From Pectinatus haikarae (GTDB lineage: Bacteria > Bacillota > Negativicutes > Selenomonadales > Selenomonadaceae): DNA of 64,000 nt. Below the pieces are notes generated by a model. The model was not told the DNA's origin and did no database searches. It saw nothing but the letters and a program-made list of their open reading frames with translations. The stretch covers positions 62,001 through 126,000 of the forward strand of contig NZ_WIQM01000007.1 in NCBI RefSeq assembly GCF_015732185.1. Direction: 5' to 3'. Numbering within the stretch: position 1 is the stretch's first letter; the number at the start of each line of letters is the position of its first letter. The translations under genes and the position numbers were made by a program. Below are positions 1-64,000 of the stretch, piece by piece.

Positions 1-58
1 TAAACAAAGCACAATTTTATAAAATAGTTCATAAATTATCCCATCATAAAAGTTTCGT

Positions 59-889
59 TTAATCGGAGTAATCTGTAATAATACTATTCTTTTTCCACGC
101 TTCTACCTGCGCGAGATCTGTGCTGAGAGCATCGCTGACCACCTTGACGGCATCACTTCCCAATATTAATAACTCAGGTGGCTCTAATGAACCAACAGCC
201 TTAATAATTAATTCTGCGCCTTTCTCAGGATCGCCAATCTGATGCCCGTTGGTAACGTCATTGCCAATTCGACGAAGTCCGGCAGTGGCGGCATAATCGT
301 TCATGGCTGTCCGCGACTGTCGCAGAGAACGCCCGGCGAAATCAGTTCTGAATGCGCCTGGTTCAACTATTATTACCGATATACCAAGGGAGGCACACTC
401 TTTCTGAAGACCTCTTGATAATCCTTCAAGGGCACACTTTGTTGCTGCATAGTAACCAGACCCGGGTTCAGTAGTGCGGGCGGCTATAGAGGAGATATTC
501 ACGATAGTACCTTTATGTCTCATTCTCATGCCGGGCAGTACCGCTTTCATCAGTGCTACAGGGCCAAAAAAATTTGTAGCAAAAAGTTCCTCCACTTCAT
601 CAGCTTCTCCTTCTTCCACTGCGGCGCGATAACCATGTCCTGCATTATTGACAAGAACATCAATTCCACCAAACCGAGATTCACCTTGCCTTATCACTTG
701 CGCAATCTGCTTGTGATTTGTCACGTCCAACTGAAGAGCCAGTGCCGTATCGGGGAAAGTACTGACAATCTCTTGAATTGCAAAAAGATCCCTTGCTGTT
801 ACGACTACATTATCTCCGTGTTTCAACACAGCCTGAGCAAGATTTCGGCCAAGGCCGCTCGAACAACCGGTAATCAACCAAGTAGACAT
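59..889 (-). CDS. Short-chain dehydrogenase/reductase (classical SDR)
   Basis: A 276-residue NAD(P)-dependent oxidoreductase with the classical SDR layout: the nucleotide loop TGCSSGLG at residues 7-14, NNAG at 81-84, a catalytic serine in NISS (133/134) and the YxxxK pair Y147/K151. The substrate cannot be told from sequence. TAGGAGG sits 9 bases before the ATG. It stands about 520 bases downstream of the AraC-type regulator gene on the same strand and may belong to its regulon. A second SDR of nearly the same length and motif spacing lies at 19123-19950, so the two look like paralogues. Confidence 0.9.
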   Translation of the reverse strand: MSTWLITGCSSGLGRNLAQAVLKHGDNVVVTARDLFAIQEIVSTFPDTALALQLDVTNHKQIAQVIRQGESRFGGIDVLVNNAGHGYRAAVEEGEADEVEELFATNFFGPVALMKAVLPGMRMRHKGTIVNISSIAARTTEPGSGYYAATKCALEGLSRGLQKECASLGISVIIVEPGAFRTDFAGRSLRQSRTAMNDYAATAGLRRIGNDVTNGHQIGDPEKGAELIIKAVGSLEPPELLILGSDAVKVVSDALSTDLAQVEAWKKNSIITDYSD

Positions 890-1411
890 AATAAAAAACC
901 TCCTAATATTGTTAATAAGATGTGCGTTCTCTTGCCGATATTCAACTTGCTGAGTGAAAATTTACAATTTAGGTTCCCGCTCCGAATGCTGAAGACAGTT
1001 TATTTTCTGTTCGACAAAATGATATTTTTTATCAAACGCTGTTCAAATACGCATTTAAAACTGGATCAATTCCGTCCTTAGCATCACCACATTTTTTCTT
1101 TATAGCTTGTTTCGCAGTTACTTATAAACCACTACATTTTTAATTATAAAGTAAATAAAAATGGATCGTTATACCATTATTATCAAAAAATAACCTAATC
1201 CTCTCATATTTTCTAAACAAACTGCTGGTTTAGCTGATGCAACCAATATTTCTAACTTTAGTCAAAAAAGTCCCCACTCAAATAAATGTAGGATTAGCTA
1301 TTGATTAAACAACTACATTAAATTAGCAGGAACTTTACTGCATATAAAATGAATTCATGAGATTTTTACAATTACTATGCCTTTTTTCAAGCATAATTAG
1401 TTTTTTGGAGA
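890..1411. other. Intergenic region, no gene recognised
   Basis: About 520 AT-rich bases between two minus-strand genes. Open runs on either strand are short or are antisense extensions of the SDR gene, and none has a ribosome binding site. A short open run of about 37 codons near 1200-1310 has no start codon and no recognisable similarity. The promoter of the SDR gene should lie in the part nearest position 890, but I see no convincing -35/-10 pair. Confidence 0.5.
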
Positions 1412-2320
1412 TTATAATTGAGCATATTTTTCTCGTAGACGTTTTATCTCTTCCTTTGGTGGGAGGCCAAACATACGGGAATATTCACGACTGAATTGCG
1501 ACGGACTTTCATATCCTACCCGAAACGCTGCATCAGCGGCATCTATTGTCTCCGACAATAAGAGTTGCCGTGCTTCCTGCAGCCTCAGTTGTTTTTGAAA
1601 CTGAATAGGACTCATTGCCGTGATCTCTTTAAAATGTCTGTGAAGTGTAGGTACACTCATATTTGCTATTTTAGCCAGTTCTTCAATTCGAAGCGTCTGA
1701 TCATAATTCTGCGTAATTTGCTTGACAATTTTTCTTACTTGATAGGCATAGCTTCCCTCTATGGCAAATTGCTTTAATATATTTCCATGCGCTCCCTGCA
1801 GAACTCGATAAAAAATCTCTTTTGTAAAGAGTGGTGCAAGTACCGGAATATCCTCAGGAGTGTCTACTAAACGGGCTAATCTGGCTACCGCATCCAACAA
1901 AGGCGCTTCAATACGGCAAACATACATAGCATGTTTGTTATCTTCCTTAAGACGAGTTTTTGCTTCGGAAGCATTTATAATTTCGACGATTTGATTAGGT
2001 GTAAATTCTAGCTTGAGCGATAAATACGGAACATTTGGCGATGCTTCGATGACTTGTCCAGTAACCGGCAAACCGACAGATGAAATAAGATAGTCAGCCG
2101 GACCATATCTAAATCGTTCTGCGGCAAGACAAATTTCTTTTCCTCCTTGAAAGATAATGCATAAGGAAGGTTGATGAAATATATGCCTTGGTTCATTTAC
2201 CGACGACTGCCGAAAAAAGAACAGCGATGGAACGGCAGTCTCATAGGCACCGTCTTGGACAACGTAGCGTTCAATGAGTCTGGCAAGCTCAGACTGATAT
2301 TTATTTATTTGTTCAGGCAT
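1412..2320 (-). CDS. AraC-family regulator with YqhC-like N-terminal domain
   Basis: A 302-residue transcription factor. Residues about 20-170 look like the AraC_N sensor domain (cupin-like, as in E. coli YqhC), and residues about 195-300 hold the two helix-turn-helix motifs (LRIEELAKIANMSVPTLHRHF, then AADAAFRVGYESPSQFSREY-type second helix). YqhC-type regulators activate a neighbouring iron-dependent aldehyde reductase gene (yqhD). Here an iron-type alcohol dehydrogenase lies at 3978-5180, with a flavodoxin and a carboxymuconolactone-decarboxylase-like gene between, so an aldehyde- or electrophile-responsive circuit is a reasonable inference. It has its own promoter just upstream. Confidence 0.88.
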   Translation of the reverse strand: MPEQINKYQSELARLIERYVVQDGAYETAVPSLFFFRQSSVNEPRHIFHQPSLCIIFQGGKEICLAAERFRYGPADYLISSVGLPVTGQVIEASPNVPYLSLKLEFTPNQIVEIINASEAKTRLKEDNKHAMYVCRIEAPLLDAVARLARLVDTPEDIPVLAPLFTKEIFYRVLQGAHGNILKQFAIEGSYAYQVRKIVKQITQNYDQTLRIEELAKIANMSVPTLHRHFKEITAMSPIQFQKQLRLQEARQLLLSETIDAADAAFRVGYESPSQFSREYSRMFGLPPKEEIKRLREKYAQL

Positions 2321-2356
2321 AAATCTCCCTCCTGTGTCTGCATTTCTTCCAGCTTT

Positions 2357-2384
2357 ATTATAATATTATTCCCCATCATGTAAA
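2357..2384 (-). promoter_or_regulatory. Promoter of the AraC-type regulator gene
   Basis: On the minus strand TTTACA (2384-2379) is followed after 16 bases by a perfect TATAAT (2362-2357), about 35 bases before the start codon at 2320. The pair lies just past the end of the gene at 2397, so the regulator can be expressed apart from that upstream gene. Confidence 0.55.
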
Positions 2385-2396
2385 ACCTATTTATTC

Positions 2397-3281
2397 TCAC
2401 TCGGGTAATACTTCATTTATACAGCGCAGCGCATTAAGCGTGCGCGGGAAACCGATGTATGGCATACATTGAGTAGCGGCGGAGATAAGCGTTTTCTTGT
2501 CGTTGCCAACATTTATATTGCCCTGAATATGTCCTTTGAGCTGGCTTTCACAGCCGCCTAAGGAGGCAATAATGGCAAAAGTCAAAAGCTCACGCATACG
2601 GAGGTCAAGTCCATTACGCGTGTAGGTGTCGCCAAAACAGAAGGCAGAAAGATAATCCTGAATATGCTTTTGATCTTCCGGAGCAGCAGCACGCATTTTA
2701 TCAATATAATCGCCATAAATTTTCTTTTGAACTGCAAGACCTTTCTCAAAACGATCTTCTTCTGTTACCGTTGTCTGGCTTTCAAGAGGCAGCTTAATTC
2801 TCTGCGCTTTTAAAACAGCATTTACGATATGAAGAGCATCAAGCGCCTTGGGAAAACCGACATACGGCGCTGACTGATAGACGGCCTCTTTAATTTCGAC
2901 AGGCGTTATACCGATACGGAGCGCACCGCCAACATGCATCTTGAAAAGGGTTGTATTCTGAGTGGTTTCCAGTACTACGAGTGTAATAAGCTCACGTTGT
3001 TTATCTGTGAGGTTGCCTTGTTGTTCGACTTCACCATAAATAAAACGTTTCATAGTATTCGCAAAATCTGGATCGGTCATTTCCTCAGGAACTTTAGTAT
3101 TACCAAAAAGTCGTTGATATTTTTCATCACCAGCCTGGACCCTGTCTATTGCTATCGGTGGCTCTTCCATGTTATTATCAGTCGGTTCCGCAGCAGCAGC
3201 GGCTGTTCCAATGAAAGTCAAGGTACTCAGGCTGATGGCCGCTATGCGTAAAAATCTCTTTAAAATTTTATAGTCTTTCAT
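2397..3281 (-). CDS. Secreted carboxymuconolactone decarboxylase-like protein (two CMD domains)
   Basis: A 294-residue protein with a signal peptide (basic KILKRFLR, hydrophobic stretch, AAAAA cleavage region) and two tandem AhpD/CMD-type domains. The first (residues about 75-165) has ETTQNTTLFKMHVGGALRIG, without cysteine; the second (about 205-290) has GGCESQLKGHI with a single Cys-His pair. The ATG at 3281 is chosen because AGGAG lies 9 bases before it; an in-frame TTG six codons upstream overlaps that site. Genes of this kind often sit beside flavodoxins and aldo/keto or alcohol dehydrogenases. Its reaction is unknown; simple gamma-carboxymuconolactone decarboxylation is unlikely for an exported protein. 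Confidence 0.82.
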   Translation of the reverse strand: MKDYKILKRFLRIAAISLSTLTFIGTAAAAAEPTDNNMEEPPIAIDRVQAGDEKYQRLFGNTKVPEEMTDPDFANTMKRFIYGEVEQQGNLTDKQRELITLVVLETTQNTTLFKMHVGGALRIGITPVEIKEAVYQSAPYVGFPKALDALHIVNAVLKAQRIKLPLESQTTVTEEDRFEKGLAVQKKIYGDYIDKMRAAAPEDQKHIQDYLSAFCFGDTYTRNGLDLRMRELLTFAIIASLGGCESQLKGHIQGNINVGNDKKTLISAATQCMPYIGFPRTLNALRCINEVLPE

Positions 3282-3320
3282 AAAAATCAACTCCTGCAAT
3301 ATTATTGAGTAATTTTACAA

Positions 3321-3959
3321 TTAACGCATGCCTATTTTAGCCAACCATGCCTCAACTTCTTTAGGCTCATTAGCTCTAACACCTTCAAGTATTGTGGAAT
3401 TGGGACAAAGACTCTGTATCGCCGGCATACTTTCCGAAAATTCACTGCTGGCACTCGTGCAAAATGGAATAACCGTCTTACCGGAAAAATTATAGGATTG
3501 CAGAAAGGTATAAATGGCCATCGGGGCCGTATGCCACCAAATGGGATACCCGACAAAAATCACATCATAACTGTCCATATTATCGATTTTTGTTGATAAT
3601 ACCGGTCTGGCATTCGTTTCCTTTTCCTGTTTTGCAACCTCAACGCATTCATTATAACCTGTCGGATAAGGCGTTACCGTCTTAATTTCCACAATGTCTC
3701 CGCCAACAAGATTATGGATTTGTTCAGCTGCTCTTCGCGTATTTCCTGTCTGAGAAAAATAGGTTACAAGAATTTTTTTACCATTAGTATTCATTGATTT
3801 ATCTTCCGAAGTTTTTGCATTCGCTGAATCATTCTTATCTGTCACGGTTGATGCCATCTTCTGTTGCGAAGAGGGCGAATTTGCAGCATCACTGCTGCCG
3901 CAACCAGCCAGCAAAAAAATCATAAGGCTGGACACGGCCATAATAAACAGCTTCTTCAT
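3321..3959 (-). CDS. Flavodoxin-domain lipoprotein
   Basis: A 212-residue protein. Residues 1-20 are a lipoprotein signal (LLAGC, lipidated C20), followed by a Ser/Asn/Lys-rich linker to about residue 60 and then a flavodoxin fold. The FMN phosphate loop SQTGNT is at 69-74, with YPIWWH and a later IPFCTSAS loop typical of the Flavodoxin_4 group. It should carry FMN outside the membrane and shuttle electrons to an unknown partner. It lies between the alcohol dehydrogenase gene (18 bases upstream) and the CMD-like gene (about 40 bases downstream), most likely in one transcript. A paralogue lies at 16970-17623. Confidence 0.87.
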   Translation of the reverse strand: MKKLFIMAVSSLMIFLLAGCGSSDAANSPSSQQKMASTVTDKNDSANAKTSEDKSMNTNGKKILVTYFSQTGNTRRAAEQIHNLVGGDIVEIKTVTPYPTGYNECVEVAKQEKETNARPVLSTKIDNMDSYDVIFVGYPIWWHTAPMAIYTFLQSYNFSGKTVIPFCTSASSEFSESMPAIQSLCPNSTILEGVRANEPKEVEAWLAKIGMR

Positions 3960-3977
3960 TTTGATCTCCTTTTTCCG

Positions 3978-5180
3978 TTATTTATAAGATTTTTTGTAGA
4001 TTGCGATACAGTCTTCTTTTGCCAGTTGTACACGATCACAGGCGAAGAGTCCGCCCATCGGCCCCATAGCATTTTCCGCCATCTTCGGAAATTCATTTGG
4101 CGTAATGCCATAATCGCTCATTTTCAGATCTGCTGCACCGCACTCTTGCAATAGTCTTTCAAGCATTGTGATGAAATCCATAGGTGCTTTGGCATTTTCC
4201 ATCCCCATAGCTTTAGCCATGCGGATGAAACGATCGTCGCATACATGGTGTTCGATGATATTTGTAAAATAAGCGCGGCTTAACATGATAAGACCTGCTC
4301 CGTGCGGTAAGTTTTCGTGATAAGCTGATAAAGCATGCTCTAAGGAGTGCTGGCTCGAAGTTGTGCCGACGCACATAACCGTACCAGACAGAATATTTCC
4401 AAATGCCACATGTTCTCTGGCTTTCATATCGCTGCCGTCTTTGACAGCACGTGATAAATAACGTCCGACATTTTCAATTGCAGTAATCGCATACATATCA
4501 CTCATCAGATTTGCAAATTTTGAAACATAACCTTCGAGGCTGTGGCTTAATGCATCGAATCCTTGATAAGCTGTAAATGCTGCCGGGACACTTTTCATGA
4601 GTTCTGGATCCTCAATGCAAATCTTTGGAAAAAGCGCAGGCGTCTTAATACCGACTTTTTCATTTGTGTCCGGGTTGGTAACTACGCAGCCTGCATCAGC
4701 TTCTGAGCCGGTTCCCGCCGTTGTACTGATTGCAATAATTGGCAAAGGTTCATTGATAATTGGTTTTTTCTTGCCGGTGCCGCTGGCAACATAATCCCAA
4801 AGATCACCGTCATTCACTGCCATGATAGCAATTGCCTTGGCTGAATCAATACAACTGCCACCGCCAAGGGCTACTACGAAATCACAGTTATTTTTCTTTG
4901 CAAAAGCCGCACCTTCCATGACTGTCGCCTTTAACGGATTCGGCTGTATCTTATCAAACACATCTGATTTCACACCAGCCAGACGAAGCTGCTCTTCGGT
5001 CCGCGTTAAATAACCGTTGCTTCTTGTTGATTTTCCATTGGAAATAACAATGAGCGCTTTCTTGCCAGGTAACTTCTGTTTATGAAGTTCGTTGAGCATT
5101 CCGGCACCAAATAAGATTTTTGTAGGTACATACATCGTGAAACTCATAGTTTCAAACAACTCCCTTATCTTGTTTTTCAT
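3978..5180 (-). CDS. Iron-containing alcohol/aldehyde dehydrogenase
   Basis: A 400-residue group III alcohol dehydrogenase. The dinucleotide site GGGS is at 106-109. The metal ligands expected for the family can be placed at D209 and H213 (FDALSH), H278 (SSQHSLEH) and H293 (NLPHG). It probably reduces a short-chain aldehyde or ketone with NAD(P)H. It is the first gene of the run alcohol dehydrogenase, flavodoxin, CMD-like protein. The YqhC-type regulator downstream supports an aldehyde-reductase role, but sequence alone does not show substrate or cofactor preference. Confidence 0.9.
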   Translation of the reverse strand: MKNKIRELFETMSFTMYVPTKILFGAGMLNELHKQKLPGKKALIVISNGKSTRSNGYLTRTEEQLRLAGVKSDVFDKIQPNPLKATVMEGAAFAKKNNCDFVVALGGGSCIDSAKAIAIMAVNDGDLWDYVASGTGKKKPIINEPLPIIAISTTAGTGSEADAGCVVTNPDTNEKVGIKTPALFPKICIEDPELMKSVPAAFTAYQGFDALSHSLEGYVSKFANLMSDMYAITAIENVGRYLSRAVKDGSDMKAREHVAFGNILSGTVMCVGTTSSQHSLEHALSAYHENLPHGAGLIMLSRAYFTNIIEHHVCDDRFIRMAKAMGMENAKAPMDFITMLERLLQECGAADLKMSDYGITPNEFPKMAENAMGPMGGLFACDRVQLAKEDCIAIYKKSYK

Positions 5181-5412
5181 TAAATTTCAAAACTTTACTC
5201 ATATTATCTCGCAAATAAAGAAGTAAACGATATATCATTTATCTCAAATCATTGCCCAATTATATCAATATTGCCTAATATTATTACAAAACCGAAAAGT
5301 ATTCATGCTAATGGGTAAAAGACATCCACTTTATTTTTTATTGAATATATTTATCAGTGATAAATCAGTTTGACAGCCCCATAAATTTACACATCACTGT
5401 AAATATTTAATA

Positions 5413-5442
5413 TTGACATCTACATGCTTTTTATGATAGACT
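5413..5442 (+). promoter_or_regulatory. Promoter of the rplU operon
   Basis: TTGACA at 5413-5418, an 18-base spacer and TAGACT at 5437-5442. A transcript starting near 5449 would have a leader of about 105 bases before rplU. Confidence 0.5.
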
Positions 5443-5448
5443 TTTCTG

Positions 5449-5553
5449 GTATGAGTTTGTCTTTCAGGCATACTTAACAACCGCTCAGTGAGGTCAAATA
5501 GCGTTTGCTAACCACAACTGGCGAGTATATAATGAGGCAGGTGTAAATTAAAT
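5449..5553 (+). ncRNA. Candidate L21 leader (autoregulatory 5' UTR of rplU)
   Basis: The stretch between the predicted start and the rplU start codon has no ORF but contains GC-richer inverted segments (CTCAGTGAG near 5485, AGCGTTTGCT near 5505). Firmicute rplU genes commonly carry the L21 leader, a ribosomal-protein autoregulation element. The call rests on position, length and hairpin potential; I have not matched it to the family consensus. Confidence 0.4.
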
Positions 5554-5865
5554 ATGTACGCTATCTTTAAAACAGGCGGGAAACAGTACCGTGTGGCTGA
5601 AGGTGATACTGTTATAGTAGAAAAACTTGAGGCTGCGGAAGGAGACACTGTAACTTTTGACGAAGTTCTGACAGTGGTCAATGATGCAGATGTAAAAATT
5701 GGTACTCCTATAGTTTCTGGAGCCAAAATTACTGCAAAAGTAGAAAAACAAGATAAGGCAAAGAAAATTTTGATTTTCAAATATAAGGCAAAATCAAATT
5801 ATCGCCGTCGTCAAGGACATCGTCAGCCGTATACTAAACTGACTATCGAAAAAATCGAAGCATAA
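5554..5865 (+). CDS. rplU: 50S ribosomal protein L21
   Basis: 103 residues, full length, with the characteristic start [14 protein letters not shown] and the basic [15 protein letters not shown] tail that binds 23S rRNA. It is the first gene of the operon rplU-prp-rpmA. Its stop codon overlaps the start codon of prp (TAATG), which suggests translational coupling. GAGGCAGG lies upstream as ribosome binding site. Confidence 0.98.
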
Positions 5866-6185
5866 TGATTAAGATAACTGTTTTGCGCAATGCTGATCAT
5901 AAAACTACGGGGCTGCTGATAACTGGACATGCCGAATTTGCTTCCCATGGCAGGGACATTGTCTGTGCGGCTGTTTCCGCTCTTGCTCAATCAGTTATTT
6001 TAAGTTTATTGGAACATGTACAGGCAAAAATTGATTTTAACGTTAAATCGGGACATTTAAATCTTATTTTGCAGGATCCACCGACAGAGCTCACTGAAGC
6101 TGTATTTTCAGTTGCTTTACTGGGATTCAGGGAAATAAAAAATGGTAATCCTAAAAACGTCACTATTTTAAACAGCAGGGGGTGA
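5865..6185 (+). CDS. prp: Ribosomal-processing cysteine protease Prp
   Basis: 106 residues. The catalytic pair of the family is conserved at the usual positions, H22 (TGHAEF) and C34 (DIVCAA). Prp removes the N-terminal extension of L27, a step that is essential in Staphylococcus aureus. The gene sits between rplU and rpmA, as in other Firmicutes, and its L27 partner encoded at 6191 has the matching extension, so enzyme and substrate are encoded side by side. The family is older-named YsxB/DUF464. Confidence 0.95.
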   Translation: MIKITVLRNADHKTTGLLITGHAEFASHGRDIVCAAVSALAQSVILSLLEHVQAKIDFNVKSGHLNLILQDPPTELTEAVFSVALLGFREIKNGNPKNVTILNSRG

Positions 6186-6190
6186 ATTAG

Positions 6191-6472
6191 ATGTTTAATT
6201 TTGATTTACAGCTTTTCGCTCATAAAAAAGGGGTCAGCAGTACCCGTAACGGACGTGACAGTGCAGCACAGCGCCTTGGTGTAAAAGAACAGGCAGGTAC
6301 CTTGGTTACGGCAGGAAGTATTTTAGTCCGTCAGAGGGGCACTCATTTTCATCCCGGTCAAAATGTGGGGATTGGCAGAGACGATACCTTATTTGCTAAA
6401 ATCAACGGTAAAGTTGCTTTTGAACGCAATGGTCGTTATAAAAGACAAATTAGTGTGTATGCAGCTGAATAA
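6191..6472 (+). CDS. rpmA: 50S ribosomal protein L27 with Prp-cleaved N-terminal extension
   Basis: 93 residues. The first nine, MFNFDLQLF, form the extension that Prp removes; mature L27 should begin AHKKG, which reaches toward the peptidyl transferase centre. The rest, with [16 protein letters not shown] and [16 protein letters not shown], is typical L27. The gene starts 5 bases after prp and ends the operon before an intrinsic terminator. The usual Firmicute next gene, obgE, is not here; the strand switches to ilvE. Confidence 0.98.
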
Positions 6473-6480
6473 ATAAAAAA

Positions 6481-6506
6481 GGCAGGGAAGTTTTCCTGCC
6501 TTTTTT
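6481..6506 (+). terminator. Intrinsic terminator after rpmA
   Basis: GGCAGG at 6481-6486 pairs with CCTGCC at 6495-6500, followed by six T (6501-6506). An A-run before the stem would also let it act on the minus strand. Confidence 0.85.
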
Positions 6507-6515
6507 ATTTATTCA

Positions 6516-6554
6516 GCAAAAAAACAGTTGCCGCGCAAACGGCAACTGTTTTTT
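6516..6554 (-). terminator. Intrinsic terminator after ilvE
   Basis: AAAACAGTTGCC (6521-6532) and GGCAACTGTTTT (6541-6552) form a perfect 12-bp stem with an 8-base loop. Read on the minus strand it ends in a T-run at 6523-6517. It lies 20 bases past the ilvE stop, back to back with the rpmA terminator. Confidence 0.8.
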
Positions 6555-6573
6555 ATAAATATATTATATCCTT

Positions 6574-7644
6574 TTAAATCTCTGTTATAAGTTCAGTAAA
6601 ATTATGAATATCTTTTTCCGCACCACATTGCAATCCGGTCACGTAATCAAACATCTTTTGAGCAAAAGGCCCAATTTTTCCTTCATTAATGATCATATCC
6701 TCGCCCTTATAACTTAAAACACCCACAGGAGAAATAACCGCTGCTGTACCTGAACCGAAGACTTCTTCCAATGTTCCGGCCTTATAAGCAGCTTTAATTT
6801 CATCTATAGAGATACGGCGTTCGGATGTAGGATATCCCCATTCTTTTGCTACCTGAAGAACTGTACGGCGTGTGATGCCGCTTAAAATACTGCCGTCTAG
6901 TTCAGGAGTTACTATTTCGCCCTTTATCTTAAAAAGAATATTCATCGAACCGACTTCTTCTATATACTTGCGTTCTACCCCATCAAGCCAGAGCGTCTGA
7001 TCATAACCCTTCTGATGAGCAACAAGACCGGCATGCAGACTTGCTGCATAATTGGCAGGAGTTTTTGCTTCACCAAGACCGCCCTTGGTCGCCCGCACAT
7101 AAGTGTCTTCAACCATAATTTTCACAGGCGCAAATCCGTGTGCATAATAAGCAGCTACCGGTGACAATATGATATACAGCTTATACGATTTACCGACGCT
7201 TACGCCTAAAAAACCATCGTCAGCATAAATAAACGGACGTATATAAAGACTTTGACCGCGCTGATCCGGTACCCAGGCCTTTTCTATAGTAATCAGCTGT
7301 TTGAGAGCATTATGTACAAGATCTACATCAACCTGAGGAATATCAAGTATACGTGCAGAATTATTCAATCGATTGAGGTGATCCAGAGGACGAAAAACAA
7401 CTACCTTATTTCCTTGTCTGAAGGCTTTCATTCCTTCAAAAATAGCCTGTCCGTAATGTATAGTAGCATTAGCCGGACTTACAGAAATATTATCATATGG
7501 TATAATCTGGGGATCATGCCATCCCATACCTTCAGTATAGGTCATTTCAAACATGTGATCCGTAAAATGCGTACCAAAACCGATTTTTGATACATCAGGT
7601 TTTTCTTTTAAAGCAGCTGCTTTTATAAATTTAACAGTACTCAT
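6574..7644 (-). CDS. ilvE: Branched-chain amino acid aminotransferase
   Basis: A PLP-dependent class IV transaminase (356 residues) exchanging amino groups between glutamate and the keto acids of Leu, Ile and Val. It shows the branched-chain enzyme signatures FGTHFTDHMFEM near the N-terminus, YGQAIFEGMKAFR, and EVFGSGTAAVISPVG near the C-terminus. The start at 7644 (MSTVKF) is chosen over an ATG six codons upstream because GGGAGA precedes it at the right distance. It has its own promoter and terminator, so it is a single-gene unit. Confidence 0.94.
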   Translation of the reverse strand: MSTVKFIKAAALKEKPDVSKIGFGTHFTDHMFEMTYTEGMGWHDPQIIPYDNISVSPANATIHYGQAIFEGMKAFRQGNKVVVFRPLDHLNRLNNSARILDIPQVDVDLVHNALKQLITIEKAWVPDQRGQSLYIRPFIYADDGFLGVSVGKSYKLYIILSPVAAYYAHGFAPVKIMVEDTYVRATKGGLGEAKTPANYAASLHAGLVAHQKGYDQTLWLDGVERKYIEEVGSMNILFKIKGEIVTPELDGSILSGITRRTVLQVAKEWGYPTSERRISIDEIKAAYKAGTLEEVFGSGTAAVISPVGVLSYKGEDMIINEGKIGPFAQKMFDYVTGLQCGAEKDIHNFTELITEI

Positions 7645-7676
7645 ATAATTATCTCCCATCATTATAGAATGAATAC

Positions 7677-7705
7677 ATTATACACCCCTCGTTTTTTAAA
7701 CGCAA
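7677..7705 (-). promoter_or_regulatory. Promoter of ilvE
   Basis: Minus strand: TTGCGT (7705-7700), a 17-base spacer, and a perfect TATAAT (7682-7677), about 33 bases before the start codon. The -35 and spacer contain the small inverted repeat CGTTTAAAAAACG, which could serve as an operator but is unproven. Confidence 0.7.
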
Positions 7706-7896
7706 GATAAAAAATTACAAGGTTACATTTGTGCCAATCAACAAAACTGATAAAACAACTTTAAAATCATTAATTTGAACAGAATATTTATATCATTTTA
7801 CCCGAAGAAAATGCACCAACAGCCAATTCGTCAAATAATCCGTATTTATGAACAATACAGATATCCATTCAGGATGTATATAGCAGAGCTGCACAG
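7706..7896. other. Intergenic region upstream of ilvE, no gene seen
   Basis: About 190 AT-rich bases between the ilvE promoter and the efp terminator. No ORF with a ribosome binding site and no clear RNA structure were seen. Confidence 0.5.
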
Positions 7897-7930
7897 CAAA
7901 AAGACACTATGACTAAATGTCTTAGTGTCT
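7897..7930 (-). terminator. Intrinsic terminator after efp
   Basis: AGACACTA (7902-7909) pairs with TAGTGTCT (7923-7930); on the minus strand the stem ends in five T. It lies 15 bases past the efp stop codon. Confidence 0.75.
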
Positions 7931-7944
7931 CTTATAATGCACGG

Positions 7945-8502
7945 TCAGGCACGTTCGATATAATTGCCGGTGCGAGTATCAATACGCAGCTTATCATTTT
8001 CATTGACAAAAAGCGGTACCCGCACTTCATATCCTGTTTCTACTTTTGCCATTTTTGTAGCGCCAGTAGCGGTATCACCTTTTACACTGGGTTCACATTC
8101 AACAACTTCCAGCACTACAGAATTTGGTAAAGAAATACCGATTATTTTACCTTTAAAAGTCTGCAGACTTATATCCATATTTTCTTTCAGAAAGTTAAGA
8201 GCATCACCAAGCTGTTCCTTGCTGAGTTCGGTTTGTTCAAATGTTTCATTGTCCATGAAAGTATACATTCCGTCACTTTCATATAAAAATTGCATCTGAT
8301 TGGTTTCAAGATGAGCTGCCGGTAATTTTTCATTGGGATTAAATGTACGTTCGACCACGGCCCCAGTCTGTACATTCTTTATTTTTGTACGCACAAAAGC
8401 CGCACCTTTTCCCGGTTTAACGTGTTGAAAATCAACAATCTGCCATACACCATTGTCTATTTCCAGTGTAAGACCTGTACGAAAATCACTGCTTGAAATC
8501 AT
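7945..8502 (-). CDS. efp: Translation elongation factor P
   Basis: 185 residues, full length, with three beta-barrel domains. EF-P binds between the P and E sites and relieves stalling at polyproline. The loop that enters the ribosome, KPGKGAAF, carries the lysine usually modified, K32. The modification enzyme cannot be told from this window. GGAGG lies 10 bases before the ATG. It ends the pepP-efp pair that is common in Firmicutes, 170 bases after pepP, so it may also have its own promoter. Confidence 0.97.
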   Translation of the reverse strand: MISSSDFRTGLTLEIDNGVWQIVDFQHVKPGKGAAFVRTKIKNVQTGAVVERTFNPNEKLPAAHLETNQMQFLYESDGMYTFMDNETFEQTELSKEQLGDALNFLKENMDISLQTFKGKIIGISLPNSVVLEVVECEPSVKGDTATGATKMAKVETGYEVRVPLFVNENDKLRIDTRTGNYIERA

Positions 8503-8675
8503 TAAAAATAAACCTCCAAATTAATATTTTATATCTATTTTATCCAAATGTGATACACCGTCCATTAAAAATTTACAGCAGCCATGCACCAATATATTTT
8601 ACTGCCATACCATCAAGTTTCTTAATGTATCTCTGAAGCTTTGGATAACTTCTTTCATATCAGTTCTAAAACGCC

Positions 8676-9743
8676 CTAAATTTCCATAAGTTCTTTGGTG
8701 CTTTTTGTCAGGATGACAGCTCCACGTTCACCAACCAATGTAGTATCTTCTATTCGTACACCGCCAAAATCAGGAATATATATTCCCGGTTCAACAGTTA
8801 CAAGCATATCTTTTTTTATAATTACATCCTGAGCCAGCGGAGAAAGACGAGGAAGCTCATGAATTTCCAGACCGACCCCATGCCCAAGCCCGTGACCGTA
8901 ATTACTGCCATAGCCTGCAGCTTTTATAAAATCCCGCGAAGGTGCATCTATGGTTTTCCCATCGGTTTCGGACTTGATGCTCTTTATCCCCAGGAGTTGT
9001 GCCTGCGCAACAATATCGTATATTTTCTTCTGCTTGTCTGATGCTCTGCCCACACATACAGTACGCGTAATATCCGAATGATAGCCTTTATAGACAGCGC
9101 CAAAGTCCATTGTAACAAATTCTCCGTCAAGAATCAACTTTTCAGTAGCTGTTCCGTGCGGAAGACTGCCTCTTTTACCGGAAGCAACAATTGTAGTGAA
9201 AGCAGGTCTTTCACTGCCAAGCCTGCGCATAGTATGTTCAAGTTCAGCCGCTATATCTATTTCAGAAAGTCCCGGTTTGATATACTCAATTATGTGCTCA
9301 AAAGCTTTGTCACTTATCGCGACAGCCTTTTTTATTAATTCTATTTCCTCCGGCTCCTTTTGTATACGCAAGCCGTCCAGATTAATCGGAACAGAGAAAT
9401 TCACTCCCGGCAGCATCTGACGCAGAGCGTCATAAGATGCATACATAAGTGCATTTGTCTCAAATGCTAATGTTTTTATACCATCAGCACGAATCATCTC
9501 ACTTATTTTTGTGAGGAGGCCTTTTCTTTGTTCCACAGCAGGAAACTTGCTCTGCTGTGCCGCCTGTTCCAGATAACGCGAATCGGTAATGAGATATTCT
9601 TTTTCACGTGTTATTACAAGTGCCGAATCATCCCCATAGAAGCCGCTGAAATAATGAACATTTTCATTTTTATTTACAACTACGGCATCGGCATTTTTTT
9701 CCGCCAGAAGTTTTCTTAAACGAAAAAGTCTGTTATTTTCCAT
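8676..9743 (-). CDS. Xaa-Pro aminopeptidase (M24 family)
   Basis: 355 residues: a creatinase-like N-terminal domain (to about residue 130) and a pita-bread catalytic domain. The five metal ligands of the family are visible as two Asp in MDFGAVYKGYHSDITRT, His in GHGLGHGVGLEIHE, Glu in VTVEPGIY and Glu in GVRIEDT. It removes N-terminal residues preceding proline from peptides. Its start overlaps the end of aroQ by 11 bases. The exact subfamily (PepP- or PepQ-like, Xaa-Pro aminopeptidase or dipeptidase) is not certain. Confidence 0.93.
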   Translation of the reverse strand: MENNRLFRLRKLLAEKNADAVVVNKNENVHYFSGFYGDDSALVITREKEYLITDSRYLEQAAQQSKFPAVEQRKGLLTKISEMIRADGIKTLAFETNALMYASYDALRQMLPGVNFSVPINLDGLRIQKEPEEIELIKKAVAISDKAFEHIIEYIKPGLSEIDIAAELEHTMRRLGSERPAFTTIVASGKRGSLPHGTATEKLILDGEFVTMDFGAVYKGYHSDITRTVCVGRASDKQKKIYDIVAQAQLLGIKSIKSETDGKTIDAPSRDFIKAAGYGSNYGHGLGHGVGLEIHELPRLSPLAQDVIIKKDMLVTVEPGIYIPDFGGVRIEDTTLVGERGAVILTKSTKELMEI

Positions 9744-10185
9744 TTTTTTTAGCCCCAGTCAGTTCCGTGATAATATATTGCAGTGCAGCAATGTAGCTGC
9801 CCACACCCAACCCGCAGATCTGCCCCACTGCCACGGGTGCGATGACCGAATTGCTGCGGAATGCTTCTCTTTTATGAATATTAGACAAATGCACTTCTAT
9901 CACAGGAGTCCGCACAGAAGCAATAGCATCACGAATAGCAATACTATAATGTGTAAATGCACCGGCATTTAAAATAATATAGTCGTAATCCGACGACTGC
10001 TGAATTGCCTCTATCAACTCGCCTTCATAATTGCTTTGTTTAAAATTAATGCCGATACCGGCCTTATCGGCATCTTCCTTGAGTAAATTATTTATGTCTG
10101 CAAGAGTTGCCGAGCCATATATTTCGGGTTCCCGTGTACCCAAAAGATTAAGATTTGGACCATGCAGAACAAGAACTTTTTTCAT
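9733..10185 (-). CDS. aroQ: Type II 3-dehydroquinate dehydratase
   Basis: 150 residues. Third step of the shikimate pathway: 3-dehydroquinate to 3-dehydroshikimate, by the dodecameric type II enzyme. Conserved blocks are HGPNLNLLGTREPEIYG (with the catalytic Tyr), NAGAFTHYSIAIRDAI and EVHLSNIHKREAFRSNS. The ATG at 10185 is preferred to a GTG three codons upstream, since GGATAGTGG lies at proper distance. Cytosolic. It overlaps pepP and follows acyP by 35 bases in a probable operon. Confidence 0.96.
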   Translation of the reverse strand: MKKVLVLHGPNLNLLGTREPEIYGSATLADINNLLKEDADKAGIGINFKQSNYEGELIEAIQQSSDYDYIILNAGAFTHYSIAIRDAIASVRTPVIEVHLSNIHKREAFRSNSVIAPVAVGQICGLGVGSYIAALQYIITELTGAKKNGK

Positions 10186-10220
10186 AATAACCACTATCCA
10201 TTTACGTATTTTATATATTG

Positions 10221-10493
10221 TTAATATTTTATATCAAAACCGCTGTCGCCGTCTACCATATTTATGGATTTTATATCTATAGCAGTAACTTTTATAAATA
10301 TATTACCCTTTTTTATTTCAGAAAAAAAGGCATTCAAATGTACATTATCTCCCTGTACCTCCATTGTGACAGTGCCATCAGCCATATTCATTACCCAGCC
10401 CGACAGCCCATACTGCTTACCAATGGATTGAACAAAATAACGGAATCCCACCCCCTGCACCCGTCCGGATGCTTTGGCAAAGTATCTTTCCAT
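10221..10493 (-). CDS. acyP: Acylphosphatase
   Basis: 90 residues, hydrolysing acyl phosphates. The family signature GRVQGVGFRYF is at residues 10-20, with catalytic R18 and, in GWVMNMADG, catalytic N36. The second signature GDNVHLNAFFSEIKKG is weaker than usual. It lies between the U32 gene and aroQ on the minus strand. Confidence 0.93.
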   Translation of the reverse strand: MERYFAKASGRVQGVGFRYFVQSIGKQYGLSGWVMNMADGTVTMEVQGDNVHLNAFFSEIKKGNIFIKVTAIDIKSINMVDGDSGFDIKY

Positions 10494-10543
10494 ACATTTC
10501 CTCTTTCTGCTGTACGATCTTTATGCCTGACAAGCTTTTTTTA

Positions 10544-11824
10544 TCAGACAAAAGGTCTTGTGATATCACGCCGCAATATCGCACCGGATTCTACCGGATG
10601 CTCCATCTTCATTTTGATTATCTGCTGCGGATGTGGAGCCGTATCGATATTTTCTCCCTCATCATTTTTCATTATGTGGATATTCTGATAATATGACGGC
10701 CCATGTGGTTGAAATACCTCAATATACTGACCAAGCTTCATATTGTTTCGCTGTTCTATCGTTGCGAAGCTTGTTTCCTCATCATAAGATAAAACCATTC
10801 CGATAAAATCGGCTGTCTGTGTATAAGAAGATGTATCATATACATGTCCGTCATGATCCGGCTTAGCCAGAAGAAAGCCTGCCGTATATTGTCTGTGGGA
10901 TATCTTAGCCAAGTCATTGCGCCATTTTTTCTGCATCTGCTTAAAAAGGATAGGATCTTTATAATAAGTATCTATGGCCTCTCTATACGCTTTAACGACA
11001 CCCGCAACGTAATAAACACTTTTCATTCGCCCTTCTATTTTTAGACTGTTTACTCCGCTGTTAATTACTTTATCCAAATAGGGCAGCAGACACATATCCT
11101 TTGAATTGAAAATATAACTGCCTCTGCTGTCTTCTTCAACAGGATAATATTCTCCCGGTCTCTTTTCCTCAACAAGAGAATAATTCCAACGGCATGCCTG
11201 AGCACATGCCCCCTTATTTGAATCACGGCCGGTCATATAGTTGCTCATAACGCAACGGCCCGAATAGGAAATGCACATAGCGCCATGTACGAATATTTCA
11301 AGCTCAGCAGATGATTTTTGTCTTATAGTCTGTATTTCTCTTAGAGAAAGCTCTCTGGCGAGAACTACTCTGCCGGCTCCCATAGCTGACCACGCATTCA
11401 CAGAAGCCCAATTTGTTGTATTAGCCTGTGTACTTACATGCAGCGGAATTTCCGGTATCGTTTGTCTGGCCATAGCAAACACTCCGGGATCGGAAATAAG
11501 AACACCATCCACAGCAAGTTCTGCCAGTTCGCGCAAATAATCCGGAATACCGGCTAAATCTTCATTATGGGCAAAGATATTGACTGTCACATACACTTTT
11601 TTACCCTTGTCATGAGCAAATTTTATGCCTTCGCTCATTTCCTGCACAGAAAAATTGCCGCCGTAGGAACGCAGTCCGAACTTCTTTCCGCCCAAATAAA
11701 CCGCATCAGCACCATATAAAATGGCTATTTTCAATTTCTCCAGATTTCCTGCCGGAGCAAGCAATTCTGCTCTTCCGTTTAATTCAAATTTGTTTTTTTG
11801 AAACAGCAAGCCCATCCCCTTCAT
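10544..11824 (-). CDS. U32-family protein, likely tRNA 5-hydroxyuridine synthesis protein (TrhP/YrrO-like)
   Basis: 426 residues with a TIM-barrel-like U32 domain. Motifs: AELLAPAGNLEKLKIAILYG, ADAVYLGGKKFGLRSYGGNF, and a cysteine-rich stretch (HGAMCISYSGRCVMS then GACAQACRW) for an Fe-S cluster, then SLKIEGRMKS. In Bacillus subtilis yrrM-yrrN-yrrO and in E. coli yegQ (TrhP), such proteins make 5-hydroxyuridine at tRNA position 34. The adjacent YrrM/TrmR-like methyltransferase gene, which it overlaps by about 40 bases, supports this role. The start is uncertain: ATG 11824, ATG 11815, or TTG 11809 with AAGGGG six bases before it. Confidence 0.85.
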   Translation of the reverse strand: MKGMGLLFQKNKFELNGRAELLAPAGNLEKLKIAILYGADAVYLGGKKFGLRSYGGNFSVQEMSEGIKFAHDKGKKVYVTVNIFAHNEDLAGIPDYLRELAELAVDGVLISDPGVFAMARQTIPEIPLHVSTQANTTNWASVNAWSAMGAGRVVLARELSLREIQTIRQKSSAELEIFVHGAMCISYSGRCVMSNYMTGRDSNKGACAQACRWNYSLVEEKRPGEYYPVEEDSRGSYIFNSKDMCLLPYLDKVINSGVNSLKIEGRMKSVYYVAGVVKAYREAIDTYYKDPILFKQMQKKWRNDLAKISHRQYTAGFLLAKPDHDGHVYDTSSYTQTADFIGMVLSYDEETSFATIEQRNNMKLGQYIEVFQPHGPSYYQNIHIMKNDEGENIDTAPHPQQIIKMKMEHPVESGAILRRDITRPFV

Positions 11825-12374
11825 AATATATCGTAGTTTTGAAATATCTGTTAGCTTTTATTTCACAAATATATTCTCTAAGCCTTTTAACTATTGTTTT
11901 GTAACGGCGAGGCGGTTTTCCCACGCTTTCCACATAACCACGGAAAAGCACATTATCAGAAACTATCGTTCCACCCGCAGACAGCAACGGCAGAACAGCA
12001 TGCAAATATCGAACATATTGGCCTTTAGCCGCATCAATAAAAATGAAATCAAACTTCCCCGATAATGTAGTGAGAGTCTCGGCCGCATCTCCTTTTAGCA
12101 AAGTTATATTATTGTGATAAGGCGATCTGGAAAAAAAACTCTCTGCTGTCTTTATTCGTTTATCATCTATTTCCAATGTAATAATCTCTGCATCAGCGGA
12201 AATACTATATGCCAAAAGAAGTGCCGAATAGCCGATAGCTGTTCCTATTTCTAAAATACGACGCGGCTTTTCCTCAGCTGCTGTTTTACACAAAATCCTG
12301 GCAGCCTGATCTCGTATGATAGGTACCTTATATGTTAAGGCATATTCGCGCATTTCATTCAATAAATTTTCCAT
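11784..12374 (-). CDS. O-methyltransferase, TrmR/YrrM-like (tRNA 5-hydroxyuridine methylation)
   Basis: About 196 residues of a class I SAM-dependent O-methyltransferase (Methyltransf_3). SAM motif I is ILEIGTAIGYSALLLA; IITLEIDDKRIKTAE follows, and FDFIFIDAAKGQY is the motif with the metal-binding Asp. In B. subtilis YrrM (TrmR) converts 5-hydroxyuridine to 5-methoxyuridine in tRNA. Here it lies between mltG and a U32 gene, the same order as in Bacillus. ATG 12374 (MENLLNEM) is chosen over a GTG nine codons upstream, which would overlap mltG by 4 bases. Confidence 0.87.
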   Translation of the reverse strand: MENLLNEMREYALTYKVPIIRDQAARILCKTAAEEKPRRILEIGTAIGYSALLLAYSISADAEIITLEIDDKRIKTAESFFSRSPYHNNITLLKGDAAETLTTLSGKFDFIFIDAAKGQYVRYLHAVLPLLSAGGTIVSDNVLFRGYVESVGKPPRRYKTIVKRLREYICEIKANRYFKTTIYYEGDGLAVSKKQI

Positions 12375-12397
12375 TTTGAAAATCCAATCTAAAAATA

Positions 12398-13462
12398 TCA
12401 CTCAATATTGTTGACGTTAATAAGATGTTCCTGATATGTGCGGCTATAATGATTATGGCCCTCACTATCTGCCACAAAATACAGATAATCATTCATCTGC
12501 GGATACAAAACGGCTCTTACAGAGGCAATACCCGGATTATCCACAGCTCCCGGCGGCAATCCGTAATGTATATATGTATTATAAGGTGAATCTATTTTAG
12601 TATCCTTTATAGATACATTCTCTTTGCGTTCAATCATCGCATATTGAATAGTCGTATCAGACTGCAGAGGCATATTTATTTTCAACCTATTGAAAAAAAC
12701 CTGGGCTATAAGCGGACGGTCCTCATTAAATTTAGCTTCCGCTTCAACAAGTGACGCCATGACCACCAGTTCATGCATGGAAAGATTCATCTGCTTTGCT
12801 CTTTCACGAAGACTTGCATCAATTTTTTTATCAAACTCACCTGTCATAGCATCTATTACCTTTTTTGCCGGAGTATCCTCAATAAATTCATATGTATCGG
12901 GAAAAAGATAACCTTCAAGTTTATACTTCACATTCGGGTCACTGTTTTGCATATATTCATAGGGAATATATTTTTTTGCCAAAGTCAGAAAATCCTGTTT
13001 CGAAGTAATTTTTTTTCTTTCCAAGAGATCTGCTATTTGCTCCACAGTATAACCTTCCGGAACAGTCACCCTTATTATTACAGTCTGCGGTCCCTTGATT
13101 AATTCATCCATCACTGCACTGCTGCTCATGCCGCGGTGCAGAACATATTCCCCGACCTTCATGCCTTTGTCGAGTCCTTTAAGCTGTGCCAGTATCTTAA
13201 AATATACATCATGATATATTATATTCTTATCCTTAAGCAATTCCGCTATTTGAGAGGTACGCATTCCCGGTTTGACATTAATGACAATCTGCTCCTGGTC
13301 ATCTGCCGGAGTGATCGAATGAAAACCGATAAGTACAGTTAACATAAATAGAAAAAACACACCTATTACGTATTTTAAAGGAATACTAAATATTTTATCA
13401 TTTTTTACATACAAAAAAATTCTTTTGCCATATTTTTCAATATTTTGCAGAATATCGGACAA
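12398..13462 (-). CDS. mltG: Endolytic murein transglycosylase MltG
   Basis: 354 residues. One membrane helix (about residues 28-47) anchors it, followed by a LysM-like region and the YceG catalytic domain, in which the conserved Glu is in VVMASLVEAEA and the later QSDTTIQYAM and YNTYIHYGLPPG blocks are typical. It cuts nascent glycan strands in the cell wall at the inner membrane. The start codon is TTG (13462): GGAGGG sits 7 bases before it and no ATG is nearby. It heads the run mltG, trmR, U32, acyP, aroQ, pepP. Confidence 0.95.
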   Translation of the reverse strand: MSDILQNIEKYGKRIFLYVKNDKIFSIPLKYVIGVFFLFMLTVLIGFHSITPADDQEQIVINVKPGMRTSQIAELLKDKNIIYHDVYFKILAQLKGLDKGMKVGEYVLHRGMSSSAVMDELIKGPQTVIIRVTVPEGYTVEQIADLLERKKITSKQDFLTLAKKYIPYEYMQNSDPNVKYKLEGYLFPDTYEFIEDTPAKKVIDAMTGEFDKKIDASLRERAKQMNLSMHELVVMASLVEAEAKFNEDRPLIAQVFFNRLKINMPLQSDTTIQYAMIERKENVSIKDTKIDSPYNTYIHYGLPPGAVDNPGIASVRAVLYPQMNDYLYFVADSEGHNHYSRTYQEHLINVNNIE

Positions 13463-13580
13463 AATTATCCCTCCGCACAGATTATCATTCTATTTAAATC
13501 AGCAAAGACCGCTTTTCATCAAAATGATCACCGCATTCTGCAGCAAGACATCACTTACTATCTGAATCTTTGCTGAATAC

Positions 13581-13609
13581 ATTATCCTATATAAAAAGAT
13601 TTTATGCAA
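13581..13609 (-). promoter_or_regulatory. Promoter of the mltG operon
   Basis: Minus strand TTGCAT (13609-13604), 17-base spacer, GATAAT (13586-13581), about 120 bases before mltG. It lies in the gap between the helicase stop and mltG, so the mltG unit starts anew here. Confidence 0.5.
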
Positions 13610-13640
13610 ATTTTTATTTTGATCGCAGCACAAAGCTTTT

Positions 13641-16232
13641 TTATACATCTTTTTTGTATTTTGCCGGAATAGCATCCAAGAACCGGCTTACAGTATTTTT
13701 TCGACCATGCTCGCTGATTTTGCTTCTGCTTATATAAAGATGTTTTTTAGCACGTGTGAGTGCGACATAAAAAAGTCTTTTCTCTTCCTCAAGACTGCCT
13801 TCTTTTATTGCTAAATATGCCGGAAAAATCCCGTCCTGCATTCCGGCAAGAAAAACATAATCAAACTCGGAACCCTTGGCCTGATGCACGGTAATTATAG
13901 GTATTCGATCAATAGCAGAAATCATGCGGTCCATTTCACTATTGGACAATGCCGTTATTTTCAATAATTCTGCCAGACAATCACGCGGAGCCGTGCCAGC
14001 ATTATCATTATATTTAGCTATAAGGTAAAATTCACGTATATGATCAATTTTCTCCGGTTGATTTTGATAAAATTCCTTTATTTTAGTCACGTTCATTATT
14101 TTGGCGATAAGTTCATATGGTCTCAAAATAAAACTATTTTCAATTAGCTCATTCAGCTTTACAGCCATCCAGCGAAATTGATCAACATGTTCTCTCAAAT
14201 ACTCTCTTCGCAGCGAAGCAGTTGGGATGATATCATTTTTTATAGCATGCATAAGCAGTGAAGCCGTTGCCATCACATCATCAAATGCATTGTGAGTCGG
14301 TTTTTCTTCTATAGAAAAATAATCGCTTAAAAAAGAGAGCTTATGGTTTGGTAAATTAGGATAGAATCTTCTATATATATCCAGAGTATCATAGCTGGTC
14401 AAAAATTCTGGTTTCGGTAAATTCATTCTATTCAGCTGACTGCCAAAAATACTTATATCATAGCTTACATTATGCCCTACTATCACTGCTCCGATAGAAA
14501 ATTCCCGGAAAGCGGCAAGTATTTTTTCGGGAGGTTCGCCATTTTTTTCCAAATATTCATCAGAAAAGCCATGCACATAATATGATGTTCCGACCGTTTT
14601 TATTGGTTTTAATATATGGACAAATCGCTCTTTGATCTTCCCCTCATGATCCAGCCTGACCGCAGCGATTTGGATTATTTCATCCCTGCTGGTATCAGTT
14701 CCTGTGCTTTCAACATCAAAAACGATAATTTTTTCCTCTTGCACTGCCTGTAAAAGAAGACAGAAGGGATCATTGTCATCTTTGTATGTTCTTTCATCAA
14801 TAAAATCCACCAGACTGATGCCAACTTTTCTATATGCAGCTGACTGTACCGTATCTATCGTCTTTTCACCGATCCCAACTGCGAATTTTTTCAAAATTCT
14901 TTGCAAACTGCTGCTGTCATATCTATTCATCAGTAATTTAAGGAACGCCATAACATCTTTTATTTCCTGACGCCTGAAAAACTTAAATTCATCGACCATT
15001 ATAAAATCAATTCTTTTTTCTCGCTGCACATTTTCGTTTAAATTGTTTAAGTAGCGGCTCAATCGTTCATTATATTTATTGCTGCGTGTTAAAATACATA
15101 TTCGACACCTGTCGGACTTACCCAGCTGCTGTATTTCATCGAATATCCATGCCGCTTCATTCTCGGCATTTTCAGCTTCTTTGACGGTTATTTTTTCACC
15201 CTGCAGCCCATTTGCTGATTTTACTGCCGATTTATATACTTTACGCACGCTTTTGCCGAATAAATTTTCCAGGCAGTCATATGATGCATTCAATAAAATT
15301 CTGGTTGAACGGTAGTTTTCATCAAAAGCGATTGTAACCGGTTTATAATCAATTTTATATTTGTGCAGAATTGATTCGGGATCAGACCCGCGCCATTCAT
15401 AAATAGTTTGAAAATAATCACCGCACAGCAGGATATTGTTATGTACAAACAGACGGGATAAAATATCATATTCCAAGCTGCTGGTGTCCTGCATCTCGTC
15501 TATATTGATATATTTATATCTGTGCCGCCATATTTTTACTACTGCATCATCTTTAAATAATTCGTATGTCCGAACAATGAGGTCTGTAAAGTCAAGCCCA
15601 TGCATATCAGCTAACTGCCTGTTATAATCAGTCACTATATCCGCACCATTTTGTTTCACTGCCTCCAGCATTCTTTCATCCTGATAATATTGGGCCGTTA
15701 CACATATGTTGCTTATTTTATCAATTTGTTCAACGAATAAACGTTTTATTACATTGGCATAATCACTCTTCATATCATCTGTACAATAATCATAAACCGC
15801 CCGATATTGTTTGACCAAATCAATAAAATATTGCAATGCCTTATTTGAAGCTATCCCATAGAAATTTACTTTTCGCACAACTTCCTGGCAGTCATCTTCA
15901 TCAAAAATGATAAAATCAGTAAATAAATCCGAATTTTTTTTCGCTTCAGCTTTAATTACATCATAGCAAAAACTATGAAAAGTACATATTTTTACTCCGG
16001 CACCTTTTTGGGCAAGTAGTATCGAGATACGTTCCTTTATCTCTCCGCAGGCCTTATTAGTAAAAGTAAGACACAATATTTCTTCCGGCAGCGCCTTTTC
16101 TTTATCTATTATGGCAGCTATTCTGTATATGAGCGTATTTGTTTTTCCTGTACCGGCAGAAGCACTGAGAAGTACATTATGCTCAAGCTCATTCACCACT
16201 TCCATCTGTTTATCATTTAATATTTTATCCAT
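13641..16232 (-). CDS. UvrD/PcrA-type helicase with internal DEDDh exonuclease domain
   Basis: 863 residues. Superfamily 1A helicase motifs frame the protein: Walker A ASAGTGKT (24-31), DEMQD (245-249), GDYFQTIYEWRG (271-282), FDENYRST (303-310), then VHQAKGSEFD (782-791) and YVALTRAKK (822-830). Between them, at about 501-667, sits a complete DnaQ/PolC-epsilon-like 3'-5' exonuclease domain with D506 and E508 (FDVEST), D592 (GHNVSYD) and H647/D652 (THNAFDD). This is where the 2B subdomain lies in UvrD. It probably unwinds and trims DNA in repair or replication restart. GGGAG precedes the ATG. Upstream lies a candidate attenuator or small RNA. Confidence 0.9.
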   Translation of the reverse strand: MDKILNDKQMEVVNELEHNVLLSASAGTGKTNTLIYRIAAIIDKEKALPEEILCLTFTNKACGEIKERISILLAQKGAGVKICTFHSFCYDVIKAEAKKNSDLFTDFIIFDEDDCQEVVRKVNFYGIASNKALQYFIDLVKQYRAVYDYCTDDMKSDYANVIKRLFVEQIDKISNICVTAQYYQDERMLEAVKQNGADIVTDYNRQLADMHGLDFTDLIVRTYELFKDDAVVKIWRHRYKYINIDEMQDTSSLEYDILSRLFVHNNILLCGDYFQTIYEWRGSDPESILHKYKIDYKPVTIAFDENYRSTRILLNASYDCLENLFGKSVRKVYKSAVKSANGLQGEKITVKEAENAENEAAWIFDEIQQLGKSDRCRICILTRSNKYNERLSRYLNNLNENVQREKRIDFIMVDEFKFFRRQEIKDVMAFLKLLMNRYDSSSLQRILKKFAVGIGEKTIDTVQSAAYRKVGISLVDFIDERTYKDDNDPFCLLLQAVQEEKIIVFDVESTGTDTSRDEIIQIAAVRLDHEGKIKERFVHILKPIKTVGTSYYVHGFSDEYLEKNGEPPEKILAAFREFSIGAVIVGHNVSYDISIFGSQLNRMNLPKPEFLTSYDTLDIYRRFYPNLPNHKLSFLSDYFSIEEKPTHNAFDDVMATASLLMHAIKNDIIPTASLRREYLREHVDQFRWMAVKLNELIENSFILRPYELIAKIMNVTKIKEFYQNQPEKIDHIREFYLIAKYNDNAGTAPRDCLAELLKITALSNSEMDRMISAIDRIPIITVHQAKGSEFDYVFLAGMQDGIFPAYLAIKEGSLEEEKRLFYVALTRAKKHLYISRSKISEHGRKNTVSRFLDAIPAKYKKDV

Positions 16233-16327
16233 GTTGCTCCCATATTATCACTCTATGCATTTTACTGCTAAACAAATATATATTGTAATCTTCTGCCGGA
16301 AACATTGTGCAAAGCACTATTCTCATT

Positions 16328-16458
16328 AAAAAAGCTCCAGCTGCCCTCATATAAAACTCTTCAATCTTATACAGGGGTGAACCGGAGCTCGTGATACCAT
16401 CCTTATTTACGTTCCTCCCCCGCCCAGCTATAATACGTTTACCGCACTATGAGCTCGT
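16328..16458 (-). ncRNA. Candidate structured small RNA or leader attenuator (unknown family)
   Basis: A promoter (16493-16465) would start a transcript near 16458, which ends about 131 bases later at a strong intrinsic terminator: AGCTCCGG (around 16387-16380) pairs with CTGGAGCT (16341-16334), followed by six T. Inside, GGGG/CCCC and GAAC/GTTC form a second helix enclosing AAATAAGGATGGTATCACG, which differs from the T-box core AGGGTGGTACCGCG by three transitions. The octamer ACGAGCTC occurs twice, so the 3' strand of the terminator has two possible partners. No specifier stem fits in so short a leader and the next gene is a helicase, so a true T-box is unlikely. It may be an independent sRNA or an attenuator of the helicase gene. 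Confidence 0.5.
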
Positions 16459-16464
16459 ACACTT

Positions 16465-16493
16465 ATTGTAAGCAAAAACGAGTTAATCGTCAA
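16465..16493 (-). promoter_or_regulatory. Strong sigma-A-type promoter upstream of the candidate small RNA
   Basis: Minus strand TTGACG (16493-16488), exactly 17 bases, TACAAT (16470-16465). It is among the best promoter matches in the window and faces the terminated RNA at 16328-16458 and then the helicase gene. Confidence 0.7.
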
Positions 16494-16630
16494 CATTATC
16501 AATGCTTTCAATATTTTTAGTTCACGCAATCCACTGCTTTTCCATATTCATATCATCGTTCTTTACATCAGCAGCATAATATTTTGCTATCAATACCGTT
16601 ATAACAATGACGCGTGCTCTCCGGGGATTA

Positions 16631-16819
16631 TCATTCAAGCTTCTGTTCAAAACATTGCCTCTGGTCTGAAGTAATACTCTGTTCAACTAAATCTTTTGAC
16701 ATACGCGCATATTCTTTTTCTGATACGAAATCTCCGCTCACAGCATAATAAAAATAGAAAAAAAGGCAGAAAAAACTTCCTGCCAAAAGTATTATTAGTA
16801 TATTAAGCAACCTCTTCAT
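16631..16819 (-). CDS. Small single-pass membrane protein, function unknown
   Basis: 62 residues. One hydrophobic helix (about residues 5-27, LNILIILLAGSFFCLFFYFYYAV) follows a positive MKR start, with a charged 35-residue tail (EKEYARMSKDLVEQSI...). AAGAGG lies 8 bases before the ATG, which supports translation. It is probably an inner-membrane peptide with the tail outside. It follows the flavodoxin lipoprotein gene and may share its transcript. I do not recognise a family. Confidence 0.5.
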   Translation of the reverse strand: MKRLLNILIILLAGSFFCLFFYFYYAVSGDFVSEKEYARMSKDLVEQSITSDQRQCFEQKLE

Positions 16820-16823
16820 AAAA

Positions 16824-16961
16824 TCAGCCTCTTTTTTGCAAAAATAACAGCAGATAATATGTCCCCGCAGAGCATCCTCCGAAAATTATCAAATAGTCAA
16901 ATAAAAATCTCTCTAAAGACAGTTTTGCAGAAATAAAATCGTCAGAATGCTGGTATTTCAA
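16824..16961 (-). CDS. Possible 45-codon membrane peptide (weak)
   Basis: A TTG-started frame beginning 8 bases after the flavodoxin stop and ending 4 bases before the next small membrane gene. It would encode 45 residues with a hydrophobic segment at about 19-41 and a basic end (QKRG). No good ribosome binding site is visible and no family is recognised, so it may be non-coding spacer. The tight fit between neighbours is the only support. Confidence 0.2.
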   Translation of the reverse strand: MKYQHSDDFISAKLSLERFLFDYLIIFGGCSAGTYYLLLFLQKRG

Positions 16962-16969
16962 ACAATTTT

Positions 16970-17623
16970 TTAAAAGTTCAACCCTTGAAGCCATTTTTTG
17001 ATATTATCGCTTTCTTTTGGTGCTGTATCATCCCAAACAGCAAGTCCTGCCAGGATATCTGCATCTGGCTGCAGCTCTTTAATTTTATTATCAATACCGG
17101 ACAAGCCACTTCCTTTATGAGTGGTAAACGGAATAATCACCTTGCCCGATAAATCATGCTGCGTGAGAAATGTACGTATCGGCGGAGCGAAAGTATACCA
17201 CCAAACCGGCGTGCCTATAAAAATTACATCATAATAATTCGTATCGATATCCTGTTTTAATTCGGGTGTATAGCCTGAATTTACTTCCTGTTTTGCTTGC
17301 GCTACAACAGTATCATAATCTGTGGGATACGGATTTTTGGGTTCGATCTCAAACAAATCTCCTCCCGTATTTTGCTGAATAATTTGGGCAAATTGCTGAG
17401 TATGCTTTGTATGAGAAAAATAAGCTATCAAAATCTTTTTCCCTCTCAAATTGCTTGTTTCACTATTTTCTGCTGATGCCGTTTCTTTTTCAGGCACAGT
17501 ACCATTTACCGGCTCCTGCTGTACAGCTGCGGCTTTTTCGTCCGTTTGACTGCCGCAGCCTGAGACCAATAAAAACAGTCCAAGCATTATCATTAAATAA
17601 ATTTTTTTTTGTTTCAAACGCAT
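16970..17623 (-). CDS. Flavodoxin-domain lipoprotein, second copy
   Basis: 217 residues: lipoprotein signal ending LVSGC (C23), an acidic Glu/Ser/Ala linker to about residue 58, then a flavodoxin domain of the same group as 3321-3959. The FMN phosphate loop reads SHTKHT (70-75) where the other copy has SQTGNT: the usual glycine is lysine, which may alter flavin binding. The later GTPVWWYTFAPP and IPFTTHKGSG loops are conserved. ATG 17623 is chosen over an upstream start because GGAGGAG lies 6 bases before it. It follows the alcohol dehydrogenase gene by 130 bases. Confidence 0.88.
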   Translation of the reverse strand: MRLKQKKIYLMIMLGLFLLVSGCGSQTDEKAAAVQQEPVNGTVPEKETASAENSETSNLRGKKILIAYFSHTKHTQQFAQIIQQNTGGDLFEIEPKNPYPTDYDTVVAQAKQEVNSGYTPELKQDIDTNYYDVIFIGTPVWWYTFAPPIRTFLTQHDLSGKVIIPFTTHKGSGLSGIDNKIKELQPDADILAGLAVWDDTAPKESDNIKKWLQGLNF

Positions 17624-17752
17624 TATCTGCTCCTCCGTTTCAATTTGCCTTATTTTATTCGCATCAAAAATATATTGTAAATAAACCGATACTGTGCATT
17701 TAATCATTCAAGTTTGACTGGTATAATTTTTTTAATACTCTCCTGCTTTTCC

Positions 17753-18925
17753 TTATAGACACATTTTAAAAATAGCTTCAACATCTGCTGGTGTCAGCTT
17801 TTTATATCCTGACAGTATTCCATTGGAACAAGCTTTCTTTGCCATAATAGAAAAATTCTTATCATCAATGCCAAGATCAGATAATTTGCTTTTAAGACCC
17901 AATGTATCAAATAGAAAGTCTTTAAATTTCGCTATAGCTGCCTTTGCCCCAGCCATATCAGAGAGTGCAGCGTCAACACCAAAAACATTTACACCAAAAT
18001 TTTTGAATTGCGGTGCTGTTGTCTCATCCAAAATATATTCCATCCAGCGCGGTGCAAGAATTGCCAGACCGTGTCCATGCGTTATATCATAAAATGCCGA
18101 AACTTCATGTTCGATCATATGACATGTTGGAGCCATAACCGTTCCTGTACCAAGAAAGCCATTAAGTGCCCATGAAGCCGCCCACATTAAATTAGCACGT
18201 GCTTCATAATCATCTGGTTTACTGATAGCAATAGGTGCATATTTTATCACAGTCTTAATGATTTCTTCCATAATACGATCAATCATATCCATTTTGCCTT
18301 CCGGATCGGCAAAATAGAAACAATCAAATATGTGCAAAAGTATATCTGCACTTCCGCAGGCAGTTTGATAAGCACTGACTGAAAAAGTATTGGCCGGATC
18401 AAGAAAAGAAACCTTCGGCTGAAGCAGCGGATGCACCAATCCCAGCTTTTCATTTGTTTCCATATTGCTGATAACACCGCCGCAGTCCATTTCCGAACCG
18501 GTCGCTGCGATCGTTAATACTGTAAATAGCGGAAGAGCTTGAGTTACTGGTACTTTTCCGCTGACAATATCCCAGCTGTCACCGTCATAATATCTCGCCG
18601 CAGCAATTGCCTTAGAGCAGTCAATAGTTGAACCTCCGCCCACGGCAAGAATAATATCAATTTGTTCTTTTTTACAAATCGCTGCCCCTTTATTTACAGT
18701 CGTATGCCTTGGATTCGGTTCAACGCCGGCCAACTCAAATACTGTCAATTTATTTTTCTTGAGCTCTTTCATGACACTATCATAAAGACCGATACGCTTA
18801 ATTGACCCTCCTCCGTATACCAGCAGTATACGTGAACCATGTAATTTTATCTCCTCCCCTAAATGATTTAACTGATTCTGCCCAAAATAAATTTTAGTCG
18901 TGTTTTGAAAAACAAAATTTTTCAT
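17753..18925 (-). CDS. Iron-containing alcohol dehydrogenase (BdhA/YqhD-like)
   Basis: 390 residues of the butanol-dehydrogenase/YqhD branch of group III alcohol dehydrogenases. The start KNFVFQNTTKIYFGQNQ, the GGGS cofactor loop in AVGGGSTIDCSKAIAAA, and the metal-site blocks SADILLHIFD and CHMIEHEVSAFYDITHGHG are typical. YqhD-type enzymes reduce a wide range of aldehydes with NADPH. It is only distantly related to the other alcohol dehydrogenase of this window (3978-5180). It is the first gene after a MerR-type promoter and is followed by the flavodoxin lipoprotein, so an electrophile-stress role is inferred. Confidence 0.92.
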   Translation of the reverse strand: MKNFVFQNTTKIYFGQNQLNHLGEEIKLHGSRILLVYGGGSIKRIGLYDSVMKELKKNKLTVFELAGVEPNPRHTTVNKGAAICKKEQIDIILAVGGGSTIDCSKAIAAARYYDGDSWDIVSGKVPVTQALPLFTVLTIAATGSEMDCGGVISNMETNEKLGLVHPLLQPKVSFLDPANTFSVSAYQTACGSADILLHIFDCFYFADPEGKMDMIDRIMEEIIKTVIKYAPIAISKPDDYEARANLMWAASWALNGFLGTGTVMAPTCHMIEHEVSAFYDITHGHGLAILAPRWMEYILDETTAPQFKNFGVNVFGVDAALSDMAGAKAAIAKFKDFLFDTLGLKSKLSDLGIDDKNFSIMAKKACSNGILSGYKKLTPADVEAIFKMCL

Positions 18926-19056
18926 TTTAAATTATCCTTTCTTCTTATACGATGACTTCATTGCAGCATTTTCTCATGTAGACAGCGGTTTGAAATTCCT
19001 ATAAAGTACGCCTCCTGTTTTTATATAATTATTCAGTTTTATTCTGGATTAATTTT

Positions 19057-19089
19057 ATCGTATCACTTGAAGCTAACTCCATCGCAAGT
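19057..19089 (-). promoter_or_regulatory. MerR-type promoter/operator upstream of the YqhD-like gene
   Basis: Minus strand TTGCGA (19087-19082) and TACGAT (19062-19057) are separated by 19 bases, the over-long spacer of MerR-controlled promoters. The spacer is spanned by the dyad ACTTG(15)CAAGT (19065-19089) and contains GGAGTTAGCTTCAAG, close to the AdhR/MerR-type GAGTTAACTC core. The start codon lies about 130 bases downstream. No merR gene is in the window. Confidence 0.45.
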
Positions 19090-19122
19090 GTTTTTAAAAA
19101 ATAAAGGAAAAAATTCGAAAAA

Positions 19123-19950
19123 TTATTTGCTTATGATATCAGTTGATGCTGCCAACTCTTCCTGTGCTTTATATTCATCAATTCGCTTTTCCAAACATTC
19201 AATAGTAGCTTTCAATGCCTGTGAACCAAATACAATACGAAGCGGCGCAGGGTTTTGTCCTGTACTTTCAATAATACGCGCAGCCATTTTTACAGGATCA
19301 CCGGGTGCCAGATTCTTGGAAGCATCCAGCATATCTAAAAATGCATGAGAAGACTTATATTCCGGCATGAGATTTGCTATTTTTGCACTGCCGTAGCGGA
19401 ACTCTGTACGTGCCCCACCCGGTTCAACAATAGTCATGCCTATGCCAAACTGGGCCATTTCCTGAGCTACCGATTCACAAAAACCTTCTATCCCGAATTT
19501 TGTCGCGTGATACATAGAATTCGCCGGATAAGCAACTTGCCCGCCGTATGATGATATCTGAATAATCCGTCCTCTCTGCTGCAGCCGCATATAGGGGAGT
19601 GCCGAACGGATTATCTGAATCGATCCGACAAGATTTGTCGCCAGAATATGATCAACTTGAGCATCTGAAAGCTCTTCGGCACAGCCAAAAAGTCCATAAC
19701 CTGCATTGCTGATAACCACATCAATTTCTCCGTATTTTTCAAAGGCTTCAGAAACCGTACGATGTACTGCCGGAACATCGGTCACATCAAGCAGCTGACA
19801 ATCAAAGGTATCCGGATATCTTACAATCAGGTCCTTCATTTTCTTCCGGCTGCGAACGGTGCCGATAACCCGGTCTCCCTGTGCCAATATCTGTCTTGTC
19901 ATCTCATTGCCAAACCCGCTGGATACACCAGTGATAAACCAAGTACGCAT
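19123..19950 (-). CDS. Short-chain dehydrogenase/reductase, second copy
   Basis: 275 residues with TGVSSGFG at 7-14, SNAG at 81-84, a catalytic serine in QISS (133/134) and Y147/K151 (YHATK). Motif spacing is identical to the SDR at 59-889, and the C-terminal region (PEYKSSHAFLDMLDASKNLAPGDPVKMA) resembles the group of SDRs often found in stress operons. The substrate is unknown. It stands about 200 bases upstream of the YqhD-like gene on the same strand, with the MerR-type promoter just after its stop. Confidence 0.9.
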   Translation of the reverse strand: MRTWFITGVSSGFGNEMTRQILAQGDRVIGTVRSRKKMKDLIVRYPDTFDCQLLDVTDVPAVHRTVSEAFEKYGEIDVVISNAGYGLFGCAEELSDAQVDHILATNLVGSIQIIRSALPYMRLQQRGRIIQISSYGGQVAYPANSMYHATKFGIEGFCESVAQEMAQFGIGMTIVEPGGARTEFRYGSAKIANLMPEYKSSHAFLDMLDASKNLAPGDPVKMAARIIESTGQNPAPLRIVFGSQALKATIECLEKRIDEYKAQEELAASTDIISK

Positions 19951-20005
19951 TTTATATTTCCTCCAAATTTTTATTCATTCTGTATATCAACCTTTTTCCT
20001 ATTTT

Positions 20006-20034
20006 TATTTTATGTGCCCTGATACTCTGAATCA
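20006..20034 (-). promoter_or_regulatory. Promoter of the second SDR gene
   Basis: Minus strand TTGATT (20034-20029), 17-base spacer, TAAAAT (20011-20006), about 55 bases before the ATG at 19950. TGGAGG precedes the start codon. Confidence 0.5.
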
Positions 20035-20180
20035 ATTCCGATTTTCCATACTTTCCATAAGAAAAACTTATTTATTTTGTTGTATAAAATTTGTTGACAA
20101 TATTACTGAAAATGAATAATCTATTATCACTTGTCCGTTAAGTAAAAAACTATTAAATGACTGGGCCTCATATTAACGGA

Positions 20181-20226
20181 AATAGGCAAAACGCCTCCAT
20201 TATTTCTGGAAGCGTTTTGCCTATTT
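20181..20226. terminator. Long stem between pckA and the SDR gene, probable terminator
   Basis: AATAGGCAAAACGCCTCCA (20181-20199) pairs almost perfectly with TGGAAGCGTTTTGCCTATT (20208-20226), a 19-base stem. It lies about 50 bases past the pckA stop. The T-run is better on the plus strand (five T) than on the minus strand (three), so its direction is not fixed by sequence; no plus-strand gene precedes it. Confidence 0.6.
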
Positions 20227-20273
20227 TTATCTATCATAAGTGACTTTCCAATTTATTTTCTATCAGCAAATGT

Positions 20274-21848
20274 TCATTGCATGCTCGGACCTGTGCTCAA
20301 TATATCATCAGCCATTTCTCCTCTAAATCTTTTTACATTTTTGGTAAACAACCCTACCAGTTTTGCAGCCTGACGTTTGTATGCACCCTTGTCAGTCCAA
20401 GTATTTGCCGGTTTTAAAATATCTGAAGGCACATCAGGACAATAATCCGGGACCTCGACTTTAAAAATTGAATCATTTGTCCAGCCTATATTATCGAGCT
20501 GTCCTTCCAGTGCCGCTGTAATCATGGCACGCGTATATTTCAACTTCATTCTGGAACCGATGCCGTAGGGCCCGCCCGTCCATCCTGTGTTCACTAAATA
20601 TACCTTGGTATTATGTTCCTGTATTTTTTGTTCAAGAAGCCGGGCATATTTTAGAGGAGAAAGCGGCAGAAACGGTTCGCCAAAGCCTATGGAAAAAGTG
20701 GCCTGCGGGCCTATAATGCCGCGCTCCGTACCGGCTACTTTACTGGTGTACCCCGAAAGGAAATGATACATAGCCTGTTTGGGGTTGAGTCTGGAAATCG
20801 GCGGCAATACGCCAAAGGCATCGGCAGTGAGAAAGATAATGGCTGTAGGATGTCCTGCCATACTTGGGTGAATGGCATTAGGAATATATTCCAGCGGATA
20901 TGCTACACGTGTGTTTTCTGTATATCTCGCATCATCATAATCTTCTTTTCGTGTTTTGGGATCAAGCACTACATTTTCAAGAACTGCACCATACTTTATG
21001 GCGCGATATATTTCAGGCTCAGTTTCTTCTGTAAGATGGATGCATTTTGCATAACAGCCGCCTTCAATATTAAAAATGCCATGTTCGCTCCACCCATGTT
21101 CGTCATCACCTATAAGCCTTCTATTGGGATCGGCCGATAAAGTAGTTTTCCCCGTTCCGCTCAACCCAAAGAAAATAGCGGTTTTACCATCTTTGCCCAC
21201 ATTGGCAGAACAATGCATGGACAATATTCCCTTTTGCGGCAGAATATAATTCATTACCGAGAAAATTGATTTTTTCATTTCTCCACAGTATTTCGTTCCG
21301 CCGATTATCACTATTTTATAGTCAAAATTTATTATTATAAAAGCTTCTGAATGAACGGAATCTTCAAGCGGGTTAGCTTTCACACTTGGGAAACAGACAA
21401 GTGTGAAATCCTCCGGTGCAGCAGGCGGTTTTTCCGGTTTTATAAACAATTCTTTAAGAAAAAGATGTTGTGCTGCATATTCTGTTATACATTTTATCTG
21501 CAGCCTATGCTCCGGATCGGCCCCTACATAGTTATCACTGACATACAGTTTATGATCTCTGGCAAAATTTTTCATTTTGGCGTACAAACGCTTAAAAGTC
21601 TCTTCTGTGCAAGGTGCATTATTCGACCAGCTTACAATATTATGAACAGATGTAGTATCCACAATGAATCTATCTTTTGGCGATCTGCCTGTATACTGTC
21701 CCGTATATATGCAAATTGCGCCTCTTCTCGACAATACAGCTTCTCTGTTTATTATAGCCTCTTCAAAAAGTTCTGAAACACTGAGATCCCGTGATATCAT
21801 ACGTGCATTGGACAAAATATCAGCTGCCGAAAATTTTTTGTTTTCCAT
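20274..21848 (-). CDS. pckA: Phosphoenolpyruvate carboxykinase (ATP)
   Basis: 524 residues, full length for the ATP-dependent enzyme. The signature MHCSANVGKDGKTAIFFGLSGTGKTTLS contains the P-loop, and RRLIGDDEHGW and NPKQAMYHFLSGYTSKVAGTE are the metal- and substrate-binding blocks. It interconverts oxaloacetate + ATP and PEP + CO2. In succinate- or propionate-forming anaerobes it often runs toward oxaloacetate and conserves ATP; the fum-sdh operon in this window fits that. It is a single gene, divergent from alaS. Confidence 0.97.
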   Translation of the reverse strand: MENKKFSAADILSNARMISRDLSVSELFEEAIINREAVLSRRGAICIYTGQYTGRSPKDRFIVDTTSVHNIVSWSNNAPCTEETFKRLYAKMKNFARDHKLYVSDNYVGADPEHRLQIKCITEYAAQHLFLKELFIKPEKPPAAPEDFTLVCFPSVKANPLEDSVHSEAFIIINFDYKIVIIGGTKYCGEMKKSIFSVMNYILPQKGILSMHCSANVGKDGKTAIFFGLSGTGKTTLSADPNRRLIGDDEHGWSEHGIFNIEGGCYAKCIHLTEETEPEIYRAIKYGAVLENVVLDPKTRKEDYDDARYTENTRVAYPLEYIPNAIHPSMAGHPTAIIFLTADAFGVLPPISRLNPKQAMYHFLSGYTSKVAGTERGIIGPQATFSIGFGEPFLPLSPLKYARLLEQKIQEHNTKVYLVNTGWTGGPYGIGSRMKLKYTRAMITAALEGQLDNIGWTNDSIFKVEVPDYCPDVPSDILKPANTWTDKGAYKRQAAKLVGLFTKNVKRFRGEMADDILSTGPSMQ

Positions 21849-22035
21849 GGGTGGTCAACTTCTTTCATTAATATGATATAGGCTCATTCGAATTTCTTAA
21901 TATTTTATACTTCTATTTATTATTTTTATTTCCTTCTAATTTTTCAAATAATTTATATAAATTATTGTTTCATTCATTACAGTTATAGTAAGATGCTTTA
22001 CTTTTTTTATAATATCACTGTTATTTTCCCCATAA

Positions 22036-22064
22036 TTGACTTTGCAATAGTATTTTTATATAAT
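22036..22064 (+). promoter_or_regulatory. Promoter of alaS-ireB-yqgF
   Basis: TTGACT (22036-22041), 17-base spacer, perfect TATAAT (22059-22064). The transcript would start near 22071, leaving a leader of about 37 bases; there is no room for a T-box. Confidence 0.75.
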
Positions 22065-22107
22065 GAAATATATTTGTGTGATTATACAATTTTGGAGGTA
22101 GAACAAT

Positions 22108-24732
22108 TTGAAATACATGAGCGGCAATGAGCTGCGGGAAAAATTCTTGCAATATTTTGCACAAAGAGATCATCTTCGTTTACCGAGCTTCTCTTTGATA
22201 CCTGAGAATGATCCTTCCTTGCTGATGATAGGAGCAGGCATGGCTCCTTTTAAACCATTTTTTACAGGTAAGATGAAACCGCCTCATACGCGCATAACTA
22301 CAAGTCAGCGCTGCGTCCGCACTGGTGATATCGAAAACGTAGGACGTACTGCCCGCCACCAAACATACTTTGAAATGCTGGGTAACTTTTCCTTCGGTGA
22401 TTATTTTAAGGAAGAGGTTATACCGTGGGCTTGGAATTTTCTTACTGAAGAACTTGAGCTGCCTGCTGATAAATTATGGGTAAGCATTTATCCGAAAGAT
22501 GAAGAAGCTTATAAAATTTGGACAGAAAAAACATCTGTAAATCCCGAACAAATAGTTCGCATGGAAGATAATTTTTGGGAAATAGGCACCGGTCCCTGCG
22601 GTCCTGACTCAGAAATTTATATAGATCTTGGTGAAGAACGCGGCTGCGGCAGCCCTGATTGTGCTCCGGGCTGTGATTGTGATCGATATCTTGAAATATG
22701 GAATCTCGTATTTACACAGTATGACCGCACTGACAGTGGTGAATATCTACCATTGGTAAAAAAGAATATAGATACAGGAGCGGGCTTAGAACGTCTTGCA
22801 TCGGTCGTACAGGAAAAACCAACCAATTTTGAGACAGATTTATTGTATCCAATTATTGAGTATGCGGCCAATATTTCCGGTGTAAAATATAATCAAGATA
22901 ACAAAACCGATGTCTCTTTAAAAGTTATAGCTGACCATGCGCGCAGTATTACTGTAATGGTAATGGACGGCATTCTTCCTTCCAACGAGGGCAGAGGATA
23001 TGTTTTGCGTCGCATATTGCGCAGGGCTGTACGCCACGGGCGTATGCTTGGTATAGAAAAATCTTTCCTGGCAGATGCTGTCGATGTGGTAGCCGAAATT
23101 TATAAAGGTGTTTATGAGGGTCTCACCGAACGCAGGGATTATATAAAAAAAGTCATCAGTATTGAAGAAAAAAGATTCCACCAAACACTCACACAGGGTA
23201 TTTCTCTGTTAGATGAGGAAATCCAAAAACTTTCTGTTGCAGGAACTACGGTCCTTGATGGCGAAACAGGATTTAAGCTTTATGATACATATGGTTTTCC
23301 CTGTGAATTGACCGATGAAATACTTCATGAAAATAACCTTTCACTTGACAAAGATGGCTTTGATAGGGCTATGGAAGCACAAAGAGAACGTGCCAGACAA
23401 GCTCGTCAAGAAAATAAGCGTATAGACATACCAGATCTGCGTGACCTGGATGTAGAAAAACTTACCTGTGATCCTGCTGCTCGGACTGCCAAGATAGTCT
23501 GCATCTGGAAAAATGCCCAGGTAACCGATACTCTGCAGGATGGCGACGAGGCGGGAATAATTTTTGACACAACTCCCTTCTATGCTGAAGGCGGCGGGCA
23601 GATTGGTGACTGCGGCGAACTTGTCGGTGAAATGGGTAAGGCTCATGTAGTCAATACGAAAAAATTACCTAATGGAACAGTTTATCATATAGCTTATGTC
23701 ACAGAGGGATTGATTCGTACTGGCGACACATTAACTTTAAACATTGACATAACTAGGAAATTAGCCTCAGCTCGCAACCATACAGCGACGCATTTATTGC
23801 AGGCGGCATTGAAGAAAGTTGTCGGCGAACAGGTAAATCAGGCTGGTTCATCAGTGACTGCCGAACATTTGCGATTCGATTTTTCCAACTTTGAACCTGT
23901 TTCGACAAAACAGCTTACAGAAGTTGAAAAAATTGTCAATGATGAGATCCTAAAAGCATTACCTGTCGAAATAACTCATATGGCACAAAAGGAAGCAAAA
24001 GAAAAAGGCGCTATGGCTTTATTCGGTGAAAAATATGGTGATATTGTGCGTGTAGTCACTGTTCCAGATTTCAGTATGGAACTTTGCGGCGGTAATCATG
24101 TTGAAAATATTGGTCAGATAGGACTTTTCAAAATTATTGCCGAAAGCGGTATAGCAGCAGGAATAAGACGTATTGAGGCTCTGACTGGTTCAGCTGCCTA
24201 TTCCTATGTAAATGGGCAATTAAACATTCTTGATGAAGCGGCTGCGTCATTGAAGGCAGAGCGGACAAATTTAGTAGAAAAACTGGATACATTGATAAGC
24301 GAAAATAAAGAAATCAAGCATCAGCTCCATGTTGTAAAAGAAATGCAGGCCAAATTGGATTCGCAAAAACTTTTGATGGCTGTAAAACCGCATGGCAGTG
24401 TAAATGTTCTTACAGGAAAAGCTAACACGGACAATATGGATGAACTGCGCAATCTTGCGGACACTACTTGCGACAAAGTTGAAAATGGAGTGGTAATTCT
24501 CGCTTCAGTAATAGCTGATGATAAGGTCAATCTTGTCGTAAAAGCATCCAAGGAAGCTGTTGAGAGGGGTATTCATGCCGGAAGGATCATCAAAGAAAGC
24601 GCTCAGGTGCTTGGCGGCAATGGTGGCGGCCGTCCAAATATGGCACAGGCAGGAGGCAAATATGCCAACAAACTGCCTATGGCTTTTGAAAAAGCTCTGT
24701 CTGTCTTAGATGCACAGATTGGTAATCAGTGA
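22108..24732 (+). CDS. alaS: Alanine--tRNA ligase
   Basis: 874 residues with the class II catalytic core ([33 protein letters not shown]), the tRNA-recognition domain, the editing domain zinc motif ([12 protein letters not shown] and later [13 protein letters not shown]) and the C-terminal DHHA1 domain ([16 protein letters not shown]). It charges tRNA-Ala and clears Ser/Gly mischarging. The start is TTG at 22108: GGAGG lies 9 bases before it, while the next ATG is 18 bases from that site. It leads the Firmicute trio alaS-ireB-yqgF. Confidence 0.98.
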
Positions 24733-24766
24733 CTACGGCTTTTTCCCGGAAAGGAACGTGATTTTT

Positions 24767-25024
24767 ATGTCCAATATGGAAGAAACGATGATGTTTAAGT
24801 TTGGTATTGACAAAAACAAAGCCGAAACAGTAATAAGAGATGTCTGCTCTGCTATGCAGGAAAAAGGATATAATCCCATAAATCAGCTGGTCGGTTATCT
24901 GTTGTCGGGTGATCCTGCATACATAACCAGCTATAAAGATGCCAGAAGCAAAATTCGTGGCATGGAGCGTGATGAACTTCTGGCTGAACTGGTGAAATTT
25001 TATTTGAATAAAAAAGAAACGTGA
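24767..25024 (+). CDS. ireB: IreB-family regulatory phosphoprotein (DUF965)
   Basis: 85 residues. IreB of Enterococcus is phosphorylated on threonines by the Ser/Thr kinase IreK and lowers cephalosporin resistance; the family is otherwise poorly known. [10 protein letters not shown] near the start and [31 protein letters not shown] are diagnostic. The ATG at 24767 is chosen since AAAGGA lies upstream and homologues begin near this point; an ATG 19 codons earlier would overlap alaS. It overlaps the longest frame of yqgF and lies between alaS and yqgF as in other Firmicutes. Confidence 0.93.
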
Positions 25025-25038
25025 CGCGGGAGGATGCT

Positions 25039-25461
25039 ATGCGTATCATAGGCCTTGATGTTGGAGACAAGACAATAGGTATAGCAGTCAGTGATGCTTT
25101 AATGCTGACTGCGCAGGGAATTGAAACAATAAGGCGTGAATCATGGCAAAGTGACTTACAGCGTTTACAGGAGCTTATAGTTGAATATGATGTTGATAAA
25201 ATAGTTATAGGTCTGCCGCGCAACATGAATGGCACTGAAGGCGAACGATGTGATATCGTAAGAGAGTTTGCTGATCATTTAAAAGAATCTATTGTCGACA
25301 AGGACATTATTTTTTGGGATGAACGACTTTCCACTGTTGCAGCTGAACGTTATCTGATTGCTGCGGACGTGAGCCGCGCAAAGCGCCGCAAAATAATTGA
25401 TAAAATGGCTGCTGTATTTATATTACAGGGTTATTTGGACAGTAATCCGCAAAAGTTATAA
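25039..25461 (+). CDS. yqgF: YqgF/RuvX-type Holliday junction resolvase-like nuclease
   Basis: 140 residues with an RNase H-like fold: MRIIGLDVGDKTIGIAVSD (first acidic residue), IVIGLPRNMNG, FWDERLSTVAAER and a final Asp in KIIDKMAAVFILQGYLD. The family is called a putative Holliday junction resolvase and is also needed for 16S rRNA 5' maturation in E. coli. The ATG at 25039 has GGGAGG 5 bases before it; an upstream GTG overlapping ireB is less likely. Last gene of the alaS unit. Confidence 0.95.
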   Translation: MRIIGLDVGDKTIGIAVSDALMLTAQGIETIRRESWQSDLQRLQELIVEYDVDKIVIGLPRNMNGTEGERCDIVREFADHLKESIVDKDIIFWDERLSTVAAERYLIAADVSRAKRRKIIDKMAAVFILQGYLDSNPQKL

Positions 25462-25464
25462 AAG

Positions 25465-25503
25465 AAAAGGCTGAACCGAAAAATTGGTTTAGCCTTTTCT
25501 TTA
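25465..25503. terminator. Bidirectional terminator between yqgF and the MFS gene
   Basis: AAAAGGCTGAACC (25465-25477) and GGTTTAGCCTTTT (25486-25498) form a 13-bp stem with A-run before and T-rich run after, so it can serve yqgF (plus) and the converging MFS gene (minus). Confidence 0.85.
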
Positions 25504-25509
25504 TAATTA

Positions 25510-26742
25510 CTATTTTTCTGTAAAATATTTTTTTTCGCACAGGACAATAAGAATCATAGCGATACTAAAAAGCACAATATAAATCAAAGCCAGATAAAAG
25601 CTGGATGCCATTTCTAGTTCTCCTGCAAATATTGTTATCACTGCAACAATAATACCGGATAAAGAACCAAACACCGAACTGGCTGTGCCGGCGATGCTTT
25701 TAAAAATGGACATTGTTCTCACCAGCGAACACGGTACAATAAAGCCGCAGCAGCAAAAAATTGCACTGATACAGGGCAATAGCATAAATAAGGAATTTTT
25801 CACTATAAACGCCATTAAAAGCATTATAATAGAAATTCCTATTGCGGTCCATGTTGACCAATACATTATCTTTTGAACTGTAAAATATTTACCGGCAAAA
25901 CGATTAAACATGCAGCCCATGAAATAAGCTGCTCCGAGCAGCAACGCGATATATCCGTAAATAATCACACCATATCCCATGATATTTTGTATAAGAAAAG
26001 GCCCTACAATATTAAAAATGACGATTATACTGTACCCTATTCCACCGACTATAGTCATAGACAAAAAAAGAGGATTAAAAAGTACATTTTTGATATTTTT
26101 CTCTATAGATACAAAATTCATTTTCGTGTAATTAAGATTGGTTTCAGGTATTTTATAAGTAGTAAAAAGATATATCCCCAACCCATAACAGGTAAAAAAG
26201 AAAAAGTCAGCTTTCCATCCAAGTAAATGTTGCAAATAACTTCCTATGAAGGGGCCAATGATAGGCCCCATTGACCAGCTGATGCCAAACCAGCCTGTAG
26301 CATTCATCAGTTTTTTTCCTGAAAAACTGTCAACGATCATGGCCCGTGCCACTGCAGCAAGGCCTGCAACACTCACGCCCTGGAGAAATCTGAAAAAATC
26401 CAGAACTAAAATATGTGGCGCATAAATACATATGAAACTTGAAACAGTGTATATTATGCTGCTGATTTGCAGAATTTTTTTTCTCCCTACAGAATCCGAA
26501 CATATTCCAAAAACAATCTGTGCAACACCATAACCCAGCATATACAGGCTGATTCCCAGCTGAACCAGATTTTGCTGGGTTCCGAAATATTTTTCGATCA
26601 CAGGCAGAGAAGGTACATATAAATCCACGCCTATTCCCATTAAAAAACCTATGGAAAATATAATAATCATAATTTGATCGTCTTTTTTATACAATGAATT
26701 TTTCACCCTCAGTATATTTTTTTGGAATATTCCGAGGTTCAT
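25510..26742 (-). CDS. Bcr/CflA-like MFS efflux transporter
   Basis: 410 residues with about 12 membrane helices. GVDLYVPSLPVIEKYFGT in the first loop, QLGISLYMLGYGVAQIVFGICSDSVGRKK (the MFS loop 2-3 motif) and FLQGVSVAGLAAVARAMIVD match the drug-H+ antiporter-1 family, Bcr/CflA branch. It probably exports a small drug-like or metabolic compound; the substrate is not predictable. It stands alone, converging on yqgF. Confidence 0.88.
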   Translation of the reverse strand: MNLGIFQKNILRVKNSLYKKDDQIMIIIFSIGFLMGIGVDLYVPSLPVIEKYFGTQQNLVQLGISLYMLGYGVAQIVFGICSDSVGRKKILQISSIIYTVSSFICIYAPHILVLDFFRFLQGVSVAGLAAVARAMIVDSFSGKKLMNATGWFGISWSMGPIIGPFIGSYLQHLLGWKADFFFFTCYGLGIYLFTTYKIPETNLNYTKMNFVSIEKNIKNVLFNPLFLSMTIVGGIGYSIIVIFNIVGPFLIQNIMGYGVIIYGYIALLLGAAYFMGCMFNRFAGKYFTVQKIMYWSTWTAIGISIIMLLMAFIVKNSLFMLLPCISAIFCCCGFIVPCSLVRTMSIFKSIAGTASSVFGSLSGIIVAVITIFAGELEMASSFYLALIYIVLFSIAMILIVLCEKKYFTEK

Positions 26743-26921
26743 TATATACTAAATTCCACAGTGAAGTAAGTACGCACTTTTTAGGAAGACACTCTACAAT
26801 CAGGTAGTATTCACTCTGATTTTCCTTATATCATTTTAAGTAAAAAAATTTTTATGTATGAATATATGTCACAGTTCTTATAAATCTATTATGATCAGCT
26901 GCCTTCTGTTTTTTGCAAAAC

Positions 26922-26960
26922 AAAAAGTCTGCACCTCTTAAAATAAAAGAGCTGCAGACT
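26922..26960 (-). terminator. Intrinsic terminator after the sdh operon
   Basis: AGTCTGCACCTCTT (26926-26939) pairs with AAGAGCTGCAGACT (26947-26960), one mismatch, and on the minus strand ends in five T. It lies about 50 bases past sdhB. Confidence 0.8.
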
Positions 26961-27009
26961 TTCTATACTACACCGGACCGATTGCCAGCGCAATAAATTT
27001 AAATCAAAA

Positions 27010-27762
27010 TCATTTGTTGAAAATATTCTTTAAAGCCTGTTTATTAACATCACGATTGAGCTGTGCAAGATATGTTGTAAGTTTTATATCCTTAGGACAT
27101 ACTTCAACACAATTTTGACTGTTTCCGCAGCTCGTGATACCGCCTTTTTCCATTAAGGCATTAAGGCGCTTTTCTTTATCGAACTTTCCAAGAGGATTTA
27201 AATTGAACAGATATGCCTGAACAGTAGGAGCAGGTCCGATAAAATCAGACTGCGGGCCAACATTTGGACATGCTTCCAAACAACAGCCACAAGTCATGCA
27301 ATGCGATATTTCATAAGCTGTAGCAGCTGTATATGGATTCTGAATAGGGGCCGTATTGACTTCCCAGCTTCCGTCTATTTCTACCCAGCCTTGAATGCGC
27401 TTAAGACTTTCAAACATAACTGAACGATCAATCTGCAAATCACGTATTACCGGAAAAGTACGTGCAGGTGCAAGACGTATAGGCTGCGGAATCTGATCAA
27501 CAAGAGTTGCACAGGCTTGTCTTGCTTTACCATTTATTACCATCATGCAGGCACCGCAGACCTTTTCAAGACAATTACATTCCCATACTACGGGCGTAGT
27601 CTTTTTACCATCCTTTGTGACGGGTTTTTTCTGAATTTCCATCAAGGCAGCCACAACATTAAGAGCCGGACGATACGGCACTAAAAATTCTTCGGTATAA
27701 GGTTTACTGTCAGGACTATCCTGACGTTCTATAATAAAATGTACTGTTTTTTGTTCTGACAT
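27010..27762 (-). CDS. sdhB: Succinate dehydrogenase/fumarate reductase iron-sulfur subunit
   Basis: 250 residues with three cluster-binding sites: [2Fe-2S] ligands in WECNCLEKVCGACMMVING and the later RQAC, [4Fe-4S] in CMTCGCCLEACP, and [3Fe-4S] from CGNSQNC and CVEVCPKDI. It passes electrons between the flavoprotein and the cytochrome b subunit at the membrane's inner face. Start codon ATG with GGAGG upstream; the gene follows sdhA by 5 bases. Last gene of fumA-fumB-sdhC-sdhA-sdhB. Confidence 0.96.
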   Translation of the reverse strand: MSEQKTVHFIIERQDSPDSKPYTEEFLVPYRPALNVVAALMEIQKKPVTKDGKKTTPVVWECNCLEKVCGACMMVINGKARQACATLVDQIPQPIRLAPARTFPVIRDLQIDRSVMFESLKRIQGWVEIDGSWEVNTAPIQNPYTAATAYEISHCMTCGCCLEACPNVGPQSDFIGPAPTVQAYLFNLNPLGKFDKEKRLNALMEKGGITSCGNSQNCVEVCPKDIKLTTYLAQLNRDVNKQALKNIFNK

Positions 27763-27767
27763 TATTA

Positions 27768-29525
27768 TTATTTACCTCCCTTTGCAACATCATAACGACG
27801 CGGACGCGGTTTTATTAAAGAGTGGTCAAAATCTCTGTAGGAGATTTCTGGCTCATGCGTTTCCGTATTGTAGGAAGCGATGGTAGTTTTGAGGAATTTT
27901 TCATCATTACGATCCGGGAACTCAGGCTTATAATGAGCACCACGGCTTTCATCACGCATACGTGCAGCTTTGCAGATAACCATAGCATAAAGGATCATAT
28001 TACGCAGCTGACGAACAAACATAGCTTCCTGATTAGCCCAATGCCCCTTATCACTCACACCTATATCATTCCAGCGGGCAAGTATCTTTTTCAATTCATC
28101 CATGCAATAATCAAGTTCTTTATTAACACGAACAATCGTACAATATTTATTCATCAAATCGCCCAATTCATGATGCAACTCATGGGCATTTTCTATACCA
28201 TTCATACTAATAATACTTTCAAAATCATCAACACATGCCTGTTTAGCTGCGGCAAGCTGTACATCAGTGAGTTCATCGCCTATTTCATCACTTTCAGACC
28301 AACGGATAGCTTCGGGACCCGAAATAGTGCCGGAGTAAGCAGCTGAAAGCAGCGAATTGGCACCAAGACGATTTGCTCCATGATACTGATAATCACATTC
28401 GCCTGAAGCAAGAAGTGCAGGAATGTTTGTATTATGCTTTGTATCTACCCATATGCCACCCATCGAATAATGAACTGACGGATAGATCTGCATAGGAACT
28501 TTGCGAGGATCATCTCCAACAAATTCCGAATACATTTCCAGAATACCGCCTAATTTACGCTCAAGATATTCCGCCGGTATATGAGACAAATCCAAATATA
28601 CTCTGTTTTCACCGTTAATACCCAGCCCCTGATTCACACAGACATCATAAATGGCACGGGCTGCAATATCACGCGGCACAAGATTGCCATATGCAGGATA
28701 CATTGTTTCAAGAAAATACCACGGTTTGCCGTCTTTATATGTCCATACACGACCGCCTTCACCACGGCATGCTTCTGACATAAGACGATTTTTATCAGAC
28801 CCGGGGATTGCTGTAGGATGTATCTGAATAAACTCACTGTTGCCTATTTCAGCACCCTGCTGGTAAACAGCCGATACTGCAGAACCGTTGCAGATAGTAG
28901 ATGCTGTGCAGCGGCCAAATATGACACCAGGACCACCTGTAGCCAGTATAACCGCATCGGCAGAAAAAGCTTCAATTTCCATTGAATTCATATTCTGTGC
29001 AACAATACCGCGGCATACATTTTTGTCATTCTTTATAATTTTAATAAATTCCCAGAATTCATATTTCTTAACTTTACCTTTAACTTCCCATTTACGAACT
29101 TGTTCATCAAGTGCATAAAGAAGCTGTTGGCCTGTTGTTGAGCCAGCAAATACGGTACGTTTGTTCTTCTGTCCGCCAAAATTACGAAGATCAAGAACAC
29201 CTTCAGCCGTACGCGTAAATGGAACACCCATGCGATCAAACATCTTTATAAGTTTAGGAGCAGTTTCACACATACCTTTTACAGCGGTCTGATCAGCTAA
29301 AAAATCACCGCCGTATACGGTATCATCAAAATGTTCCCAAGTTGTATCGTTTTGACCCTTAGTGTTCATGCAGGCATTGATACCGCCCTGTGCACACAAG
29401 GAATGCGAACGTTTTACAGGACAATACGAAAATAATTTCAATTCGCCGCCTGCTTCGCAAATTTTAATAGCTGCCATAAGACCTGATAATCCGCCGCCGA
29501 CAACAATTATATTCTTTTTACTCAC
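27768..29525 (-). CDS. sdhA: Succinate dehydrogenase/fumarate reductase flavoprotein subunit
   Basis: 585 residues. FAD-binding GGGLSGLMAAI at the start, HSLCAQGGINACM (with the His region for covalent FAD), then QIHPTAIPG, SEACRGEGGRVW and YPSVHYSMGGIWVD around the active site. It interconverts fumarate and succinate. The start is GTG (29525) with GGAGAG about 8 bases before. The C-A-B order with a single cytochrome subunit is the B. subtilis/Wolinella-type arrangement. In a fermenter, fumarate reduction is the likely direction. Confidence 0.97.
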   Translation of the reverse strand: MSKKNIIVVGGGLSGLMAAIKICEAGGELKLFSYCPVKRSHSLCAQGGINACMNTKGQNDTTWEHFDDTVYGGDFLADQTAVKGMCETAPKLIKMFDRMGVPFTRTAEGVLDLRNFGGQKNKRTVFAGSTTGQQLLYALDEQVRKWEVKGKVKKYEFWEFIKIIKNDKNVCRGIVAQNMNSMEIEAFSADAVILATGGPGVIFGRCTASTICNGSAVSAVYQQGAEIGNSEFIQIHPTAIPGSDKNRLMSEACRGEGGRVWTYKDGKPWYFLETMYPAYGNLVPRDIAARAIYDVCVNQGLGINGENRVYLDLSHIPAEYLERKLGGILEMYSEFVGDDPRKVPMQIYPSVHYSMGGIWVDTKHNTNIPALLASGECDYQYHGANRLGANSLLSAAYSGTISGPEAIRWSESDEIGDELTDVQLAAAKQACVDDFESIISMNGIENAHELHHELGDLMNKYCTIVRVNKELDYCMDELKKILARWNDIGVSDKGHWANQEAMFVRQLRNMILYAMVICKAARMRDESRGAHYKPEFPDRNDEKFLKTTIASYNTETHEPEISYRDFDHSLIKPRPRRYDVAKGGK

Positions 29526-29559
29526 GTAGCTTCTCTCCTTATTTTTAATAAAAAACTAA

Positions 29560-30180
29560 TCAATGCATTTTATATGCTGCCATGAATGCAATGGTAACAA
29601 GAGATAACAAAACACATACAAGCATCATTACTCTGCCAATGAATGTCTGAATGCGCGGCCCTTTAGCTATGCCCCATGTCATGCATAAAGTGGTAACACC
29701 ATTGCAAAAATGGAATATAGCAGCAATCATGCCAGCAAGATAAAGAATAAACCATCCCATATTATTAAACATTTGATCAAGTAGAGCATATGAAATCGGG
29801 GTGCCTCCGCCTTTTGTGAAAATGCGCAGATCAACAACGTGGATAATTAAGAAAACAAAAAGAAAAATAGCCGTCCATCTTTGAAGTGCAAACTGCCAGT
29901 TCCGAGTGTAGCCATATTGTGACGGATTGTTTTTTGCCTGCAGAGCAATATATAATCCATAGATCATATGGAAAAGAAATGGAATAGCAAGACCAAAAAT
30001 TTCGATTACAAGCATAATGTCATGCGGTATCAAAGCAATTTTGCCAATAGCCTCGTTAAAAGCTGCCGGGCCTCCAAGAGCCTCTGCATTGGTTAAAACA
30101 TGTTCTAACAAGAATAATCCCATTGGAACGATCCCGCAAATGGAATGCAGGCGACGAATGTAAAATGTTACATGGAACAT
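29560..30180 (-). CDS. sdhC: Succinate dehydrogenase/fumarate reductase cytochrome b subunit
   Basis: 206 residues with five membrane helices and conserved His in RRLHSICGIVPMG, LLEHVLTN, LFHMIYGLY and LIIHVVDLR, as in the di-heme B-type (B558) family. It ties quinone chemistry to the SdhAB head. Because both hemes sit in one subunit, electron transfer can be coupled to the membrane potential. AGGAGGG precedes the ATG. It lies between fumB and sdhA, about 35 bases from sdhA. Confidence 0.95.
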   Translation of the reverse strand: MFHVTFYIRRLHSICGIVPMGLFLLEHVLTNAEALGGPAAFNEAIGKIALIPHDIMLVIEIFGLAIPFLFHMIYGLYIALQAKNNPSQYGYTRNWQFALQRWTAIFLFVFLIIHVVDLRIFTKGGGTPISYALLDQMFNNMGWFILYLAGMIAAIFHFCNGVTTLCMTWGIAKGPRIQTFIGRVMMLVCVLLSLVTIAFMAAYKMH

Positions 30181-30295
30181 TATAACCCTCCTATTGTTAA
30201 TCCCAACTCGGGAAAATTAAAATAAGGAAACTTCGTAACAAACTAAGTTAAAGAATATACACGGCTTGTTATCGGAGCTTTCCGAATCTCTAAAA

Positions 30296-30853
30296 TTAAA
30301 GTTTACGATAAGGTTTTTGACCTATTTCGTAGAAATTATTTCCCTCTGAGTCAATAACAACAATAGCAGGGAAATCCTCAACAGTCAGTGCAGCCAGAGC
30401 TTCCGGACCAAGTTCCGGATACGCGATCACTTCATACTTTTTCACAGATTTCGCGATAAATGCAGCAGCTCCGCCGACAGCAGCAAAATATGTAGTGCCA
30501 TTCTTTTTCATTGATTCTATAACTTCAGGTGTGCGGGAGCCCTTGCCAATCATTCCTTTAATGCCTTGTTCAAGCATCGTCGGTGTATACGCATCCATAC
30601 GCCCCGCTGTTGTCGGTCCGCAGGAGCCAATGGGATCTCCGGGTTTTGCCGGTGTAGGACCAAGATAATAAACAATTTGATCATGCCAATCTATAGGAAG
30701 TTTTTCTCCTCTTGCCAAAGCTTCTGTCATGACCTTGTGAGCTGCATCACGCGCACTATAAATAACCCCGCTTATCAAAACACTGTCGCCAGCTTTAAGC
30801 TTGCGGGACTTTTCTTCCGTTAAAGGTGTAGTAATACGAATTTTTTCAGCCAT
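30296..30853 (-). CDS. fumB: Class I fumarase, beta subunit
   Basis: 185 residues, matching the C-terminal half of iron-sulfur fumarases: LKAGDSVLISGVIYSARDAAHK, GDPIGSCGPTTAGRMDAYTP and TYFAAVGGAAAFIAKSVKK. It works with the alpha subunit encoded next door to interconvert fumarate and malate. GGGGAGG lies before the ATG. The symbol is used here for the two-subunit form; a tartrate dehydratase beta subunit is a less likely reading given the sdh genes that follow. Confidence 0.9.
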   Translation of the reverse strand: MAEKIRITTPLTEEKSRKLKAGDSVLISGVIYSARDAAHKVMTEALARGEKLPIDWHDQIVYYLGPTPAKPGDPIGSCGPTTAGRMDAYTPTMLEQGIKGMIGKGSRTPEVIESMKKNGTTYFAAVGGAAAFIAKSVKKYEVIAYPELGPEALAALTVEDFPAIVVIDSEGNNFYEIGQKPYRKL

Positions 30854-30876
30854 TATTAACTTTCCTCCCCTAATTA

Positions 30877-31719
30877 TTATAATACACGTTTACTGTGACG
30901 TGTAGCGTGACAACAGATAGTCACGGCAACCGGCAGCCCTGCTATATGGGTAGGACCCCATTCAATATTGACAGCTAATGCAGATGTCGTACCGCCAAGC
31001 TGAGGACCAATACCAGTTTTATTAACCATTTCCAAAAGCTCTTCTTCAAGTGCAGCATACTGAGGATGAGCATTGCGGACAGTTAAGGGGCGCAGTAAAG
31101 CCCGTTTTGAATAATAAGCGGCCTTATCCATTGTGCCGCCGATTCCAACGCCTATGACCATGGGCGGACAAGGATTACAGCTTGCATGCAGTATAATTTC
31201 CATGACAGCCTTCTTAACGCCTTCAACACCGTCTGCCGGAACAAGCATCTTTATACCTGATTTATTTTCACTGCCAAAACCCTTAGGTTCTATTTCAATT
31301 TTCAGTTTATCGCCCGGCACCACTTCGGTATAAATAATAGCCGGAGTATTGTTTTGGGTATTCTTTCTATCAAACAGTGGTTCAGCAACTACCGATTTTC
31401 TCAAAAAACCTTCCGTATATCCCTTGGCCACTCCAGCATTGATAGCGTCATTGAGACTGCCGCCTTCAATGTGAAGATCCTGACCTATTTCAACAAAAAC
31501 AATGGTCATTCCTGTATCCTGACAAATAGGCCGATCTTCAGATCTGGCAATTTCAGAATTCTTGATGATCTGATCAAGAACATCCCGGCCTACTGGAGAT
31601 TCTTCAGTTTCTCTGCCTTTCTTTAATGCTTCATAAACATCTTCAGGCAAATAGTAAGCAGCTTCTTTACACATCTGTGCAACTTCTTGTGTAATTTGTT
31701 CTACCTGTATAGTACGCAT
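30877..31719 (-). CDS. fumA: Class I fumarase, alpha subunit
   Basis: 280 residues, the N-terminal half of class I fumarases, holding the oxygen-sensitive [4Fe-4S] cluster. Candidate cluster cysteines are in DRPICQDTGM and HASCNPCPPMVIGVGIGGTMD. First gene of fumA-fumB-sdhC-sdhA-sdhB, an operon that couples malate dehydration to fumarate reduction. ATG 31719 is chosen: GGAGGG lies 5 bases before it, while the longest frame begins 16 codons further up inside the promoter region. Confidence 0.92.
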   Translation of the reverse strand: MRTIQVEQITQEVAQMCKEAAYYLPEDVYEALKKGRETEESPVGRDVLDQIIKNSEIARSEDRPICQDTGMTIVFVEIGQDLHIEGGSLNDAINAGVAKGYTEGFLRKSVVAEPLFDRKNTQNNTPAIIYTEVVPGDKLKIEIEPKGFGSENKSGIKMLVPADGVEGVKKAVMEIILHASCNPCPPMVIGVGIGGTMDKAAYYSKRALLRPLTVRNAHPQYAALEEELLEMVNKTGIGPQLGGTTSALAVNIEWGPTHIAGLPVAVTICCHATRHSKRVL

Positions 31720-31757
31720 ATAAACCCTCCTAGAATATAATGTCCCCAATGAAATAA

Positions 31758-31786
31758 ATGTTATCACATTTTTAAAATGCTTTCAA
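31758..31786 (-). promoter_or_regulatory. Promoter of the fum-sdh operon
   Basis: Minus strand TTGAAA (31786-31781), 17-base spacer, TAACAT (31763-31758), about 40 bases before the fumA start. The region between it and position 31890 has no other clear signal. Confidence 0.6.
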
Positions 31787-31890
31787 GCCTTTAACAGCAA
31801 GTATTTACAGATTTAAAAAGGTGAAACTGATTCATTTTTCATTTTACAATATTTATGCTGCGGCTCATCAGTGATAAATATTAAATATTA

Positions 31891-32373
31891 TCATATTGTA
31901 TACCTGTTTACTTGGAATAAATTTTTATCCCCATAAAGTTCTAAAATTGCAAAGCTGCCTTCTTTTCCGTCACGAGGCAAAGAAATACTTCCGGGATTTA
32001 AAAATAATCTGTTTTTTTCATATTTTTCACAATAAACGTGGCTGTGTCCAAAGATAACTATATCTGCACGGTTTCTCCCTGCCAATTCACTCAGATAATC
32101 AATTCCCCATTTAACCTGATATTTGTGTCCATGTGTGAGCCAAATTTTTTTGTTCTCCAGCACAAAAAATTTATCTTCAGGAATAGCTGTATTATTCCAG
32201 TCACCGTTGCCAGCCACTTTTATAACGGGAACAGTGACCATTTTCTCCAAATATGCGGCGTCTTGCACATAGTCTCCCGCATGCAGCCATATGTCTACAA
32301 AAGGAGCTTTTTCAATTGCTTTTTTTACAGCCATCGTATTACCATGGCTGTCACTGATGACCCCCGCTATCAT
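31891..32373 (-). CDS. YfcE/MJ0936-family metallophosphodiesterase
   Basis: 160 residues with all calcineurin-like metal motifs: ISDSHGN, HAGDYVQD, GNGDWN, THGHKYQV and GHSHV. Members hydrolyse phosphodiesters in vitro; the natural substrate is unknown. Its start overlaps the end of rdgB by 4 bases, the common rph-rdgB-yfcE order in Firmicutes, which suggests a role near nucleotide or RNA turnover. Confidence 0.92.
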   Translation of the reverse strand: MIAGVISDSHGNTMAVKKAIEKAPFVDIWLHAGDYVQDAAYLEKMVTVPVIKVAGNGDWNNTAIPEDKFFVLENKKIWLTHGHKYQVKWGIDYLSELAGRNRADIVIFGHSHVYCEKYEKNRLFLNPGSISLPRDGKEGSFAILELYGDKNLFQVNRYTI

Positions 32374-32966
32374 GCCAAATATTCAGCGAGTAATATTTTC
32401 ATTCTTTTTACTGCTTTACCCCTATGGCTTATTTCATTTTTTTCCAAGGCAGATATTTCCGCCATGCTTTTTTTGCCTCCGCGGATATAAAAATACGGAT
32501 CATAGCCAAAACCATTACTGCCCTTTGGTGACAATTTTATTTTTCCTTCACATTCACCCTCTGCCTGTAATATTCTTCCGTTTATATCAAAAAATGCCAG
32601 AACGCATTTATAACGGGCATTTGATGAATCAACCCCCGCTTTTTTCATCTCACTGATCATTTTTTTATTATTATCACCGTCACTCGCATTATCACCTGCG
32701 AATCTGGCCGAATATATACCCGGTCGTTTGTCAAGAATATCTATTTCCAGACCAGAATCATCGGCAAGACATGCCTGACCTGTCAATCTGGAATAAAAGG
32801 CCGCCTTTATACGTGCATTTTCCGCAAAAGTATGCCCGCTTTCTACTGCGTCGGGTAATTCGCCAAATTCGTCAAGTGCTCTTATAATCACCGGCAGCTC
32901 TGCGAATTCTTCTACCATTTCTCTTATTTTCCCTTTATTTTTTGTTGCAATAATAATTGTCTTCAT
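32370..32966 (-). CDS. rdgB: XTP/dITP pyrophosphatase (RdgB/HAM1)
   Basis: 198 residues that cleave non-canonical XTP, ITP and dITP to monophosphates and so keep them out of DNA. Motifs ATKNKGKIREM, CLADDSGLEID and GFGYDPYFY are diagnostic. The ATG at 32966 starts MKTIIIATKN, the usual N-terminus; a longer frame would run into rph. It lies 2 bases after the rph stop. Confidence 0.95.
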   Translation of the reverse strand: MKTIIIATKNKGKIREMVEEFAELPVIIRALDEFGELPDAVESGHTFAENARIKAAFYSRLTGQACLADDSGLEIDILDKRPGIYSARFAGDNASDGDNNKKMISEMKKAGVDSSNARYKCVLAFFDINGRILQAEGECEGKIKLSPKGSNGFGYDPYFYIRGGKKSMAEISALEKNEISHRGKAVKRMKILLAEYLA

Positions 32967-32968
32967 TT

Positions 32969-33715
32969 TTACGGCTCTCTGCCTATCCTCCATCCAAGAT
33001 GATTCCCTAAAATATTTTTTTGATATGAGATCAGTTCATTGATACCGATTTCAGCCTTCTGCAGCAGTGCGTCAAGCTGCCGCCTGGAAAAGGGATGTTC
33101 TTCTCCTGTTCCCTGTATTTCAACAAAATCGCCTCTGCCTGTCATAACTACATTCATATCGACCACTGCACGACTATCTTCCTCATAGCAGAGATCTAAA
33201 ACTGCATCATTTTCATTTATTATTCCTACACTGGTTGCAGCCAAAAAATCTTTTACAGGAAATATGCTGTGTGTGTCGTAAATACTTTCCATCGCGTCAA
33301 CAAGTGCAATAAAGGATCCTGTAATCGCTGCGGTACGTGTTCCTCCGTCAGCCTGAATGACATCACAATCAATAATTATATTTTTTTCACCCAAGGCCTT
33401 CAAATCCATTATGCTGCGCAGGCATCTGCCGATAAGACGCTGTATTTCCTGTGTTCTGCCGCTCATTCTGCCGCGGGCAGCTTCTCTGGCCGCCCGAGTC
33501 TGTGTCGATCCAGGAAGCAGCGAATATTCGGCGGAAAGCCAGCCGGTTCCTGTCCCTTTAAGAAATTTCGGTACTTGCTGAGCTATTGTGGCCGAACAAA
33601 TCACCTTTGTATCGCCTGTTTCTATTAAAACAGAACCTGCTGGATTTTTTAAATAATGCCGCGTGATTTTTACATAGCGAAGTTCATTTTCGCTTCGTCC
33701 ATCAATTCTTTTCAT
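32969..33715 (-). CDS. rph: Ribonuclease PH
   Basis: 248 residues. A phosphate-dependent 3' exoribonuclease that trims tRNA precursors. Typical blocks are [50 protein letters not shown] and [23 protein letters not shown] 33715 is chosen because AGGGGG stands 6 bases before it; a longer frame of 11 more codons lacks a site. First gene of the rph-rdgB-phosphodiesterase unit. Confidence 0.96.
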
Positions 33716-33768
33716 AAAGAACCCCCTATTATTTAAAAACATTAGCACTGATCCATCATGCTGTGTGT

Positions 33769-34908
33769 TTAAACAAGAGTAAATATTGTTATTTCCGGCG
33801 GGCAGCCTATCCTAAAAGGAAACCAGCTGCCCGCACCTGTACTTACATAGCCGTAACAGCTATCTTGAATAAACATTCCCCGGACATATTTAAATCCCGG
33901 AAAAAGAGGATGCCCGAATATTCCAAGCTGTCCACCGTGTGTATGTCCCGTAAGAGCCAGATCTATATGATTGGCAAACGCATTATCAATAAAATCAGAA
34001 TGATGTGCCAGAAGAATTTTTACCGAATCGGACGGTACACCGTTCAACGCGTTTTTCATATAGGTTTCTCCAAGCATGGCAAAACGCTCACGATCCTGCG
34101 GATAGTCAACACCAATAACAGAAAGCTTATCATCACCTCTATTGATAATGATACTTTCATTTGTCAAAACATGTATATCCGTCTTCGCTAAATTTTTCTT
34201 GATAGCGGTCATATTTCTCATATATTCATGATTGCCCCAGCAATAATAAATACCATATCTGAATTTGCCGCAATATTGCCCGATAAGAGCAATGGCTTCT
34301 GCATTTATCTTATCATCGTCAAAAATATCGCCTGTAACTGCCAAAATATCCGGGTTTAGGGCAGCTAAGCGATCCATCGTAACTCTCAGTTTGTCAATGG
34401 AAAAATAACTCCCGATATGAACATCTGTCAGCTGTGCTATTTTTATGTCTTTCCACGCTCCTGCATTATGTACCTTAATATCATATTTATTCAACACCAC
34501 ATCATTTTTTTCTATGAGACTTCCATATAACACCATTCCCTCTATAGGAACCAATGCCGATTTCATTAAAAAATTACGTCTGGAAAGGTCAACAGAAGCA
34601 TCCGTGATTATATCATATATTTTAATAATACAATTCACAATCAATGCAAAAGCAGAAAAAAATATCTCAGTCACAAAAACAATTATAAAAAACTGCTGAA
34701 AAACAGATATTACAGTTGATTCTCCCGGTATGAATTTACTGCAAAATAATGCAGCCAATAAAAAAATATTAAAAAGTAAAACTCTAAAATATATATTATT
34801 TCGACCAATACGAGGATAAAGCTGTCTGATCAGTCTGGCAGATAAAACTGAAAAAATAATAAGCACCGCAAACACACAGGTCAAAAAAATCATAAACATC
34901 TTTATCAC
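33769..34908 (-). CDS. Membrane-anchored metallophosphoesterase (YkuE-like)
   Basis: 379 residues: about three membrane helices in the first 100 residues, a basic segment (SRRNFLMKS) and then a calcineurin-like phosphoesterase domain with [30 protein letters not shown] and GHTHGGQLG. The catalytic domain probably faces outward. Related YkuE proteins have been linked to wall or lipid metabolism, but the substrate is not established here. It stands between rph and the CofE-like gene. Confidence 0.88.
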
Positions 34909-35024
34909 CCTAATTTCAAAACTTACCGCAATAATAGTACAAATAACAATTTATTATAACACAAAAGTCACTAATGTCGAAAGAAAAGCACCGGACAAAA
35001 TTTTCTTCTGCCACGGCGCTTTTT

Positions 35025-35678
35025 TCAATCAGCCTGATATTGTTTAAAGTTTTTTATTATAACTATAGGTGTTTTTTGCGAAGCATTGCCAAATGGATTA
35101 TCAAGCAGCAGGCTGGCAACCTTGCTGCCGTCCACCCCGTCTGTCACTCCTACAATGCGCGATCGCTTCAGATCATTCACATCAGCAATGACTGCGCCAA
35201 AACAGCCCAGCCTTTTTTTTAACTTTTCTACAACTTCATTTGGTTTTTCAGGCCCGTAAACTATACATTTATCAAAAGGCGGCATCGTTCCTGTAACATC
35301 ATCAATCAGCGCTGCCTGTTCTCCGCCCCATTTATAAAACCAGCCGCCCTGTCCGAAAAGTTTTGCAATGAAGCCAAAAAATAAAGCAAATGCGACCCGC
35401 CACTTTCCTTCCACATCCATAAGAGACTGCATACCATGGGGACTGGCCAGACTGCCGTAATCAGGTATAAAACGGCAGCAGAAAAGAGCTGTTTTAGATA
35501 TTTTCAAGTCCTCAGGTCTTATAAATCGACCTTGTGTTATAGCAACAACACTTTCCGCTACAGAAATAACATCATTATCCGTTATTTTTCCCTTAGTGTA
35601 CTTTTCTATAACGTTTATAATATCATCTTGTTCCGTCAATATCCTTGTCGGAACCGAAATTATTTGCACTTCACTCAT
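35025..35678 (-). CDS. CofE-like F420-0:glutamyl ligase family protein
   Basis: 217 residues resembling the F420-0:gamma-glutamyl ligase fold (PF01996): TRILTEQDDIINVIEKYTKGKITDNDVISVAESVVAITQGR, then GMQSLMDVEGKWRVAFA and the late SRIVGVTDGVDGSKVASLLLDNP block. No other F420 gene is in the window and Negativicutes are not known for F420, so a different amide-ligase substrate is likely. It lies between a membrane phosphoesterase and a small anchored protein gene. Confidence 0.75.
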   Translation of the reverse strand: MSEVQIISVPTRILTEQDDIINVIEKYTKGKITDNDVISVAESVVAITQGRFIRPEDLKISKTALFCCRFIPDYGSLASPHGMQSLMDVEGKWRVAFALFFGFIAKLFGQGGWFYKWGGEQAALIDDVTGTMPPFDKCIVYGPEKPNEVVEKLKKRLGCFGAVIADVNDLKRSRIVGVTDGVDGSKVASLLLDNPFGNASQKTPIVIIKNFKQYQAD

Positions 35679-35701
35679 TGTATCAATCCTCCACTGTTAT
35701 A

Positions 35702-36238
35702 TCAGTCGATAAGTTCTAAATCCAATAAAGATGCTATTTCTTTTGCAGACAACACAAGACGTTTTTTGGATAAAGCCGCCTCATGACGTGCTGTATGCTG
35801 ATAAATGATGTCTACGGGTACATCAACCATATGGCGCAGTGTATTTCGTATATCTCCGCGATTCCTGTCAATAAGTTCAATTTTTACTGTCAGGTTTATT
35901 TTTTCAAATTTTTGAATAAGTACAGCCTCAAAGTAATCGTCCTCACGCGGTACACCTGCCAATTGGACTTTCCCTCTGACTTCAATGCCATCAAATTGCT
36001 CATACGGTAATTGCGAACGCACAAAGCAATCCATTATCGTGGCACATTGTTTCCCAGCATTCACTATTTCAAACTCCGCAGAAAAAACAACGCGGCTTTT
36101 TTCATTCTCTTCAACAATAAAAGGTGTATGCTTCTCAATACAAAATTGTATATCAGCATCACCAATTTGCCGCCATTTCAAATAAACCAGGATTATTACA
36201 ATTATTAGCGCTATTAATATTATGCCTAAAACTTGCAT
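35702..36238 (-). CDS. Membrane-anchored protein, function unknown
   Basis: 178 residues: one N-terminal helix (about residues 2-21, QVLGIILIALIIVIILVYLK), then a soluble domain of alternating beta strands (VVFSAEFEIVNAGKQCATIMDCFVRSQLPYEQFDGIEVRGKV...). I recognise no family. The ATG at 36238 is used since GGAGG lies 7 bases before it. It lies 23 bases upstream of the CofE-like gene and just downstream of murI on the same strand, so co-transcription is likely. Confidence 0.75.
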   Translation of the reverse strand: MQVLGIILIALIIVIILVYLKWRQIGDADIQFCIEKHTPFIVEENEKSRVVFSAEFEIVNAGKQCATIMDCFVRSQLPYEQFDGIEVRGKVQLAGVPREDDYFEAVLIQKFEKINLTVKIELIDRNRGDIRNTLRHMVDVPVDIIYQHTARHEAALSKKRLVLSAKEIASLLDLELID

Positions 36239-36254
36239 CAATTTGCCTCCATAA

Positions 36255-37064
36255 TCAGTTGAATTCACTTAAATCTATATTATTGATGAATGGATTTTCC
36301 AACCCCATAACAATTTTCACCATATGTGCAGCATGCTCAGGAGCTGAAGAAAAGAAAAATTCCATTTTCCCCCCAGTTTTTGCCGAATTTAACATCTGTC
36401 CATCCCGCAATATTTGCTCAGTCTTTTTAACAGTGCTTAGAGCAGGATTGATCAGACTGACATCAGTATCAAGATATTTCTTTAAAATATCACTTATTAT
36501 AGGATAATGCGTACAGCCAAGAATAAGGGATTCAATGCTTTTCTCTTTAAATTTCAGCATATATGATCTTGCCGCATTTTCAAGAACCGCATCTTCAATA
36601 TGCCCGCTTTCGATCAATGTCACAAAATCTGGACAGGCAACAGCATATACTTCTATGTTTTTATCGATCTTTGCCGCCATATCTGCATGGAATCCTTTTT
36701 TTACGGTGGCCTCGGTAGCTATGACACCAATTTTTTTATGCGGAGATACAGCTGCCGCTTCTGATACTGCCGTACTCATAGGTACTAACGGAAAAATTGT
36801 TCTGCCGACGGCCTTTTCATATCCCCATGAAGTCATTGTATTGCAGGCAAAAACAGCCATCTTTACATTTTTAGATGCGAAAAAATGTAAAAACTGATCC
36901 ATAAATTTTATTATTTCTTCCGGTTTACGAGGTCCGTAAGGCATACGTTTCATATCACCAACATAGATGATGTTTTCCCCGGGCAAAATCTTGTGCAGCT
37001 GCCTTGCAACAGTCAAACCTCCCGAACCGGAATCAAAAACGCCAATTGGTGCGCAAGCTCGCAT
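36255..37064 (-). CDS. murI: Glutamate racemase
   Basis: 269 residues. It makes D-glutamate for peptidoglycan. The catalytic cysteines lie in FACNTMTSW and ILGCTHYPII, with the Asp-Ser of GVFDSGSGGLTVAR; NIIYVGDMKRMPYGPR binds substrate. It lies next to the acyl-CoA thioesterase gene (32 bases) and the anchored protein gene (16 bases). Confidence 0.96.
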   Translation of the reverse strand: MRACAPIGVFDSGSGGLTVARQLHKILPGENIIYVGDMKRMPYGPRKPEEIIKFMDQFLHFFASKNVKMAVFACNTMTSWGYEKAVGRTIFPLVPMSTAVSEAAAVSPHKKIGVIATEATVKKGFHADMAAKIDKNIEVYAVACPDFVTLIESGHIEDAVLENAARSYMLKFKEKSIESLILGCTHYPIISDILKKYLDTDVSLINPALSTVKKTEQILRDGQMLNSAKTGGKMEFFFSSAPEHAAHMVKIVMGLENPFINNIDLSEFN

Positions 37065-37095
37065 TTAATCCTCTCCCTAACATGTAGTGTAAATA

Positions 37096-37503
37096 TTACT
37101 TCAATGCCTGCTGTAATTTAATATAGTATTTATCCGGCAAACGGGTAATTTTCCCGCTGTCTTTATGTGTAAAAACATTCTGCGTATACCCTTTCACCAA
37201 AAGAGCATCCGTATCGTCGCGAAATATTTCATAGCTAAATTCCATTTTCGCTTTAGTGAGCGCAACAGGTGTCGTCCTGATAAGCAGTACATCATCATAC
37301 TGTCCTGATGATATGTACTGTGCACTTACATTAGTTATGGGAAACACATATCCATCATTCATCATTTCTGTCAATGTTATGCCTGCCTTGCGCAAAAAAT
37401 CGACCCGACCTATTTCAAACCATTTTATATAGTTGGCATGATGCACAACTGCCATAGCATCCGTATCAAAAAAATTGACCCGATGAGTTATTGCCGTTAC
37501 CAT
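37096..37503 (-). CDS. YbgC/FadM-type acyl-CoA thioesterase (hot-dog fold)
   Basis: 135 residues of the 4-hydroxybenzoyl-CoA thioesterase family: THRVNFFDTDAMAVVHHANYIKWFEIGRVDFLR contains the catalytic Asp in DTDAMAVVHH. It hydrolyses an acyl-CoA or acyl-ACP; the chain length is not predictable. Just upstream of murI. Confidence 0.9.
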   Translation of the reverse strand: MVTAITHRVNFFDTDAMAVVHHANYIKWFEIGRVDFLRKAGITLTEMMNDGYVFPITNVSAQYISSGQYDDVLLIRTTPVALTKAKMEFSYEIFRDDTDALLVKGYTQNVFTHKDSGKITRLPDKYYIKLQQALK

Positions 37504-37655
37504 TCTTATTCCTCCCCCACATCGTCAGAGGTATATACATGAGATATTATTGCCCAAGGACATTAGGCACCAAAATATATAAACTACAACAAAGCGGCAT
37601 GTTTCAATATATCACATAGTATGTAAAAAATAAAGAAATTTCATTATTTAATATT

Positions 37656-37689
37656 GAAAAGCCGATATGACAAAGTCATACCGGCTTTT
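37656..37689 (-). terminator. Intrinsic terminator after pfkA
   Basis: GAAAAGCCGATATGAC and GTCATACCGGCTTTTT form a stem of about 15 pairs with a 3-base loop, ending on the minus strand in CTTTTC. It lies 9 bases past the pfkA stop codon. Confidence 0.75.
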
Positions 37690-37697
37690 TCACAAAC

Positions 37698-38660
37698 TCA
37701 GGCTAAAACGCGTGCCAGACGAACAAGTTCCGGATCAAGTGTTTTAGTATTATTTACTGAATCGAACAAATCTATACTGACAACCTTACCGGAATTAAAA
37801 CCAAACACTACATTGGAAACACCGGAAATAACGGCAAGAGCTGCACGTTCTCCAAGGATGCTGGCTTTTAATCTATCTTCCACACTAGGTGAGCCGCCCC
37901 TTTGAATATGGCCCAGAACTGATACACGTGTATCAATTCCTGTTTTCGCGCCGATCTGTTTGCCAATTTCAATTCCATTCCCGGCTCCTTCAGCAACAAC
38001 AATTATACTATAGCGGCGCCCGTCAGTATATGATTCTTTCAATTCTCGACAAATCTGATCAAGATCAAATTTTGCCTCCGGTACCAATATGTATTCCGCG
38101 CCGCCGGCTATTCCCGACATCATAGCGAGCCAGCCTGATTTGCGTCCCATTACTTCTATGACGATTATCCTGCGGTGTGATGACGCTGTATCGCGAAGCT
38201 TATTTATAGCATCAAGGATAGTATTGACTGCTGTATCAGCTCCGATGGTATAATCAGTGCCCCATACATCATTGTCGATTGTTCCCGGCAGACCAACAAT
38301 AGGCATTCCCCCCAGTTTGCTTAAAAGTGATCCGCCCGTGAGACTTCCATCACCGCCAATTATGACCAGACCTTCAATACCATGACTCTTCAAATTTTCC
38401 AGTGCTTTTTTACGGCCAGCCTCTGTTCTGAATTCATCACTTCGTGCCGTACCAAGGAAAGTACCGCCGCGTTGTATCACATCACTTACGCTGCGAGATG
38501 TCAGCTCATGGATTTCATCGTCGATCATCCCCTGATATCCATTATAAATGCCCCAGACCTTAACTCCCTCAAAAGCAGCAGTACGCACAACCGCTCTGGT
38601 AGCTGCATTCATCCCCGGGCTGTCTCCGCCGCTGGTCAATACCGCAATGGATTTTAACAT
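37698..38660 (-). CDS. pfkA: ATP-dependent 6-phosphofructokinase
   Basis: 320 residues, bacterial PfkA length. ATP site LTSGGDSPGMNAATRA and GGDGSLTGG, catalytic Asp in GLPGTIDNDVWGTDYTIG, and allosteric-site residues in SHRRIIVIEVMGRKSGW. It commits fructose-6-phosphate to glycolysis. It is a single gene with its own terminator; the pyk partner often found next to it is absent. Confidence 0.97.
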   Translation of the reverse strand: MLKSIAVLTSGGDSPGMNAATRAVVRTAAFEGVKVWGIYNGYQGMIDDEIHELTSRSVSDVIQRGGTFLGTARSDEFRTEAGRKKALENLKSHGIEGLVIIGGDGSLTGGSLLSKLGGMPIVGLPGTIDNDVWGTDYTIGADTAVNTILDAINKLRDTASSHRRIIVIEVMGRKSGWLAMMSGIAGGAEYILVPEAKFDLDQICRELKESYTDGRRYSIIVVAEGAGNGIEIGKQIGAKTGIDTRVSVLGHIQRGGSPSVEDRLKASILGERAALAVISGVSNVVFGFNSGKVVSIDLFDSVNNTKTLDPELVRLARVLA

Positions 38661-38822
38661 TTTCCCACTCTCCCATTAATAATTGATAAAGCCGCAACAC
38701 AATAATAAAACATACTGATACCCTTCTAATGAAAATTACTTCATTAAAAAGGACTCTATATATCCTAGATAATTACAGACAAAAAGTAAAGCCCTTTTAC
38801 AAAAAGCAATCTTTTCGTTGTC

Positions 38823-40169
38823 TCATATCCTTTCCTGTTGAATTTTTATCTCATCAGGTTCCTCGCTCAATTCAGCACCGATCTTTACAAGAATGCGCGT
38901 AATACGAATATTTTCCACTTCTTCAACAAAAAAAGCATTAATCCCAAAAGTTGTTTTCTGTCCTACACGAGGCGGTGTATCTACCCTGGTAGCTAACCAT
39001 CCGCCAACAGTATCAATATTTTCCGCATCAATTTTCACTTGCAGTATATCGTCCAGTTCATTCAGGAGCATTCGTCCGTCTATTGAATAAAGACGTGTTC
39101 CTTTTTTTTCAATAAATGGTCTTTCTTCATCAAATTCATCCTGTATTTCGCCGACAATTTCTTCTATTATATCCTCTATTGTAACCATTCCTGCCGTTCC
39201 GCCATATTCGTCTACAACAATGGCTAATTGCACTCTATGCTGCTGCATTGTATGCAGCAGATTGCTGATGGGCATAGTTTCAGGAACAAACGGAACAGGC
39301 CTTATAAATGACAAAAGCTCTGGCTTCTTGCCTATATAAAGAGATCGCAATAAATCCTTTATATGCAGAAAACCAACTATATTATCCTTATCATCCCGAC
39401 AAATAGGATAACGAGTCAAATGCTGTTCCAGTGCTGTTTTTATATTTACATCTGATGAATCTTCAAGATAAAGACATACCATATCCGTGCGCGGTATCAT
39501 AATTTCCCGTACATTCCTGTCTGCAAAATCAAATACATTATCCACAAATGTCAATTCGGTTTTGTCAATGTAGCCATGCCTGTGACTTTCTTCCATCAAA
39601 ATACGAATCTCATCTTCCGTATGGGCAACATCTTCCTCGGCAGCCGGTTCAAATCCCAAATGCCGTATGACCCAATTAGCCACATGATTTAAAAACCATA
39701 CAGCCGGATACATGACTTTATGAAAAATCAACATTGGCAGAGCTATTCCCAACACCACGGGTTCCACCCTTTGTATAGCCATAGATTTAGGTGCCAGTTC
39801 TCCCAAAACAATGTGAAGCGCCGTAATAATAAGAAACCCGACCACAAGTGAAATAGAATGTCCAAGCGGCGGATTTATGTCCAGCATTCTCATCAAAGGT
39901 TCCAGAAAAGCGGAAACAGCAGGTTCACCGATCCAGCCCAAACCAAGAGATGCTAAGGTTATCCCCAGCTGAGTGACCGAAAGCGATGCATCCATATGAT
40001 CCGTAAGCATTTTCGCATATCGTGCCCGTTTATTTCCCCGCTGGATCAATATATCCAATTTTGTAGTTCTGATTTTCACTATAGCAAATTCGGCAGCGAC
40101 AAAAAAACCATTCATAAATACTAAAAAACAGACCAGCAAAAATTTTAGGAAAACAGAAAAAATATCCAA
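38823..40169 (-). CDS. CNNM/HlyC-CorC-family membrane protein (probable Mg2+ exporter)
   Basis: 448 residues: a DUF21 membrane domain (about residues 1-200, four helices), two CBS domains (about 210-335; MIPRTDMVCLY and VVDEYGGTAGMVTIEDIIEEIVGEIQDE), and a C-terminal CorC_HlyC domain. Such proteins move Mg2+ (or Co2+) and sense ATP-Mg through the CBS pair. The old name haemolysin does not describe the function. It precedes topB's 3' end in the reading direction reversed, that is, topB lies upstream on the same strand. Confidence 0.88.
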   Translation of the reverse strand: MDIFSVFLKFLLVCFLVFMNGFFVAAEFAIVKIRTTKLDILIQRGNKRARYAKMLTDHMDASLSVTQLGITLASLGLGWIGEPAVSAFLEPLMRMLDINPPLGHSISLVVGFLIITALHIVLGELAPKSMAIQRVEPVVLGIALPMLIFHKVMYPAVWFLNHVANWVIRHLGFEPAAEEDVAHTEDEIRILMEESHRHGYIDKTELTFVDNVFDFADRNVREIMIPRTDMVCLYLEDSSDVNIKTALEQHLTRYPICRDDKDNIVGFLHIKDLLRSLYIGKKPELLSFIRPVPFVPETMPISNLLHTMQQHRVQLAIVVDEYGGTAGMVTIEDIIEEIVGEIQDEFDEERPFIEKKGTRLYSIDGRMLLNELDDILQVKIDAENIDTVGGWLATRVDTPPRVGQKTTFGINAFFVEEVENIRITRILVKIGAELSEEPDEIKIQQERI

Positions 40170-40270
40170 TAAGTACCCGCGTGCACGGGGTTCACCTCCA
40201 AGCCTATATGCTAATATATATCCTTTATTATTAATTCAAAACAAAATGCCAAAAATCCTGCCTGCTAAGA

Positions 40271-42538
40271 TTAATCGGTCAAATTTGGTTTGCCATTATC
40301 ATCGGCAAAATTGGCAGTACAATGCGGATAATTTGAGCATCCCCAAAAATAACCGTTTTTTCCTTTTATTCGCTTTAGTTGTCCTTCCTTGCAATATGTG
40401 CACAAGTAACTGTTCTTTTGGCTGTATACCTGTTCACTGTGACTTTTTTTCTCGCGCATAATCAGATCCCTTGCCGAAATCATACCTGCAGATATATTCT
40501 TACTGATTTCCGTTCTATCGTATTCCTGTTTTTTCTCATTGGTCACTTTAAAATCGGGAACACCGTTTTTATCATTGCATGTCATGCGGCAACGGGGATA
40601 ATTTGAGCATCCCCAAAAGCAGCCATTTTTCCCATTGCGTTTTACCAGCACTCCTTTTTTACATCGCGGGCATATATGCTCTCCCTCGACAGGCATAGCA
40701 GCATCATACGCTTTATTGCAAAGCAATGTTGTAAAACTTTCCTGCTTGGTCAAAAAATCTTCCAGTGTTCCTTTTCCATTAGAAAGGTCATTCAAATATT
40801 CTTCCCAAACTGCGGTAAAGTCAGGATAGAGCAATTCGTCAGGAAGTGCATCCACAAGCATATAGGCACTTTGAGTAGGCTGCAGATACTTCTTTTTCCC
40901 TTGTGCTGACAAAAAGCCCCGCTTTATCAAATCATCTATTATAGAGGCCCGTGTTGCTTCTGTACCTATGCCATATATAGCCCGCAGTTTCTTTTTTACT
41001 GCTGCATCCTTTACATATTTGTGTATCTCCTTCATCCCCGCAAGCAATGTTGACGGTGTAAACCGTAACGGAGGTTTGGTAGCTTTTTTTTCGAGTGACG
41101 CGTTTAGATATGTCGCCGCATCTCCCTTGCACATTAAAGGAATAGTATTTTTTTCATCATCTTTTTCTTCTTCTGCAAGTTTGTTTTCAGTAATATAGAG
41201 CATTTTCCATCCATACTGCTTTTCCGTACGTCCCGTTGCCTGAAATTTTTCATTTGCAAACATAAGAATCAGTTTTATTTGATCATAAATATGCACAGGG
41301 TAAAACTGAGCTATATAGCATTGAGCTATTAAAAAATAAATATTTTTTTCCACTTCACTCAATGTAGAGAAATTCACCTTAGTCTGCGTGGGTATTATAG
41401 CATGATGAGCGGAAATCTTTTTATCATTCCACGCTTTGCTTTTTATCTTTGAATCTGCCCCATCTGCCCATTTTCCCAGCTGCTTTTCTCCGCATATCTT
41501 TAGATTATTCAATATGATCTTGGCATCGGCAAACTGGCTGATAGGCAAATACTCACAATCCGAACGCGGATATGTAGTCATTTTTTTTTCATAAAGTTTC
41601 TGTGCTGTATCAAGAACTTGCTGAGGTTCATAACCAAAATGTCTTCCCGCCAGGACCTGCAGCGCCGAGAGAGAAAACGGCAGGCACTGCACCTCTTTTT
41701 TCTCTGCTGTGTTATATGAACTTATCTGTCCCGGTTTATCAGCTTTATCAAAAATTTTTAACAATTCTCTCGCAATTTGTTCATCAACCAAACGACCTTC
41801 ATTGTCAAGACCATTCTGCGTATCTTTAGCCTTCCAAATGCAGAAAAATTCCCCATTTTGATGTTCAAACTGTGCTTTTATCGTATAATAATCCACTGGT
41901 TTAAAAGCTGACAATTCTCTTTCTCTGCGGACTGTCAAAGCAAGTGTTGGTGTTTTCACGCGGCCTACCGGCAGAACTAATCTTCTGTGCCCTGCTCTTC
42001 TAGCAGCCAATGTATAAGCCCGCGAAAGATTCATCCCAATCAGCCAATCAGCTCTGGCTCTGGCCAAAGCTGATTTTTTCAACGGCAAAAATTGTTTATT
42101 GTCACAAAGTGAATCATTGGCCTTCTTTATGCTTTTTTCATCCAGGGCATTCAGTAATATACGTTTAACTGGTTTTTTGTTGCCGACATAATCCAATATC
42201 TCATCAATAAGCAGCTGCCCTTCGCGGTCCGGATCTCCTGCATGAACTATTTCATCAGCTTTTTCGATAAGTGACCGTATTATGTTAAACTGTTTTTTAC
42301 TTGAAGCAGTGATAAGCACCTGCCATTTTTCAGGAATTATCGGCAGATCCTGTGACTTCCATATTTTATATTTTACATCATACTCGTCAGGCTCGGCCTG
42401 ACGCAAAATATGTCCAAAAGCCCATGTTACGATCCCATCTGTCGTTTCCAGATAACCATCGTGCTTTTTCATCGGTCCCTTGAGGCACTTAGCGATTTCA
42501 TTGCCCATACTGGGTTTTTCCGCTATATATAAACGCAA
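40271..42538 (-). CDS. topB: DNA topoisomerase III
   Basis: 755 residues, type IA. TOPRIM domain with RLYIAEKPSMGNEIAK and HAGDPDREGQLL, catalytic Tyr in MTTYPRSDCEYLP, and two C-terminal zinc ribbons, CPRCKKGVLVKR...FWGCSNYPRC and CTYCKEGQLKR...FWGCSNYPHC. It decatenates and relaxes DNA. The length and two ribbons fit a chromosomal TopB. It is 16 bases downstream of a DUF1232 gene. No conjugation genes are nearby, so an ICE origin is unlikely. Confidence 0.95.
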   Translation of the reverse strand: MRLYIAEKPSMGNEIAKCLKGPMKKHDGYLETTDGIVTWAFGHILRQAEPDEYDVKYKIWKSQDLPIIPEKWQVLITASSKKQFNIIRSLIEKADEIVHAGDPDREGQLLIDEILDYVGNKKPVKRILLNALDEKSIKKANDSLCDNKQFLPLKKSALARARADWLIGMNLSRAYTLAARRAGHRRLVLPVGRVKTPTLALTVRRERELSAFKPVDYYTIKAQFEHQNGEFFCIWKAKDTQNGLDNEGRLVDEQIARELLKIFDKADKPGQISSYNTAEKKEVQCLPFSLSALQVLAGRHFGYEPQQVLDTAQKLYEKKMTTYPRSDCEYLPISQFADAKIILNNLKICGEKQLGKWADGADSKIKSKAWNDKKISAHHAIIPTQTKVNFSTLSEVEKNIYFLIAQCYIAQFYPVHIYDQIKLILMFANEKFQATGRTEKQYGWKMLYITENKLAEEEKDDEKNTIPLMCKGDAATYLNASLEKKATKPPLRFTPSTLLAGMKEIHKYVKDAAVKKKLRAIYGIGTEATRASIIDDLIKRGFLSAQGKKKYLQPTQSAYMLVDALPDELLYPDFTAVWEEYLNDLSNGKGTLEDFLTKQESFTTLLCNKAYDAAMPVEGEHICPRCKKGVLVKRNGKNGCFWGCSNYPRCRMTCNDKNGVPDFKVTNEKKQEYDRTEISKNISAGMISARDLIMREKKSHSEQVYSQKNSYLCTYCKEGQLKRIKGKNGYFWGCSNYPHCTANFADDNGKPNLTD

Positions 42539-42554
42539 ATATTAACGCTCCTGT

Positions 42555-42920
42555 TCATCTGAAATATTTCCACACTGTTTCAGCTATAAGCAAAAATATG
42601 ATAACTGAAATAACTGCCATAACAGCCAGCACAATAGGTGCCTTTTTTATTATTGAATTGGCCCTGCATCCGCATATTTGTTTCACATTTTCCGGCAGTA
42701 ACTTTATAACAGCTGTTAATATTGCTGAGCCCAATACTGCATCATCAAAAAAGCCTGCAATTGGTACACTGTCCGGTATCAAATCTATGGGACTGAACAA
42801 ATATATTACAGCAAAAACAATAAGTCCTTTTTGATATTTTGGCGTAGTTTTATTAAGTACTGCCAATAACAGCACCAATAAATTATATCCGCATTTTTTA
42901 AAAACAAAAGATAATCGCAT
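42555..42920 (-). CDS. DUF1232 (YkvA-type) membrane protein
   Basis: 121 residues. The DUF1232 core is YQKGLIVFAVIYLFSPIDLIPDSVPIAGFFDDAVLGSAILTAVIK, with the invariant SPIDLIPD; a second hydrophobic helix closes the protein (about 95-115). The function is unknown. It lies between topB and the DUF4127 gene on the minus strand. Confidence 0.85.
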   Translation of the reverse strand: MRLSFVFKKCGYNLLVLLLAVLNKTTPKYQKGLIVFAVIYLFSPIDLIPDSVPIAGFFDDAVLGSAILTAVIKLLPENVKQICGCRANSIIKKAPIVLAVMAVISVIIFLLIAETVWKYFR

Positions 42921-42947
42921 CTTGCTTTCCTTAAATGTAAATGAAAC

Positions 42948-44618
42948 TTATTTATAGTTTCTAAAAAATTTTTCCACAAATTCATTAGGGTTCTGCGATA
43001 TTTGAATGTCGGATTCAAATAATCTATTCCATGGGAAATTCACCTTTACTGCTTTAATATTTAAAAAAGGCATGTATTTGTCAAATAAGTTTTGTGTCAT
43101 TTGCTCTGCATCGATCTGCGCAGGTTCAAGTTTATCACCGAGAGAAAGCTTTGAGCCCCTGCCCGGAAATATATTCAGCTTTCTTGCAACAGTCTGCCGG
43201 ACATTAGCCTGATAAAACCAGTCATCAACATATCTGGTCAATAAAAGCATATTTTTATTTTCGTCAGTCATATGCAATGATAACAATCCCTGCCCGACTG
43301 ACCAGCCGGTGCTGTTAGTCGCTGTGTTCCAGCCAGCATATGAAGTCAGCTTAAATAAAAGATTCCTTTGCAGTAAATTGTGCATAAGCGCATTGTCCGC
43401 ACCATTGGCAAATGCAATATCCCCAATAGCAACAGGCGTTTTATCTCCCAGATAATGCTCGATCATATTGACAAAGGAATTCGTATTAGCCCGCGGATAA
43501 ATTGAATTGAGATTTTCACCTGCTTCATATGTCATACCACTGACATTTGTATTTACCAGCAATATCATTGACGCTCCCTTTGCTGATGTTGTAGGGCGCC
43601 CTCCTGCCAAATCTATCTCCGAACGAACAGAATTATCTATTGGCTCATCCGAATAAGAAGGAATAGTAGCGCCACCATATCCGCTGGCATAACCAATTGC
43701 CACAACAGGCTCATAGCTATAGATCTTATTTATAGCTCTTGTTATAAGAAGAAGCCCCATCTCATCCACACCTGCAACAATGCGAAAATTGCTGCTTGAC
43801 ATTCCTTGTGCAGACTGGCTGAGTACAACACGCTCATTATGCGTTTGAGAAAACGGTGCGTTATCATCGCACCCCACAACTAAATAGTTGATTATATTAT
43901 TGCGTGTCAATTCAACTAAGACTTTATTGGCATCAAAATTTTTGCGACGCCTGCCCATCCAATCATCAATCACATTTAGCGGTATATGCTGACGTAGCTG
44001 AACCATCTGATCTTCTTCGTTACTTGTAAGTCCCTGAGAAATATTTTTATCCAGCAATGCCGTATACTGGAAAATATAATCGCCATACGTTTGATAATAT
44101 GAAGGCTCTTCTGTCCCTGATGCAGCAGCATTTTTAGGTGTGCGCATAATAGAAGAAAAAACATATACCGGAAGTTTAGGATACTTTTTATGAATAGAAA
44201 TAAAGTAATCCGTCCTTTTCAAGATATCGGTCCTATCAAAACTATGCTTACGAGAAGCTACCAAGCTCCCATATAAAAGCGCATCAGAAGAAATAACAGC
44301 AGCATCCGCATCCTGTGCATTATTCATTACCCATTGATATAAACCATCTGGATCTCCCGGTGAAGTGCGAGTTCCCAATAATTGCTCAGGAGGAACCTTG
44401 ATAACTACCCCTGCCTTTTCAGCTACTGCCACAGTTTGTTTGTCCGATATCGGACGATTATCATGAGGAACATATAAGATTACCTTAGCTTTTACCTTCT
44501 TTGCCGCTGCCGGCACACTTTGCAAATTTAATACAAACAACGATAGCATTACCATCGCAAGTATCTTTTTCCAACTGGGATATTTCAGTACAGATAAATA
44601 ATAACCCAAAAAATCCAC
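42948..44618 (-). CDS. DUF4127 family protein, exported
   Basis: About 556 residues with a signal/anchor helix at about 14-38 (WKKILAMVMLSLFVLNLQSVPAAAK), then a DUF4127 domain: ILYVPHDNRPISDKQTVAVAEKAG, SSDALLYGSLVASRKH and the GCDDNAPFSQTH block. The function is unknown. The start is uncertain: GTG 44618, or TTG 44609 which has AGGTGG at proper distance. It borders the leader-distal end of the CRISPR array. Confidence 0.8.
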   Translation of the reverse strand: MDFLGYYLSVLKYPSWKKILAMVMLSLFVLNLQSVPAAAKKVKAKVILYVPHDNRPISDKQTVAVAEKAGVVIKVPPEQLLGTRTSPGDPDGLYQWVMNNAQDADAAVISSDALLYGSLVASRKHSFDRTDILKRTDYFISIHKKYPKLPVYVFSSIMRTPKNAAASGTEEPSYYQTYGDYIFQYTALLDKNISQGLTSNEEDQMVQLRQHIPLNVIDDWMGRRRKNFDANKVLVELTRNNIINYLVVGCDDNAPFSQTHNERVVLSQSAQGMSSSNFRIVAGVDEMGLLLITRAINKIYSYEPVVAIGYASGYGGATIPSYSDEPIDNSVRSEIDLAGGRPTTSAKGASMILLVNTNVSGMTYEAGENLNSIYPRANTNSFVNMIEHYLGDKTPVAIGDIAFANGADNALMHNLLQRNLLFKLTSYAGWNTATNSTGWSVGQGLLSLHMTDENKNMLLLTRYVDDWFYQANVRQTVARKLNIFPGRGSKLSLGDKLEPAQIDAEQMTQNLFDKYMPFLNIKAVKVNFPWNRLFESDIQISQNPNEFVEKFFRNYK

Positions 44619-44781
44619 CTCAATACTATATTCTCTTAGTTATTAAGAATACCATAAAATATACCAAAAATAAATCAGTTGCTTAAAATTTGACAGAATA
44701 TATACGGAGAATTGTTAAGTAAAGTGCGACACTTCATGTAAAAAAACTTCAATAATGGCTTTCATGCATCCCTCTATAAGT
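44619..44781. other. Spacer DNA between DUF4127 gene and CRISPR array
   Basis: About 160 bases without an ORF. A 13-base near-palindrome AAGTGCGACACTT lies at 44722-44734; its GTGCGAC resembles the repeat end but stands 51 bases from the first repeat, outside spacer length. No promoter is obvious for the DUF4127 gene. Confidence 0.4.
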
Positions 44782-47700
44782 GTTTCAATCCACGCGCCCA
44801 TAAGGGTGTGACCATTACGCTGCCAGCAGGCATATCATTCCTTGCGTTTCAATCCACGCACCCATGAAGGGTGCGACGTAATCCCATCCCGATATCGTAC
44901 CGTTACTTTTACGTTTCAATCCACGCACCCATGAAGGGTGCGACGCGTATGGGAGCCGATCCGATGTTATTGATGCAGTTTCAATCCACGCACCCATAAA
45001 GGGTGCGACGAGATTAGCGGACATGACCAGTAGCGGAAATGAGAGTTTCAATCCACGCACCCATAAAGGGTGCGACTGATATCAAATTAGATATCATTAG
45101 TGACTATTATGTTTCAATCCACGCACCCATAAAGGGTGCGACGCAATATCGCCATACCCAACAGTGGTTGTTGTGACGTTTCAATCCACGCACCCATAAA
45201 GGGTGCGACGCAATATCGCCATACCCAACAGTGGTTGTTGTAACGTTTCAATCCACGCACCCATAAAGGGTGCGACTATTGCAGACGCACAGTCATATAC
45301 AGAAATATTGAGTTTCAATCCACGCACCCATAAAGGGTGCGACTTGAAGATGAGCTCAATAAAGCACAGCTAATGAGTTTCAATCCACGCACCCATAAAG
45401 GGTGCGACCAAAGATGTCTTGACCGCTGCCGGATATGCTGAAGTTTCAATCCACGCACCCATAAAGGGTGCGACCAAAGATGTCTTGACCGCTGCCGGAT
45501 ATGCTGAAGTTTCAATCCACGCACCCATAAAGGGTGCGACCAGCTCCATGCGTGCAGCATAAGCCGGATCAATGTTTCAATCCACGCACCCATAAAGGGT
45601 GCGACTACCGCTGCAGTCGCTTCTTTTCGCGTTACACCGTTTCAATCCACGCACCCATAAAGGGTGCGACGGAACATTTTCAAAAGAAAAATGGCTTGAT
45701 CATGTTTCAATCCACGCACCCATAAAGGGTGCGACGCTGGTATGCAGTTGACTATAATGGTAATATTTATGTTTCAATCCACGCACCCATAAAGGGTGCG
45801 ACCTGCCGACTTATCATTATTATTGCAGCCAAGCATGTTTCAATCCACGCACCCATAAAGGGTGCGACGCGGTGGTAAGTATGATCTAAATACCAGCTAT
45901 TTTGTTTCAATCCACGCACCCATAAAGGGTGCGACGTCTTGATTATCCTGAATAATAATCGGTATTTTTAGTTTCAATCCACGCACCCATAAAGGGTGCG
46001 ACAATGGCAAGGCACAATAACCACGACAGCAGGTAAGTTTCAATCCACGCACCCATAAAGGGTGCGACTTTTTAGAGAGCAGTCCGAGAATGCGTTGTTT
46101 GATGTTTCAATCCACGCACCCATAAAGGGTGCGACTTATTAGACTATCATATAGTGCTTTCTTATCTGCGTTTCAATCCACGCACCCATAAAGGGTGCGA
46201 CTTGGGTGACGGATGGCGTCAACCAAGAATATATCCGTTTCAATCCACGCACCCATAAAGGGTGCGACGATCTATGCACCGTCTTATTAATATCTACAGT
46301 GTGTTTCAATCCACGCACCCATAAAGGGTGCGACAAATATATGCTATAGAATGCAATACTACATTATTGTTTCAATCCACGCACCCATAAAGGGTGCGAC
46401 TTTTCATAATGATCATTAATTTCTTCAATATCGTCGTTTCAATCCACGCACCCATAAAGGGTGCGACGCAGGTGCTATATTGCATCTAATACTAAACTCA
46501 GGTTTCAATCCACGCACCCATAAAGGGTGCGACTTAATAGCATTTTCTTCCACCAGATTATTAGGTGTTTCAATCCACGCACCCATAAAGGGTGCGACTA
46601 GAGAATTTATTTTTAGTAGTATTTCCTTCAATGTTTCAATCCACGCACCCATAAAGGGTGCGACGTTATAAGGCTATATAATAAAGTATATCCAAGACGT
46701 TTCAATCCACGCACCCATAAAGGGTGCGACATTCCCAACACAACGAGACTTAAAAATATATCTTGTTTCAATCCACGCACCCATAAAGGGTGCGACGTAT
46801 ACCTACTGACTGGCACAATCAACAGTATTAAGTTTCAATCCACGCACCCATAAAGGGTGCGACGAGATTGACCATTCTGCCATTAGTGAAATTATGTCGT
46901 TTCAATCCACGCACCCATAAAGGGTGCGACACGGTATAAATAGTTTTATCAACTCGTATGATGAAGTTTCAATCCACGCACCCATAAAGGGTGCGACGGA
47001 AAACAAATAATGGACTTTCATCACCGCAAGTTTCAATCCACGCACCCATAAAGGGTGCGACGATTTTAGCGACAGCATTCAATATCAGCAGAATTAGTTT
47101 CAATCCACGCACCCATAAAGGGTGCGACGCAAGAATCTGGTAAACGATTTAATCAATATTTAGTTTCAATCCACGCACCCATAAAGGGTGCGACTTTTGT
47201 GCGAAAGTAATTCCCTATTATGTTTGTCGTTTCAATCCACGCACCCATAAAGGGTGCGACGTTTCATGCCAGTCAGGGCGCGTAAATTCAACAGATGTTT
47301 CAATCCACGCACCCATAAAGGGTGCGACTAAGGGTGTTTTCGCATATCCCCGTTATTGTTTCGTTTCAATCCACGCACCCATAAAGGGTGCGACGTTGAT
47401 CGGCGATTATCGCCGGGCGATGTCGGGTTTCAATCCACGCACCCATAAAGGGTGCGACACACTTTTGTAAGGTTTTTACCCCTAGCAGAATACGTTTCAA
47501 TCCACGCACCCATAAAGGGTGCGACTAGTGCCATCAAGTACGATGTCACCTGTTATATTGTTTCAATCCACGCACCCATAAAGGGTGCGACGTGCCATTG
47601 ATGTTTATTCCAGGAGCCGGTGAAGCGTTTCAATCCACGCACCCATAAAGGGTGCGACTAATGATGGGGGTGAGCAGATGAGCGATACATTAGTTTCAAT

Positions 47701-50700
47701 CCACGCACCCATAAAGGGTGCGACTCCTCATTTCGTTGTTCTGCTTCGTACGTCATAGTTTCAATCCACGCACCCATAAAGGGTGCGACATCCTTTATAT
47801 TTGGATCCTTTATGCCATACAACGTTTCAATCCACGCACCCATAAAGGGTGCGACGTGACGATGTTGACGGTAACGGGACACCACTTAATGTTTCAATCC
47901 ACGCACCCATAAAGGGTGCGACGTAATTACTCCGCTGCTGTCAGCTGTTGCTGTATGTTTCAATCCACGCACCCATAAAGGGTGCGACTAGAGCTTTTCC
48001 AAAAAAAGTAATCTTGCTAATTGTTTCAATCCACGCACCCATAAAGGGTGCGACTGAAAACTATATTTGGGCGGTGCTACATAACGCGTTTCAATCCACG
48101 CACCCATAAAGGGTGCGACCTCCTGTGGGCGTCTCGTCATCTGTGACGAGTCGCGTTTCAATCCACGCACCCATAAAGGGTGCGACAAGACAATCTAGCA
48201 TTTGTTGGGAAACCAGTGACGTTTCAATCCACGCACCCATAAAGGGTGCGACGCAATAGAGGTGTGCTCAACAGCTCCGTTACTAATGTTTCAATCCACG
48301 CACCCATAAAGGGTGCGACATGTTAACCGGATTTGTCGCTGCATTTAATCAGTGTTTCAATCCACGCACCCATAAAGGGTGCGACAAGACAATCTAGCAT
48401 TTGTTGGGAAACCAGTGACGTTTCAATCCACGCACCCATAAAGGGTGCGACGCAATAGAGGTGTGCTCAACAGCTCCGTTACTAATGTTTCAATCCACGC
48501 ACCCATAAAGGGTGCGACATGTTAACCGGATTTGTCGCTGCATTTAATCAGTGTTTCAATCCACGCACCCATAAAGGGTGCGACAAAGCCGTTTGTCTAT
48601 GCACTTGATACTACTCTGCGTTTCAATCCACGCACCCATAAAGGGTGCGACGCCTCCTTTAAATCCGCTTCCGCCTTGAGTTTACGTTTCAATCCACGCA
48701 CCCATAAAGGGTGCGACGTCGCTTATCTTGAAGTAGTGCCACTGGCTAATAGTTTCAATCCACGCACCCATAAAGGGTGCGACATGGGGGACTGGTACCC
48801 GGATCACGGTGCGAAGTTGTTTCAATCCACGCACCCATAAAGGGTGCGACTTGAGACGGTTATTTTTCCGGCCGGGGTAACTTTGTTTCAATCCACGCAC
48901 CCATAAAGGGTGCGACGTGGGCACATGGATAAAAACCTATCTGGACGGTAAGTTTCAATCCACGCACCCATAAAGGGTGCGACGGGGAGACGCGAACGCG
49001 CCCAAAGCAGGCGATGCGTTTCAATCCACGCACCCATAAAGGGTGCGACGCAACAGCAATAAATATTACAACGACACTTAATATGTTTCAATCCACGCAC
49101 CCATAAAGGGTGCGACGTGCAAAACGATCCGGAATATGATCGTAAAGAGCGTTTCAATCCACGCACCCATAAAGGGTGCGACGCGTCCATTTTACAGCCA
49201 CCGAACACGGTCCGGCGTTTCAATCCACGCACCCATAAAGGGTGCGACTCCGCGATAGTCGGCAGCTCCGAAAAGAATTGGGGTTTCAATCCACGCACCC
49301 ATAAAGGGTGCGACTACATGAAAACATAATCCCATCCGTAAGCCATGTGTTTCAATCCACGCACCCATAAAGGGTGCGACGTTTAGCAATTTTCCAGAGA
49401 CTTTCCTGAGTACTAGTTTCAATCCACGCACCCATAAAGGGTGCGACTAGCTTGATAAGTTGATATTCCAATACCACCAAACGTTTCAATCCACGCACCC
49501 ATAAAGGGTGCGACTTCAAGCACGAATCCGCATCCAGCATTTATCAAAGTTTCAATCCACGCACCCATAAAGGGTGCGACTTACTCCTTTAACCGTGAAT
49601 AATCGTAACTTATGTTTCAATCCACGCACCCATAAAGGGTGCGACTCCGTGACAATTTTATGCTTTCCGGCTTCATACAAGTTTCAATCCACGCACCCAT
49701 AAAGGGTGCGACGTACGCGGCTGTGTGCTGCCCCCGGTACTTGATGTTTCAATCCACGCACCCATAAAGGGTGCGACTTATTCCCAGATGCAGAATCTTG
49801 TTCACAAGGTGTTTCAATCCACGCACCCATAAAGGGTGCGACTTGCTCTGCACCATGCAGCAGGCAATAGAATTTGTGTTTCAATCCACGCACCCATAAA
49901 GGGTGCGACGTAGCGTTTCGGGCTTATGGTTCGGGCGACTATATGTTTCAATCCACGCACCCATAAAGGGTGCGACGGCAAGTGGCTTATAAATTCCGTC
50001 GTTGATACTGCGTTTCAATCCACGCACCCATAAAGGGTGCGACTCACAGACGGCGTAAATCAGGAATACATTCAAGTGTTTCAATCCACGCACCCATAAA
50101 GGGTGCGACGATGCACTTTTAGGATATATTGACGGCGGTGATGTTTCAATCCACGCACCCATAAAGGGTGCGACGAGTATTATCAGTCCCAGAAGATTTA
50201 CTACCCATGTTTCAATCCACGCACCCATAAAGGGTGCGACTGTTCGTTCTTCTGAATATGCACCTATACGTACGTTTCAATCCACGCACCCATAAAGGGT
50301 GCGACGGAACGTACTACCTTTAATCGGCACGCAATAGGTGTTTCAATCCACGCACCCATAAAGGGTGCGACTATATGCTGATAACTTACTGTTTCAGGCT
50401 CATACGTTTCAATCCACGCACCCATAAAGGGTGCGACGTTCCATCCTCTGCAGCGGCATGTTTCTTTTTGCTGTTTCAATCCACGCACCCATAAAGGGTG
50501 CGACTTTATAATTCCACCATTTACGTTTGCCATAATTTGTTTCAATCCACGCACCCATAAAGGGTGCGACGAGGTGAGTTGATGGCTGAACGCAGGATGT
50601 TTACAGTTTCAATCCACGCACCCATAAAGGGTGCGACACCGAAAATCAAGTTTCAGACAACATTCCTGAACGTTTCAATCCACGCACCCATAAAGGGTGC

Positions 50701-51825
50701 GACTTTGCCCAGTCTGGTATTCTGCCGTCTCTATCTGCGTTTCAATCCACGCACCCATAAAGGGTGCGACGTCACACTTTTTTGCTTTCCGGTCGGGGAT
50801 AAAATGTTTCAATCCACGCACCCATAAAGGGTGCGACGATTTTTCCATTTTAGTTGCAACGGCCTGACACAGTTTCAATCCACGCACCCATAAAGGGTGC
50901 GACGTTGATTATTTTTGTATTGCCATTTTTTGTAACGTTTCAATCCACGCACCCATAAAGGGTGCGACCAGACATTTTTACTTTTAGGCGGGTTAAATGA
51001 ATGTTTCAATCCACGCACCCATAAAGGGTGCGACGGAAGCACCAAAAAAATAATCCGCTCCGATGGCAGTTTCAATCCACGCACCCATAAAGGGTGCGAC
51101 AAATTCAATATACGCAGACCGGAAAGGCGGTAGCGTTTCAATCCACGCACCCATAAAGGGTGCGACGACGATCTTGAAGAATTAAAATCCGAACTTGCTA
51201 GTTTCAATCCACGCACCCATAAAGGGTGCGACGATTACAGAAAGCTTTAAAAGAAATTCCAGAAAAGTTTCAATCCACGCACCCATAAAGGGTGCGACAC
51301 TAAACGGTATGTTGATGCTAAATTAAAATAGCGTTTCAATCCACGCACCCATAAAGGGTGCGACTATCACAAGGCAATATGTTAGAGAACATATAGAGTT
51401 TCAATCCACGCACCCATAAAGGGTGCGACTATATCGCGATATATCGCGCGCCAAGGACTTATAGTTTCAATCCACGCACCCATAAAGGGTGCGACTAGCT
51501 GCGGTAAACGCAGGAACAGCTGAAAGTGCGTTTCAATCCACGCACCCATAAAGGGTGCGACGTGGTCGCTGGCTTTACGATACACGGCAGTTGATGTTTC
51601 AATCCACGCACCCATAAAGGGTGCGACATGAGCCAAACGGCGGGAAAAAATCGGATGAAATGTTTCAATCCACGCACCCATAAAGGGTGCGACAAACAGC
51701 GCGTGTATTCGTTGGCTGTTGAAATACGTTTCAATCCACGCACCCATAAAGGGTGCGACGACGGCACCGACAGGCAGCCAGCAAGCCGGAAATGTTTCAA
51801 TCCACGCACCCATAAAGGGTGCGAC
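44782..51825 (-). CRISPR. Type I-C CRISPR array, about 107 repeats and 106 spacers
   Basis: A 32-base repeat beginning GTTTCAATCC and ending GGGTGCGAC as written on the plus strand, with a 7-bp inverted repeat CGCACCC/GGGTGCG. Hand count gives 107 repeats, spacing 64-68, spacers of 32-36 bases (mostly 34). In crRNA sense (minus strand) it starts GTCGCACCC and ends TGGATTGAAAC, so Cas5 cleavage at the stem base would leave that 11-base handle. The distal end (44782) is a degenerate 31-base repeat; repeats 2 and 3 (44846, 44913) keep CATGAAGGG, all later ones read CATAAAGGG. The leader is at the 51826 side, next to cas2. At least four spacers are exact duplicates of others. Confidence 0.99.
48155..48552. 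repeat. 199-bp tandem duplication inside the CRISPR array (three spacers, twice)
   Basis: The block from 48155 to 48353 (three repeat-spacer units, spacers beginning AAGACAATCTAG, GCAATAGAGGTG and ATGTTAACCGG) recurs unchanged at 48354-48552. All three spacers and their order are identical, so the second copy arose by unequal recombination between repeats or replication slippage and not by new acquisition. Confidence 0.95.
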
Positions 51826-52050
51826 AGCAAAAAAATCGATTATTATCTTTTTTAATTATAACAAACTAATCTATAATTAGTATATACGAGATACTACAAG
51901 AAAAATTTAAATAATCAGCTTTTTTGCCCGAATTTATCGGATATAATCCTTTAAATTCGTAATATAGTTTTGAAAATGAATTTTGTAGAATCTAAAATTC
52001 ATTTTTATGCTTAAAAAGCATGCGTTTTTTCTGTTTACTTACCTTTCGCA
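51826..52050 (-). promoter_or_regulatory. CRISPR leader
   Basis: 225 bases between cas2 and the newest repeat, very AT-rich. On the minus strand it reads from the cas2 stop toward the array. It holds a terminator-like inverted repeat (51973-52005), a smaller one ATGCTT/AAGCAT near 52008-52022, and near the array TATAAT (51860-51855) as a possible -10 element without a clear -35. It should carry the array promoter and the sequences recognised by Cas1-Cas2 for integration. Confidence 0.75.
51973..52005 (-). terminator. Inverted repeat past cas2, possible cas operon terminator
   Basis: AAAATGAATTTT (51973-51984) and AAAATTCATTTT (51994-52005) are perfect 12-base inverted arms with a 9-base loop. 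On the minus strand the stem ends in TTTTC. It lies about 45 bases past the cas2 stop and could end the cas transcript before the array, or act as a leader protein-binding site. Confidence 0.45.
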
Positions 52051-52341
52051 CTAAATAATAATAGGGCCTTCAATATCATAAGAGACTCTAACTCCTATAT
52101 GTTTCACTTTTGCTCCTTTTGAACTGCCCAAATAGTAAAATCGTAAACTATCCTGCTTGGGGTCTATAATTTTTTCGAGATCAATTTCGATTTTTTTGCA
52201 CTGCGCGGGGTCAATTTTACATTCAAACACAGAATTTTGTACTCTTTGTCCAAAATTTACACATATCTTAGCTACTTTGCGCAAGCGTCTTTTACCTTTC
52301 TCATCTACAGTAGAAATATCGTATGTGATTAAGACAAACAT
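52051..52341 (-). CDS. cas2: CRISPR-associated endonuclease Cas2
   Basis: 96 residues with the start MFVLITYDIST (conserved Asp D8) and the ferredoxin-like fold; SVFECKIDPAQ and RFYYLG are typical. It dimerises and bridges two Cas1 dimers in spacer integration. It is the last cas gene, 9 bases after cas1, and borders the leader. Confidence 0.97.
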   Translation of the reverse strand: MFVLITYDISTVDEKGKRRLRKVAKICVNFGQRVQNSVFECKIDPAQCKKIEIDLEKIIDPKQDSLRFYYLGSSKGAKVKHIGVRVSYDIEGPIII

Positions 52342-52350
52342 AACTATTAC

Positions 52351-53382
52351 CTACTTCCATAGAAATGGTGGATAAGTATCCAGGTCATTACGAATACACC
52401 TAGCAAGCAAAATTGCCTGTACATGTGGAACCAGTCCCCATTTTATTTTTTCCTCTAAAAAAGGATGCGTTATCTGTTCTTCTTTATGTGCATGCCATGC
52501 TTCAAGTACTAGCTTCCGTGCATCGTCTGTCATCAGAACAGCACCATTTTCTTTTTGTATAAAGCCATTTTCAGTAATTTTTTTCCTATTTACCATGGTT
52601 ACTGCTACTCTATCTGCTAAAATTGGACGAAACTCTTCCATCATATCAAAGGCTAAAGACTGACGTCCCGGTCTGTCACGATGAAGAAAACCAACGTATG
52701 AATCAAGTCCGACACCTTCTAAAGCACTTGCAATATCATTTGCCAAAAGCGCATAAATGAAGGATAGTAAACAGTTCATATTATCTAACGGTGGCCTTTT
52801 ATTTCTTTCCTTAAAGAAAAAATTTTCTTTTTGATTGAGAATCATGTCATCAAAAACAGAAAAATAAAGAACTGCTGCTTTGCCCTCTATTCCCCGTAAT
52901 TCGTCCATATCTTTTGCCGCTAATATATGCTGCATTTGTTCTTGTATATGATCGATGGCCTTTTGTAATTTATCGACAGCTACCCGCATGGGATGGTCTC
53001 GCTTAGTCCGTTCCAAAACCCATTTACTATTATACAACTTTCCTGCGATAAAGCATTTTGCCAGATTCAGGCTGTTATCCTCACTATCTGCCCATCTGTA
53101 CTGTTCCTTGCGCAGCAGCACATTTCCATTTGTTTTGCCGATTACTCTTGCCATAAAACGGCCTTCTGGTGTCATAAAATTCAAAGCAATATTTTTTTCT
53201 GCACATTTTTTCATTAATGCCGGACTAGCCCCAGTATAACCGAAAGTAGTGATTTGTTCAAAATTATGCAAGGGAAATCGCCCCAGTATTTTATCATCTT
53301 TTAATACTACAATATTCTCTCCATCAAGTGATAAATATGCTGTATCCTGGTTCACAAAAAGTGTGTTTAAGAGAGGCTTCAT
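52351..53382 (-). CDS. cas1: CRISPR-associated endonuclease Cas1 (type I-C)
   Basis: 343 residues, the usual Cas1c length. N-terminal beta domain (LNTLFVNQDTAYLSLDGENIVV), then the helical catalytic domain with the metal-site Glu in LRGIEGKAAVLYF, His in VGFLHRDRPGR and acidic residues in FDMMEEFRPILADR. It inserts new spacers at the leader end. It starts inside the cas4 stop (4-base overlap). Confidence 0.97.
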   Translation of the reverse strand: MKPLLNTLFVNQDTAYLSLDGENIVVLKDDKILGRFPLHNFEQITTFGYTGASPALMKKCAEKNIALNFMTPEGRFMARVIGKTNGNVLLRKEQYRWADSEDNSLNLAKCFIAGKLYNSKWVLERTKRDHPMRVAVDKLQKAIDHIQEQMQHILAAKDMDELRGIEGKAAVLYFSVFDDMILNQKENFFFKERNKRPPLDNMNCLLSFIYALLANDIASALEGVGLDSYVGFLHRDRPGRQSLAFDMMEEFRPILADRVAVTMVNRKKITENGFIQKENGAVLMTDDARKLVLEAWHAHKEEQITHPFLEEKIKWGLVPHVQAILLARCIRNDLDTYPPFLWK

Positions 53383-54038
53383 TCCTCCAGCCTCCTTTTT
53401 ATATAAAATTGAGCTGATTTCTTTTTGTTCAATTTAGGTATACAGATATCCTTTACTGAGCAATTTGCACATCCCTTTCGTTTCTTTACCAGTGGCGTAT
53501 AGCTGCGTTTAAGATAGTCCCTCATTTGCCGCAGCATCTCGCGAACATGTTCTTTTATTGTCTCATCGAATAAAACTTTCATACGACGACGAATCTCAGC
53601 ATAATAGAAGAATCCAACGGGAATATCCACCGCCAGCATTTCTTCCAGACACATAGACTGTACTGTCAGCTGCAGCAAATCTTCTTCGCCTTCTTTTGGC
53701 CGTCCGCGTTTATACTCTATTGGTACTATCCGATATTTCCCCTGATAAGACGGAATTGATATCCCTGTTTTATCAGCTATGAACTCAACCACATCACAGG
53801 TACCACAAATACCCAGTTCACGCGACATGACTGGCATGCCACGGACTGTAATGCAATTTTTGCGTTTTTCCTTTATGCTTTCATCATGTGCCCTGTCATG
53901 CAATGCATGTCCTTCTACAGTTAAAACATTCTCCTGCCACTGGTTTTCCAAATAGGCAATTGCCCATTGCCGCGGACAATAGGCAAAATGTTGAATTTCA
54001 GCTATTTGGAGATACTTATCTTCTTCATAAACCATCAT
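53379..54038 (-). CDS. cas4: CRISPR-associated Cas4 (PAM-selecting exonuclease)
   Basis: 219 residues. A RecB-like nuclease with the first cluster cysteine in FAYCPRQWA, the nuclease core (GTCDVVEFI, IVPIEYKRGRPKEGE) and three C-terminal cysteines in GCANCSVKDICIPKL, for a [4Fe-4S] cluster. In type I-C it trims prespacers and enforces PAM choice with Cas1-Cas2. It overlaps cas7 by about 14 bases and cas1 by 4. Confidence 0.96.
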   Translation of the reverse strand: MMVYEEDKYLQIAEIQHFAYCPRQWAIAYLENQWQENVLTVEGHALHDRAHDESIKEKRKNCITVRGMPVMSRELGICGTCDVVEFIADKTGISIPSYQGKYRIVPIEYKRGRPKEGEEDLLQLTVQSMCLEEMLAVDIPVGFFYYAEIRRRMKVLFDETIKEHVREMLRQMRDYLKRSYTPLVKKRKGCANCSVKDICIPKLNKKKSAQFYIKRRLEE

Positions 54039-54933
54039 TTTTTAGCATGCCATCTTCATACATCTCAATTGTAATTCCATCTGTTTTGCGCAGGAATTCA
54101 TCATTGATAATATAGTCTTCAAATTTTCTCGGTAATTCTACATTATCTTTCTTTTCTGTATACATACTCCTATGAACTTTTGCTGAGGACAATCTCCCAG
54201 TCTTATTATCATGCTGTATCCAATAAAATCTGGACATTTCAATACTGCCTTCTGGACGTGCAGACGAAGCGTCATTTTCAAATAATGTAACGAGTGCTTT
54301 TTTTATTTTTTCGGCATCTGCTTCACTAAATCCTGTTTTTTCAGCTAACTGCACATTTATGCTGCCCACAAGCTTATACAAGCCAAACTCAACTCGATGC
54401 TTCATACCCATGGTATCAGAACCCTTCTTATCGCCAGGTTCTCCATTGACGCTTTTGGTGATCTGCATACTTGTCGTAAGTACCGGGTCCAGGCTGACTG
54501 CCGTGTGTATAGATACCGGTCCGCGTACACCGACCGATACAGCATCGACATTCGTCCCTTTCTTTAGAGCAAACACTTGCCCGAAAGCCCGCACATCTAT
54601 CCATATCTTGCATGCTTCATCGGCAAAAAGTCTCGTACGGTTTGCTTCTTTTTCTTTCATTTTTAAAATTTTTTCCATTGTCGGATTACCTTCCACGCGC
54701 GAACGAATACTGTCATAGCCATCATCATTGCGCTCATCAGACATAACAACGATTTTTTCTTTCATATCCTGCAGGCGGTTACGTACTTTTCGCTTGATGC
54801 ATACATCCGAAATCTCCCCATAATTATCGTAATTAGTACGGGGCTGATTACCATTGATTGGGTCTCCGTTCGGATTTGCTCTCTGTACTGTGATAAATCC
54901 AATAAAATCAATTTTATTTGTTAATATCCCCAT
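54025..54933 (-). CDS. cas7: CRISPR-associated Cas7 (Csd2), type I-C backbone
   Basis: 302 residues of the RAMP-type Cas7 family: [29 protein letters not shown] at the start, ISDVCIKRKVRNRLQD and VGVRGPVSIHTAVSLDPV are Csd2 features. Seven copies coat the crRNA in Cascade. The second ATG (54933) is used, 9 bases after AAGGAG; the first is only 3 bases from it. It overlaps the cas8c end by about 20 bases. Confidence 0.96.
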   Translation of the reverse strand: MGILTNKIDFIGFITVQRANPNGDPINGNQPRTNYDNYGEISDVCIKRKVRNRLQDMKEKIVVMSDERNDDGYDSIRSRVEGNPTMEKILKMKEKEANRTRLFADEACKIWIDVRAFGQVFALKKGTNVDAVSVGVRGPVSIHTAVSLDPVLTTSMQITKSVNGEPGDKKGSDTMGMKHRVEFGLYKLVGSINVQLAEKTGFSEADAEKIKKALVTLFENDASSARPEGSIEMSRFYWIQHDNKTGRLSSAKVHRSMYTEKKDNVELPRKFEDYIINDEFLRKTDGITIEMYEDGMLKNDGL

Positions 54934-56920
54934 TATCATTCTCTCCTTTTACAATGTTTATATTCGATGACTGTGCATTTTTCTGCTGCTTTGCCAATAT
55001 ATTTGCTTCACGTTCTTTATCAAATACATAGCTTTGGCAATCAAAGCCTAATAAGAATTTGCTGTTTAGCGGTTCATTTGCTGCAAATTCATTAGGATCA
55101 AATAAATCTGCAATTTCATGCAGCAGTCGTATATCACGCTTATTATAACGCAAAGCTTTTTCTTGATAAGGGATCAGCTTCATCCGTATTGTTTTCCATA
55201 TTTTAAACGGATTTTCGGCAAATGCACTCATATATTTTAATGCGTTCGTCAATCGTTCATTATTCTTTTCAAAGGTTGATCTTTCAATTTTATCTGCTAC
55301 GGCCAGCAATCTTCCATAAAGATACGATCTGTCCCGGTTTTCGGTATCCAATGCCATTGTATATCCCGTCCTTTCTATTTCGATATTATCTGACCCTGTT
55401 GTTTTATTTTTTGACTCATACCAGCTGCGATTACGTATCATTGTACAGGCAGCCTGTATCAGCTGCTGCCAGTTATAATATTCATCACTCACCGCCATAA
55501 CAGAACGTTTTAGTACACGGTTAACAGCAGAACGCATCATATCCAGCGGTATGATTTTGCCTTGAATAATACAGAAAAACAGTCGTTCTACCGACATTTT
55601 CATCTTGCTTTCACTAGTATTATCTCCGTAAGAGGCCTGTACCAGCTGTTTTGGCAGAGGCACACCTATATACCTCATTCTTTTTTTTGTTTCGCTGTCA
55701 TATTTATTTTGTCTCCATGCCCCTGCGATATGCCATTCTTGTATACGCTGAATGAAGTCATTTTGAGCCATTTCATAATATAAGCAGATGGAAAGCCGTC
55801 CTGGTGTGGCAGCATCAAGCACCATGATATTGACTCTTTCCACTTCGGGAAGTTCGCTTTTATAACCGGCAAGTTCCGCATTGAGTTTCTCAGCAAACCC
55901 CTTCATCGTGTCTGAATATTTTTGGGTACCGCTGTATTTCCTGCGAGAAAGCAGTCTTTCCGTATCTGTAAAAATCTGCGGTAGTTCCTTTCTCCCCCAG
56001 GCAAGAAATATTCGTCCATTAATATTACTTCCCTGATTACGAATAAGCCAGTTAAGCGTATTCATTGCTTTTTGTGAAGTTTCGTATCCTACTGTTACAC
56101 ACTCTGCACCTGTTTCAAAACGTCCGCGAAAGGTGAATCCAGCATTATCGTTACTGGAAATAAGCTTTGCACCGTCACCGGGAAAGCGTATCCCCTTATT
56201 ATGTTTTTCTGCACAAAACATTGATCTGCCCGTGACAAAACAAATGTCTTTTTTGTTCATAAGATACTCATTGCTAAATTTGATATATAGCCGCTGCAAA
56301 CCCATATCCTTCCACAGATCCGGTTCAGTGTCACCCTCTATCAGTACACGAAAGCGGACAAAAGCCTTCAGTATATCGCCGGGGACAACCTGAAAAATCG
56401 GTGGTTTTTCTAAATCCTTGTATGGCCACTTTTGCATAATATTGCCGGTATCATCTTTGTAAAGTATTTTTTGTTCTAGCAAATCATTTATGAGATCGTG
56501 CTCTGATATATACTTATATACTGCCTGTATTTTAGGATGCGTATAAGGAGAAGTAACCCATGACTCCAATAATTTCAAATACAATGTGTATGGTTTTTCA
56601 TCTTTTTTAGATGTTTTTTTACTATACTGATCGAAATCTCTGGCAATATAATGCAGATTATCATGCAGTGGATGTGGTGCGGGCTTTGATGTTCGAGATG
56701 CAGAATCCAATGTGCAAGGAATAAGTGTCGGCTGTTCTTCCTTGATGATTGTTTCTGCCCGACAAAGCTTTCCGGCTGCATCCACTGTAACTTCAATTTG
56801 AGCATTTTGGACCATATGCCCGATCGGGGGCAGGACAAATCTTTTCCCCTGCACATTATATGAACCAGCGAATGCAGCATTATCATCATAAGTTTTAACC
56901 AGTTCGTTCATCCAGCTCAT
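54914..56920 (-). CDS. cas8c: CRISPR-associated Cas8c (Csd1), large subunit of I-C Cascade
   Basis: 668 residues, normal Csd1 length. It starts [19 protein letters not shown], contains [17 protein letters not shown] and [12 protein letters not shown], and ends in a helical region, from which type I-C systems can also make a small Cas11-like subunit by internal translation. It reads the PAM and helps recruit Cas3. It starts within the cas5 stop (4-base overlap). Confidence 0.95.
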
Positions 56921-57636
56921 AATCTGCCTCCTTCCATATCAGCATATTCCTCATCAACAAATCGTACATTGTTTTTATCAAAATGCTTTACTGCCGTTTT
57001 ACGTATATTCTTTACTATAGTACATTTTTCCGGTCGTGGGAAATGGATGATCCCATCTTCCATAACAGCCTGCCACAGTCGCACCTGCAGTAAAGCTCCG
57101 CCAGTTTCGTCGATATAGTTGAAGCCATGAAACATTGTTCCCAAAGGAATGCTTCCCTTTTCTTCATAAAAGCTTTTCTTAACACCGTATGACACAGGTT
57201 CCACATATCCCTGACATTCACGTGTTCCAAGAAAGATATCTCTGCGCCCGCCATGCTCAACCATACGTTTAGCAATATTGTGATGCTTATTTTCGTTGCG
57301 ATCCTGTGCCATATCCGTACGGTGCAGATTAAATTCAAGATGAGCCTTCACCTCGTATTCTACATCACTCAGATATTTATAAATTGCCAGATCATTGCCC
57401 GCCTCATTGTATTTGAGTGGTTTAACACCACGAGATTGAGTACATATCTCATTCATTATTCTGATTTCATCAATATACCAAATAATGGTAGGCTTCCAGT
57501 ATATGCTTTCCGTAATTCCTTTTATAGCCTGATACGTAGGGACTGCGTAAGAAGCCTTTTCTCCTCCGACTTTAGTAAGCGGATCTGTAAATAATGCCAT
57601 ACGTCCATAAACTTTAAACTGAATTTCATTGCGCAT
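56917..57636 (-). CDS. cas5c: CRISPR-associated Cas5 (Cas5c), crRNA-processing
   Basis: 239 residues. A RAMP protein beginning [31 protein letters not shown], the Cas5c pattern. Type I-C lacks Cas6, and Cas5c cuts the precursor crRNA at the repeat stem; no cas6 gene is present here, which agrees. A perfect Shine-Dalgarno (AAGGAGGTGAG) precedes the ATG, the best in the cas operon. It follows cas3 by 12 bases. Confidence 0.96.
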
Positions 57637-57648
57637 TTTCTCACCTCC

Positions 57649-60120
57649 TTAAATAGAAATAAAATCATTTTTCTGCATTTCCAGTTTTACGCCGATTCCT
57701 TCATCGTAGAATTCATCACGCAAAATAAGCACACCGTATTCGGTCTGTCCGATTGCTCCGCAATCTGCCAGATGCCTTAATTCATACGAAAACAAATTAA
57801 CCATATATTGCTGGGCTTCTTTCAGCTTATTATAAAATTCTGCCTTATCATAAAATTGGCTGTTCATCGACACTGCCAATTTATGACCTTTCTCACCGTA
57901 TGGCACCAACACACCTATAGTCTGTGTATCAATTACCTGAAATGCTCTGCCGGCATCACGGAAAGCCTGCATATTACAAAGGTATTCAGTCCTATATTTT
58001 TCTTCGAGGCAATTATTCTTTCCGGCATTGTTGAAAGATAGGGCATCATATAAATTTTGGCCGGATTTTAAACGATAGCGCAGCTGTTCTTCTCTGCTAT
58101 GATAATATGCCGCGAAATATTGCTTCATTATTTCAGGCGATAAAATGTCTTCGGCTTTTATTCGCTGCAGTAAATCCATAGCGGCTTGTGCACCTTTTCG
58201 GATATCCTCTAAATAAAGGAGCTGTTCACCTTGAATATTAAATATTTTAACAACACCATATGAGCTTTCACCATGGCGATTACATCGTCCTGCCGCTTGT
58301 GCGATCGAAGAAAAGCCTGCCAACGCCCGATACACTGTACTAAAGGAGATATCCACACCGGCTTCTATGAGCTGCGTACTTACACAAATCACTTTAAAAT
58401 GGTCGGGTGAGTTCAGAGCTTTACGCAATTTATCCAAGAGCAATTTTCGATGAGCCGGACACATTTTTGTGCTCAGATGGACAAGCAGTATCGTCTCTTC
58501 ACTTTCTTCTGCGTGCTTTTGCAGATGTTCATAAAGCAGCCTTGCCATAGAAGTGGTATTGGCTATACACAGCACTGTCCCGCGCTCAAGTGTGTCCTGC
58601 CAAATCATAGCAGCTATTTCCCCTATCTCATGACCTCCGGGAACACAGATATTCTCTAATCGTACCCGCTTAAAAGCAGCAAAAATACTATCTAAATTAT
58701 CAACCATTTCCGGTGGCTTGGAATAGTGTATTGGAATTTCTATATTACCAAGTTCAGGCTGTGTAGCTGTACAAAGTACCACTGTGGTATTACAAAACCG
58801 ATTTAAAAAATTCAAAGCTTCATTGAACAAAAAACTACACTTGACCGGCAGTGTCTGTATCTCATCAAAAATAATAATACTGTCCTCTAATGCATGCAGC
58901 CGTCTGATTGATTTTGTCCCTCCGGCAAATAATGTATTTAACAACTGCACCTGTGTCGTAAAAATCACTGGTACATCCCATCGCTCTGTCATTGAGCGCC
59001 GCAGCTCTGCCTGATCAGAATAGCCGTCGTCCTCATTCATGACAATTTTATCTTCTCTGGATTTATCAAGATCAACATTCTCTATTACATTTGAATGATG
59101 TTCTAGGATTGCATCATCCATCGCAAAAATGTTTCGTATCTCCCGCGCGTTTTGATCTATAATTGAAGTATACGGTATTACAACGAGAATACGCTTTTTA
59201 TGCCATTTATGCGCATGTTCTAAGGCAAAGCGCATACTGGCCAGGGTTTTTCCACTGCCTGTAGGCACACTCAGCTTATAAATCCCCGGTTCATGTACGG
59301 CAAAGGCAATGCAGTCATCACTGATCTTTTGCCGCGCCTTAACGATCTGCTGTTTTTTGAGATCAGTTTCCCTGGGGATAGCATCCAGGTGTACTTGCAA
59401 CCGCGCAGCAAATTCTTTCCATATGTTTTCAAGGTCCCAAGAACGTTCAAAATGCTTTTCTGCCATAAAATTCGCTGTATCCAGGCGATCCGCGTCAATC
59501 AGCATACTAAATATCATTTTTATCGCCATACCTGTATAAAAATAATATACTTCACCTTGACGTGCTTCATCTGTTTCTTCATCGGCAAAACCCGTGATTT
59601 TATTATTTAACGCAGCTATCTCATGTGCAGCATTTTGAAATAAAGCTTTGAATTTTTCTTCCGAAATTATTTCTTCAAAAAAATTACTCAATACTTCATC
59701 ATAATACGGTAAATCTTTATTCAGTACACGATCCAAGAAGTGAGATGACCCGTTCTGCCCTATGAAATTTTCCAAACCGGTATGATGCGAAAGGAGTGCC
59801 ATAGACAGCCATTCACTGGCTAAGCTTTCTTCATCTGAACCGTTATGATACTTAGCATATATATATTTTGCCGCGGCTGTTGAATGATCTATCTTTTGCC
59901 CACTTTTTAATGACGTGGTATTTTCGTGACTGACAATAATATATGCACGAAAGCTTTCGCATAATTTCCCCATATCATGCAGTATGCCCATAAGCCTGCC
60001 TGTCATTGACAGCCCCAGATTTGCAGCAAAATGTTCGGCAAAATCTGCCGTATTCCAACTGTGTTCACGTACACTCTGCATCTCATTATTTTCATTTCTA
60101 ATATGTGCAATACTTTCCAT
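57649..60120 (-). CDS. cas3: CRISPR-associated helicase-nuclease Cas3
   Basis: 823 residues: N-terminal HD nuclease with H20 (REHSWNTAD) and H48-D49 (GILHDMGK), then a superfamily 2 helicase with Walker A PTGSGKT (286-292), DEIQ (419-422), ATQPELG and the later QAAGRCNRHGE motif VI. It is recruited by target-bound Cascade and degrades one DNA strand. It heads the cas operon on the minus strand; AGAGG precedes its ATG, and the divergent PLD gene starts 200 bases away. Confidence 0.97.
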   Translation of the reverse strand: MESIAHIRNENNEMQSVREHSWNTADFAEHFAANLGLSMTGRLMGILHDMGKLCESFRAYIIVSHENTTSLKSGQKIDHSTAAAKYIYAKYHNGSDEESLASEWLSMALLSHHTGLENFIGQNGSSHFLDRVLNKDLPYYDEVLSNFFEEIISEEKFKALFQNAAHEIAALNNKITGFADEETDEARQGEVYYFYTGMAIKMIFSMLIDADRLDTANFMAEKHFERSWDLENIWKEFAARLQVHLDAIPRETDLKKQQIVKARQKISDDCIAFAVHEPGIYKLSVPTGSGKTLASMRFALEHAHKWHKKRILVVIPYTSIIDQNAREIRNIFAMDDAILEHHSNVIENVDLDKSREDKIVMNEDDGYSDQAELRRSMTERWDVPVIFTTQVQLLNTLFAGGTKSIRRLHALEDSIIIFDEIQTLPVKCSFLFNEALNFLNRFCNTTVVLCTATQPELGNIEIPIHYSKPPEMVDNLDSIFAAFKRVRLENICVPGGHEIGEIAAMIWQDTLERGTVLCIANTTSMARLLYEHLQKHAEESEETILLVHLSTKMCPAHRKLLLDKLRKALNSPDHFKVICVSTQLIEAGVDISFSTVYRALAGFSSIAQAAGRCNRHGESSYGVVKIFNIQGEQLLYLEDIRKGAQAAMDLLQRIKAEDILSPEIMKQYFAAYYHSREEQLRYRLKSGQNLYDALSFNNAGKNNCLEEKYRTEYLCNMQAFRDAGRAFQVIDTQTIGVLVPYGEKGHKLAVSMNSQFYDKAEFYNKLKEAQQYMVNLFSYELRHLADCGAIGQTEYGVLILRDEFYDEGIGVKLEMQKNDFISI

Positions 60121-60259
60121 TATTACCTCTATAATTATTTTTCAAAATGAATCAAATCTTTTTATCCAAAAATCAGCATTATAATGTTTATCATATAAAT
60201 TTTATGTCTGCTATTAAAACTCCTTTTAAATTAAAAAATAACTTCCAAAAACATTTCTT

Positions 60260-60288
60260 TTGCATAAGTCCGGCAAATATTATAATAT
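60260..60288 (+). promoter_or_regulatory. Promoter of the PLD-type lipoprotein gene
   Basis: TTGCAT (60260-60265), a 17-base spacer, TAATAT (60283-60288); a TATAAT two bases earlier gives a 15-base spacer. It lies in the 200-base divergent gap shared with cas3. For cas3 I see only a lone TATAAT on the minus strand near 60184-60179. Confidence 0.4.
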
Positions 60289-60320
60289 ATAGAAACACAA
60301 TTTATAAAGGATGAGTTTTC

Positions 60321-60932
60321 ATGCTGAAGAAAAGTCTTATTGTTTTTTCGATCTGTCTTATATTTGCCGCAGGCTTTATCACCGGCTGCATTCAAAAAAA
60401 TACTCCGGCTAAAAAGGTATCTGCCGGAAATTCTGCTGTCCTGCCGACAGAGCTGAGCCAGCCCAATACAGTAGAAGGAACGGGTACCATTGAGGTAGCA
60501 TTCAGCCCGGGCGGCGGGGCGGCTGAAGCTGTGATAAAGACGATAAACAAAGCAAAAACTTCAATCAATGTTCAGGCTTACATTTTTACCAACAGTCAGA
60601 TAGCCAGATCTCTGTTGAACGCAAAAAAACGTGGCATAGACGTAAAAGTCATTCTTGATAAAAGCCAGCGTACTGACAAATATTCCTCAGCAAAATTTTT
60701 TGCCGACAACTCCATCCCCGTCAAAATAGATAATGATTTTCAGATAGCTCACAGCAAAATAATGATTATCGATGACCAAACTGTCATTACCGGTTCATTT
60801 AATTTTACTAAGTCGGCGGAAGAAAAAAATGCAGAAAATCTCTTAATCATTCACGGAAACAAAGAGTTGACCGCACTTTATTTGAAAAACTGGCTCTGGC
60901 GCTGGGATGCCGCCCAGAATTACAATTCCTGA
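60321..60932 (+). CDS. Single-HKD phospholipase D-type nuclease, lipoprotein
   Basis: 203 residues. A lipoprotein signal ends at ITGC (C23), so the protein should be anchored outside the membrane. The PLD domain has one HKD motif, HSKIMIIDDQTVITGSFNFT, with the Nuc/EndA pattern: such proteins form homodimers that cut phosphodiesters in nucleic acids without metal. Start chosen at the ATG preceded by AAGGA. It is divergent from cas3. A role in eating or degrading external DNA is possible, a link to CRISPR is not shown. Confidence 0.88.
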   Translation: MLKKSLIVFSICLIFAAGFITGCIQKNTPAKKVSAGNSAVLPTELSQPNTVEGTGTIEVAFSPGGGAAEAVIKTINKAKTSINVQAYIFTNSQIARSLLNAKKRGIDVKVILDKSQRTDKYSSAKFFADNSIPVKIDNDFQIAHSKIMIIDDQTVITGSFNFTKSAEEKNAENLLIIHGNKELTALYLKNWLWRWDAAQNYNS

Positions 60933-60954
60933 ATATAAAGAAGAGAGGCTTCTG

Positions 60955-62694
60955 ATGAAACTTTTATTAACGGCCATAAATGCTAAATATATACATTCTT
61001 CCCTTTCCATGCGTTATCTGAAAAGCTGCTGCAGCGATCTTCCCTTAAACATAGAACTATGTGAGTTTACAATAAATAATCATCTTCTGGATATAGCTGA
61101 CCAAATTTTTGACAAAAGGCCCGATATTTTGGGTGTAGAATGCTATATATGGAACATAGAATTGATCAAAGAACTGCTGCCGTTAATCAAAAAGCTGCTG
61201 CCGCATGTGATAATAATCTGCGGCGGGCCCGAAATCTCTTATGGTACGAAAGAAATGATGGAACAGCTCCCTGCAATCGACTATGTGATCCGGGGAGAAG
61301 GAGAAGAAACACTGCATGAATTACTGTGCCGCCTTATTGCCGGAAAAAACACGACCGATATTCCCGGATTGGCGCAGAAAACATTAAACGGTATTGAAAC
61401 AAGCCTCCCTGTAGTTTTTGCAGATATGGATAAATTGCCTTTTCCTTATGCGGACGAGGATATTAAAACGCTTGACAATCGGATAATATATTACGAAAGC
61501 TCCCGAGGCTGCCCGTTTTCCTGCAAATATTGTCTGTCCTGTGCTACAAAAGGTGTACGCTACCGTTCTCTGGATAAAGTATTGCCTGAGCTTGCTTTTT
61601 TTGTCAGGCATAACGTCCGCCAGATAAAATTTGTCGACAGAACATTCAATGCTGATAAAAAACACTTTTTACCGATTCTTGAATTTATCAGCAAACAAAA
61701 TTGCCGCACAAATTTCCATTTTGAAACAGCTATTGATTATATTGATGATGACGTTTTGATTTTACTCCGGAAAATGCCGCCGGGACGCGTGCAGCTGGAA
61801 ATCGGCATTCAATCCACTAATCCTCTGACATTGCAGCACGTAAGCCGCCATAATAACTGGCAGAAAATATCAACAAACATAAAGAGTATACTGTCCTTTG
61901 GCAATATTCATGTTCACACCGACTTGATAATAGGGCTCCCATATGAAGATGTAACTTCGCTTACCAAATCCTTCAATGATATGTACGCCCTGCATCCTGA
62001 TATGCTGCAGGTAGGTTTTTTAAAACTTCTCAAGGGATCTGCAATGGAACATTTGGTTGACGCACACAAGTATTCTTTTATGGATACTGCTCCTTACCAG
62101 GTGCTTGCCAACTCGTATATATCTGCTGAAGAGATGCGTACTTTGCGTATCTTTGTTGACGTATTTGAACTTTATTACAATTCAGGCCGTTTTCCAAACA
62201 GCTTGAATTATCTTATAAACGGCTTCAGCAATGATGCTTTTTCTTTCTTTTCTAAATTCGCTTTGTTTTGGTATAATAAGGGGCTGGGCAAAGCCGCACA
62301 TTCACCAAAATCACTTTATGCTTATTTGGCCGGCTTCGTCAATTCTCTTCCAAAAGTAAGTATAGAAATTTTATTCGAGCTTATGAAACTGGACGCGATT
62401 TGTTCCGATCATGGCAGATTCAAAGCAGACTTTCTGAATTGGAGTGAAAAAGAACACAGCAAAGAAATAGAAACTTTTTGGAAAAATTCTGCCGTAGTCC
62501 AAAAATATATTCCCGGTTATGAATTTATCAGCAGGCGTACAATAAAAAATAATTATCATATAGAACATTTTTCTATTGATATTCCTGTTTTTATAAATCA
62601 GCATTCCATCAAACAAAGCCATTGCATAGTCTTATTTATTTACGGCGAGGATCGTGTAAAAAAAATTTCAATAGATAAAGGTGACTTATTATAA
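60955..62694 (+). CDS. B12-binding-domain radical SAM protein (DUF4080)
   Basis: 579 residues: an N-terminal cobalamin-binding Rossmann domain (KLLLTAINAKYIHSSLSMRYL; DILGVECYIWNI; ICGGPEISYG), a radical SAM barrel with the cluster motif CPFSCKYC (CxxxCxxC) and a C-terminal DUF4080 region. The substrate is unknown; relatives act in methylation or rearrangement reactions. AGAGAGG lies before the ATG at 60955, so the longer frame that overlaps the PLD gene is rejected. Its stop overlaps the next gene's start (TAATG). Confidence 0.88.
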   Translation: MKLLLTAINAKYIHSSLSMRYLKSCCSDLPLNIELCEFTINNHLLDIADQIFDKRPDILGVECYIWNIELIKELLPLIKKLLPHVIIICGGPEISYGTKEMMEQLPAIDYVIRGEGEETLHELLCRLIAGKNTTDIPGLAQKTLNGIETSLPVVFADMDKLPFPYADEDIKTLDNRIIYYESSRGCPFSCKYCLSCATKGVRYRSLDKVLPELAFFVRHNVRQIKFVDRTFNADKKHFLPILEFISKQNCRTNFHFETAIDYIDDDVLILLRKMPPGRVQLEIGIQSTNPLTLQHVSRHNNWQKISTNIKSILSFGNIHVHTDLIIGLPYEDVTSLTKSFNDMYALHPDMLQVGFLKLLKGSAMEHLVDAHKYSFMDTAPYQVLANSYISAEEMRTLRIFVDVFELYYNSGRFPNSLNYLINGFSNDAFSFFSKFALFWYNKGLGKAAHSPKSLYAYLAGFVNSLPKVSIEILFELMKLDAICSDHGRFKADFLNWSEKEHSKEIETFWKNSAVVQKYIPGYEFISRRTIKNNYHIEHFSIDIPVFINQHSIKQSHCIVLFIYGEDRVKKISIDKGDLL

Positions 62695-63647
62695 TGGTTT
62701 ACTATGCATTTTCCGACTATCTGAAGCAGCGCTATGGTGAAAAAGTCTATAAGCTTCCTCTCGCTCTTCCCGTTACCTGCCCTAATCGTGACGGGACATG
62801 CGGAACAAACGGCTGTACATTCTGCGGTGCTATAGGAGCAGGTTATGAAAATCTGCCCGCTTCCATGTCCATTGCGCAGCAGCTTGCCAGCAATAAAGCT
62901 CACATCATCCCCAAATATAAGGCAAAAAAATTCATACCCTATATGCAGAATTTCAGCAATACATATCTGCCGGCAGAACAGCTGGAGAAATATACAAATG
63001 AAGCTGTGCAGGATGATGATGTTGTCGCTCTTTACATAGCTACCCGTCCTGACTGCATAAGTGAATATTATCTGGCGCGTCTCAGTGAAATAAAAAAACG
63101 TCGAAATATAGACATCTGCATTGAACTGGGCCTGCAAACAGTCAATTATCATTCTTTGCAGAAAATAAACCGCGGTCACACACTTGCTGAATTCATTGAT
63201 GCGGTAATGAGAATAAAGCAGTATGATATGCAGACCTGCGCACATATTATACTGAACCTGCCCTGGGATGATATGACAGACGTGATAGAAAATGCCAAGA
63301 TGATGTCTGCCCTGCAAATTGATCAGGTTAAACTTCATGCTCTTTATATAGTAAAAAATACTCAAATGAGCGAAGATTATCTGAACGGAAAAATAAATTT
63401 GATTTCTCTAGGAGAATATAAAGAACGTGTTGAATGTTTTTTGCAGTACCTTTCACCTTCCATTGTTTTGCAGAGATTAATCGGTCGCGCGCCTGAAAAG
63501 AACACACTTTTTTCGAACTGGCACACCGGCTGGTGGAAAATACGTGATGAAATAATTTCATATATGGAAAAAAATAATTTATATCAGGGCAAACTCTGTA
63601 ATTACCTTAACGGTTCTGCTCTAAAAAAATTTAACAGTTATAATTGA
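62694..63647 (+). CDS. TIGR01212-family radical SAM protein
   Basis: 317 residues with the family's unusual cluster motif CPNRDGTCGTNGCTFCGAIG, then TYLPAEQLEKYTNEAV, ATRPDC and LGLQTVNYHSLQKINRGHT. It belongs to the YhcC-like group whose exact reaction is unclear; tRNA or small-molecule modification has been suggested. It overlaps the preceding radical SAM gene by one base, so the two are translationally coupled and probably act together. Confidence 0.9.
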   Translation: MVYYAFSDYLKQRYGEKVYKLPLALPVTCPNRDGTCGTNGCTFCGAIGAGYENLPASMSIAQQLASNKAHIIPKYKAKKFIPYMQNFSNTYLPAEQLEKYTNEAVQDDDVVALYIATRPDCISEYYLARLSEIKKRRNIDICIELGLQTVNYHSLQKINRGHTLAEFIDAVMRIKQYDMQTCAHIILNLPWDDMTDVIENAKMMSALQIDQVKLHALYIVKNTQMSEDYLNGKINLISLGEYKERVECFLQYLSPSIVLQRLIGRAPEKNTLFSNWHTGWWKIRDEIISYMEKNNLYQGKLCNYLNGSALKKFNSYN

Positions 63648-63697
63648 TAATAATTTTAAAAAGGTGTATTATAATCGTATGTTATTCTTATTCGTAG

Positions 63698-64000
<303 letters not shown>

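What the first reader, a model, noticed from the sequence alone, without database searches (positions are those of the whole stretch)
44782..51825. Very long type I-C array (about 107 repeats) with an intact cas operon
The array length, nearly invariant repeats for about 104 of 107 units and an intact cas1-cas2-cas4 set point to a system that has been recently and repeatedly active. The spacers are a record of about 100 encounters with phages and plasmids of this host. I cannot search the spacers, so their targets are unknown.
Basis: seen in the sequence. Interest (0 to 1): 0.6.

Follow-up and report, generated by a model that had tools for sequence, protein, structure and literature searches.

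The report
Long, ordinary type I-C CRISPR array
This is a complete, apparently intact bacterial CRISPR immune system of a well-known type (I-C) with an unusually long but not record memory of 106 spacers, six of which (all within spacers 40-48) match one phage lineage; it matters mainly as a well-preserved example, not as something new.

Summary
Confirmed: 107 repeats and 106 spacers at 44782-51825, 104 repeats identical; divergent copies only at the leader-distal end. Upstream on the minus strand lies a complete seven-gene I-C operon (cas3-cas5-cas8c-cas7-cas4-cas1-cas2) with no internal stops, catalytic motifs present, and a probable internal Cas11c start. The array is longer than typical bacterial ones (<50) but far below the record (587). 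Spacer searches gave one exact match (spacer 18, a phage-like element in a sister species) and about ten imperfect, mostly phage-gene matches. Six of spacers 40-48 match one IMG/VR phage lineage, so part of the array records one acquisition episode, not separate encounters. The predicted TTC PAM was not seen; TTT precedes 7 of 11 credible protospacers (background 4%), and TTT is a published I-C PAM. No spacer closely matches the host genome outside the array. Spacers 50-52 are duplicated as 53-55, and 96 as 97. Four sister species lack this repeat; the best Cas1 in the 20 relatives searched is 72% identical, in another genus, and a one-mismatch repeat occurs in Megasphaera massiliensis. Activity itself (RNA, new spacers) was not testable. 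Verdict: a real, intact, ordinary type I-C system; new member of a known kind.

The parts
57649..60120 (-). cas3 (HD nuclease-helicase), 823 aa
   Evidence: PADLOC Cas3c E=5e-199; aligns to solved type I-C Cas3 chains 8zns/8g9u; HD, GSGKT, DEIQ, TATQ, AAGRCNR motifs, no internal stop
56917..57636 (-). cas5c (crRNA-processing subunit), 239 aa
   Evidence: TIGR01876 over cut-off; full-length match to BH0337 4f3m, E=6.5e-94
54914..56920 (-). cas8c (large subunit), 668 aa, longer than the family profiles (525-588 positions)
   Evidence: TIGR01863 over cut-off
54914..55357 (-). probable cas11c small subunit from an internal ATG in cas8c, 147 aa
   Evidence: residues 524-637 of Cas8c match solved Cas11 chain 8g9s_H; AAAGGA upstream of ATG at 55357; start site inferred
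54025..54939 (-). cas7 (backbone), 304 aa
   Evidence: TIGR02589 over cut-off
53379..54038 (-). cas4, 219 aa
   Evidence: TIGR00372 over cut-off; 8d3l_I E=5.6e-69; Cys, D and EYK motifs present
52351..53382 (-). cas1, 343 aa
   Evidence: TIGR03640 I-C Cas1c over cut-off; 8d3l_A E=2.3e-139
52051..52341 (-). cas2, 96 aa
   Evidence: PADLOC Cas2c E=4e-41; TIGR01573 over cut-off
51826..52050 (-). leader, 225 bp, AT-rich, between cas2 and first repeat
   Evidence: position and sequence; promoter scan not above shuffle level
44782..51825 (-). CRISPR array: 107 repeats, 106 spacers; transcribed-strand repeat GTCGCACCCTTTATGGGTGCGTGGATTGAAAC
   Evidence: repeat folds to a 7-bp hairpin, -13.8 kcal/mol, z -3.8
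48652..49216 (-). spacers 40-48 (with the repeats between them): block in which 40, 41, 45, 46, 47, 48 match one phage lineage
48187..48552 (-). duplicated three-spacer block, spacers 50-52 = 53-55
50638..50671 (-). spacer 18: 34/34 match to a phage-like giant gene in sister species G002:C11:15065-15098, preceded by TTT
45143..45244 (-). spacers 100 and 101: differ by one base; encode VTTTVGYGDIA, the K+ channel selectivity filter
44782..44944 (-). leader-distal end with the three non-consensus repeats (44782, 44846, 44913)

Best explanation
A complete type I-C CRISPR-Cas adaptive immune system. Cas4-Cas1-Cas2 cut PAM-flanked fragments of invading DNA and insert them at the leader (51825 side); the array is transcribed leftwards from the leader; Cas5c cuts each repeat hairpin; the crRNA assembles with Cas5c, Cas7, Cas8c and internally started Cas11c; the complex binds protospacers preceded on the 5' side by a PAM, most likely TTT, and recruits Cas3 to degrade the DNA. 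The length arose by normal leader-end growth, with runs taken from one phage (spacers 40-48, possibly by priming) and a few repeat-mediated duplications. Shown here: anatomy, intact reading frames, motifs, phage matches, TTT enrichment. Inferred: expression, activity, priming, order of events.
For: All seven I-C families over curated cut-offs; no internal stops, catalytic motifs present; Cas1, Cas4 and Cas5c align end to end with solved I-C proteins, Cas3 over its HD and helicase part; hairpin repeat; 104 identical repeats with divergence only at the distal end; exact protospacer for spacer 18; six of spacers 40-48 in one phage at 4-9 mismatches, against a best of 11 for reversed-spacer controls; TTT before 7 of 11 credible protospacers, none after, background 0.04, binomial P 5e-8; no close self match.
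Against: No transcript, no second strain, no functional assay. Only spacer 18 has an exact target; the remaining matches are to diverged relatives, so four of 11 upstream flanks (spacers 11, 45, 46, 48) are not TTT. Promoter scan of the leader is at chance level.
Confidence: 0.93

Rival explanations
1. The locus is intact in sequence but silent or no longer acquiring; the array is a preserved relic.
For: No close relative carries the same array for comparison; targets of the newest spacers (1-10) were not found with confidence; leader promoter scan at chance.
Against: All cas frames open with motifs; 104 identical repeats, which a long-dead array would be expected to lose; exact match of spacer 18 to an element in a sister species.
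Confidence: 0.1
2. The PAM is the canonical TTC (or a loose TTN/TTY) and the TTT signal comes from diverged relatives and few protospacers.
For: Canonical I-C PAM is TTC (PMC8482600; GAA on the other strand in Legionella I-C, PMC5071653); several non-TTT flanks end in C (spacers 46, 48); only 11 credible protospacers.
Against: 0 of 11 TTC against 7 of 11 TTT; the only exact protospacer has TTT; spacer 41 has TTT in all four phages that match it; TTT is a reported I-C PAM (PMC8482600).
Confidence: 0.2
3. The array length is partly an assembly or duplication artefact.
For: A perfect 199-bp three-spacer duplication; the genome is a 17-contig draft.
Against: 102 of 106 spacers are distinct, so collapse or inflation could change the count by only about four units.
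Confidence: 0.05

Closest known systems
Alkalihalobacillus (Bacillus) halodurans type I-C system (Cas5c 4f3m; Cas4-Cas1-Cas2 8d3l; organism names from memory)
   Same: Same gene set; Cas1, Cas4 and Cas5c align full length; CRISPR oligo GTCGCACTCTTCATGGGTGCGTGGATTGAAAT in PMC6519985 is close to this repeat
   Different: That system uses TTC (GAA on the complementary strand); here TTT is indicated
Megasphaera massiliensis NP3 type I-C locus (L010)
   Same: Cas8c relative (46%) and a repeat with one mismatch
   Different: Only three such repeats in the 22-kb stretch held
Legionella pneumophila Toronto-2005 type I-C (PMC5071653)
   Same: Seven cas genes and one downstream array; shown to interfere and to acquire multiple spacers under priming
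   Different: 43 spacers; GAA/TTC PAM; activity tested there, not here
Lachnoclostridium I-C repeat cluster with TTT PAM (PMC8482600, Table 1)
   Same: I-C with TTT PAM
   Different: Not compared at protein level here
Haliangium ochraceum array of 587 spacers (PMC8047081, PMC7145573)
   Same: Long array
   Different: More than five times longer

Membership tests
type I-C CRISPR-Cas | cas3-cas5c-cas8c(csd1)-cas7(csd2)-cas4-cas1-cas2 with no cas6 | tested here: met
   NCBIfam/PADLOC I-C models over cut-off in that order; no Cas6 model hit among these genes; genome-wide absence of cas6 not tested
type I-C CRISPR-Cas | signature Cas8c/Csd1 | tested here: met
   TIGR01863 equivalog 318.8 bits against cut-off 218.65
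type I-C CRISPR-Cas | about 32-nt palindromic repeat ending GGATTGAAAC, spacers about 33-36 nt | tested here: met
type I-C CRISPR-Cas | Cas11c from an internal start in cas8c | tested here: inconclusive
   Cas11 homology at residues 524-637 and an ATG with RBS-like upstream sequence; translation not tested
type I-C CRISPR-Cas | 5' PAM, canonical TTC | tested here: inconclusive
   5' PAM signal found, but TTT rather than TTC; TTT is within the published I-C range
type I-C CRISPR-Cas | crRNA-guided interference and spacer acquisition | not testable with these tools
   needs RNA-seq and transformation assays

The most novel reading that the evidence does not exclude
A type I-C lineage in this bacterial class that acquires and uses TTT-flanked targets, with a K+-channel gene on a mobile element among its targets (spacers 100/101).
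Probability: 0.3. Interest if true: 0.25.

Novelty: new member of a known kind. Interest (0 to 1): 0.2.

Why it matters
It is a well-preserved I-C system with about 100 distinct spacers, enough to work out the PAM, the phages and the acquisition history of a little-studied bacterial group once its phages are sequenced. Mechanistically it adds nothing that is not known for type I-C.

Tried and rejected
Spacers against annotated phages and plasmids: only weak matches (Enterococcus phage and plasmids at the K+ channel motif, Blautia phage terminase). Self-targeting: rejected, no close match in the own genome outside the array and no PF07885 channel gene there. Shared array with sister species (suggested by spacer 18's exact hit in a stretch that at first showed few ORFs): rejected, no repeats there; it is one giant open frame running off the fetched piece. 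Recoded genetic code for that stretch: rejected for the same reason. Viral scans with the G002 giant protein found nothing; with the G003 terminase and the own prophage terminase, no convincing protospacers. Prophages of the family related to the block 40-48 phage gave little beyond spacer 48. Matches at 9-10 mismatches were not counted, since reversed-spacer controls reach 9.

Full report
Observation. A scan of the window finds 107 copies of a 32-nt repeat at 44782-51825 and 106 spacers of 32-36 nt. Of the repeats 104 are identical, two near the left end differ by one base, and the outermost left copy is degenerate. The repeat (up to 3 mismatches) is found 106 times in the genome, which equals the non-degenerate copies of this array, and not in four other species of the genus. 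On the transcribed (minus) strand the repeat reads GTCGCACCCTTTATGGGTGCGTGGATTGAAAC and folds into a 7-bp hairpin, better than 199 of 200 shuffles.

Cas genes. Right of the array, all on the minus strand and running towards it, are cas3, cas5c, cas8c, cas7, cas4, cas1 and cas2, each identified by PADLOC or NCBIfam models with I-C models best where they exist. None has an internal stop. Cas3 has the HD, Walker A, DExQ and helicase motifs and aligns to solved I-C Cas3. Cas5c aligns full length with BH0337, Cas1 and Cas4 with the solved Cas4-Cas1-Cas2 proteins of entry 8d3l. Cas8c residues 524-637 match Cas11 of a solved I-C complex, and an ATG at 55357 preceded by AAAGGA begins this part, as expected from the internal start described for I-C (PMC7684278). 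A 225-bp AT-rich leader separates cas2 from the first repeat, so spacer 1 (51760-51793) should be newest and the degenerate left end oldest.

Length. Typical bacterial arrays have fewer than 50 spacers; more than 100 is uncommon; the record is 587 (PMC8047081, PMC7145573). So 106 is long but not exceptional. Distinct spacers number 102: 50-52 recur as 53-55, 96 as 97. Such blocks are usually read as recombination duplications (PMC8047081).

Targets. A concatenation of the distinct spacers was searched against the genus, family and class genomes, annotated phages and plasmids, and all spacers were compared with viral contigs fetched through phage proteins. Outside the array the own genome has no close match. 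Spacer 18 matches 34/34 in a sister species, inside a roughly 3,000-aa open frame with helicase and phage MuF domains. Spacer 13 matches a prophage terminase large subunit gene at 30/34. Spacer 48 matches a gene directly upstream of gpA-type terminase in many phages (27 hits, up to 31/34). One phage, on two overlapping IMG/VR contigs (L196, L294; that they are one genome is inferred from an identical protein at the join), also matches spacers 46, 40, 45, 47 and 41 at 6-9 mismatches, while no reversed spacer does better than 11. The phage was found through spacer 48, so the other five are the independent evidence; all lie within spacers 40-48 and on both strands. In 200,000 random draws six spacers never fell in a run of nine. 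The simple reading is serial acquisition from one phage lineage, as in priming, which has been shown for Legionella I-C (PMC5071653); priming itself is inferred. Spacers 100/101 encode the K+ channel filter VTTTVGYGDIA; the nearest sequences are channel genes in a sister species (31/35) and Enterococcus replicons; the own genome has no PF07885 gene. Their true source is unknown.

PAM. Among 11 credible protospacers (at most 6 mismatches, or in the 40-48 phage) seven are preceded by TTT, none by TTC; none is followed by TTT; background 0.04; binomial P 5e-8. With all 22 best matches at up to 8 mismatches it is 7 of 22 (P 1.6e-5). The P values take matches as independent and some loci were selected by the spacer match, though not by its flank.

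Relatives. Sister species have only distant Cas1 proteins (27-28%), while Cas1 of 72% and 69% occurs in another genus of the family and in another family of the class, which suggests horizontal gain or loss in relatives; not tested by trees. A Megasphaera massiliensis record carries a repeat with one mismatch. The species of the window was not identified.

Verdict. Ordinary and intact type I-C system with a long array. Activity is likely but not shown.

Noticed in passing
G002:C11 about 14.7-23.6 kb (L065/L066): A roughly 3,000-aa open frame combining a helicase, a possible methyltransferase domain and a phage MuF C-terminal domain, with OLD-like AAA_15, GmrSD-like and DUF4041/T5orf172 genes beside it; it holds the exact protospacer of spacer 18.
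   Followed up: partly
G000:C1 about 669-675 kb and G000:C11 about 160-164 kb (L310, L313): Two nearly identical lambda-type prophage head-gene regions in the window's own genome, neither with a close match to any spacer.
   Followed up: partly
window 45143-45244: Adjacent spacers 100 and 101 differ by one base, synonymous in the K+ channel reading frame: either a duplication plus mutation or two acquisitions from target variants.
   Followed up: no
window 54914-56920: Cas8c has 668 aa, longer than the family profiles of 525-588 positions.
   Followed up: no
L196 and L294 (IMG/VR 3300029984_000060, 3300030294_000332): A contractile-tailed phage with gpA-type terminase and lambda-type portal whose lineage accounts for spacers 40-48; a likely phage of this host or a close relative.
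   Followed up: partly
G003:C17:48721-50040 (L068): Two tandem K+ channel genes of about 260 aa among chromosomal metabolic genes, both resembling spacers 100/101 and both with TTT before the match.
   Followed up: partly
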